This document shows, piece after piece, positions 1-41,949 of a DNA stretch of 41,949 nucleotides. The number at the start of each line of letters is the position of its first letter. The first letter of the stretch is position 1. The position numbers and the translations under genes were made by a program. The stretch is taken from contig DVJN01000062.1 in assembly GCA_018716755.1 (NCBI GenBank), positions 1-41,949 of the forward strand, written 5' to 3'. The stretch is from Candidatus Alectryocaccomicrobium excrementavium. Lineage in GTDB: Bacteria; Bacillota; Clostridia; Christensenellales; Aristaeellaceae. The notes under the pieces are model-generated. The model was not told the DNA's origin. It was given only the letters and a program-made list of their open reading frames with translations, and searched no databases.

Positions 1-60
1 GAGCGAAAGAGCTATTGCCGTGGAAAGTGCAGCACAAAAGAAGCGATCTTTGCACCATGA

Positions 61-270
61 AATCACGTCAAAATTGCAGGCGTCCGGCTGTACCGGCGGG
101 AGAAGGATGTACAGTTTGTAAGCCGAAGATACCACGTTTCAAGCGCCACTGTAAAACAAAAAATACGACGGACAAGAGAAGCACTCGCAGTGGGCTTTAC
201 CCATTCTCTGCGTCAGATCATTCCGTCATCGCTTCTTTCCCTCCTTCAGCCACACAGCATCTACAAATAG
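61..270 (+). pseudogene. possible remnant of an HTH-containing protein (C-terminal fragment)
   Basis: Frame 1 reads from the window start (ERKSYCRGKCSTKEAIFAP), hits TGA at 58-60, then stays open to TAG at 268-270: NHVKIAGVRLYRREKDVQFVSRRYHVSSATVKQKIRRTREALAVGF..., which contains an HTH-like stretch. Confidence 0.25.
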
Positions 271-623
271 AAATGTGTTAACTTGCAATGTAGGCTGCAC
301 TTATCGTCCACCTCAACCGTGTTCCTTTTTCCCGCTGTATCCCCAAATTCTTCAGAAACGCGCCAGAACGTGTTTCGAAAGATTTTGCGGCAAAGAACAC
401 CTGCGCACCAAAGCAGACAAATGAGCTCTACCAGGGCAAATAAGAGAAGAACAACGAGCAACATCCTGTTTTCCTGCGAAAGATTATACCACGAAACTGC
501 TGGCATGGAAGATGGTATTCAAAACCAAATTGAAGAAAAATATCAAGATCATGCTGAAGCTGCAATTATACCTGCGCACAGCAGCACGACAGAAACCGGC
601 ACTGCGCGCATGTGAACGCAGCA

Positions 624-660
624 CAAAAAAGCACCCGTGAGGGAAGCCCTCACGAGCGCT
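624..660 (-). terminator. Rho-independent terminator of the surface protein gene
   Basis: Minus strand CTCGTGAGGG-ctt-CCCTCACGgGTGCTTTTTT: perfect stem followed by a T run. Confidence 0.85.
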
Positions 661-682
661 TTCTTACGTATGAATTCGATTC

Positions 683-1816
683 TTACGCGTTGGTGCGCAG
701 CTTGCGGGTGATGATCACCGCTACGCCAGCCAGCGCTACCAGGGACGCAAGCGTCAGATACGCCATGCGCGCATCGCCAGTCTTCGGAGAAGAGCTGCCG
801 CTGTTGCCGCTGTAGTTGCCAGTGTGGTTGTCTTCACCGTGACGCACGGTGTAGGAGAACCGCATGTCGCCACGATCCGTCGCCCACGGAGTGCCATCAG
901 CGTTCTTGCCAGTCGTCGACACGGTCACGTTCAGGTCGAGCTCGATGATCGCCGGATCCTTAAGGGAACCAGCCGCATGATAGCCAGCACCATCCGTGCC
1001 GTACCAGCCGAAGGTCTTGCTCGCGTCCGCCTTCATCGTCGTCACATAGCCGTTATCAGCAGCCTGATAGGTCGCACCAGACACCGGGTACAGACGGCCC
1101 TGCTGGTCGCGCAGCTGGATAACGATGCGGGAGTCATACTTCACAGTCATCGTGAACAGGCTCTTCGCATTCTTGTGGCTGAACTCGATACCATTGCCGA
1201 ACGCTTCCGGCTTGAAGGCAAACGCAGAAATCACATCGCCATAGAAGCTGGAGTAGTCCAGTTCGAAGATGTCCGTGCCGGTGGTCGGCTGGCCAATCAC
1301 GTCCGGGTTCTCAGTGGAAGCATTCTTGGCCACGATGATGAAATTCGTGCCATTGCTCAGAAGCCAGTAACTCTCATCCTCGAAACCAGCCACTTCCGTA
1401 TAACCGGGATGCTCAGCCTTAACAGCATCAAGATCCTTACCCGTCACATAGTCCGCATCGACTTCCACAAGATCGGGAGTCGTAGAGGTCTTCTTTTCCA
1501 CGACGCTCGCCAGGTAGGCCTGCATGTTCGCCTGCGTCGGGTTCTTCTCGTAGTACACATACAGTTCCGCCGCAGTATTGCCGCTCTTAACCGTATCCTT
1601 CAGAGTGTAAGTCGTGGTGCTCAGCAGCATCCACAGCCCGCCATCCTTAATGACATAGCCAACCATTTCCTGCTCCTGCGGATAATACTGCGCCAGAGCC
1701 GCGTTGATGATCGCGATGTCCTGGTTGTTGTAGCGACCTTCCGTGGTAGCGAAAGCGCCCACACAGGAACCGACCAACATGATGGCCAGCACCAAAGCAA
1801 CGAGTTTACGTTTCAT
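683..1816 (-). CDS. secreted, sortase-type (SPKTG) cell-wall-anchored surface protein
   Basis: N-terminal signal peptide (MKRKLVALVLAIMLVGSCVGAFA); C-terminal SPKTGD + hydrophobic segment + RKLR tail; promoter and terminator flank it. Confidence 0.8.
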   Translation of the reverse strand: MKRKLVALVLAIMLVGSCVGAFATTEGRYNNQDIAIINAALAQYYPQEQEMVGYVIKDGGLWMLLSTTTYTLKDTVKSGNTAAELYVYYEKNPTQANMQAYLASVVEKKTSTTPDLVEVDADYVTGKDLDAVKAEHPGYTEVAGFEDESYWLLSNGTNFIIVAKNASTENPDVIGQPTTGTDIFELDYSSFYGDVISAFAFKPEAFGNGIEFSHKNAKSLFTMTVKYDSRIVIQLRDQQGRLYPVSGATYQAADNGYVTTMKADASKTFGWYGTDGAGYHAAGSLKDPAIIELDLNVTVSTTGKNADGTPWATDRGDMRFSYTVRHGEDNHTGNYSGNSGSSSPKTGDARMAYLTLASLVALAGVAVIITRKLRTNA

Positions 1817-1893
1817 AGTACGAAAACCCTCCTTGTCATTTTACGCCCGCGCCTTCAGCGCGACGCACCGGGGCAGGCGTTTCATCGTGTACT

Positions 1894-1922
1894 ATTATAG
1901 CGCACCCGCCACGGAAATTCAA
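1894..1922 (-). promoter_or_regulatory. sigma-70-type promoter for the surface protein gene
   Basis: Minus strand TTGAAT-N17-TATAAT. Confidence 0.7.
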
Positions 1923-2246
1923 GGACAAAAGCTCATTTTTTGACAACTTTTCTATTGCAATTCTGTTCACCGAATCTATGTTCTGCAAAATCACGTTCCC
2001 TACTGCATTCTTTAGCTTTAATATCTTTATTCATACATGTATCCATAATATTCGTATCCTTTTCGCTCAGTTTCTCCCCTCCCCGCCACAAATCGTCCCC
2101 CTGCTGAAATTCCCGCTTACCGCTTTTCCGCCACTCTTTTCCCCATCTTCCCTCCCCGCTGTAATCCCTCTTGAGATATTGTTACAAATTGTTGCGCTCC
2201 CATCCCCTTTTTCCCCTCCTCACTCCCCTCTCTACACGCCTTGCCT

Positions 2247-2558
2247 TTACATGCCCATACTTAACTCGCAAAGGTACACCACGGCGCACGCGGAAACCGC
2301 CACCACGAACAGCGATCCGCCGCGCCACGCAACCACCGCGCCAACCGCCAGCGCCAATGCGCCGGAAACGGGCGAGCGCGTCGCCTGTACCATGGCGGGA
2401 AACGTCATCACCGCAAGCGTTACATAGGGCACATAATATAGGAAAGAATGCAAGATAGGATTGGTGATGCGCCGCTTGAGCAGCGTGAGCGGCAAAACGC
2501 GGACGGCGTATGTCACAACCGCCATCCAAAAAAGATAGATATAGGGATTTCCGCTCAT
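2247..2558 (-). CDS. azlD: AzlD-family branched-chain amino acid transport protein
   Basis: Small about 4-TM protein (YAVRVLPLTLLKRRITNPILHSFLYYVPYVTLAVMTFPA), overlapping the 3' end of azlC. Confidence 0.85.
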   Translation of the reverse strand: MSGNPYIYLFWMAVVTYAVRVLPLTLLKRRITNPILHSFLYYVPYVTLAVMTFPAMVQATRSPVSGALALAVGAVVAWRGGSLFVVAVSACAVVYLCELSMGM

Positions 2559-3268
2559 GATTTCGCCTCCCGAATGGGAAAGAGAATTGCCGCCAGCAGA
2601 GAAATGCCCACGGTGAGCACGATGGTCTTCATATTATCTGAAAGGAAAGTTAGCCCCGGCAACGTGCGTGCGAGAAAGCTCAGCGCCATGGAAACGAGAA
2701 TGAGGCAAAGAAGCACCCGATCCTTTCGCGCGGGCGGCAGGATAACAGCCAAGAACATGCCGTACAGCCCTACGGACAGCGCGCTGAGCAGGCCCGGCGT
2801 GAGCAAATTGCCCACGGCTACGCCCAGATACGTCCCCACGGCCCAACCGGGAATCGCCACGCTCATCGCGCCGAAAATGTAAGCGGGCGCGACAAAACCG
2901 CTGCGCGAAATGGCCAGGGCAAAAATTTCATCCGTAATATCGTATCCCACCACGAGGCGCTTCCACAGCGGCGTAGTGGGCGCAAGCTTCTGACTGAGTG
3001 CAAAGGACATCAGCAGATAACGCGCGTTGGCCACCAACACCATAAAGGCCGCCTCGATATAGCCCGCGCCTGCCGCCATCGCGCTAAAGGCCGCGTATTC
3101 CCCTGCCGATGCATTCAGCAAGAAGCTGGCCAGGCCAGCCTGAAAGGCGCTGAGCCCTGCGTTACGCGCCGCGATGCCCAGCGTGAAAGAGACTGCAAAA
3201 TATCCTGCCATAATCGGCAGGCCATCCTTTGCGCCGCGCGCAAATTCCGCCCGCGCGGACATTTCCAT
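2555..3268 (-). CDS. azlC: AzlC-family branched-chain amino acid permease
   Basis: ARGAKDGLPIMAGYFAVSFTLGIAARNAGLSAFQAGLASFLLNASAGEYA, typical AzlC; internal ATG at 3268 chosen. Confidence 0.88.
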   Translation of the reverse strand: MEMSARAEFARGAKDGLPIMAGYFAVSFTLGIAARNAGLSAFQAGLASFLLNASAGEYAAFSAMAAGAGYIEAAFMVLVANARYLLMSFALSQKLAPTTPLWKRLVVGYDITDEIFALAISRSGFVAPAYIFGAMSVAIPGWAVGTYLGVAVGNLLTPGLLSALSVGLYGMFLAVILPPARKDRVLLCLILVSMALSFLARTLPGLTFLSDNMKTIVLTVGISLLAAILFPIREAKS

Positions 3269-3349
3269 GGGCACTCCCCCATTCGCCTTTGTATCCTCAA
3301 AATGTTTTATGCGCTTTTGCGCCTTTACCAGGCCCAAAATGCCCGGGAA

Positions 3350-4195
3350 TTACCCGCATTCCACCATCGCGTCACTCAGGCGGGCAAGCGCAGCCAATTC
3401 CACGGCTTCGCCGCGCGCCATGGGGTTAATGCCCACTGCTTCCAGCCAGGCGGCCGCCTGTTCGCGCGGAACCTGAAACGCGCGAGAAAGGTTATTGGCC
3501 AGCGTTTTGCGCCGCATGGCAAATGCAGCAGCCAGCACGCGCAAAAACAGCGCTTCATTCCGCGGCTGAACGGGCTTCTTTGCGTATGGCGTAAGCCGAA
3601 GCAGGCGGGACTCCACATGCGGCGGCGGTGTAAACGCGCCGGGCGGCACATCCATCAGAGATTCACAGCGGGCAAAATAGGCGATTGTGGCGGCCAACAG
3701 GCAATACTGCGCCTCGCCCAGCTGCGCCATCATGCGCGCCGCAGCCTCCTTTTGCACCATGATGGTGATGCAGGAAACGTCCAAACCGCTTTTGAGCAGC
3801 TTCATGACCATATCCGCCGTGATGTAATACGGCAGATTGGCCACCACTGCGAACCGTCCGCCCATCAGCGCGGCCAGATCTGCCTTCAGCGCGTCGGCAA
3901 ATTCGAGGCGCACGTTGGAAACGCCCGCCAGCATTTCCGCCAGCACGGGCGCGAGTGCGCGATCGATTTCCAGCGCCACCACGCGGCGCGCGCGGCGCGC
4001 CAGCGCCCGGGTCAAAACGCCCGCACCCGGGCCGATTTCCAGCACGTCGTCTGCTTCGCCCACGCCCGCCAGCGCCACAATGCGTGCCACACGCGCATCG
4101 TCCAGCAAAAAGTTCTGCCCCAGCGTGCGCTGGAAGCGGAAGCCGTGTTTCTCCAGGGCAATGCGCGCGCGCACGCCATCCGAAATGGTTTCCAT
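3350..4195 (-). CDS. rsmA: 16S rRNA (adenine(1518)-N(6)/adenine(1519)-N(6))-dimethyltransferase RsmA/KsgA
   Basis: QNFLLDD, LEIGPGAGVLTRAL, VANLPYYITADMVMKLL motifs. Confidence 0.95.
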   Translation of the reverse strand: METISDGVRARIALEKHGFRFQRTLGQNFLLDDARVARIVALAGVGEADDVLEIGPGAGVLTRALARRARRVVALEIDRALAPVLAEMLAGVSNVRLEFADALKADLAALMGGRFAVVANLPYYITADMVMKLLKSGLDVSCITIMVQKEAAARMMAQLGEAQYCLLAATIAYFARCESLMDVPPGAFTPPPHVESRLLRLTPYAKKPVQPRNEALFLRVLAAAFAMRRKTLANNLSRAFQVPREQAAAWLEAVGINPMARGEAVELAALARLSDAMVECG

Positions 4196-4211
4196 CGGTT
4201 TCCTCTCTTTC

Positions 4212-4246
4212 TAAAAGCGCCCGGAATCGCATCGATCCCGGGCGCC
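4212..4246 (-). terminator. terminator after the V-ATPase subunit D gene
   Basis: Minus strand GGCGCCCGGGATC...GATTCCGGGCGCTTTTAG hairpin. Confidence 0.65.
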
Positions 4247-4250
4247 TGGC

Positions 4251-4883
4251 TTACTGGCCCTCCCGCGCGGCCATCATATCCTTCACTTTCATCAGGCGGG
4301 TGAGCGAGCCGCGCTCGTTTTCCTCCAGCTTCATGGTAATATAGCGAATGGTTTCCTGCAAATCGGGAATCATCACATACTCCAGCGCATTTACGCGGCG
4401 GCGGGTCTTTTCGATCTCGTCCGCCAAAAGGTTACAGGTCTTTTCAATTTCCGCCAGGCGGATCATATCGGGAAAAACCTCCGCCAGGCTGGCGATCGCG
4501 CCATCGAGCTGCGAAGTGGTCTGCGCCAGGCCATAGCTCAGCACGACTTCGCCCGTTTTCGCCTCAATCCTGGGCACGCGAACGGACATGATGTTCGCAC
4601 GGCCCAGCGACAGTTCCACGGTGCGCGCCGGATAGAGCAGGGCATTTTCCAGCATTTCGGCCTCCATCAGCCCGCGGCACAGCGCGAACTCGCCCAGCGC
4701 GGCAGAAAGCGCCGTCTCCACCTGTTCGCGCAGCGCGGCGTTTTCCCGCACGAGCTTGACGAACTGGCGCATCATTTCATCGCGCTTGTCCTTGAGCAGC
4801 TTATGCCCGCGCACGGCCATAGCGAGCCGCTTTTTGAGCCGCGTCAGTTCCATGCGCGTGGGGTTCACATTGATGCGGGCCAT
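4251..4883 (-). CDS. ntpD: V-type ATP synthase subunit D
   Basis: MARINVNPTRMELTRLKKRLAMAVRGHKLLKDKRDEMMRQF; start set at the ATG at 4883. Confidence 0.95.
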   Translation of the reverse strand: MARINVNPTRMELTRLKKRLAMAVRGHKLLKDKRDEMMRQFVKLVRENAALREQVETALSAALGEFALCRGLMEAEMLENALLYPARTVELSLGRANIMSVRVPRIEAKTGEVVLSYGLAQTTSQLDGAIASLAEVFPDMIRLAEIEKTCNLLADEIEKTRRRVNALEYVMIPDLQETIRYITMKLEENERGSLTRLMKVKDMMAAREGQ

Positions 4884-4884
4884 A

Positions 4885-6264
4885 TTACGCCTCCCCGGGC
4901 CAATACCGGTCGAGCATATCGTCGCGAATGCGCTTGAGTTCCGCGCGCGGCAGCATGGCAAGCAGCTTCCAGCCCAAATCGAGCGTTTCCTCGATGGAGC
5001 GGTTGGTATCGTAGCCCTGCGACACGTACTCGCGCTCAAAAGCATCCGCAAAGGCAGCGTACTTTTTATCGATATCCGTGAGCGCCGCGTCGCCCAGAAT
5101 CACGGCCAGTTCCTTGGCATCCTTGCCGCGCGAATAGGCGCTGAACAGCTGGTTCATGGTGCTGGCGTGATCCTCGCGGGTTTTGCCCTTGCCGATGCCC
5201 TTGTCCTTGAGGCGGGAGAGCGAGGGCAGCACGTCGATGGGCGGCTGGATGCCCTTGCGGTACAGCTCGCGCGAGAGGATGATCTGCCCCTCGGTAATGT
5301 AGCCCGTAAGATCGGGGATCGGGTGGGTCTTATCGTCTTCGGGCATGGTGAGGATGGGAATCTGCGTGACCGAGCCTTTCTTGCCGCGGATGCGGCCCGC
5401 CCGCTCGTACATGGAGGCGAGATCGGTGTACAGATAGCCCGGATAGCCGCGGCGGCCGGGCACTTCCCGGCGCGCGGCGGAAACCTCGCGCAGGGCCTCG
5501 GCATAATTGGTGATGTCCGTAAGAATCACCAAAACGTGCATATCCTTTTCGAAGGCGAGGTATTCGGCGGCGGTGAGCGCCATGCGCGGGGTGGCGATGC
5601 GCTCAATGGCCGGATCGTTCGCCAGATTCATGAACAGCACCGCGCGCTCGATGGCGCCCGTGCGCCGGAAATCGCTGATGAAGAAATCCGCCTCTTCAAA
5701 CGTGATGCCGATCGCACCGAACACCACGGCGAAATTGTCCGTCTCCTGGCTGAGCACTTTCGCCTGGCGGGCGATCTGCGCAGCCAGGTTTGCGTGCGGC
5801 AGGCCCGAACCGGAGAACACCGGCAGTTTCTGCCCGCGCACCAGCGTGTTCAGCCCATCAATGGCGGAAATGCCCGTCTGGATGAATTCATCGGGATAAT
5901 CGCGCGAAGCCGGGTTGATGGGCGCGCCGTTCATATCCAGGCGCATTTCGGGGATCAGTTCCGGGCCGCCGTCGCGCGGGCGGCCCATGCCGTCGAACAC
6001 GCGGCCGAGCATGTCCATGGAAACGGCCAGCTCGATGGAATGGCCCAGAAAGCGCGCTCTGGCCGTTTCAATCGTCAACCCCTGCGAGCTTTCAAACAGC
6101 TGCAAAAGCGCCGTATCGCCATCTACTTCCAGCACGCGGCCCAGGCGCGTTTCGCCATTTTGCTGCACGATTTCCACCAGTTCGGAATATTTCACGCCGC
6201 TCACGCCGTCCACCAGCATCAGCGGGCCGACGACTTCGCGGATGGTTGAATACTCTTTGATCAT
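4885..6264 (-). CDS. ntpB: V-type ATP synthase subunit B
   Basis: [49 protein letters not shown]. Confidence 0.97.
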
Positions 6265-6265
6265 G

Positions 6266-8023
6266 CTATTCCTCCTCCGCCAGCGCGGCGATTTGCGCGG
6301 AGAGCTCCGCCTCTATGGCGTCGAACTGCTTAAGCTCTTCCTCCGGAATGTATTTCGCGCGGCCAATGCGCTCGCGCACGGGCAGCGCGAGCAGCGCCGA
6401 AAGCGCCGCGCCCCGCTCCAGCGCAGCCTGTCCCTGCCGGTAATAGGACAGGATCAGTTGCATCATGCGGTGCTGCTTTTTCAGCGAAGTGTACGTATCC
6501 ACCTCGTCAAACGCATTCTGGTGCAGATAGTCCTCGCGGATGCTGCGCGCCACTTCCAGCGTCAGCCGGTCTTTCCAGCTCAGCGCATCCACGCCCACCA
6601 GGCGCACGATCTCTTCCAGCTCGCTCTCTTCCTGCAAAATGCGCATGAATTCCTGCCGCATGCCGCTCCAACCGGCGGCAACGGATTCATTGAACCAGGG
6701 TTCCAACCGGTCCGCATACAGCGAATAGGATTGCAGCCAGTCGATGGCTGGAAAATGCCGCTTGTAGGCCAGCGAGGCGCTCAGGCCCCAGAACACCTTC
6801 ACGATGCGCAGCGTGGCCTGGCTCACCGGCTCGGAAATATCGCCGCCCGGCGGGGAAACCGCGCCAATGGCGGAAATGGCGCCGGTGCGTCCATCGTCAC
6901 CCAGGCATTTCACCCAGCCCGCGCGCTCATAAAATTCCGCGATGCGGCTGCCCAGATAGGCTGGATAGCCCTCGTCGCCGGGCATTTCCTCCAGCCGGCC
7001 GCTCATCTCGCGCAACGCCTCGGCCCAGCGGGAAGTGGAGTCGGCCATGATGGCTACCTTATAGCCCATATCGCGGAAATACTCCGCGATGGTGATGCCC
7101 GTGTAAATCGAGGCCTCGCGCGCCGCCACGGGCATATCGGAAGTGTTCGCAATCAAAACGGTGCGCCGCATCAGCGATTCGCCCGTGCGCGGATCGTGCA
7201 GCTCGGGGAATTCCATCAGCACGTCCGTCATTTCGTTGCCGCGCTCGCCACAGCCCACATACACAATGATGTCCGCGTCCGCCCACTTGGCCAGCTGGTG
7301 CTGCACCACAGTTTTACCGCTGCCAAACGGGCCAGGCACCGCCGCCACCCCGCCGCGCGCGATGGGAAACAGCGTATCGATCACGCGCTGCCCCGTGACC
7401 ATCGGCGCGTTGGGCGCGAGCTTTTCCGCATATGGCCTGCCGCGCCGCACCGGCCACTTCTGCAGCATGGGCAGCGCGATTTCTCCCTTTGGGGTAAACA
7501 GCTTGACGATGGGTTCCACGATGGTGGCCTCGCCGGTGTGAATCCATGCGACCTCGCCCTCGATGCCCGGCGGCACCATGATCTTGTGCAGCACCACGCT
7601 GGTTTCCTGCACAGTTCCGATCACCGTGCCCGGGCCCACCATCTCGCCCGGCCGCACGGCGGGCGAAAAATACCATTTTTTCTCGCGGTCGAGCGAATGC
7701 ACGTCTACCCCGCGGGCAATCCGGTCGCCGGAAAGCTGGCGGATTTTCGCCAGCGGGCGCTGAATGCCATCGAAAATGGACTCGATCAGCCCTGGCGCGA
7801 GCTCCACGGAAAGCGGCTCGCCCGTGGAAACCACCGGTTCGCCCGGGCCAAGGCCCGCCGTTTCTTCATACACCTGAATAGAGGCGCGATCCCCGCGCAG
7901 CTCGATGATTTCACCGATCAGCCGCTGATCGGATACGCGCACCACGTCGTACATCGTGGCGTCGCCCATATTTTCCGCCACGATCAGCGGGCCTGCGACC
8001 TTTGTGATGATTCCCTGCCGCAT
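6266..8023 (-). CDS. ntpA: V-type ATP synthase subunit A (catalytic)
   Basis: Walker [62 protein letters not shown]; start ATG at 8023. Confidence 0.97.
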
Positions 8024-8027
8024 CGGT

Positions 8028-8360
8028 TCACTCTTCCCCCTTTTTCTCCAACAAAATGTCCACGCCCACGGCCTTTTCCACATTGGCACGCACCGCCCGC
8101 ATTCCAAACCCATTTGCGCCGGATGCGCCCGGGATGGGAATGATGGCGGGCAACGGTTCGGCGGCGAAACGCGCGATCATTTCCTTCGCGCCCTCAGCCT
8201 CTTCCTCCGTGACAAAAATCACGGCATAGCCCTCCTTCGCCAGGCGGAATATGGCCTGGGAAACCGCTTCCGGCTCCCGCGCGGGCGCCACTGTAACCCC
8301 CAGAGCCCGAAACGCGAGCACCGCGTCCTTCGGGCCAACGACTGCAATCTGTCCGGCCAT
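8028..8360 (-). CDS. V-type ATP synthase subunit F
   Basis: [22 protein letters not shown]...VIFVTEEEA; position between the C and A subunit genes. Confidence 0.9.
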
Positions 8361-8364
8361 AGTT

Positions 8365-9348
8365 TTACCCCCGCAGTATATACGGCTCGCGCACGAAGCC
8401 CACATAGGCTTCCTGGGCAAAGCGCGCCGCCTTAGCAGCGGCAATCAGGCGCACGGTCGCCACATCGTGCTCGCGCGCCAGGAAATATCCCACCAGCGGC
8501 AGCAGGCTCACCGGCGCGTAACGGTGCGCGCGCATCAGGCTGGTTTCATAATCGTCCATCTGCTTTTCCAGCGCAGTAAGCCCCCGGCCCTTTTCATATG
8601 CCTCTAACCCGCGCAGCGCGAACGGCGCATAGGGCTGATCCTTCACGAGCGCTTTCGCACGCTCCGGCGCCTGAACGAGTTCCGCCAGCGCGTCCAGCGG
8701 CAGCAAGCCACCCTGCACAAAAAGATCCCGGGCAAATGCCGCGTCGCGCCCCAAAGCACGCGCGCGCAAGGCGATGCGGAGGTTGGCCACATCCGAGCGC
8801 GCGGCAAAACAGGCGCGGATTTCCCCTTCCTTCACCTGGCCCAGCCGCCGGTCAATCTCCCGAAACAGCGCCTGATCGAGCCGCGCATCGCACAAAAGCG
8901 GATCCATGGCGAGCACGCATGCGCGCGAAATTTCCGCCAGCGCCTCCCGATAGGCCTCGGGCAGGCCTTCGCACTTTTCGCCCGCGGCCGCCTGCCGCAA
9001 CGCCTGCACGGGGATCGTGCCGTTGGGCGACAGGGGCGCATCCATTCCCGGCAAAGCGCGCTCCTTCACCAGCGTTTTCAAATTTAAAACATCGTATTTG
9101 GCCAGGAAACAATCCGTAGCGTTTTCATCGGGGGTCAAGGCGCGCAGCAGCGCGCACGCCTCTTCCTGCGCGCGCTGGGCGAGCGCGTCCACATCGTCTG
9201 CTTCGCCCCAGCCCAGTTCCGAAAGCGCGCGCAGCAGCGCTTCGCCGCTTTCGCAAGCCATCAGGCGTTCCAGCGCAGCGCGGGAGAGGAGCGCCTTTTC
9301 CGCGCTGCGCACGCGGGCCACCGCGAACGCATGGCTAATCTGTGGCAA
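8365..9348 (-). CDS. ntpC: V-type ATP synthase subunit C (AC39 family)
   Basis: AFAVARVRSAEKALLSRAALERL...AKYDVLNLKTLVKE; probable TTG start at 9348 preceded by a GGGGGGAG SD. Confidence 0.9.
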   Translation of the reverse strand: MPQISHAFAVARVRSAEKALLSRAALERLMACESGEALLRALSELGWGEADDVDALAQRAQEEACALLRALTPDENATDCFLAKYDVLNLKTLVKERALPGMDAPLSPNGTIPVQALRQAAAGEKCEGLPEAYREALAEISRACVLAMDPLLCDARLDQALFREIDRRLGQVKEGEIRACFAARSDVANLRIALRARALGRDAAFARDLFVQGGLLPLDALAELVQAPERAKALVKDQPYAPFALRGLEAYEKGRGLTALEKQMDDYETSLMRAHRYAPVSLLPLVGYFLAREHDVATVRLIAAAKAARFAQEAYVGFVREPYILRG

Positions 9349-9362
9349 CGTTCTCCCCCCTC

Positions 9363-9950
9363 TTATTGAAACAGCATCTGCGCCACGTCTGCCTCCCATT
9401 GCGGCCGCAGCTGCGCGATGAGCGCCGCGTACTCGCAGGAAATCTCCATGCCGCCCCGGCGCAAAATGAATCCACCGCGCGACGGCTTGCGCGCTTCGGC
9501 CAGGCGCACCCGCGCGCCCCTGGCCGCCAGGATCCGGTTGGCTTCCGCCAGGAACTCCTCGCTGAAAATGGCCTCGTCCGCCTGGCAAATGACCAGTTCC
9601 ATTTCGCCTTCAGCGGCTTCCTGGAGCAGGCGCAAGTTCACGGCCCGCGCCCTTTCCACGGGCATGGCCACGAGCGCCTCCAGCGCCCTGTCGAACGCGC
9701 TGTCGACCATATCGCGCTTCATGGCGAGCATTGCCTTGCGCTGATCCAGTTCGGCCATGCGCAGGAAAGTTTCGCGCTGCTTCGCCGCCTCTTCGTCCGC
9801 GCGCGCAAGCGCCGCTTCGCGCTTTTTTTCCGCCTCGGCTACGGCGGCTTTGCGCGCTTCTTCCGCGCGCGCGTTGGCCGCGTCCACCGTCTCCTGCGCG
9901 GCCCTGCGCGCGTCCTCTACAATTCTGCGGGCAATGGTATCCGCGTTCAC
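9363..9950 (-). CDS. ntpE: V-type ATP synthase subunit E
   Basis: Coiled-coil Ala/Glu/Arg-rich N-terminus, operon position; C-terminal GGFILRRGGMEISCEYAALIAQLRPQWEADVAQMLF. Confidence 0.9.
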   Translation of the reverse strand: MNADTIARRIVEDARRAAQETVDAANARAEEARKAAVAEAEKKREAALARADEEAAKQRETFLRMAELDQRKAMLAMKRDMVDSAFDRALEALVAMPVERARAVNLRLLQEAAEGEMELVICQADEAIFSEEFLAEANRILAARGARVRLAEARKPSRGGFILRRGGMEISCEYAALIAQLRPQWEADVAQMLFQ

Positions 9951-9965
9951 GCGCCTGTCCTCCCG

Positions 9966-10421
9966 CTAAATCAGCATGATCGAGACGATCAGCGCGAGCA
10001 CCGCGTAGGTCTCCACTACAACCGTCATCGTAACGCCGCGCCCGGAAAGATCCGGGTTCTTGGCCAGCATATTGATGCTGCACGCGGCCATGCGCCCCTG
10101 ATACATGGCGGAAATCAGGCCTACGATCGCAATGGGCATGCAGGCGATAAATTTTTCAATGCCTTCCGCGATGGTCAATCCCGCCGAATTCATGGAAACC
10201 ATCAACGCAATGATAAAGCCGTAGATGCCCTGCGTGCCCGGCAGCGCCTGCAGCACGAGCACTTTGCCGAACACATCGGGATTTTCGCTCACAATGCCCG
10301 CGGCAGCTTCGCCCGCGGTGCTCACGCCGCGCACCGAGCCAATGCCCGCCATCAGCGCGGCCAGCGCGGCGCCCACCAGCGCAATGATCGTTCCCAAATT
10401 CTGCATGAGTCCAGAATCCAT
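9966..10421 (-). CDS. ntpK: V-type ATP synthase subunit K (proteolipid, 4 TM)
   Basis: Two hairpins with LQALPGTQGIYGF and VVETYAVLALIVS. Confidence 0.95.
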   Translation of the reverse strand: MDSGLMQNLGTIIALVGAALAALMAGIGSVRGVSTAGEAAAGIVSENPDVFGKVLVLQALPGTQGIYGFIIALMVSMNSAGLTIAEGIEKFIACMPIAIVGLISAMYQGRMAACSINMLAKNPDLSGRGVTMTVVVETYAVLALIVSIMLI

Positions 10422-10451
10422 ATCTGTATTCCTCCTTGCCAGATTGCCGGA

Positions 10452-12368
10452 TCAAAATCCGTCGTTCGCCAGATCCACATATTTGGTCTGGTTGCGCAGC
10501 GGCTGAAAGGGCTTGCCGCCATCCTCATAGAACTTGCCAAAGAACTCGATGTACTGCAGGCGGCAACTGTGCACATACGCGCCCAGCGCGTTGATGCCCA
10601 AATTGAACGTGTGCCCCACCGCCAGGATCAGCACGGCGAAAATCGTGCCAAACCAACTGCCCGCCACCATGCCTGCCAGCGTGTTAAAGGCCATGCCGAT
10701 CATACCCGTGGCCAGGCCCATGCCGAACAGGCGCGCGTAGCTCAGCACATCGGAAACGTAGCTCGTGGCGCCATACAGAGCGCTGAAACCGCCCACCAGC
10801 TTGCTGGCCACGTTTTTCCGCTCGCGCCCCGCCGTGAAAAAGATGCCCACGGCGCTGGGAATGGCGATGTACGCGCCCACGCGCACATTCAAAAACATCA
10901 CGCCCAGGCCGCTCAAAAACACGATCCAGAAAACCTGGTCGAAAACCGCCGCCCAGATTTTTCCGCGCCGGATGTTCATATACGCGGCCACGCCCAGGCC
11001 CACAAACAGGTGCACCGCGCCCAGGATTGCGCACAGTATCAGCGATTTCAAGGGATCGCTGGTGAACGTAAAGCCCAATGGCTGCGGCGCGCCGTCAATC
11101 GAAAAGAACCCGCCCAACAGGTAGCCCCAGATCGCCGTCGCTACGCCGCCCAGCGCCAGGATCCACAGCATACCGCCGCGATTTTGTTTTTTCAGCTTGG
11201 AATAGGCGAAAAAGCAGGTGACCGCCATGATGATCCCATACCCCGCGTCCGACATCATCATGCCGAAGAAGCACAGGAAGAAAGGCATCATCACCGCCGT
11301 GGGATCGAAGCCGCGATACGCCGGCAACGAATACATGCCCACGATCGATTCAAACGGCGAGATGGCGGGGCCGTTTTTCAGCTGCACGGGCGGCTCCTCA
11401 TCCTCCGCCGGAGCGGCGAATTCCATTTCCACATCCCGCGTAACCCTGAGCAGCGCTTCGCGCACCGCGCTTTCCGCCTCCGCGGGCGTCCACGCCGTGA
11501 GGATGAACGCCGCCTGTGTTTCCAGCAGGCGGGAACAGGCGGCCAGCCGGTCGCGCTCCAGCGCGTAGAGATCGCGCAGAATCTGGATTTCGCGGATGTG
11601 CCGGGCAATTTCCTTCAGGCGCGCGTCGAGCTGCGCAAACCGCTGCGGCACTTCTTTTTCGGCAAACGCCTGCAACCGCGCGATCTCCTCCCGCGCCGGC
11701 ACGGCGATATCGAGAAAAACGCGCGTGCCGCCGCAATCGCGCAACAGGGCTTCCAGCGCCTGTGCGTCCACGCGGTGCGCGGCCACGAGCGCGTTTTGCG
11801 CTTCCAGCGTTTTGCCGCACATCACAAGGCCGGGCGCGACGCTCAGCCCCATCAGGCCCTCCTCAAACGCGCCCCACGCGCGGTTGGGCACGCTGATGAG
11901 CGAAACCAGCGCGCATTTGGTGTCGCGAATCTGGTTGAGCGGCTCCTCCACAACGCGCCAGGGCAAAAGCTGCTCCTTTTGCGCGTTGGCCCGAGCGGCG
12001 CGCGCTCGCCATTCCAGCCGCTCGCGCTCCACGCCTTCTATCTCTTCGATCCAGCCCAGAATGCGCTTTTCGTTCCCGCGAATGTTTTCCATGAGCTTGG
12101 CATCCGCCGCGGGGCGTGGATCGAAAATGCCCCTTTTCTCGCGCGCCAACGGCGCGAGCCGGGCAATGCCCTCATCCATGCGCGCGATCCACTCCGCAAG
12201 CTGCGCCCCGCGCGGGTTCGCTTCCTGCAGAAGCGGCGCGAGCGCCTCGCCGTCCTCTGGCCGCTCCATCACCTGCACGCAGCCCAGCTTTTGCAGCTGG
12301 CGCATGAGCCGCTCCTGGTCGCGCCGGAGCGCAACCAGGGTCAGCTTTTTCATTTCAGTGATTGCCAT
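10452..12368 (-). CDS. ntpI: V-type ATP synthase subunit I
   Basis: MAITEMKKLTLVALRRDQERLMRQLQKLGCVQV; C-terminal membrane domain with YSLPAYRGFDPTAVMMPFFLCFFGMMMSDAGYG. Confidence 0.95.
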   Translation of the reverse strand: MAITEMKKLTLVALRRDQERLMRQLQKLGCVQVMERPEDGEALAPLLQEANPRGAQLAEWIARMDEGIARLAPLAREKRGIFDPRPAADAKLMENIRGNEKRILGWIEEIEGVERERLEWRARAARANAQKEQLLPWRVVEEPLNQIRDTKCALVSLISVPNRAWGAFEEGLMGLSVAPGLVMCGKTLEAQNALVAAHRVDAQALEALLRDCGGTRVFLDIAVPAREEIARLQAFAEKEVPQRFAQLDARLKEIARHIREIQILRDLYALERDRLAACSRLLETQAAFILTAWTPAEAESAVREALLRVTRDVEMEFAAPAEDEEPPVQLKNGPAISPFESIVGMYSLPAYRGFDPTAVMMPFFLCFFGMMMSDAGYGIIMAVTCFFAYSKLKKQNRGGMLWILALGGVATAIWGYLLGGFFSIDGAPQPLGFTFTSDPLKSLILCAILGAVHLFVGLGVAAYMNIRRGKIWAAVFDQVFWIVFLSGLGVMFLNVRVGAYIAIPSAVGIFFTAGRERKNVASKLVGGFSALYGATSYVSDVLSYARLFGMGLATGMIGMAFNTLAGMVAGSWFGTIFAVLILAVGHTFNLGINALGAYVHSCRLQYIEFFGKFYEDGGKPFQPLRNQTKYVDLANDGF

Positions 12369-12678
12369 TGCCTGCGATCCTTTCGAAAATGGACTGCGCA
12401 GCGCGGGAAACACGCCCCTGCGCCACCTGCTTCAGCGCCTGCCGGTCGGCGCTGCGCCGCGTTTCTATGGCGCGCACATCCGCCTCCGCACGCTTTTGCG
12501 CTTCGCGAAGCCGTTGCGCCACGGCTTCGCGCGTTTTCTCATTCTCCGCGCGTTCCTGTTCCCGCAGAGCCTCCTGCGCGCGCCGGGCAATCTCCCGCGC
12601 TTCTGTCCCGGCGGCCTCGCGAATCTCCTCCGCCTTTTGCTCTGCGGCGCGAATTTCCTCCAGCAGCGAAACCGCCAT
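12355..12678 (-). CDS. V-type ATPase G/H-like small coiled-coil subunit
   Basis: 107-aa charged coiled-coil protein at the start of the ATPase operon, overlapping the ntpI start. Confidence 0.8.
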   Translation of the reverse strand: MAVSLLEEIRAAEQKAEEIREAAGTEAREIARRAQEALREQERAENEKTREAVAQRLREAQKRAEADVRAIETRRSADRQALKQVAQGRVSRAAQSIFERIAGNGNH

Positions 12679-12690
12679 GGCTGCACCTCC

Positions 12691-13320
12691 TTATTTTGTG
12701 CCGAACAGGCGGTCGCCCGCGTCGCCCAGGCCGGGCACGATATAGCCGTGCTCGTTGAGGTGCGAATCCACCGCCGCAATGTAAATGTCCACGTCCGGAT
12801 GCTCGTCCATCACCTTTTTGATGCCCTCGGGGGCGCCCAGCAGGCAGACCAGCTTGATGGAATTGCAGCCGCGCTTTTTGAGGAAATCGATCGCCGCGCA
12901 GGAAGAGCCGCCCGTGGCCAGCATGGGATCGAGCACGATCAGATTGCGCTCCGCCGCGTCCACCGGCAATTTGCAATAGTATTCCACCGGCTTGAGCGTT
13001 TCCGGATCGCGATACAGGCCGATATGCCCCACCTTTGCCGCGGGAACCAGCTTGAGGATGCCATCCACCATGCCCAGGCCGGCGCGCAGAATCGGGATCA
13101 CGCCCAGCTTGCGGCCGCTGAGCATCTTGGTCTGGCAGCGGCAGATCGGCGTGTCGACCTCCACATCCTCCAGCGGCAGGTCGCGCGTGGCCTCGTAGGT
13201 GAGCAGCATGGAGATTTCCTCGAGCAATTCGCGGAATTCCTTGATTCCCGTGTCCTTATTGCGCATAATCGAGAGCTTGTGCTGCACCAACGGATGATCC
13301 AGAACGTGTAAAGTGCCCAT
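12691..13320 (-). CDS. upp: uracil phosphoribosyltransferase
   Basis: [75 protein letters not shown]. Confidence 0.97.
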
Positions 13321-13365
13321 ACGCTTGCCTCCTTAAAATTCATGGAAATTCCAACATTCTGGTTT

Positions 13366-13394
13366 ATTATAGCAGGGAATGCAATTCCTTGCAA
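13366..13394 (-). promoter_or_regulatory. sigma-70-type promoter for upp (and probably the V-ATPase genes)
   Basis: Minus strand TTGCAA-N17-TATAAT. Confidence 0.75.
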
Positions 13395-13516
13395 GCGCTA
13401 TTTCGGGCCAGAGCGCATTTTGCCCGGATATGTTGCCACAATTCGCGTCGCTTTATACATTTATTTTACAAATTCTTGAGATACAAAATCGCGACTTCAT
13501 TCGCGCAGGCCGCAGA

Positions 13517-13545
13517 TTGACATTTGCACCGTATTTTGGTATGAT
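13517..13545 (+). promoter_or_regulatory. near-consensus sigma-70-type promoter for the M28 peptidase gene
   Basis: TTGACA-N17-TATGAT. Confidence 0.85.
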
Positions 13546-13581
13546 AAACGCACAACAATTCGTCTGGAAAGGAAAATTTTT

Positions 13582-14859
13582 ATGGACACATCCGCCCATC
13601 GCGCGTTTGCGCTGCTCAAGGCGCTCGCATATGAGCGCGTAAGTTGCTCCGAAGCGGAGAAAGCCGCTGCCAACCATCTTATGGAAGAAGCCCGCGCCGC
13701 CGGCGCGCAGGTGCATCTGGAGCCGTTTGCCGTGCCCTGCGGCCGCGTGCGGCGCGCCAAGCTCGCCGTCACCGAACCTTATTATAAGGAATATTTCGCC
13801 ACCGGCTACGAGCGCTCCGCCTCCACGCCGCCGGAGGGACTGGACGCGGAGTTTTTCTACGCGGAAGACGTTTTGCCCGCGCACCTCGCGCAGGCCAGTG
13901 GCAAGATCGTGCTCATCAACGGCCGCCTGCGCCGGGGGGATTACGAAAAGCTGCAAAAGGCGGGCGCCGCCGCGATCCTGACCTTTTCCGGCACCCTGCT
14001 CGACCGCGAAAGCGAAACGGATTGCGATATTCGCAAGCTGCGCGAAACGCTCACCGAGCCGTTTGGCTTCGCCGTGGCGCTCAACCTGCGCGCAGCGGAC
14101 GCGGCGGAAATTGTGCGCCGCGGCGCGAAAACGATGCACATCGAGCTGGAAAGCGAGTGCTACGACGGCGAAAGCCAGAACGTATGCGCCCGGATCCCGG
14201 GCACGGACCGCGCCGGTGAAATCATTTCCTTCGGCGCGCACTACGACAGCGTGTACTTCTCCACCGGCGTGTACGATAACATGGCCGGCAGCGTGATTCT
14301 CATGGAGCTTTTGCGCCATTTTGCCGCGCATCCGCCGCGGCGCACGCTGCTGTTTAACTGGTACGGTTCCGAAGAACAGGGTCTTCTGGGCAGCAAGGCG
14401 TATGTCGCCGCGCATGAAGCCGAGCTCAAGGATCACGTTCTGATGATCAATCTGGATGTAGCCGCGCCCACGCTGGGCCAGAACAGCGCGCCCGTGCTGG
14501 GCACCGAAGCCGCTGTTGGCTATGTAGACGCGCTGATGAAAGAACTGGGCATTGCCTGCAAAACGACGCTCGACATCTATTCCAGCGATTGTATACCCTT
14601 TGCGGACAAGGGCGTGCCCGCCGTGAACCTGTGCCGCTTCGGCGCGCCAGGCGCGAATTTCATCCACGACCGCCGCGATAGCCTCAAGAGCCGCTATATC
14701 GACGAGCGCTCTCTGGGCATCACGCTGCGGCAGGCGCTGCACTTGGCAGATCGCGTGGCAAACGCCGCCGTTTGCCCCATCGAGCGCAAGGTCAGCAAGG
14801 AAATCCGCGAAAAAGTGGACAAATACCTCTTCAAAAAGAAGGAAAACGAAGAAGAATAG
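13582..14859 (+). CDS. M28-family metallopeptidase (aminopeptidase)
   Basis: FGAHYDSVYFSTGVYDNMAGSVILMELL...LLFNWYGSEEQGLLGSKAYV, M28 zinc-ligand motifs. Confidence 0.92.
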   Translation: MDTSAHRAFALLKALAYERVSCSEAEKAAANHLMEEARAAGAQVHLEPFAVPCGRVRRAKLAVTEPYYKEYFATGYERSASTPPEGLDAEFFYAEDVLPAHLAQASGKIVLINGRLRRGDYEKLQKAGAAAILTFSGTLLDRESETDCDIRKLRETLTEPFGFAVALNLRAADAAEIVRRGAKTMHIELESECYDGESQNVCARIPGTDRAGEIISFGAHYDSVYFSTGVYDNMAGSVILMELLRHFAAHPPRRTLLFNWYGSEEQGLLGSKAYVAAHEAELKDHVLMINLDVAAPTLGQNSAPVLGTEAAVGYVDALMKELGIACKTTLDIYSSDCIPFADKGVPAVNLCRFGAPGANFIHDRRDSLKSRYIDERSLGITLRQALHLADRVANAAVCPIERKVSKEIREKVDKYLFKKKENEEE

Positions 14860-14883
14860 CTCCGCGCAAAGGAAGGGATTGCC

Positions 14884-15192
14884 ATGCGGGAATATGAAGT
14901 CTGCTCCGTTTGCGAAAAAGGCATCACGCTCAAACGGGGCAAGGAGGAATGTTTCGTCGGTTTCCAGGCGTGTGCCGCCAACGCACCCCTGCAAAAGGGC
15001 GGAAATTGTGTGGCGCTGCGCAACACCTCCACCCTGGAATTTGCCTTCTTCACTGCGCCGCCCACCATCGTCTGCTTTCAGGCGCATGGATGGAAAAAGC
15101 GCTTCGGCAGGCAGGACGGCGCAAAGCGCTTTCAGGAACTGCTGGCCGAAATCGAAAAATATGGGTATTCCACCGCGGAATTGCCGCAATGA
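14884..15192 (+). CDS. small hypothetical protein
   Basis: 102-aa ORF with good SD (AAGGAAGGG) directly after the peptidase; N-terminal CSVCEKGITLKRGKEEC. Confidence 0.65.
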   Translation: MREYEVCSVCEKGITLKRGKEECFVGFQACAANAPLQKGGNCVALRNTSTLEFAFFTAPPTIVCFQAHGWKKRFGRQDGAKRFQELLAEIEKYGYSTAELPQ

Positions 15193-15278
15193 CGCGCAAA
15201 ATTCGCTTTCCAAAAAGTGGCGCGGCCACGGCGGAGGAACCACCAGGCGCGCTACAGGCCGCAAATTGCCCACAAAAT

Positions 15279-15312
15279 GGCCGGCGGGAAACTCCCGCCG
15301 GCACAATTTTTT
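15279..15312. terminator. inverted repeat / terminator between convergent genes
   Basis: GCCGGCGGGaaactCCCGCCGGCacaATTTTTT on the plus strand. Confidence 0.8.
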
Positions 15313-16403
15313 CAGAAGAACACCGGTTGCCCGGTCTTGCTGCTTTGGTAGATGGCCTCCAGAATCTGCGTAACCACATAGGCCTGTTCAGGCTTGACGA
15401 CGAGAGGCTTCGAATCGTCCTTTACGTGATCGATCCACATGCGCGCTTCGATTTCGTGCGGCTTGCCCGCGCCCACGCCCTCGAAGAAGGCCGCGCCGCT
15501 ATCCATCGTCAGATCCGGGATGGTGGTGTACAGCCGGGAGAACTTTTCGCCGTTGATGCGCAGCGCGTCGCCCTCGCCGATCATGTCCGCACCGGCCTTA
15601 TCGCCGCACAGAATGGTCTTGGCCTCGTCCACCAGCAGCGTGTTGAGCGCCCAGCTGGCTTCCAGAGAGATGACCGCGCCGTTCTTCATGCGCACAAAGC
15701 CAAAGGCGCTGTCCTCCACCGTGAACTTTTTGGGATCCCAACTGCCCCAGGCGTTGGCGGCATTTTCCGTGTCCGCCAGCTTGCGGAACGTCTGCCCCAC
15801 GACCATGGCAGGCTCGTAGTTGTCCATCTCCCACAGCGTGAGATCGAGCGCGTGCGTGCCAATGTCGATCAGCGGGCCGCCGCCCTGGTTTTCCTCATCC
15901 AGGAACACGCCCCAGGTGGGCACGGCGCGGCGGCGCACCGCCTGCGCGCGCGCATAATACACATTGCCCAGTTCGCCCGCTTCGCACAGCTTTTTAAGGT
16001 ACCAGCTATTGGCGCGATAGCGGTTCTGATAACCGATGGTGAGCTTTTTGCCCGTGCGCCTGGCCGCGTCGAGCATTTTCCTGGCCTCCGCGGAATTGAT
16101 CGCCATGGGCTTTTCGCACATCACATGCTTGCCAGATTCCAACGCGTCCACGGTGATGAACGAATGCTGCTTATTGGGCGTGAGCACATGCACCACATCG
16201 AGATCCAGTTCCAGCAACCTGCGGTAATCCGCAAAGACCTTCGCGCCCGGCGCGCCATACCCGGCGGCGGCCTTCACCGCGCGCTCTTCCACAATGTCGC
16301 AAAACGCGCAAAGCTCCACATCCGGCAGCTTGCTCAGCGCAGGCAGGTGCTTGCTGTTGGCGATTCCGCCGCACCCAATGATGCCAATCCTGACCTTATC
16401 CAT
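15312..16403 (-). CDS. Gfo/Idh/MocA-family oxidoreductase
   Basis: MDKVRIGIIGCGGIANSKHLPAL, HVLTPNKQHSFITVDALESGKHVMCEKPMA; start set at the ATG with optimal SD spacing. Confidence 0.93.
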   Translation of the reverse strand: MDKVRIGIIGCGGIANSKHLPALSKLPDVELCAFCDIVEERAVKAAAGYGAPGAKVFADYRRLLELDLDVVHVLTPNKQHSFITVDALESGKHVMCEKPMAINSAEARKMLDAARRTGKKLTIGYQNRYRANSWYLKKLCEAGELGNVYYARAQAVRRRAVPTWGVFLDEENQGGGPLIDIGTHALDLTLWEMDNYEPAMVVGQTFRKLADTENAANAWGSWDPKKFTVEDSAFGFVRMKNGAVISLEASWALNTLLVDEAKTILCGDKAGADMIGEGDALRINGEKFSRLYTTIPDLTMDSGAAFFEGVGAGKPHEIEARMWIDHVKDDSKPLVVKPEQAYVVTQILEAIYQSSKTGQPVFF

Positions 16404-16516
16404 CTTCATCCTCCTCAGTAACGGGCTTTGCCTGCTATTATAGCGTAAAACACGCGCGGCCACAAGAGCCGCGCGCGCATTCAGCAAAACTTTATAGTGC
16501 GCGAAGAGAAACCTCT

Positions 16517-17059
16517 TTACGCATTTTCCGGCTCCAGCAGGCCGTAACCGCCATCCTGCCGCTTATACACGACGCAGGCGCTCTCCGTATCGATATTGAG
16601 GAAGAGGAAGAAATTGTGGCCCAGCATTTCCATCTGGGCAATGGCATCCTCCACGTCCATGGGCTTCACCAGGAAGCGCTTGACACGCACCAGCTGCGGG
16701 GCGGATTCTTCCGCTTCGTCCTCCGGCACGGCTTCTTCCGCCACCACCGGCTCGAACGCGCCCGCGCGCAGGCCCTTTTCCAGCTTCGTGCGATGCCGGC
16801 GAATCTGCCGCACCATCTTATCGATGGCGGTATCGATGCTGGCATACATATCGTTGGTCACTTCTTCAGCGCGCAGAATCACGCCCCGCAGCGCCACCGT
16901 CACTTCGGCGATGTTGCGCCCGCCGCGCTCCTGCGAAATGCGCACCTGCACTTCCGTATCCGGGCGGAAGAACCGCTCCAGCTTGGCAGCTTTCTTTTCC
17001 ACGTGCGCGCGAATGCTATCGGTAATTTGCATATTGCGGCCATTGATGTTCAAAATCAT
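16517..17059 (-). CDS. hpf: ribosome hibernation-promoting factor, long form
   Basis: GRNMQITDSIRAHVEKKAAKLERFF; C-terminal dimerisation domain VRVKRFLVKPMDVEDAIAQMEMLGHNFFLFLN. Confidence 0.95.
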   Translation of the reverse strand: MILNINGRNMQITDSIRAHVEKKAAKLERFFRPDTEVQVRISQERGGRNIAEVTVALRGVILRAEEVTNDMYASIDTAIDKMVRQIRRHRTKLEKGLRAGAFEPVVAEEAVPEDEAEESAPQLVRVKRFLVKPMDVEDAIAQMEMLGHNFFLFLNIDTESACVVYKRQDGGYGLLEPENA

Positions 17060-17303
17060 CGTTCATTCTCCTTTGCAAAATATTGATGGGCGACCTCAGC
17101 TATGGTTTCCATGGGAACCGCCGCCTTTCTGTGTGGTAATATTATATTCATTCGGCACGCGGCATGGATATTCCTGCTACATTTCCTCCATTGTTAAAAA
17201 TAAATTTTTCCAGTCCGGCCACTCACAGGCCGCCTTGCAGCGCTTTTTGCAAAAGGCGCTGCCAAGCCAGGATGCCCTTCGCCGCCTCCAGCCGGCGCCA
17301 AAA

Positions 17304-17345
17304 ATGCCAAAGCCCCTTGCTCATCCCAGGGCAAAGGGCTTTTCG
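17304..17345 (-). terminator. terminator of pgi
   Basis: Minus strand AAAGCCCTTTGCCCTgggatgAGCAAGGGGCTTTggcattttt. Confidence 0.7.
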
Positions 17346-17362
17346 GCCATCAAAAAGCGCAA

Positions 17363-18766
17363 TTAAAACACGTATTCGGGCTTTCCTTCCGGGCAGGCGC
17401 GCATTTCTTCGCGCTTGGCGGTGTGGATTTCGCTATCGTAGCCCATCACCGCATAGGCCGCGATCTTGGATTCTTCCACGCCCGGCTGGTTGAAAGCGTC
17501 GATTTCGAGCATCGCGCCGGTGTAGGCCGTGACCAGTTCGAAGAAATACAAGAGCTGGCCCACGGTTTCCGCGTTCACGGCGGGCAGAGTGATGGTCTGG
17601 CTCATGCGGCCCGCGCGCAAAAGCGCGTATTCCGTGCCCCGGCGCTCGGCCTCGATCAGCTGGTTGTGGCTCTTGCCACCCAGGAAAGCGATGGTGGGAA
17701 TATCGCTGCAGCCGTGCGGAATGGGGGTTTCGGCGCGGAAATTTTCCACCTTCAGGAAGGTGACCACCTTATCGAACGGGCCTTCCGTATAAAGCTGCAG
17801 CTGGGAGTGCTGGTCGGTCACGCCCAGGGTTTTCACCGGGGTCTGCCCCACGTTCACGGGCTTGCCGGAAAGCGTGACATTCTTGCCCAGGCTCTCCGCC
17901 CACAGTTGCGCGTACCAGTCGCTCATCAGCTTGAGCGAATCCGCGTAAGGCATCATCACGGAGATGTTCGCGCCTTTCTGCATGGCGATGTACATCAACA
18001 CCGCCTCGAACAGGGCGACGTTTTCGAACAGATCCGCGCTGCCGCAGCGCTCGTCCATATCCTTCGCGCCCGCGAGCAGGCCGCGAACGTCAATCCCCGT
18101 GACTGCCGCCGCCAGCAGGCCCACCGGGCACAGCTCCGAGAAGCGGCCGCCCACGCCATCGGGAATATAGAAGGTTTCATAGCCTTCGCGCTGGGCGATC
18201 TTGATCAAAAAGCCCTTCTTTTCCGAAGTGGTGACGATGATGTGGCGCTTGTAATCCTCGCCAACGGCCTTTTTGAGCGCGTCCAGAATGATCAGATACT
18301 GGCTCATGGTTTCGGCCGTACCGCCGGACTTGGTGATGACGTTGAAGCACGTCTTTTTCAGATCGATCACATCGAGCAGCGAAGCCATGCGCTCGGGATC
18401 GATGTTATCCTCCACGTACAGGCGCGGGCCGGGACGCTTGCCAGCGGGCAATTCGTTGTAGCGCAGATGGTTGAGCGCCTGCTGCACCGCCAGCGGGCCG
18501 AGCGCGCTGCCGCCAATGCCCAGCACCACAAACGCATCGAATTCGCCCGCGATGCGCCGGGCCGCCGCCTCAATGCGCTCCACCACATCGCCCTGGTTGT
18601 ATGGCAGATCCATCCAGCCCTGCATGCCCTTGCCCCGGTTCGCCTCCACCTGCGCATAGGCGCTCGCAGCCTTTTCGGCCATGCCGGCCAGTTCCTGCCG
18701 GGAAATTCCCTTATCGCCAAGCATATCCGCCATCATGCGGTTTGCATCCAATCGAATCCTGTTCAT
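17363..18766 (-). CDS. pgi: glucose-6-phosphate isomerase
   Basis: VVLGIGGSALGPLAVQQAL, VITKSGGTAETMSQYLI, LGVTDQHSQLQLYTEGPFDK; start ATG at 18766. Confidence 0.97.
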   Translation of the reverse strand: MNRIRLDANRMMADMLGDKGISRQELAGMAEKAASAYAQVEANRGKGMQGWMDLPYNQGDVVERIEAAARRIAGEFDAFVVLGIGGSALGPLAVQQALNHLRYNELPAGKRPGPRLYVEDNIDPERMASLLDVIDLKKTCFNVITKSGGTAETMSQYLIILDALKKAVGEDYKRHIIVTTSEKKGFLIKIAQREGYETFYIPDGVGGRFSELCPVGLLAAAVTGIDVRGLLAGAKDMDERCGSADLFENVALFEAVLMYIAMQKGANISVMMPYADSLKLMSDWYAQLWAESLGKNVTLSGKPVNVGQTPVKTLGVTDQHSQLQLYTEGPFDKVVTFLKVENFRAETPIPHGCSDIPTIAFLGGKSHNQLIEAERRGTEYALLRAGRMSQTITLPAVNAETVGQLLYFFELVTAYTGAMLEIDAFNQPGVEESKIAAYAVMGYDSEIHTAKREEMRACPEGKPEYVF

Positions 18767-18860
18767 CGCGCATATCCACCTTTCCGGACAGTTTTTTATA
18801 GTATACTCTCCCAGCGTTAAATGCAAAAGCGCCGTGCGGAATTTCCGGCAGGGATTTCCA

Positions 18861-18890
18861 TTGAAAATATAGAGGGTAATATGCGATAAT
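18861..18890 (+). promoter_or_regulatory. candidate promoter for the DUF3810-like gene
   Basis: TTGAAA-N18-GATAAT. Confidence 0.5.
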
Positions 18891-18928
18891 TTATATGAAA
18901 TTTGACTCTATCTAAGGGAGTGTTTCGC

Positions 18929-19885
18929 GTGCGCAAACGGATGGTCTGGGCAATTGGCATCGCGGCGGCAGGCTTTTGCATAGCCCTGGCCGCGCGGCTG
19001 TGCGCGCCATTTTCCGCCTGGCTGACGGAATTGCTGCTCCATCGCGCGCTTCCAGCCATGAGCAGCGCATCTGCGCGCACGGCGCTTCCCGTGGGCGAGC
19101 TCTGCCTGCTGGCGGGCCTCGTGCTTGCAGCCTCCGGCCTCGTGCGCGCACTGCGCACGCGCACGCTGGGGCGCTGGATTTCCTGCGCGGCGCTGACGCT
19201 GGCGCTGCTATATTTCGCTTACGCCGCCTTATGGATGCCCCTGTACGCGCTCCCGCGCGCCGATGCCCCGGTATATGACGGCGCGGCGCTCCTATCCCTG
19301 GTCGAGGAGCTGACGGAAGAGGTAAACGCGCTGGCCGGGCGCTTTGCCGCTCCCACGCCCCGGGACGCGCTGCGGCAAGCGAATGCGCTGATGGGCGGTG
19401 GCGGCAAACTGGCGCGCTTTCCCGAATGGATGCGCCTGCTTTCCATCGCAGGCATATACCTGCCCTGGACGGCGGAAGCGCTGGTCAATCCCACCGAACC
19501 GGCCTGGACGCTCCCCTTTGTCGCCTGCCACGAGCTGGCGCACGCGCGCGGGATAGCGGGCGAGCTGGAAGCGAATCTGGTGGCCTATTACGCCTGCCTT
19601 TCCCTGGGCTCCACGGCCTTTGCCCACTCGGCCAACCTGTGCATGCTGCGCTACGCGCTGGGCGAACTGTTCCTGCGCGATGAAACCCTCTGGCAGAGGG
19701 CCTGCCAACGGCTTTCGCCCGCCGCGCGGGAGGATATGGCTTCCATCGGCGGCTTTGCCGCGCCCCGGAATGCGGCTTTGAGCGGCGCCATTTTGCGCCT
19801 GAGCGGTGACGAACGCGGGCAGGACAGCTACACGGACGTGGTGGGCGCGCTGATCGCCGCGCGCCGCAAAACATTGCATCCGTAA
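18929..19885 (+). CDS. DUF3810-like membrane protein with HExxH-like motif
   Basis: Three N-terminal TM segments, then CHELAHARGIAGELEANLVAYYACL; GTG start proposed after AAGGGAG. Confidence 0.8.
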   Translation: MRKRMVWAIGIAAAGFCIALAARLCAPFSAWLTELLLHRALPAMSSASARTALPVGELCLLAGLVLAASGLVRALRTRTLGRWISCAALTLALLYFAYAALWMPLYALPRADAPVYDGAALLSLVEELTEEVNALAGRFAAPTPRDALRQANALMGGGGKLARFPEWMRLLSIAGIYLPWTAEALVNPTEPAWTLPFVACHELAHARGIAGELEANLVAYYACLSLGSTAFAHSANLCMLRYALGELFLRDETLWQRACQRLSPAAREDMASIGGFAAPRNAALSGAILRLSGDERGQDSYTDVVGALIAARRKTLHP

Positions 19886-19935
19886 AATTATTTTAATATA
19901 TAAAGAATCGAGCGCCGGGCAAAAACGATTCTCTG

Positions 19936-19969
19936 GTTCAATTTTGCCTTTTCGGCGTTCAATTTTACC
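19936..19969 (+). promoter_or_regulatory. tandem direct repeat (operator-like)
   Basis: GTTCAATTTTGCC (19936-19948) and GTTCAATTTTACC (19957-19969), 21-bp period, ending 6 bp before the -35. Confidence 0.6.
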
Positions 19970-19975
19970 GTTATA

Positions 19976-20005
19976 TTGAAATATGCCGCGCATACATGGT
20001 ATAAT
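19976..20005 (+). promoter_or_regulatory. sigma-70-type promoter for the cohesin-like protein gene
   Basis: TTGAAA-N18-TATAAT. Confidence 0.7.
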
Positions 20006-20068
20006 TTCGTAGCATATAGGTATGTCCGCCGCCTCGTGTGCGGCAGGTATGAGTGGGAGGAAGTTTTT

Positions 20069-23000
20069 ATGAACAAACACAGGGTGATATCCATGGCGGT
20101 CATCCTCACAATGATCGCAATGATGCTTGCGCCCGGCTCGGCGCTGGCCAGCGCAAGCATGAGTGTGAGCGCGCCTGCGACCGCCGCGCCTGGCGACACC
20201 GTGACGGTAACGGCCCGCATATCGCTGGGCAGTGATACCTATCAAGGCGTTTCTTCCAACAGCGTAAACCTAGACGGGTTGGAATTCGTCAGTGCCAGCC
20301 TGTCCTTTTCCGGCGGTTATATCGAAGCCTCCAATACTGGATTTGTGGCCGCTGGCGGTACCTACTCTTCGAGCGGCACCTATTCCTGCACAGTACGTAT
20401 CCCCATGACGGCGCAAAATGGTGATACTTTTACGGTTAGTATTGGCAGCTTCGACGCGCAGTTGGAAAGCGGCGAAGAAAATACTTACGGCGGCGGTTCC
20501 GCTACGATCAAGGTTTCCGGCGGTGGTTCTGGCGAGACGGATCCCGATCCTTCTACGCCCGTGAATCCCACGGATCCGGTCGTGCCCACCGACCCGAACA
20601 CCACCCCCGGCGCGCCCACGCCCACGCCGGATGCGAGCGGATACTCCTTCTCCGTGAGCGCTTCCGCCTCCAAAACGAATGTGAAAGCCGGCGACACGCT
20701 GAACATCCAAGTTTCCATTTCCGTGGGGCAGGGCGCGTATCGCGGCTTCAGCATGAATTTCTCCGGCAGCGGCGGTCTGGAACTGGGCGGCACGCCTTCT
20801 GCCTCGGGCCTCAGCCCGCTGGGCCTGAACGTATCGCAATACGGTTTTATGGCCACGAGCCTTTCCGGCGCGACGACCGGCAGCGGCACGGTGACCATCC
20901 CCGTGCGCATTCCCTCGGGCGCGAAAAATGGCGACAGTTACACCTTCACCGTTTCGAGCATTGAGGGCGTGACGGACAACGGCGTTTCGCAAAAGAAGAG
21001 CAGCGTGGAAGTGAAGCTGCGCGTAGGCGGCTCTTCCAGCGACGGCACCTCCGCGCCGGACGCCTCCCCCACCCCTGCCGTAACGCCCGTGCCCGTGCAG
21101 GCGCCCTCCGTGCGCACCACGCTGACGGGCGCCATGAGCGGCAACCAGGCGGGCGACACCGTGGCCTTCCAGCTGCGCTACAGCCTGATCAGCGGCGAGG
21201 CCACCGGCTTCTCCGGTTCTCTGAGCTACGATTACAACCTGATGGAGGTTTCCCGCATGTCCTTCGTGATTCCCAGCGATTGGACGTATTCGGCGGATCA
21301 ATCCTCCTTTACGGTTACAAAGAGCGGCGCTGCTCCGGCCATGACCAGCGCGTCCGACGAAATCATCATCAACATCCTGATGACGCTCAAGACCTCCACT
21401 TCCAGCGCCGCGCTGCTCACCGTCACGAACATGCGCGCTTCGGACACCCAGTGGAGCCAGCACATGCTCAACGACGCGAGCGCCATCGCCAGCACAGGCA
21501 CGCCGAGCTTCACCGCGGCCATGAGCGCTGTGGGCGACGCGGAACCCGGCGCCTATGTGGACATCGCCGTGGACTTCACGCCCATGAGCGGCGCATTCCA
21601 GGGCTTTATGGGTGTGCTGGAATACGACCAGAGCAAGCTGGCCTATGTGAGCGCGCAGGCCCCCAGCGGCTGGACGGTGCTCGCACAGGACAACCAGATC
21701 GGCGTGGCGAGCCAGGAAAACGTGGCTTTCATGAATGAGACCATCCGCCTGACGCTGCGCTTCTTCGTCAGCGCTTCCACGGTGGAGCGCGGAGAGACCA
21801 TTCCCATCACGCTCGGCAGCATTACCGGGCAGGGCATCACCGGCAGCCAGGATCTGAGCGCGTATCAGTTCTCCACACAGGATGCGGTGCTGAACCTTGC
21901 CATCAACGCGCAGACGCCCAGCTTCACGGCGGCGGCCAAGTCGGACACGCGCCGCACGCTGCCCGGATCGAACGTGATCTGCTCGCTGGAATTCACCTCC
22001 ACGGCAGGGCACCTGGCGGGCTTCTCCATGGATTACTCCCTCTCGGAAGGCCTGAGCATCATCAACGTGGTCAACGACCGCGGCTGGAACATGACCTACG
22101 AGGGCAATAAGCTGCGCGTGTATACCGATGCGATGAACGCCATCAACCGCGATGAAACGCTGCGCGTGGATTTCTATCTCAATGTGAGCGCGGCGGCTCC
22201 CTATGGCAGCACGCTGCAGCTGGAAACCGGCACCATCACGGGCGTTTCCCACCTGAGCGAAACCATGACGGGCGATGCGGTGAACGCGGGCGTACTCGTG
22301 CAGGCGGCCTTCGTGAACCAGAAGACCAGCGATTATGATTTCACCAGCGAAGTGAGCGCCAGCGTGAGCAACATGAACGAGCTGATGGTGGCCGGGCAAA
22401 ACTACGGCCCGCTGCTCAAGGACAAGCTGGGCGCGACCACGGGCTTCAATGTGTGCATCGCCGACATCGGCAATGGCGTGAACGTGCTGGCGCTGGATGC
22501 GCTGGCCAACGCGTCTGTATTCGAGCACCGGCAATTCTCCCTCACCCTGGCGCAGCTCAACCAGCTGCGCGAGGATGGCATCGGCTTCCTGGCGCTGGCC
22601 GTGGATGGCGGCATCCTGATGCTCAACCTGGATGTGCTCACCAGCCGCGACACGCGCGAAACGCTGGAAGCGGCGGAATATGATCTGGACAAGGCCAGCC
22701 TCTTCGTCAGCGTGGAACCCGCCACCGAAACGAACATGACCATCAGCGAATCCCAGCTGCTGGCCGCCCAGCCCACTGTATCCGAAGCGTATCGCTTCGA
22801 CGCTTACATCACCGATGGCACGGCACAGTACAACATCGGCCAGATCAAGAGCAACGGCGGCGCGGCGTTCGTGCTGTTCTCGCTGGAGGATGTGTATCTC
22901 ACCCGTTCGCTGGAAGGCGTCAGTTCCCTGCGCATCGCGCATATCGATTCCACGCAGATGGTGGCGGACAACGAAGCGCGCCGCCTGAGCGATTTGGTCA

Positions 23001-23077
23001 ACAACGATCATGTGCGCCTGTGCGCCGTGGGCCAGTACCAGGCGGAAGGCATTTATGCCGCCGCTACCGCCCAATAG
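20069..23077 (+). CDS. large secreted multi-domain protein with cohesin-like repeat modules and Pro/Thr-rich linkers
   Basis: Signal peptide MNKHRVISMAVILTMIAMMLAPGSALAS; five modules with pattern 'sv.a..GdtV.v.i.........g.....l.YD...l'; linkers DPDPSTPVNPTDPVVPTDPNTTPGAPTPTP and PDASPTPAVTPVP. Confidence 0.8.
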   Translation: MNKHRVISMAVILTMIAMMLAPGSALASASMSVSAPATAAPGDTVTVTARISLGSDTYQGVSSNSVNLDGLEFVSASLSFSGGYIEASNTGFVAAGGTYSSSGTYSCTVRIPMTAQNGDTFTVSIGSFDAQLESGEENTYGGGSATIKVSGGGSGETDPDPSTPVNPTDPVVPTDPNTTPGAPTPTPDASGYSFSVSASASKTNVKAGDTLNIQVSISVGQGAYRGFSMNFSGSGGLELGGTPSASGLSPLGLNVSQYGFMATSLSGATTGSGTVTIPVRIPSGAKNGDSYTFTVSSIEGVTDNGVSQKKSSVEVKLRVGGSSSDGTSAPDASPTPAVTPVPVQAPSVRTTLTGAMSGNQAGDTVAFQLRYSLISGEATGFSGSLSYDYNLMEVSRMSFVIPSDWTYSADQSSFTVTKSGAAPAMTSASDEIIINILMTLKTSTSSAALLTVTNMRASDTQWSQHMLNDASAIASTGTPSFTAAMSAVGDAEPGAYVDIAVDFTPMSGAFQGFMGVLEYDQSKLAYVSAQAPSGWTVLAQDNQIGVASQENVAFMNETIRLTLRFFVSASTVERGETIPITLGSITGQGITGSQDLSAYQFSTQDAVLNLAINAQTPSFTAAAKSDTRRTLPGSNVICSLEFTSTAGHLAGFSMDYSLSEGLSIINVVNDRGWNMTYEGNKLRVYTDAMNAINRDETLRVDFYLNVSAAAPYGSTLQLETGTITGVSHLSETMTGDAVNAGVLVQAAFVNQKTSDYDFTSEVSASVSNMNELMVAGQNYGPLLKDKLGATTGFNVCIADIGNGVNVLALDALANASVFEHRQFSLTLAQLNQLREDGIGFLALAVDGGILMLNLDVLTSRDTRETLEAAEYDLDKASLFVSVEPATETNMTISESQLLAAQPTVSEAYRFDAYITDGTAQYNIGQIKSNGGAAFVLFSLEDVYLTRSLEGVSSLRIAHIDSTQMVADNEARRLSDLVNNDHVRLCAVGQYQAEGIYAAATAQ

Positions 23078-23080
23078 GCC

Positions 23081-23776
23081 ATGTGGAAAATCGCGGTATT
23101 TGATGCCGATCCTCCCTTCGCCCAGCGCCTGGCGGCAAGAATTGGCGCGCTGTTTTCCCAGGAAAACAGCGCGCTTTCCTGCACTGTGGAATGCTTCACG
23201 GAGCTGAACGCCCTGTGCGCGCGCGCGAAGGAATTTGATCTGGCGTTTCTCGGCGACCCTGCAAACAGCGCGCCCCCCGTGCGCCGCGCCGCCTGGGAAA
23301 CGGAAATTGCCCTCGTGCCCCGTGGCAACCTGCATTTGCAGGAACTGCTGTGGACGCGTCCGCTGGGGTGCGTGGCCGCCCCGCACGACGATGGGCAGAT
23401 CCTGGGCGCGCTGCGCGCATTCTGGCAGTATCGGGGACAGGATTCCGTGTTCTTCATCGTAGAAACCCGCCGCCAGCTTTTGCACATCCGGCACGAGGAA
23501 ATTCTCTATTTCGAAAGCCGGGGCAAATCCGTCTATCCCCATCTGGTTTCCGGCGCGGCGGAAAGCTTCCCCGCGCGGCTGGATGTGGTGGCCGCCCGCC
23601 TGGCCGCGCAGCGCTATGTGCGCTGCCACCAGAGCTACCTGGCAAACCTGCGGCACATCCGGCAGCTGAACAAGGCCACCCACCAACTGCTGCTTTCCAG
23701 CGGCGCGGTCATTCCCGTCAGCAAGCAGTACTATGCGCAGGTTCACGAGCGCCTGCGCGAGGAACGGCCCCAGTGA
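23081..23776 (+). CDS. LytTR-type DNA-binding response regulator with degenerate receiver
   Basis: C-terminal LytTR pattern (IRHEEILYFESRGKSVYPHL...LAAQRYVRCHQSYLANLRHIRQL...IPVSKQYYAQVHERL); N-terminal short REC-like region MWKIAVFDADPPFAQRL. Confidence 0.85.
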   Translation: MWKIAVFDADPPFAQRLAARIGALFSQENSALSCTVECFTELNALCARAKEFDLAFLGDPANSAPPVRRAAWETEIALVPRGNLHLQELLWTRPLGCVAAPHDDGQILGALRAFWQYRGQDSVFFIVETRRQLLHIRHEEILYFESRGKSVYPHLVSGAAESFPARLDVVAARLAAQRYVRCHQSYLANLRHIRQLNKATHQLLLSSGAVIPVSKQYYAQVHERLREERPQ

Positions 23777-23840
23777 ACCCGGCCGGAGGCTCTCGCCGCG
23801 CCGCATACATTCGCGCTGGACAGGAACAAAATAACCCCCC

Positions 23841-23921
23841 TTCCCTCCCCCGGCATACCATGGATTGTGGCCCGCGCGCAAGCGGGCCGCGCACAGCATC
23901 CCATGGAATACGGGGGAGGAA
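23841..23921 (+). promoter_or_regulatory. long imperfect hairpin covering the SD of the NlpC/P60 gene
   Basis: 5' arm TTCCCTCCCCCGGCATACCATGG (23841-23863) pairs with CCATGGAATACGGGGGAGGAA (23901-23921); inner GGCCCGC-gcgcaa-GCGGGCC hairpin. Confidence 0.55.
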
Positions 23922-23925
23922 CCAT

Positions 23926-24621
23926 ATGTCTTTGTTGCATGAATGGCTGGAATATCTGGATCAATGGGTGGGCCGCGGCGCATATGTCTATGGCGCGCAG
24001 GGCCAGCGTGCCGACGAGGTCGGCAATGTGAAAACCTGGATTGAACACAAATCCAAAAGCAGGGAAACGGCCAAGCGCGCCTGGGCATTTTACCAACAGC
24101 TGACCGAGTTGCTGGAGCCGGAAGAGGTGCGCTTTTTCGATTGCAGCGGGCTGGCCATGTATTTCTTTCAGACCCTCAAAAAAATTTCCAAAACCGATGT
24201 CAGCGCCAACGGCCTGTGGCGCGGCTGCACAGCGCTCAAAAAAAGCGAGCTTAAGCCCGGCGATTTTGTGTTCATCGACACCAACGGCCGCAAAACGCAT
24301 GTGGGCTATGTAGCGCGCGATGGTCAAGTGGTCGAGGCCCGGGCCAGCGGCTATGGCGTGGAAAAATTTCCGCTGGGCGCGCGGCCATGGACGCATTATG
24401 GCCGCAGCAAATGGCTGAAAAGTGAAATTGAAGGCGAAGCGCCCCTCGAACCGCCCGCCAGGGAACGCACGGTGGAACAATGGCAGCTGATTTTGCTCAC
24501 CTGGGATCCCAGCAGCCTGCCAACCTTTGGCGCGGATGGCAAATACGGCCCGGAAACCGACGCCGCCCTGCGCGCGCTGATGGAAGACGCAGAAGCCTTC
24601 CGCCAGGCAAACAACCGATAA
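23926..24621 (+). CDS. NlpC/P60-family protein with C-terminal peptidoglycan-binding-like domain
   Basis: FDCSGLAMYFFQTLKK, LKPGDFVFIDTNGRKTHVGYVARDGQVVEA; C-terminus LTWDPSSLPTFGADGKYGPETDAALRAL. Confidence 0.85.
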   Translation: MSLLHEWLEYLDQWVGRGAYVYGAQGQRADEVGNVKTWIEHKSKSRETAKRAWAFYQQLTELLEPEEVRFFDCSGLAMYFFQTLKKISKTDVSANGLWRGCTALKKSELKPGDFVFIDTNGRKTHVGYVARDGQVVEARASGYGVEKFPLGARPWTHYGRSKWLKSEIEGEAPLEPPARERTVEQWQLILLTWDPSSLPTFGADGKYGPETDAALRALMEDAEAFRQANNR

Positions 24622-24626
24622 CCCAC

Positions 24627-24662
24627 GGCGGGCCGCAAAACAGGCGGCCCGCCCGTTTTGTC
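24627..24662 (+). terminator. terminator after the NlpC/P60 gene
   Basis: GCGGGCCGCaaaacagGCGGCCCGCccgTTTTGTCC. Confidence 0.75.
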
Positions 24663-24766
24663 CTTCCGCGCGCAAAATCTCATCAGGCCCCTTCCCCCCG
24701 CGCCGCCGCCGTGGTATAATAAACGCAAATACCAACGGGCAATCCGTGGTCGCGGAGGCGTTGATC

Positions 24767-25489
24767 GTGAAAGAAGCAAAAGACATATTGAGAGAATGGG
24801 TACAGGGCAGCGAAAATATCGTATTCTTCGGCGGCGCGGGCGTATCGACGGAGAGCGGTATCCCGGATTTCCGCAGCGAGGACGGGCTATACCGCCAATC
24901 GTTTCGGTATCCGCCGGAAACCATGCTCAGCCATACCTTTTTTCTGCGGCACACGGCGGAATTTTTTGCCTTTTACCGCGCAAAGATGATCCCACGGGGT
25001 GCAAAGCCCAATCCCGCGCATTGCGCGCTGGCACGCTGGGAAAAAGAGGGCCGCCTGCGCGCGGTCGTTACCCAGAATATCGATGGCCTGCACCAGCTGG
25101 CCGGTTCGAAAAACGTGCTCGAACTGCATGGCTCCATTCATCGCAACCACTGCATGCGTTGCGGAAATTTTTATCCGCTTTCCACCATTGAGGAAAGCGA
25201 GGGCGTGCCGCGCTGCGCTTGCGGCGGCACCATCAAACCGGACGTGGTGCTCTATGAAGAACCGCTGGATGAGGCCGTCTGGGCCGCCGCGGTGCGCGCC
25301 ATCGCGGCGGCGGACGTGCTCATCGTGGGCGGCACATCGCTTACGGTCTATCCTGCCGCCGCGCTGCTGGATGCGTACTGTGGCCAAAAACTGGTTCTCA
25401 TCAACCGGGACGCCACGGCGCGTGACAACGCAGCCAATCTGGTGCTGCGCGGCTCCATTGGCGAAATTTTCTCCAGCCTCAAAGTTTAA
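24767..25489 (+). CDS. cobB: Sir2-family NAD-dependent protein deacylase
   Basis: FFGGAGVSTESGIPDFRS, TQNIDGLHQLAG, LELHGS, zinc Cys pairs CMRCG/CACGG; GTG start after GGAGG. Confidence 0.93.
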   Translation: MKEAKDILREWVQGSENIVFFGGAGVSTESGIPDFRSEDGLYRQSFRYPPETMLSHTFFLRHTAEFFAFYRAKMIPRGAKPNPAHCALARWEKEGRLRAVVTQNIDGLHQLAGSKNVLELHGSIHRNHCMRCGNFYPLSTIEESEGVPRCACGGTIKPDVVLYEEPLDEAVWAAAVRAIAAADVLIVGGTSLTVYPAAALLDAYCGQKLVLINRDATARDNAANLVLRGSIGEIFSSLKV

Positions 25490-25629
25490 ACAAAGCTGTG
25501 CCACAGCCGCGCGGCACAAATGAACAATGTGTAAACATCGCATCCGTTCTGGAACCATTTCAATCCAGCCGCGTCTATATAGTGTCGGAACAAAAAACGA
25601 TGCGAAATCAATTGTGGAGGACATGCGTT

Positions 25630-26394
25630 ATGAAAAAGATTCTTTCTGTGGTTCTGGCTTTGAGCCTGGTTCTTTTCTCGCTTGCGGCGTTCGCGGAAAG
25701 CGAAACCATTGTGGAGCCACTGGGTGGCGTGATTGTGGAAACCGGCGAAAACGGCCTGCTGCTCGACCAGGGCGAGGCCGGCTATGTGGTGGTGCATATA
25801 AATGAGGACACGACCATCACCGGCGTGGAAGAGTTGGAAGTTGGCATGTACGTCTTTGTGCGCTACAATGGCGTGATGACCCGCTCGCTGCCGCCGCAGG
25901 TCACGGCGGAGGAAATCCAGGTGAACCGCCTTTCCGGCCCGGTAGTAGAACTGTATGACGATGGCTTTTTGATGACGGACGAAACCGTGGGCGACGTGAT
26001 CGTCCACTGGGAGAACCCGCAAAACACCGTGGCTGTGGGCGGCCCTGTGACCGTATACACCAACGGCGTGATGGCGCTCTCCATGCCCGGCCAGGTAACG
26101 GCGCTGAAGGTGGACTTCTACGCGCTGGAAGGCACGGTGTACACGCTCACCGAAACGGGCTTTGTGCTGGCCGCAGAGGATGGCGCTCTGTATGAAATCC
26201 TCGTGGGCGAGGATACCCGCATGGATGTGGAAGCTGCGCAGGGCGCGGCGGTGAAAGTGCTCTACGACGGCGCGCTTACCCGCTCCATCCCCGCACAGGC
26301 CAACGCGCTGGCCGTGGTAGCGGTGGCGGAAACCACCTCCGCCTCCACCCCCGCGCCGGAAGATAGCAGCGTGACCGTCTCCGAAAAAGAATAA
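25630..26394 (+). CDS. secreted protein with three tandem repeats
   Basis: Signal peptide MKKILSVVLALSLVLFSLAAFA; SD before ATG at 25630; internal repeats. Confidence 0.85.
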   Translation: MKKILSVVLALSLVLFSLAAFAESETIVEPLGGVIVETGENGLLLDQGEAGYVVVHINEDTTITGVEELEVGMYVFVRYNGVMTRSLPPQVTAEEIQVNRLSGPVVELYDDGFLMTDETVGDVIVHWENPQNTVAVGGPVTVYTNGVMALSMPGQVTALKVDFYALEGTVYTLTETGFVLAAEDGALYEILVGEDTRMDVEAAQGAAVKVLYDGALTRSIPAQANALAVVAVAETTSASTPAPEDSSVTVSEKE

Positions 26395-26414
26395 ATCCCC
26401 ACAAACGCGCTTTC

Positions 26415-26460
26415 GCGCCCATGGCCCGGTGTTTCCGGTCCATGGGCGCGTTGTTTTTCC
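26415..26460 (+). terminator. terminator after the triple-repeat protein
   Basis: GCGCCCATGG...CCATGGGCGCgttgTTTTTCC. Confidence 0.8.
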
Positions 26461-26475
26461 GGCGAATTCCCCGCC

Positions 26476-28026
26476 TCACGATGCGCCGCGTTCGCCGCAT
26501 TCCAGGGGCGGATGCAGCAGGAAATCAAACAGCGCCTCGCCGATGAAAGCGCGGGCCTGGGCCACCCGCCCGGCTTCCTGCGGCGTATCCATATCGCGCA
26601 CGGCAAAATAGATGGGCTTCTTTTCGCCCACATGATCGGGCGCGGCGGGATCATAGCGGCGAATGCCCAGGTTCAGGCCAAATTCATCCAGATTATCCGT
26701 GTAAGCGTGGTGCATGAACATATCCACGGTTTTCATCTGCCGCGCCTTCAAATACGCGAGCACATAGCCAGCTTCGCCCATTTTCTCCGTCATCTCCTGC
26801 ATGGGGCCGGATTGGGAATTGAAGCCCTGCTCGGAAAAAATGATGCGCCGTGGCGCGCCGCGATAGAGCATATGCGGCTGCGAAAGATAGGCTTCCAGCA
26901 CTTCCATATTTTTGAACGTGATCTTGGGCGTGGTAAGGGTAAAGTCCGGCGCGCGGTCGTGCCAGAAATCCGGCCAGCGCAGATCCTCGGGATAAGGATG
27001 GAAAGCCACGTGCCAGGGGAATTCCCCCTCGCGCGCGCTAAGCGCGGCCAGGTTCTCCAGCGCATCCCGGCTGGAATAATAGCGCAGGGGATAGTGCGGG
27101 TCGTTCGTGCTGCCGCACCAGTGATGGTCGAGGGAAGCATACACGCGGAAATGCGCGCAGTGCTTTTGCCCGCACAGCCACGCCTGCCGCAGGGCCTGCG
27201 TGTATTCGGCCATGTATTCTTCCATGGGCATCTCACCCGCGTTGCCCCAGATATACTGGCTGTCCACCTCGTTGCTGATGATCGCGCCCGCCGCGCGGCC
27301 ATATTTTCCGTCGGGCCGCGTGTAGCGCTCCGCCAGGAATTCCACGAAAGCGCGATAATAGCCCTGCCCTTCCTCCGTGCGCATGTCAAAAGCGCTGATA
27401 GCGACTTCGGGTCTGCCCCAGGCAAAGGACGGATGCATGCACGCTTCCAGCAGGGCGCGCTCGCCTGTCGAGTTGAACAGGCGCGGGGCGTTGAGCAAAA
27501 TCATGGTGACCAGCACGCCGCACCGCGCGCATTCCAGCATGTGCGCGTCCAGCGCCTCCACGGGCTCCCGCAGAAAATAGTATTCCCGGCCGTCGTGCTG
27601 GTAAGCAATGGTGTTTTCCCCCGGAACGGTGGTCATCAGCGCGAGCAGGTTGATGTTCACCGGCGATTGGCGCACGCCCAGCGCAAGCTTGTCCTCCGGC
27701 GTGCCGTGCAGCGCCTTGATGCCGCCCGGCTGCGGATAACCGGCGCGGTTCTCCGGCACATCCGCGGCAAAATCCGTCACAAACTGCGCGCCCTCCAGCG
27801 CTTCATCCCCCTGAAAAACCGTAAACCGCGAATACAGCCTGTCGTGCCCGCCCACAAAGCGGTCGATGGCAATGGTTTCGCTGGCGGCCCGCGTGTGCAC
27901 GCTGAGCGTGCGCGCTTTCCCGCCAACCACGGGCGCGCTCTCGCGCAGGATCAGGCTTTCGCCCGCCGCGCCTTCCAGGCGGAAAGCAATCTTCTCCCGC
28001 CCGGCTTCGATGGACACAATTTGCAT
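26476..28026 (-). CDS. DUF5722-like (TIM-barrel glycosidase-like) protein
   Basis: FLAERYTRPDGKYGRAAGAIISNEVDSQYIWGNAGEMPMEEYMAEY, WHVAFHPYPEDLRWPDFWHD, IIFSEQGFNSQSG; start ATG at 28026. Confidence 0.75.
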   Translation of the reverse strand: MQIVSIEAGREKIAFRLEGAAGESLILRESAPVVGGKARTLSVHTRAASETIAIDRFVGGHDRLYSRFTVFQGDEALEGAQFVTDFAADVPENRAGYPQPGGIKALHGTPEDKLALGVRQSPVNINLLALMTTVPGENTIAYQHDGREYYFLREPVEALDAHMLECARCGVLVTMILLNAPRLFNSTGERALLEACMHPSFAWGRPEVAISAFDMRTEEGQGYYRAFVEFLAERYTRPDGKYGRAAGAIISNEVDSQYIWGNAGEMPMEEYMAEYTQALRQAWLCGQKHCAHFRVYASLDHHWCGSTNDPHYPLRYYSSRDALENLAALSAREGEFPWHVAFHPYPEDLRWPDFWHDRAPDFTLTTPKITFKNMEVLEAYLSQPHMLYRGAPRRIIFSEQGFNSQSGPMQEMTEKMGEAGYVLAYLKARQMKTVDMFMHHAYTDNLDEFGLNLGIRRYDPAAPDHVGEKKPIYFAVRDMDTPQEAGRVAQARAFIGEALFDFLLHPPLECGERGAS

Positions 28027-28127
28027 GAGATAAATCCTCCCTTCGTTGAGAACCTTCTTCCTCCCTATCATACGAAATGACGGCTGCCTTGTCAATGCCC
28101 TGCGCCGCTTTTTGTGCCATTTTTCCT

Positions 28128-28156
28128 TTGCCTTTTGCGCGCGGCGGGTATATAAT
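28128..28156 (+). promoter_or_regulatory. promoter for the M55 peptidase gene
   Basis: TTGCCT-N17-TATAAT. Confidence 0.6.
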
Positions 28157-28190
28157 AGAGAAAAATCCAACCAACAAGTAGGAGGAACCC

Positions 28191-28988
28191 ATGGAGGCTT
28201 ATTACATTGCCATCGATATGGAAGGCGTGGCGTGCGTGGTGGGCACGCCGGGAGAAGGATTATCGTCCAGCAGCGCCAACCGGGATTTTGCCGCGCGCGA
28301 AGCGCTGCGGGAGGCCAATGCGGCGGCGCGCGCGCTTTTCGATTGCGGCGCGCAGCGCGTGATTTTGTGGGACAACCACGGCGGCGGCGTCAATTTTGAT
28401 TATGATCAGGCCGACCCCCGCTGCGAAATTGCGCTTGGCAGCTTTCATACCCGCTTTCCGGGCATCGACGAATCGTTCGCCGGGGTGCTGTTCATCGGCT
28501 ATCACGCCAGCGCCAGCACGAAAGACGCGGCCCTTGCGCACACCTACAGTTCCAAAACCTATCAATACTACCGCATCAACGGCCGCGATGCAGGCGAAAT
28601 GGAGATCGACGCGGCCTTTGCCGGCCGCTTTGGCGTGCCGGTGCTATTCGCCGCATCCGACGAAGCGGGCGTGGCCCAGGCGCAGGCGAGCTTTGCGGGC
28701 ATTGAAACCGTCGCCGTGAAAAAGAGCTTCGGCTGGAATGCAGCCATCAGCCTGCACCCGGAAACCGCGCAGCAGCGCATCTATGCGGGTGTGAAGCGCG
28801 CCTGGCAAAAGCGCGCGTCGCTCAAGCCTTTCCGTTTTGAGGTGCCGCTGGACGTCGCCATTCGCTTCCAGCGCATTGATGCGGCCAACGCCGCCCAGCT
28901 CTACGACCGCGAGCGCAAGCCCTTCGCCTTCGAAGACCCCTATACCCGCCGCGGCCTGCTGGATGACGTGACCCAGCTGTTTGACTGA
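28191..28988 (+). CDS. M55-family metallopeptidase (DppA-like D-aminopeptidase)
   Basis: YYIAIDMEGVACVV, VILWDNHGGGVNFDYD, FIGYHASAS. Confidence 0.9.
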   Translation: MEAYYIAIDMEGVACVVGTPGEGLSSSSANRDFAAREALREANAAARALFDCGAQRVILWDNHGGGVNFDYDQADPRCEIALGSFHTRFPGIDESFAGVLFIGYHASASTKDAALAHTYSSKTYQYYRINGRDAGEMEIDAAFAGRFGVPVLFAASDEAGVAQAQASFAGIETVAVKKSFGWNAAISLHPETAQQRIYAGVKRAWQKRASLKPFRFEVPLDVAIRFQRIDAANAAQLYDRERKPFAFEDPYTRRGLLDDVTQLFD

Positions 28989-29002
28989 ATGGAGGGCGGG
29001 AT

Positions 29003-29584
29003 ATGGAATCCCCCATCATCGCCTGCGAAGGGCCTGTGGCCATCCGCAAGATGCAAAATTCGGAACACGATTTTCTCCTGATGCTCCGCTGGATGACCGA
29101 CCCGCAAACCATGCGCTATTGGGAAGGCATGCAGGAAATCTACACATACGAACGGGTGGCGCGGGAATTTGCCGAACACGGGCGGGAAGGCGTCACGCCC
29201 TGCATTATCGCCTACGCGGGGGCAGAAATCGGCTATTGCCAGTTCTGCCTCCTGAACGCGGAACTTTTCGAGGTGCCGGAGCGCGAATACGCCAGGTTCG
29301 CACGCCCGGAGGACAGGGTGTATGGCATCGACATTTTCCTGGGCGAAGTCGAATATCGCAACCGGGGCGTTGGCACCGCGTGCCTGAAAGCCCTGATGCG
29401 CGCGCTATTTGAAACCCATGGCGCGGACGCGCTGATGATCGATCCCAAAACGCACAACGCGCGCGCCATCCGCTGCTATCGCAAATGCGGCTTTCAAGAT
29501 CTGTTCATCGTGCCTCAGCGGGAATGGCAGGATGGAAAATACCACGACAGCCTGATTATGGGCGTTCGCAAGGCCGGTTTTTGA
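29003..29584 (+). CDS. GNAT-family N-acetyltransferase (AAC(6')-like)
   Basis: MLRWMTDPQTMRYWEG, YGIDIFLGEVEYRNRGVGTACLKALM, DPKTHNARAIRCYRKCGFQ. Confidence 0.9.
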   Translation: MESPIIACEGPVAIRKMQNSEHDFLLMLRWMTDPQTMRYWEGMQEIYTYERVAREFAEHGREGVTPCIIAYAGAEIGYCQFCLLNAELFEVPEREYARFARPEDRVYGIDIFLGEVEYRNRGVGTACLKALMRALFETHGADALMIDPKTHNARAIRCYRKCGFQDLFIVPQREWQDGKYHDSLIMGVRKAGF

Positions 29585-29643
29585 CGGCGCAGCAGCCATA
29601 TTTTTCCGGCATGACCGTTTTAATGCGGATTTTCCTCCCATAA

Positions 29644-29886
<243 letters not shown>

Positions 29887-29947
29887 GCCAGGCAGGTTGC
29901 ATCATCGGTTCCGGGCGGGGTTCCCGCCCGCGCTGTAGGATAAATCC

Positions 29948-29985
29948 AAAATTCCCCCTTTGCGCGGCGCGCAAAGGGGGAATTT
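29948..29985. terminator. bidirectional terminator between ferredoxin and the acetyltransferase
   Basis: 17-bp perfect stem AAATTCCCCCTTTGCGC...GCGCAAAGGGGGAATTT. Confidence 0.85.
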
Positions 29986-29986
29986 G

Positions 29987-30541
29987 CTACTTCAGCGAGC
30001 GGATCACATGGCAGGGATTGCCCACAGCCAGGCTGTTGGCCGGAATATCCTTCGTAACCACGCTGCCCGCTCCAATTGCGCTGTTTTCGCCAATCGTCAC
30101 GCCGGGCAAAACCAAAACGCCCGTGCAGAGCCACACGTTGTCCCCAATCGTTACCGGATGGGCGTACTCCAGCCCTGCCAGGCGCTGCTCCACATCCATG
30201 GCGTGCTCCTCGGTAATCAGGCAAACGTTCGGGGCGATGAACACGTTGTTGCCAATGGTGATCTTGCCGCTATCCATCAGCTTGCAATTGACATTGAGAA
30301 AGCAGTTGTCCCCCAGGGTAACATTATAACCGTAAGTGCAAAACAGCGGCTGTTCCACCGTGCAATCGCGCCCCACCGCGCCCAGCAAATCGCGGATGGC
30401 AGCCCGGCGCGCGTCCCGCTCCAGCGGATGCATGTTGTTGTACGCATACAATTTTTGCACCGTGATATCCCGATCCGCCGCCAGTTCGGGATCGCCCGGC
30501 TGATACAGCAACCCGGCATGCGATTTTTCCTTTTCCGTCAC
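29987..30541 (-). CDS. maltose/galactoside-type sugar O-acetyltransferase (LbH hexapeptide)
   Basis: LLYQPGDPELAADR, FCTYGYNVTLGDNCFLNVNC, hexapeptide repeats; GTG start after AGGGAGG preferred. Confidence 0.92.
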   Translation of the reverse strand: MTEKEKSHAGLLYQPGDPELAADRDITVQKLYAYNNMHPLERDARRAAIRDLLGAVGRDCTVEQPLFCTYGYNVTLGDNCFLNVNCKLMDSGKITIGNNVFIAPNVCLITEEHAMDVEQRLAGLEYAHPVTIGDNVWLCTGVLVLPGVTIGENSAIGAGSVVTKDIPANSLAVGNPCHVIRSLK

Positions 30542-30571
30542 AAAAATTCCTCCCTGCTTTTCCGCGCGCAT

Positions 30572-31945
30572 TTAGCGCCCCATCCGCCAGTCCAGCGGGT
30601 ATTCCCGCAGGTACTCTGCCAGAAGGCCGCACTCATCCAGCGCCTTAAAGAGCGTATAGCGCGTGCGGTAATCCTTGGCGCACCACATTGAAAGATTCAG
30701 CGTTTCGCGGTCAATGCCGCAGTCCTCGGGCGTGAGCGGTGCGCCGAGCGCTTGCAGCGCCCCATACACGCGCTCATATGGCGGCAATTGATCGATGCAG
30801 GCGCGGATTTCCGCAAACCGCTCCTGCACTCGCCCGGCGCGCCGCTTCTGCTCGTCCCAGCTGAGGAAATCGCCCTCGTTTTCCCGCATAATAGCGTTCC
30901 CGGCCTGCTCGCCATAGGCGTAGCGCATCCACGCTTCGCGTTCCGCGCGCTCCATGCGCCGCGCGCGGATGGATTCCCAGTCCAGCGCGGGCAGCCCTTC
31001 GCGCGCAAAACGCACGAAAACAGGCCACACCAGCAGCGTCGCCACGCCAACGCTGTCGCCGTGCTGCGGCGGCTTTTTGTGCGCGCGCAGCTGCGCCATA
31101 TCCCAATAATGCGAAATGTTGTGTTCCACCGAAGCCACCGCGCGCGTATGCCCCGAGATGAGAATCGTCATCCCCGCGAGCAGCAGCGCCTCAATCAAAA
31201 CCCGGATGCCCTGATCGGTTTTCGCGCGGATCTCCTCCACATTGTCCATCAGGCGGTTCACGGCGTCGAGCACAATCTGGCCGCAGACCGGGCAATAGGC
31301 CTCGCCGTTCACAATGTTTCCCAGCAGCCAATCCGTGTGGGCAATGTATTTGCCCAGCACATCACCCACCCCGGAGGCCACCATGCGCAGCGGCGCGGTT
31401 TTCAAAATATCGATATCGCACACGATGATATCCGGGCAATTGCCCGAGCGGTGAATTTTCACGCCGCGAAAGAGCAGCGGGCAAACCACGGAAGTGTACC
31501 CATCCATGGAAGGCGCCGTGCCCACGCACACCATGGGCAAATTCGCCCGCTTGGCGTTCACGCGCACAACATCCGTGATGGAACCCGACCCCACAGACAC
31601 CAGAAATTCCGTATCCGGCTGCAGGGCGAGCAGCACTTCGCCCACTGCGGTTTCATCCGGCTCCATCGCGCCCTGCCGGCAAATCACGCATTCTTCCACC
31701 ACATAGCCCGCCGCGCGCAGCGCCCGGGCCGCGCGGGCGCCGGCGATTTCCCAGGTGTTGTTATCCGCCACCAGCACGCAGTGCGTGCCCAGCGAGCGCG
31801 CCTGAATATAGCGCGGCAAATTGTCCAGAATGCCCTTACCCACATAGATATCCTGTCTGGGCTCATTGTGCCCGCAGGCGCAATCGCACGCAAGGCCGCG
31901 TATCATCAGCCTGCCATCCGCCCCGTATTCCATCGAATATCCCAT
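30572..31945 (-). CDS. sn-glycerol-1-phosphate dehydrogenase-like (AraM/EgsA family)
   Basis: SVGSGSITDVVRVNAKR, VGTAPSMDGYTSVVCPLLFRGVKIH, ASGVGDVLGKYIAHTDW, EHNISHYWD. Confidence 0.88.
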   Translation of the reverse strand: MGYSMEYGADGRLMIRGLACDCACGHNEPRQDIYVGKGILDNLPRYIQARSLGTHCVLVADNNTWEIAGARAARALRAAGYVVEECVICRQGAMEPDETAVGEVLLALQPDTEFLVSVGSGSITDVVRVNAKRANLPMVCVGTAPSMDGYTSVVCPLLFRGVKIHRSGNCPDIIVCDIDILKTAPLRMVASGVGDVLGKYIAHTDWLLGNIVNGEAYCPVCGQIVLDAVNRLMDNVEEIRAKTDQGIRVLIEALLLAGMTILISGHTRAVASVEHNISHYWDMAQLRAHKKPPQHGDSVGVATLLVWPVFVRFAREGLPALDWESIRARRMERAEREAWMRYAYGEQAGNAIMRENEGDFLSWDEQKRRAGRVQERFAEIRACIDQLPPYERVYGALQALGAPLTPEDCGIDRETLNLSMWCAKDYRTRYTLFKALDECGLLAEYLREYPLDWRMGR

Positions 31946-32062
31946 GTTCGCCTCTCCTCTCGCTCTTCGCGGTATCGCACTATCACAGTACCAGAAAAAG
32001 CGGGTAAAGTCAATAGCAGGCGCGCGAAAATCCGCAAAAAGGCGGAGTCAGCCGCGACGTTT

Positions 32063-33490
32063 TCAAGAGGACGCTTCCTCCTCCGCGGGAGCGGGCATAT
32101 ACATCCATGTGCGAATCAGCGCGTCCACGCTGGCGGCGGAGACCAGCATGGGCGGTTGCACGCCATTTTCCAGCACATAGCTCGTGGCGTCATACGCGCC
32201 AAAGCGCAGCGCAATTTGCGGAAAATCCACCGCGTCTGTATACACGGTGATGGTGAGGAGCGGTTCCAGCACTTCCAGGCCATCCACAAATCCATCGCCC
32301 GACAAGGAGGTGATGTCCTCAAAAGCTTCGCGGGCATAAGCAACGTCCACCGCTTCGCCATTGAGCGTCACAGTTTCGCCCGTTTCCGTCCCTGCCTCCT
32401 GCGTTTGCGCGCTTTCCGCTTCCGCCGCGGCGCCAGCGCTTTCCTCGCGCACAAGCGTGAGCGGCGTGCCCGCGTCGAACTCCACCCGCGCGACCTGTTC
32501 CCAGTCGAGCCGGAGCGCATCCGTGGCGCGAACGGAAACGTCCGTGGCCTGCAGCAGGGAAGCGACGGATTCCGCCGCCACGGTGTAGACGCAATCGGAA
32601 CCGGCAAGCATGGCATAATAGCCTCCCTCGCACGCCGCACCGATCACGACGCTCAGGGAGGATTCGCTCGCGCCCTCCTCGAAGGCGACCACACTGGTCG
32701 CATTTGCCGAATCCAGCCCATACGCGGCCAGATCCTCGTTTGCCACGCCGTGCGCAACAAAGGCGTTCCAGGCGAGCGCATCCACATCATCGAGCAAAAG
32801 GCGCATGGCGTCCTCGTCGGAAGGGTATTGCATCCCCGTCTGGAACCAGTGCCAATCGGGGTTGTACGTCAGGGCGCTGCTATCGGCAAAATAGCTCTGG
32901 TCGAGCGAAGCGTTGGGGCCCAGAATAACGAGGCGCGCCACGCTTTCCAGCCGCGGGATTTCCTCCCACTGCGTCAGTTCCGCCACAGACGCGCTCAAAA
33001 TGCTACTCAGGGCCACATCCGTGACATACACCACGCCTTCCTCCCCCGTGCCGAGATAATATTCGCCGCCCAGAAGCGCTTCGTCTCCCATGAACAGCGC
33101 ACGCGTTTCGCCATTCGCCAGCTCGACGGCCGCCGCCAGGGCGGGTTCTGTCAGCCCGTAGTCCTCGGGCGCTTCCACGCCTTCCAGGCACATATGGGCC
33201 GTGAGCGAGGCAAGGCTTTGGACGAGCGCTTCCACCGCGTTCTGATCGAGCGGGTACTCCTCATCTCCTTCTACATACCATGTATCGCCGCTCTTGCGCA
33301 GGGAAATCGTGGTCTCTCCGCGCGTCCAGGTCAGCGCGGCGATGGAGGTTTCTTCCCCCAGAATGGGATAAGCGCCCTCGTTTTCCCGCACGTCCACGTT
33401 TTCGCCCGCCAGAGAGCGGACGAGCGCATACCCGCCAATGAGCACGGCAAGCGCAGCCAGCAAAAGTATGGCTTTGATTGATCGTTTCAC
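32063..33490 (-). CDS. DUF4340 domain-containing protein
   Basis: N-terminal TM anchor, TWTRGETTISLRKSGDTWYVEGDEEYPLDQNAVEALVQSLASL; GTG start with AGGAGG, overlapping the upstream GldG-like stop. Confidence 0.85.
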   Translation of the reverse strand: MKRSIKAILLLAALAVLIGGYALVRSLAGENVDVRENEGAYPILGEETSIAALTWTRGETTISLRKSGDTWYVEGDEEYPLDQNAVEALVQSLASLTAHMCLEGVEAPEDYGLTEPALAAAVELANGETRALFMGDEALLGGEYYLGTGEEGVVYVTDVALSSILSASVAELTQWEEIPRLESVARLVILGPNASLDQSYFADSSALTYNPDWHWFQTGMQYPSDEDAMRLLLDDVDALAWNAFVAHGVANEDLAAYGLDSANATSVVAFEEGASESSLSVVIGAACEGGYYAMLAGSDCVYTVAAESVASLLQATDVSVRATDALRLDWEQVARVEFDAGTPLTLVREESAGAAAEAESAQTQEAGTETGETVTLNGEAVDVAYAREAFEDITSLSGDGFVDGLEVLEPLLTITVYTDAVDFPQIALRFGAYDATSYVLENGVQPPMLVSAASVDALIRTWMYMPAPAEEEASS

Positions 33491-34914
33491 CGTTTTTTCC
33501 TCCTGTAACACACACAAGCGCCCGCCAGCAGGCACGCGACGGGCAACACGCCCACCAGGATCAGGCTCCATAGGGCGTTATCCCGCGCGGAAACCGTGAG
33601 CGTTTCCACGCTCAGGCTCTTGGCACGGATGGAAATGGTCTCTTCCTGCCCGCACATCCAGCCCAGCGCGTTGAGGAAAAAATCGCTGTTCGCGCCCGCG
33701 GACATGGCGTCGATTTCCGCGTTGAGCAGCGCCGCCGAGGCGATCCACACCATGCGCGCCCCGCCGCGTTCGGAAACCGCCGCAATGCCGAAGGGGCCCA
33801 TTTCGTCCGCCTCCTCCTGCTCGAGCGTTTCCAGATCATAACCCGCAGCCTTCACATACGAGTTATCCGACGTATGGAGCAAAAATGTCACTTCCGCCTC
33901 GTCCTGCGTGGCCTCAATGGGCTGCGCATAGGGGGCGAGCACGGCATAGCGGCCCTCAATCAGCGGATCGGTAATCGCGTGGCTGGCCATATCCGGCAAA
34001 AGGTAATAGGGCTGGCTCCAGTAACTGCCCCGGTCGCCCTCCAGCACCATGCCGGCGTCCTGGCGCATGCCCATATACCCGGCTACGCGCGCCAAATTGG
34101 GCATGGCGCCTTCTTCCACAACATCCGTCAGCAAAAGGAGGTGCCCTCCCGCCTCCAGCCATCCGATCAACATATCCGCTTCCGGCGCGCTCAAATCGCT
34201 CGCCGGCGCGTAGAGCAGCAGGCAGTCCGCATCTCCGGGCACTTCGTCCGCCGCAAGCAGGTTCCACTCGCTCAGCGCGTAGTTTTCTCCCTCAATCTGC
34301 GCAAGGAGCGTCTCGCTCAATTCCCGCTCCCCATGCCCCGTGATCGCATACACTGTGGGCAAATCGTCGCTGGTCACATAGTGGATCGCGCTGGTGATCT
34401 GACTTTCGCCATCAAAGCTCGTACTGGCCGCATAGCCATAGCCGTAGGCATCCACCTGGTAATCCGTTACATAAATATCGGAAACATCGATCAGGCGCGA
34501 ACGATCGCCGGACTCCACGAGCACGCTGTTCGCGTAAATCTGCGAAAGCTCCCGCTCGCTGAAAAAACCCGGTTCGCGCGTAGGATCGATGATGGCAGCC
34601 GTCACATGGCCGGACAGCGATGCGTAATTTTCCAGCAGCTTCCAGATCGCGCCGTCTTCTCCGCCTGCATTGGCCAATAGATAGAGCGAGACATCCTCGT
34701 TCAGGCCGCGCACGAGCCGCCGGCTTTGATCGGAAAGCGTGTAAAGCGCCTGCTCAGTCAGATCGGCCTGGGTCATATCCGCGGGCAGCGCGCCCACGAT
34801 GGCGTTGACCGCCACGGCAATCGCCACCACCATCGCTGCGGCGAATGCGCTATACCCTCCCGCGCGGAACATGCGGCTGGTGAACATGCGCTTGAGGGAA
34901 AAAGGCTTTTTCAT
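33487..34914 (-). CDS. GldG-like ABC transporter-associated membrane protein
   Basis: N-terminal TM; ADLTEQALYTLSDQSRRLVRGLNEDVSLYLLAN, VYAITGHGERELSETL, C-terminal TM. Confidence 0.85.
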   Translation of the reverse strand: MKKPFSLKRMFTSRMFRAGGYSAFAAAMVVAIAVAVNAIVGALPADMTQADLTEQALYTLSDQSRRLVRGLNEDVSLYLLANAGGEDGAIWKLLENYASLSGHVTAAIIDPTREPGFFSERELSQIYANSVLVESGDRSRLIDVSDIYVTDYQVDAYGYGYAASTSFDGESQITSAIHYVTSDDLPTVYAITGHGERELSETLLAQIEGENYALSEWNLLAADEVPGDADCLLLYAPASDLSAPEADMLIGWLEAGGHLLLLTDVVEEGAMPNLARVAGYMGMRQDAGMVLEGDRGSYWSQPYYLLPDMASHAITDPLIEGRYAVLAPYAQPIEATQDEAEVTFLLHTSDNSYVKAAGYDLETLEQEEADEMGPFGIAAVSERGGARMVWIASAALLNAEIDAMSAGANSDFFLNALGWMCGQEETISIRAKSLSVETLTVSARDNALWSLILVGVLPVACLLAGACVCYRRKKR

Positions 34915-35777
34915 TCGCTCCACCTCCGCTTCTCCAGCGCCTGCACCGAAAGGAACAGGAACACGCCAATCCACGACAGGAAATACACCACGCTGGTTCC
35001 ATCCAAAACGCCGTTGATAAAGGGCTCAAAGCGGTCAAATACGCTCAACCCTCCCAGCATTTGGGCAAACAGGCCGGAAAAGGCCGCCGTATCCACGTCG
35101 TACCACGCGAACAATCCGCCCGCCAGCACTACGAGCAGCCCCATGGCGAAAAGCGAATTGTGCGTGAGCCGGTAAACCACGCCCGAAACAAGCGCCGCGC
35201 CCACCATCAGCGCGATGAGCGACGCGCCCGGGGTGGCGGGCAAAACCCCCGCCAGCGCCGGCATGAAATAAAGCAGCAGCATCACGGCCAGGCAAACCAC
35301 GGCGCTGATCACCTGGCTCTCCGTCACCGACGAGAGGAACAGCCCTATGGAAAGCAGCGTCGCGCCCAGCAGGAAAAACGCGAAGAGCGACGCGTAAGCC
35401 GTGGGCAGATACACATGGCCAAAGCGCGAAAGCAGCAGCGGATACAGACTCAGAATTGCCGTGGGCAAGGCGAGCACGGCCAGCATGGCCAGATATTTGC
35501 CCAGCACCACACCCGAAAGGCGAATGGGCAGCGAATACAGCAGCTGATCCGTCTTTTGCCGCTTTTCTTCCGCCACGGCGCGCATGGTGAGCACTGGCAC
35601 GGCGATGAGATACAGAAAACTGATGGCGTCCAGCACATATTCGAAATTTGCATACGCGCCCGACAGGTTATACATCATCGTGTAAATTCCCGCGAACAGC
35701 AGCACAAAGGCGATGAACAGATAGCCGGTCATGCCGTGAAAATAGGCGCCCCATTCGCGCTTAAACACCGCTATCAT
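34911..35777 (-). CDS. ABC-2-type permease (GldF-like)
   Basis: MIAVFKREWGAYFHGMTGYLFIAFVLLFAGIYTM; multiple TMs; overlaps adjacent genes. Confidence 0.88.
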   Translation of the reverse strand: MIAVFKREWGAYFHGMTGYLFIAFVLLFAGIYTMMYNLSGAYANFEYVLDAISFLYLIAVPVLTMRAVAEEKRQKTDQLLYSLPIRLSGVVLGKYLAMLAVLALPTAILSLYPLLLSRFGHVYLPTAYASLFAFFLLGATLLSIGLFLSSVTESQVISAVVCLAVMLLLYFMPALAGVLPATPGASLIALMVGAALVSGVVYRLTHNSLFAMGLLVVLAGGLFAWYDVDTAAFSGLFAQMLGGLSVFDRFEPFINGVLDGTSVVYFLSWIGVFLFLSVQALEKRRWSE

Positions 35778-36724
35778 CCCTTGCCGGCCCCCTTCGCGCC
35801 CTCCGGCGCAGTCAATTCCAGATACACGTCTTCCAGGCTGGCGCGCGTACGCCGCATTTCCACGATGGGCATGCCCGCCTGCGCGAACGCATAGAAAACC
35901 GCCTCACGCGGGTCGCCCTGGCAGGCGAGCGAAAGGCGAACGCCCTCCTCTTCTGGCGCGCCAAAAGACGGCTTGCCCCATTCCGGATGCTTGCGCAACA
36001 GCGCCTCGATATCGCTGCGCGGCGCCCGCGCCACCAGTTCAATGGGGCCGGCGCCGCCAAACAGCGTTTCCAGATTTTCCGGCGTATCGCTGGCCACCAG
36101 CCTGCCGCGGGAGAGGATCAGCACCGAATCGCACACCGCGTTGACCTCGCTCAAAATGTGGCTGGAAAACAGCACCGTGTGTTCCCGCCCCAGTTCGCGC
36201 ACCAGCTTGCGGATTTCGATGATCTGCGCGGGGTCCAGCCCCACGGTCGGCTCGTCCAAAATTACCACCTGCGGCTGGCCGAGCAGCGCCTGCGCCAGGC
36301 CCACGCGCTGCCGGTAGCCCTTGGAAAGGTTGCGCAGCAGCCTATGGCGCACGTCTCCGGTGCCCGTATATTCCATGGCGGCCGCCAGTTGCACATTCCA
36401 CCGTTCTCGCGGCACGCGCTTGGCAGCCAGCACAAAGCGCAAATATTCTTCCGCCGTCATGTCCAGATAGAGCGGCGGCTGCTCCGGCAAATAGCCGATG
36501 AGCGCCTTCGCCCTGGCCGGCTCATCGAAGATGTTGTATCCCCCAATGGTCACCTCGCCTTCCGTCGTACCCAGGCAGCCGGTGATGATGTTCATGGTGG
36601 TGCTTTTGCCCGCGCCGTTCGGCCCCAGAAAACCGTAAACGCGCCCCGCCTCTATCGAAAAATTCAGGTCGGAAATCGCCAGGTGCGGCCCATACCGCTT
36701 GGTCAAATGCCTGACTTCGATCAC
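35774..36724 (-). CDS. ABC transporter ATP-binding protein (GldA-like)
   Basis: Walker A GPNGAGKST, LSKGYRQRVGLAQALLGQPQVVILDEPTVGLDP; GTG start at 36724. Confidence 0.93.
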   Translation of the reverse strand: MIEVRHLTKRYGPHLAISDLNFSIEAGRVYGFLGPNGAGKSTTMNIITGCLGTTEGEVTIGGYNIFDEPARAKALIGYLPEQPPLYLDMTAEEYLRFVLAAKRVPRERWNVQLAAAMEYTGTGDVRHRLLRNLSKGYRQRVGLAQALLGQPQVVILDEPTVGLDPAQIIEIRKLVRELGREHTVLFSSHILSEVNAVCDSVLILSRGRLVASDTPENLETLFGGAGPIELVARAPRSDIEALLRKHPEWGKPSFGAPEEEGVRLSLACQGDPREAVFYAFAQAGMPIVEMRRTRASLEDVYLELTAPEGAKGAGKG

Positions 36725-36879
36725 GCCGTTCCCTCCTTCTCTGCATTCGTTTCTATTGTAGCAGGGAAAGTCCGGGAGGGTGTGAAAGAAGTTTTGCCGC
36801 AAGCCAAAGAAATCCGGTCAATTCCGGCTTTCTTTTGTGCCGGGAATGGGGCGAAATCACGGCGCGTCCATTCATCTGC

Positions 36880-36927
36880 AAAAAAAGAGCGCCGCAAAGC
36901 GCTTCTGCCCAGCGCTTCGCGGGCTCC
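36880..36927 (-). terminator. terminator after the DUF1835/DUF3658-like gene
   Basis: Minus strand GAGCCCGCGAAGCGC...GCGCTTTGCGGCGCTCTTTTTTT. Confidence 0.75.
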
Positions 36928-36954
36928 CTTTTGCGTTTGCAAACTGGCCGCGCG

Positions 36955-37899
36955 TCAGATCCCGTTTCCCGTCTTTCGCAGCCAGCGATGATAGGGGAGT
37001 TTTCCTTCCGGCGCTTCTTCCTGCACGGCCAGCCTGCCCCCTTGCACCAGATTCTCAACGCGCAGGGCGATCCATGCCGCGCCTATACCCAGGCGGTATT
37101 TCTCGAGAATTTGAACGGCCAACTTGCCTTCATAGAACGTTTCCTCCTGCGCGGCAATTGCCTGTAGAATCCAGAAATCGTAAAAGTCTTCCGGAACGCC
37201 GCACAGGCTGCCGTTGACCACTGCGCGCAGAGGGGCATTTTCCGCCTGCAACGCCGCCCAGCCGCGGGCAATTTGCTCCAGATTTTCGCAGGATGCCTGC
37301 CTTTGCAGCGGCAGGAAATGCCCCCATTCGCCGGGCGCAACGTCGCCCCAGCTGCCATGGCGCACATCCCCGCCCTGCCAATCCGGCAAGCGCACCAGAA
37401 ACACCTGCCCGGCGGGAATCTGCCAGGCCGCCAGCTGCGCCACCAGCCAATATAGTCCGCACATTTCGTCGCTCTGATGGCTGTACCAGATGCGGACGCT
37501 TTCCCCGGCGCGCAGGCGGGCCTGGATTTTCGAAAGGTTCGCCGCGGCCTTTTCACAAACCGCCGCAGACGCATCCTCGGGCTCGCCGGTCATCAGGCGG
37601 CGCAAAACGCCCGCCCGGCGCGCACCCACGCCATCTTCCGAAATATCGCCCACGCTGAGCGCCAGCGGGAAGGAAAACACATCCGCCGCGTTGCCGCCCA
37701 GGGGAATGGCGCTTTCCCAGGCGGCCTTTTCGCGCGCACGCGCCTCCTTTAGCGCCGCTTCGATTTCTTCCTGCGCCGCCTCCCGGCCGTCCTCGTGCAA
37801 AATCACGCCCACGGCGCCGCCCAGGTACGCACCTTTGCCATAAGCCTGCGCCAGTTTCAGGCTTCCCGTGGCATTCTCGCCAAAAACCACTTCCACCAT
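36955..37899 (-). CDS. DUF1835/DUF3658-like protein
   Basis: VEVVFGENATGSLKLAQ and VRIWYSHQSDEMCGLYWLVAQLAAW. Confidence 0.75.
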   Translation of the reverse strand: MVEVVFGENATGSLKLAQAYGKGAYLGGAVGVILHEDGREAAQEEIEAALKEARAREKAAWESAIPLGGNAADVFSFPLALSVGDISEDGVGARRAGVLRRLMTGEPEDASAAVCEKAAANLSKIQARLRAGESVRIWYSHQSDEMCGLYWLVAQLAAWQIPAGQVFLVRLPDWQGGDVRHGSWGDVAPGEWGHFLPLQRQASCENLEQIARGWAALQAENAPLRAVVNGSLCGVPEDFYDFWILQAIAAQEETFYEGKLAVQILEKYRLGIGAAWIALRVENLVQGGRLAVQEEAPEGKLPYHRWLRKTGNGI

Positions 37900-37902
37900 A
37901 TA

Positions 37903-38610
37903 TCACGCCTCCGGCATCTCCGCTACGCATGCGCGAATCTTTTCCATCGTTTCTGCGTCCGCGCCCACGGGGGAAAAGGGGCTAACCACACCCGATAGCA
38001 CTTTGAGCCAGAGCAGCGCCAATGCCGCACGGCCATGCGGGATTTCGATGTGGAACCCATCGCGGCACATTGAACCCAGCCCCTGCGCGCGCAAGCGCTG
38101 CACCAGTTCGCCGCTGGGAATCAGGGGCAGGCCCAGTTCCTTCGCCGCGCTGTCATAAGCTTCCCGCAGGCAGGCGAACATTTCGCTCTGGCTGTGGTGG
38201 TATCTTTCAAAGGCCGGATGCGTGCTGTCCTCCGCATAGGCCCAGGTCTGGTGCAAAAACTGCCGCGCGCCGGGCGCGAGTTCCCCCGCATAAGCGCTCA
38301 ATTCGCGCAAATAGGGAAAATACGTATCTTTCAGGCCGCTATCGTGGCTGGCCTGCTGGAAGGTAACCACATCCCACGCGCGCTCCGCCAGCACTTCGCG
38401 CAGCGTAACCAGCCCCATGCCCACGCCGTTCCTTTCATATTGATAGGCGCGCAGATCTCCCTTCATATTTTCCCAGTGCGTCTTGAGACTGCACCCGCCA
38501 ATGTACAGGTTCACCACCAACGCTTCCACGCCTGCCGCCTCCGCAGCCATGTGCAAATATGCCGTAGCGTCCTGTGAAAAGCTGTTGCCAATCGCCAGAA
38601 TGGATAGCAT
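37903..38610 (-). CDS. DUF4886-like (SGNH-type) protein
   Basis: MLSILAIGNSFSQDATAYLHMAAEAAG, VTFQQASHDSG; start ATG at 38610. Confidence 0.8.
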   Translation of the reverse strand: MLSILAIGNSFSQDATAYLHMAAEAAGVEALVVNLYIGGCSLKTHWENMKGDLRAYQYERNGVGMGLVTLREVLAERAWDVVTFQQASHDSGLKDTYFPYLRELSAYAGELAPGARQFLHQTWAYAEDSTHPAFERYHHSQSEMFACLREAYDSAAKELGLPLIPSGELVQRLRAQGLGSMCRDGFHIEIPHGRAALALLWLKVLSGVVSPFSPVGADAETMEKIRACVAEMPEA

Positions 38611-38695
38611 CGAAAAATCCTCCTTTTGCCCGCATGGAATTTGCCATAAGTATAGCACAATATGCGGCGCGTGTACAGCGCTCAGCGCAAGCCAT

Positions 38696-38745
38696 CAAAA
38701 AAAGGCCGCCCCCTGCCATAGCGGCATTTGGGGGCAGCCTCCTGC
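38696..38745 (-). terminator. terminator after the ABC substrate-binding protein gene
   Basis: Minus strand GGCTGCCCCC...GGGGGCGGCCTTTTTTT. Confidence 0.88.
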
Positions 38746-38754
38746 AAGATGGGT

Positions 38755-40320
38755 TTAGTTGATCGGGCCGTTCATTTCCACGTAGTTGTCGTAAAGTTCC
38801 TGATAGATGGCCACGGCATCCGCAATGCCCATCGCGTCGAGCGTGGCGATGTACTCATCCCAGGTCGCGTCGATGTCCTGCACGCCCGTGATGTAGTCGG
38901 AAATCATGCTGGTGACATAGGCGGAGATATCCGTCATAATGAAAGCGATTTCCTCGGCCGTATCCGCGTTCATCTTGAGGGCCGGATACAGGGTAACGGC
39001 GCAATCGGTCTGCGGCTGGCGGAACTGCGGACCGTCCAGACTGGCCTCGATCTCGTCATTCTGGTGCGACCAGAACTTGCTCTCCCAGAAATCCGGGTGA
39101 ATGGACGGGTAGCCCACGCCGCCCTGGATGGTGTTATTATGCCGCCATTCGGTGATGCCCACGCCCTCGGGCAGGATCCAGTCCCAGGTATCCTCGTCGA
39201 TCCATTCATAGGTTTCGCCCTCGACGCCGCCCCAGACGAGGATCGCGCCGTCTTCGCTGTAGAGGTAATCGACCCAGCGGATCGCGGCCTCGGGATATTC
39301 GCAATTCGAGGTGATGCAGAAAGCGTTGTTGCTGGCGATTTCGTTGGCGAAGGCGATGCGGTTGCCATTGGAATCCGGGAACGGCGCCAGGCCCTGATAA
39401 TCAAAGTGGAGCTCATTGCCCACATTGACGAACGCGCCCGCCACGCCCAGCACGCCGATGGTATCCGCCGTGCCCTTGGCGTTATACGTAGAAGTATCCT
39501 GCACCAGGAATTCCGGATCGAGCAGGCCTTCTTCATACAGCTTGTGGAAGAACTTCAAGCCTTCCTTCAGGCCTTCCTGGTTATAGGAAGACTTCACCTC
39601 GGAGGTGCCGGGATATACGAAGAAACCATCGTTGTTGGTGCCGAACACCTCAAAGCAGGTCATCAGGCGCCAGATCCAATGCAGCCCCATCACGGAAAGG
39701 GGGATTTCGTCGTTCGGGTCGCCATTGCCGTTGGCATCCTGCTCCTTGAAGGCCACCAGCACATCGTAGAACTCATCCAGCGTAGTCGGCACTTCCATGC
39801 CCACATTTTCCAGCCAGCGGGTGTTGATGACCATGTGATTGGTGATGGAAGGAATGCGCACCTGCAGAAGGGAATAGATGTGCCCATCCTCCGAGCGGAA
39901 AGCGCCCTCGGTGCCAGGGATGTTTTCGAACATGGCCTTGATGTTGGGCGCATGCTCCTCAATCAGTTCGTCCAGCGCGATGATCTGGCCCGTCTGCGCG
40001 AGCTGGCTCACTTCGTCGTTGGTCATGTTGCAGCGGAAGAAGATGTCCGGCAGGTTACCAGAGGCGAGCTTGAGCGCGCGTTTTTCCGCAGCACCATCTT
40101 CGGTGACGGATTCCCATTCGATGTGAACGCCGGTGATTTCTTCCAGGCGAAGGAGCGCCGCGTTCTCATTGAAGGTGTTGGTCGCAGAGGTGGCCAGGAT
40201 GCCCCAGCCCGTGAGCGTAACCGGCTCGTCGACGACTGGGAACTCGCCCAGCACGTCTGCCATTGCGACGTTGGACAACAGCAGGCACAGGGCAACGCAG
40301 AGAACCAAAATTTTCTTCAT
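38755..40320 (-). CDS. ABC transporter extracellular solute-binding protein (family 1, LplA-like)
   Basis: Signal peptide MKKILVLCVALCLLLSNVAMA; TFNENAALLRLEEITGVHIEWESV; adjacent to LplC/LplB-type permeases. Confidence 0.92.
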   Translation of the reverse strand: MKKILVLCVALCLLLSNVAMADVLGEFPVVDEPVTLTGWGILATSATNTFNENAALLRLEEITGVHIEWESVTEDGAAEKRALKLASGNLPDIFFRCNMTNDEVSQLAQTGQIIALDELIEEHAPNIKAMFENIPGTEGAFRSEDGHIYSLLQVRIPSITNHMVINTRWLENVGMEVPTTLDEFYDVLVAFKEQDANGNGDPNDEIPLSVMGLHWIWRLMTCFEVFGTNNDGFFVYPGTSEVKSSYNQEGLKEGLKFFHKLYEEGLLDPEFLVQDTSTYNAKGTADTIGVLGVAGAFVNVGNELHFDYQGLAPFPDSNGNRIAFANEIASNNAFCITSNCEYPEAAIRWVDYLYSEDGAILVWGGVEGETYEWIDEDTWDWILPEGVGITEWRHNNTIQGGVGYPSIHPDFWESKFWSHQNDEIEASLDGPQFRQPQTDCAVTLYPALKMNADTAEEIAFIMTDISAYVTSMISDYITGVQDIDATWDEYIATLDAMGIADAVAIYQELYDNYVEMNGPIN

Positions 40321-40348
40321 ACCGTTTTCCTCCCAATGTATTGTTACA

Positions 40349-41239
40349 TCAGCCCTTGATCGAGCCGATCATAACCCCTTTGACGAAATACTTCTGGATG
40401 AACGGATACACCAGCATCATCGGCAGCGTGGAGACGATGATCACGCCGTATTTGATGAGCTCGGAGATATACTGCTGCTCCTGGATCGTAGCTGCGCTGA
40501 TGTCCGCGCCCTCCAGGTCGTTCTGGATCAAAATCTGGCGCAGGAACAGCTGCAGGGGATACAGGTTGCGGTCCGAAAGATACAGCATCGGCTCAAAATA
40601 GCGGTTCCACAGGCTGGAGGAGACATACAGCGCGATGACCGCAATCACCGCCTTGGAAAGCGGGAGCACGACGTGCAGGAACGTTTGAAAATTGGTGCAG
40701 CCATCGATGAAGGCGGCCTCCGTCAAATCCTTGGGGATGGACTGGAAATACGTGCGCACGATGATCACATGGCTGGCCGTGATCGCGCTGGGCAGCAGCA
40801 CGGCCCACACCGTGTTCAGCAGCGCAAGATCAGAAACCACCAGATACGTGGGAATCATGCCGCCGGAGAAGAACATCGTGATCGTAATCATCACCATGAT
40901 CGGGCCGCGCAGCTTGAAATCCTTGCGCGAGAGCGGATACGCCAGCGCAATGGTCAAAAGCAGCGAAAGCACCATGCCGGAAACCGCGTAGAAAATCGTG
41001 TTGCGGTAGCCGATCCAGATCTGGTCGTAATCCAGAATCTTCTCATAGCCTTCAAGCGTTACATCCACCGGGCCAAAGATCACCTCGCCGGAGGCCACTG
41101 CGTTAGGATCGCTGATGGACGCGCACACCACGAAATACAGCGGGTACGCCACCACCAGAAATACGGCAAGCAGCAAAATGATATTGACCGTATCGAAAAT
41201 CCGGTCGCCCCTGCTGGCGTGAATCGCGTTTTTGCGCAT
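40349..41239 (-). CDS. carbohydrate ABC transporter permease (LplC/YtcP-like)
   Basis: DRIFDTVNIILLLAVFLVVAYPLYFVVCASISDPNAVASGEV; EAAFIDGCTNFQTFLHVVLPLSKA (EAA motif). Confidence 0.93.
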   Translation of the reverse strand: MRKNAIHASRGDRIFDTVNIILLLAVFLVVAYPLYFVVCASISDPNAVASGEVIFGPVDVTLEGYEKILDYDQIWIGYRNTIFYAVSGMVLSLLLTIALAYPLSRKDFKLRGPIMVMITITMFFSGGMIPTYLVVSDLALLNTVWAVLLPSAITASHVIIVRTYFQSIPKDLTEAAFIDGCTNFQTFLHVVLPLSKAVIAVIALYVSSSLWNRYFEPMLYLSDRNLYPLQLFLRQILIQNDLEGADISAATIQEQQYISELIKYGVIIVSTLPMMLVYPFIQKYFVKGVMIGSIKG

Positions 41240-41254
41240 GCTTTCTCCCCCTTT

Positions 41255-41949
41255 CTACCACAGGCTGGTTTCGCCAACGTGCTGGCTGATTTTGTTCACT
41301 GCAAAGAGCAGCACAAAAGAAATGATCGAATTGAACAGCCCTATGGCGGAGGAATAGCTGTATTGGTTCTTGAGGATACCAATTTCGTACACGTAGGTGG
41401 AAATCACCTGCGAATGGCGCAGGTTCTGCGCGTTTTGCAGAAGATACACCTTGTCAAAGCCGACGGAGAGAAGATTGCCGCTGTTCATGATCAGCAAAAT
41501 CGTGGCCGTGGGCAGGATGTGCGGAATATCAATGTGAATGATACGCTGCAATTTGCTGGCGCCTTCCACGCGCGCCGCTTCATGCAATTCCTGCGAAACG
41601 CCCGACAATGCGGAAATATAAATAATCGCATTCCAGCCCATGCCCTGCCACACATCCGACCACACGTACATGTGCCGGAAATACTGCGGCAAGCCCATAT
41701 ACAACACGCGCTCCGCGCCCAACATTTCGCGGATGTTGTTCACAAAGCCAAACGACTGGCCAAAGAATACGTTGAGCATGGCCACCATAACCACAGTGGA
41801 AATAAAATGCGGCGCGTAAGTCACCATCTGCACGGTCTTTTTGAACGTGGTGTTCACGCACGAATTGAGCATCAACGCCAGCAGGATGGGAATGGGAAAG
41901 CCCACCGCCAGCGTATATACGCTGATCAAAAACGTGTTGAGCAGCAGCG
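41255..41949 (-). CDS. ABC transporter permease (LplB-like), truncated by the window edge
   Basis: EAARVEGASKLQRIIHIDIPHILPTATILLIMNSGNLLSVGFDKVYLLQN; frame stays open to the end (LLLNTFLISVYTLAVGFP). Confidence 0.9.
   Translation of the reverse strand, partial: LLLNTFLISVYTLAVGFPIPILLALMLNSCVNTTFKKTVQMVTYAPHFISTVVMVAMLNVFFGQSFGFVNNIREMLGAERVLYMGLPQYFRHMYVWSDVWQGMGWNAIIYISALSGVSQELHEAARVEGASKLQRIIHIDIPHILPTATILLIMNSGNLLSVGFDKVYLLQNAQNLRHSQVISTYVYEIGILKNQYSYSSAIGLFNSIISFVLLFAVNKISQHVGETSLW

Follow-up and report, generated by a model that had tools for sequence, protein, structure and literature searches.

A LytTR-type direct-repeat pair as the probable operator of an exoprotein–regulator operon in Candidatus Alectryocaccomicrobium excrementavium

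A pair of nearly identical direct repeats abuts the promoter of an operon encoding a secreted cohesin-repeat protein and a LytTR regulator in the window studied here (the whole analysed stretch of 41,949 bp from Candidatus Alectryocaccomicrobium excrementavium). The reading of these repeats (19936–19969) as a putative operator for some LytTR protein is well supported by the published geometry of such sites, by a bias of the genome towards repeat spacings of 20–22 bp, and by LytTR-linked loci with the same layout. The explanation we favor, with somewhat better than even confidence, is that the operator most likely serves the regulator encoded by the operon's own second gene, with tandem binding near −60 and, most likely, positive autoregulation. 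Given the operon linkage, the protein binding the repeats is most likely this regulator or its close cousin. The arrangement is of a known kind; its twist is a regulator devoid of the parts needed for switching by phosphorylation. The features of the locus are as follows.

19936–19948, plus strand: distal direct repeat GTTCAATTTTGCC, read from the sequence; center at about −70 relative to the inferred transcription start.
19957–19969, plus strand: proximal direct repeat GTTCAATTTTACC, read from the sequence; center at about −49 relative to the inferred transcription start.
19958–19980, no strand assigned: imperfect inverted repeat (11+1+11), TTCAATTTTAC-C-GTTATATTGAA, overlapping the −35 element.
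19976–19981, plus strand: −35 element TTGAAA, 6 bp after the second repeat.
20000–20005, plus strand: −10 element TATAAT, after an 18-bp spacer, with TGG ahead (extended −10).
20069–23077, plus strand: gene of the secreted exoprotein (1002 aa), with ATG at 20069 and a good ribosome site ahead.
23081–23776, plus strand: gene of the LytTR regulator P0001 (231 aa), beginning 3 bp past the exoprotein stop codon.

By direct reading and a pattern search, GTTCAATTTTGCC and GTTCAATTTTACC are identical at 12 of 13 positions and are offset by 21 bp, i.e., two helix turns. The first-pass annotation, which had described such a pair ending 6 bp before TTGAAA-N18-TATAAT, proved correct to the base. The 9-bp core GTTCAATTT, which leaves 12 bp between its copies and 10 bp before the −35 element, was picked by us from the 13 conserved bases, and the exact 12/10 spacing depends on that choice. 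An ACCGTT element pointed out in the same annotation is indeed present at 19967–19972, but it does not fall in the 21-bp register, and no independent evidence speaks for it.

The repeats are more than chance. When the 183-bp intergenic region was shuffled 20,000 times with its dinucleotides preserved, three shuffles gave a 12/13 pair at an offset of 21 bp, nine gave one at offsets of 20–22 bp, and 144 gave one at any offset between 13 and 60 bp. A chance duplication, or phased A/T tracts forming an UP-like element for the RNA polymerase alpha subunits with no dedicated regulator, is thus argued against by the shuffles at offset 21, and we consider this very improbable. Both repeats do carry AATTTT in helical phase, and the intergenic region (19886–20068) has 59% A+T in a genome with 59% G+C. 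However, the identity reaches beyond the A/T tract into the GTTC and CC flanks, and the promoter-abutting repeats of this genome that prefer a spacing of 20–22 bp include G+C-rich ones, e.g., CGTCCACTCGYGCAGAAA.

Neither 13-mer has another copy in the 3.05-Mb genome, and exact GTTCAATTTTRCC is likewise found at a single locus. A regulon search of the same genome with the 9-bp core pair, allowing for at most three mismatches, yielded only two further, weaker matches with three mismatches each. The exact 13-mer and core-pair searches therefore exclude, for the organism's own genome, the many unrelated copies that had been named as evidence against an operator. Among 308 genomes of the family, the focal repeat pair with at most three mismatches was observed in one other genome, as an isolated three-mismatch match. 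Pairs of the 12/13 type at 20–22 bp precede 3 of 758 sampled gene starts of the same genome, the focal one included.

In the 1.09 Mb (36% of the genome) covered by the genome-wide null for promoter-abutting repeats, five of the six loci with promoters scoring at least 9/12 are spaced by 20–22 bp, with 21 spacings allowed (P = 3e-4; 2e-3 without the focal locus). At a promoter threshold of at least 8/12 this holds for eight of 12 loci (P = 5e-5; 2e-4 without the focal locus), the expectation from spacing alone being 1 in 7. C8, a member of this set that seems to fall within coding sequence, is probably due to chance. Upstream of 79 LytTR genes, the 21-bp spacing by itself is not clearly enriched; the 21-bp excess near LytTR genes of the family comprises few clear cases and is weak after low-complexity and coding cases are dropped. 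The 21-bp repeats of locus L227, situated about 85 bp from the likely promoter, were left out of the count, and repeats of locus L178 similar to the C37 motif described below were rejected as lying in apparent coding sequence.

The canonical LytTR site is a pair of 9-bp repeats 10–13 bp apart (PMC11347149). In autoregulated LytTR operons, the 9-bp repeats are separated by 12 bp (11–13 bp) and are located 4–11 bp before the −35 element, with a bias to 10 bp (PMC6193735), and the AgrA repeats are centered at approximately −60 at both P2 and P3 (PMC4227749). The focal pair is centered at −59.5 relative to the inferred start, with its core spacer of 12 bp and gap of 10 bp. The LytTR-like geometry proposed in the first-pass annotation therefore stands: the offset, the gap to the −35 element, and the center near −60 equal those of published operators, and the pair has the properties of a LytTR direct-repeat operator, i.e., repeats of about 9 bp, 10–13 bp apart, just before the −35 element. 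The conserved 13 bp exceed the usual 9 bp of LytTR repeats. The focal repeats and those of the comparators described below differ in sequence, and in general the sequences of LytTR operator repeats vary between systems (PMC6193735).

Pair centers similar to the focal one were found at loci C37 (−57.5), C186 (−58), G163 (−57), and G067 (−55.5), again relative to inferred starts; these comparators were themselves chosen through the repeat scans, and therefore the shared register is support rather than an independent test. C37 (L041), from the same genome, contains a receiver-LytTR gene and a gene with a weak match to the GHKL domain. Its operator, CGTCCACTCG[CT]GCAGAAA in two copies 20 bp apart, is located 3 bp before TTGATT-N17-TATGGT and fronts a gene apparently encoding a secreted protein. 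Two sortase-like genes were also noticed by eye in this locus (L041, G000:C37, 2396–7541). The C37 operator is found again, flanks included, where contig C186 of this genome ends (L169, 8059–8128, near 23059–23128); the promoter there has diverged and the next gene is unseen. G163 and G067 come from the same family. At G163 (L218), two copies of GAG[AG]TTGCGCGATG, 21 bp apart and 4 bp before TTGCGC-N17-TATGTT, belong to the promoter of a receiver-LytTR gene located after a GHKL kinase gene. At G067 (L215), genes for AgrB (7e-29), a receiver-LytTR protein, and a GHKL kinase are followed by a thiopeptide precursor, whose promoter carries TTGGAT[GT][AG]TGGCAATAA twice, 21 bp apart. This region (G067:C20, 4927–7780) is a complete agr-type locus directly ahead of a thiopeptide-type precursor, and the thiopeptide is likely under peptide-sensing control.

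Repeats with a spacing of 20–22 bp also precede an rpiR-family gene (L109, G000:C56, 2961–3960, minus strand), where GGGAAAATGA[CG]AA repeats 22 bp apart and 15 bp before the −35 element are a candidate self-operator of this non-LytTR regulator; therefore, the spacing alone cannot identify the regulator. Elsewhere, two copies of CATTCTTCCCT, 21 bp apart, are situated on both sides of the −35 element TTGACA (L213, G046:C69, 9263–9294, minus strand) and resemble a repressor site; the gene apparently encodes an N-terminal helix-turn-helix and a phosphatase-like body. AraC/XylS-type half-sites, too, are about 21 bp apart and adjoin the −35 element. We regard it as unlikely that the focal operator belongs to a different regulator, be it another, trans-acting LytTR protein of the genome or one of the AraC/XylS type. 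The long 13-bp repeats would fit AraC-type half-sites, and a 20-bp repeat pair is found before a sensor-like gene on a contig that also has an ABC-transporter permease gene. The genome encodes eight LytTR domains, any of which could bind; this also counts against assignment to the operon's own regulator, as does the fact that no orthologous locus was found in the family genomes. However, the sole regulator encoded in the operon is the LytTR protein, and the operator is present nowhere else in the genome, a confinement more in keeping with local autoregulation than with action in trans.

The LytTR gene was correctly annotated from the start as the second gene of the transcription unit, given the 3-bp gap between the two genes. 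Since the region 23000–24000 has no promoter-like match, this gene is most likely transcribed from the promoter at 19976–20005. The longest open reading frame of the exoprotein opens at a false TTG (19976) within the promoter, the true start being the ATG at 20069. Profile search identified the operon neighbors as an NlpC/P60 gene, located downstream, and a Sir2 gene; a histidine kinase gene is absent from the operon and these neighbors. No structured leader RNA was detected (z 0.65), and Rfam gave zero matches within the window. Further along the window, long open reading frames overlap on opposite strands (26512–28077, plus; 26476–28170, minus); the plus frame has zero Pfam or NCBIfam matches, and codon usage points to the minus frame.

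With a score of 11/12 and TG ahead of the −10 element, the promoter is near consensus. Given a core promoter of this strength, nothing in the sequence demands an activator. Hence, the LytTR protein might bind the repeats but repress, or merely tune, an intrinsically strong promoter. Such negative autoregulation seems quite improbable to us, although CoxC is a LytTR repressor where the repeats overlap the −35 element (PMC11347149) and the orphan LytTR regulator CdtR exerts no control on its own gene (PMC12482169). The focal repeats stop 6 bp short of the −35 element, with no overlap, and LytTR proteins bound upstream of it mostly activate (PMC11347149). The inverted repeat that does overlap it (19958–19980) was rejected as no better than chance, one equally good being produced by 193 of 1000 shuffles. 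Under positive autoregulation, two LytTR domains would occupy neighboring positions on the same face of the helix, separated by two turns, with the pair centered near −60 and adjoining the −35 element; from there they would contact the RNA polymerase bound at a promoter of the sigma-70 type. The sign is most likely positive, so that the exoprotein–LytTR operon would activate its own transcription.

The encoded protein was rightly called LytTR: Pfam places a LytTR domain (PF04397, 6.9e-17) at residues 133–225 of P0001, and its sequence relatives in PDB are LytTR regulators, ComE among them. The conserved motif of the FhRhHRS type reads YVRCHQS, with Gln at the consensus-Arg site; AgrA has Asn at this position (PMC4227749). 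The N-terminal part aligns with receiver domains, but a Pfam receiver domain was not detected in P0001, though comparators match at 1e-15 to 1e-19. In alignments of seven and 66 proteins, the phospho-acceptor Asp is replaced by Gly, the Lys by Ala, the second acidic residue by Ala, and the Thr/Ser site by Pro/Val, i.e., four of five phosphorylation-site residues are lost. Among the 66 LytTR proteins of the family, Gly at the phospho-site occurs in seven and Ala at the Lys site in five, P0001 being counted in both. The initial typing of the regulator with AgrA, ComE, and VirR thus has to be revised, since a protein with such a degenerate receiver is not an ordinary phospho-regulator of that type. 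Judging by these residues, P0001 is probably not driven by phosphorylation as AgrA and ComE are, and its activity would probably follow its own level in the cell or respond to some other partner or ligand rather than to a histidine kinase. A single-sequence structure model of P0001 (pLDDT 45) was too poor for use.

No LytTR relatives above approximately 33–39% identity to P0001 were found in the 308 family genomes. Of the four nearest, the three examined (G046, G047, G225) each retain an intact receiver and lack an exoprotein partner. Other pseudo-receiver LytTR genes of the family, at L008/L178 (G016:C89) and L009/L170 (G003:C107), are located directly after large genes for ATPases that resemble type VII secretion EssC proteins and are putatively assigned as such.

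Several known systems share parts of this arrangement. Like the LytTR Regulatory Systems (LRS) of Streptococcus mutans (HdrRM, BrsRM; PMC6193735), the focal operon contains its own LytTR regulator without a working receiver and carries, immediately ahead of the −35 element, direct repeats about 9 bp long with 12 bp between them; by analogy, autoregulation would be expected. In contrast, LRS regulators are paired with a membrane-protein inhibitor, whereas the partner here is a secreted cohesin-repeat protein; no inhibitor gene of that type is adjacent to P0001, the downstream gene being NlpC/P60. Moreover, the focal regulator retains a degenerate receiver domain. AgrA (agr P2/P3) and ComE bind in tandem to a direct-repeat pair at the promoter of the regulator's own operon, with the AgrA center near −60, and such a pair is present here, too; but in P0001 the Asp that accepts the phosphate is missing, as are the conserved Lys and Thr, and its operon has no histidine kinase gene. 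CdtR of Clostridioides difficile (PMC12482169) is a LytTR protein with no cognate kinase known, and its gene belongs to the exoprotein locus that it controls. Unlike P0001, it retains the phospho-acceptor; CdtR leaves its own gene uncontrolled, and its exoproteins are unrelated to the focal one.

The exoprotein has a signal peptide, five cohesin-like modules (aa 30–746), and an uncharacterised C-terminal part. No membrane anchor was recognised; besides the signal segment at the N-terminus, the protein has a single weak hydrophobic stretch. The modules are in tandem, the remaining four being 20–28% identical to module 4, whose model (pLDDT 85) matches the cohesins 2vo8 and 2jh2 with TM-scores of 0.69–0.71 (E ~2.5e-5). 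As modeled, module 4 has a cohesin fold; by sequence the exoprotein has no Pfam cohesin match. No orthologue was found among the 308 family genomes. A single dockerin match was found in the genome (G000:C147, 29930–30088), inside a 2045-residue open frame, and it is the only possible partner found for the cohesin-like modules. A cellulosome-type scaffold is therefore unlikely; a role in adhesion or structure is just as likely.

A further step would be to regard the pseudo-receiver LytTR protein as a one-component, phosphorylation-independent switch, co-transcribed with the cohesin-repeat protein and activating only its own operon via a single private operator; we put this forward tentatively, as a doubtful extension of autoregulation. 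The mechanism itself is already familiar. If the favored explanation is true, it would provide an operator defined by sequence, and with it a direct means of assaying a LytTR regulator whose phosphorylation site is gone but whose promoter layout is still of the LytTR type. In that case, promoter-abutting repeats spaced by 20–22 bp would also be suggested as a readable signature of LytTR regulons, and of some others, in this uncultured family.
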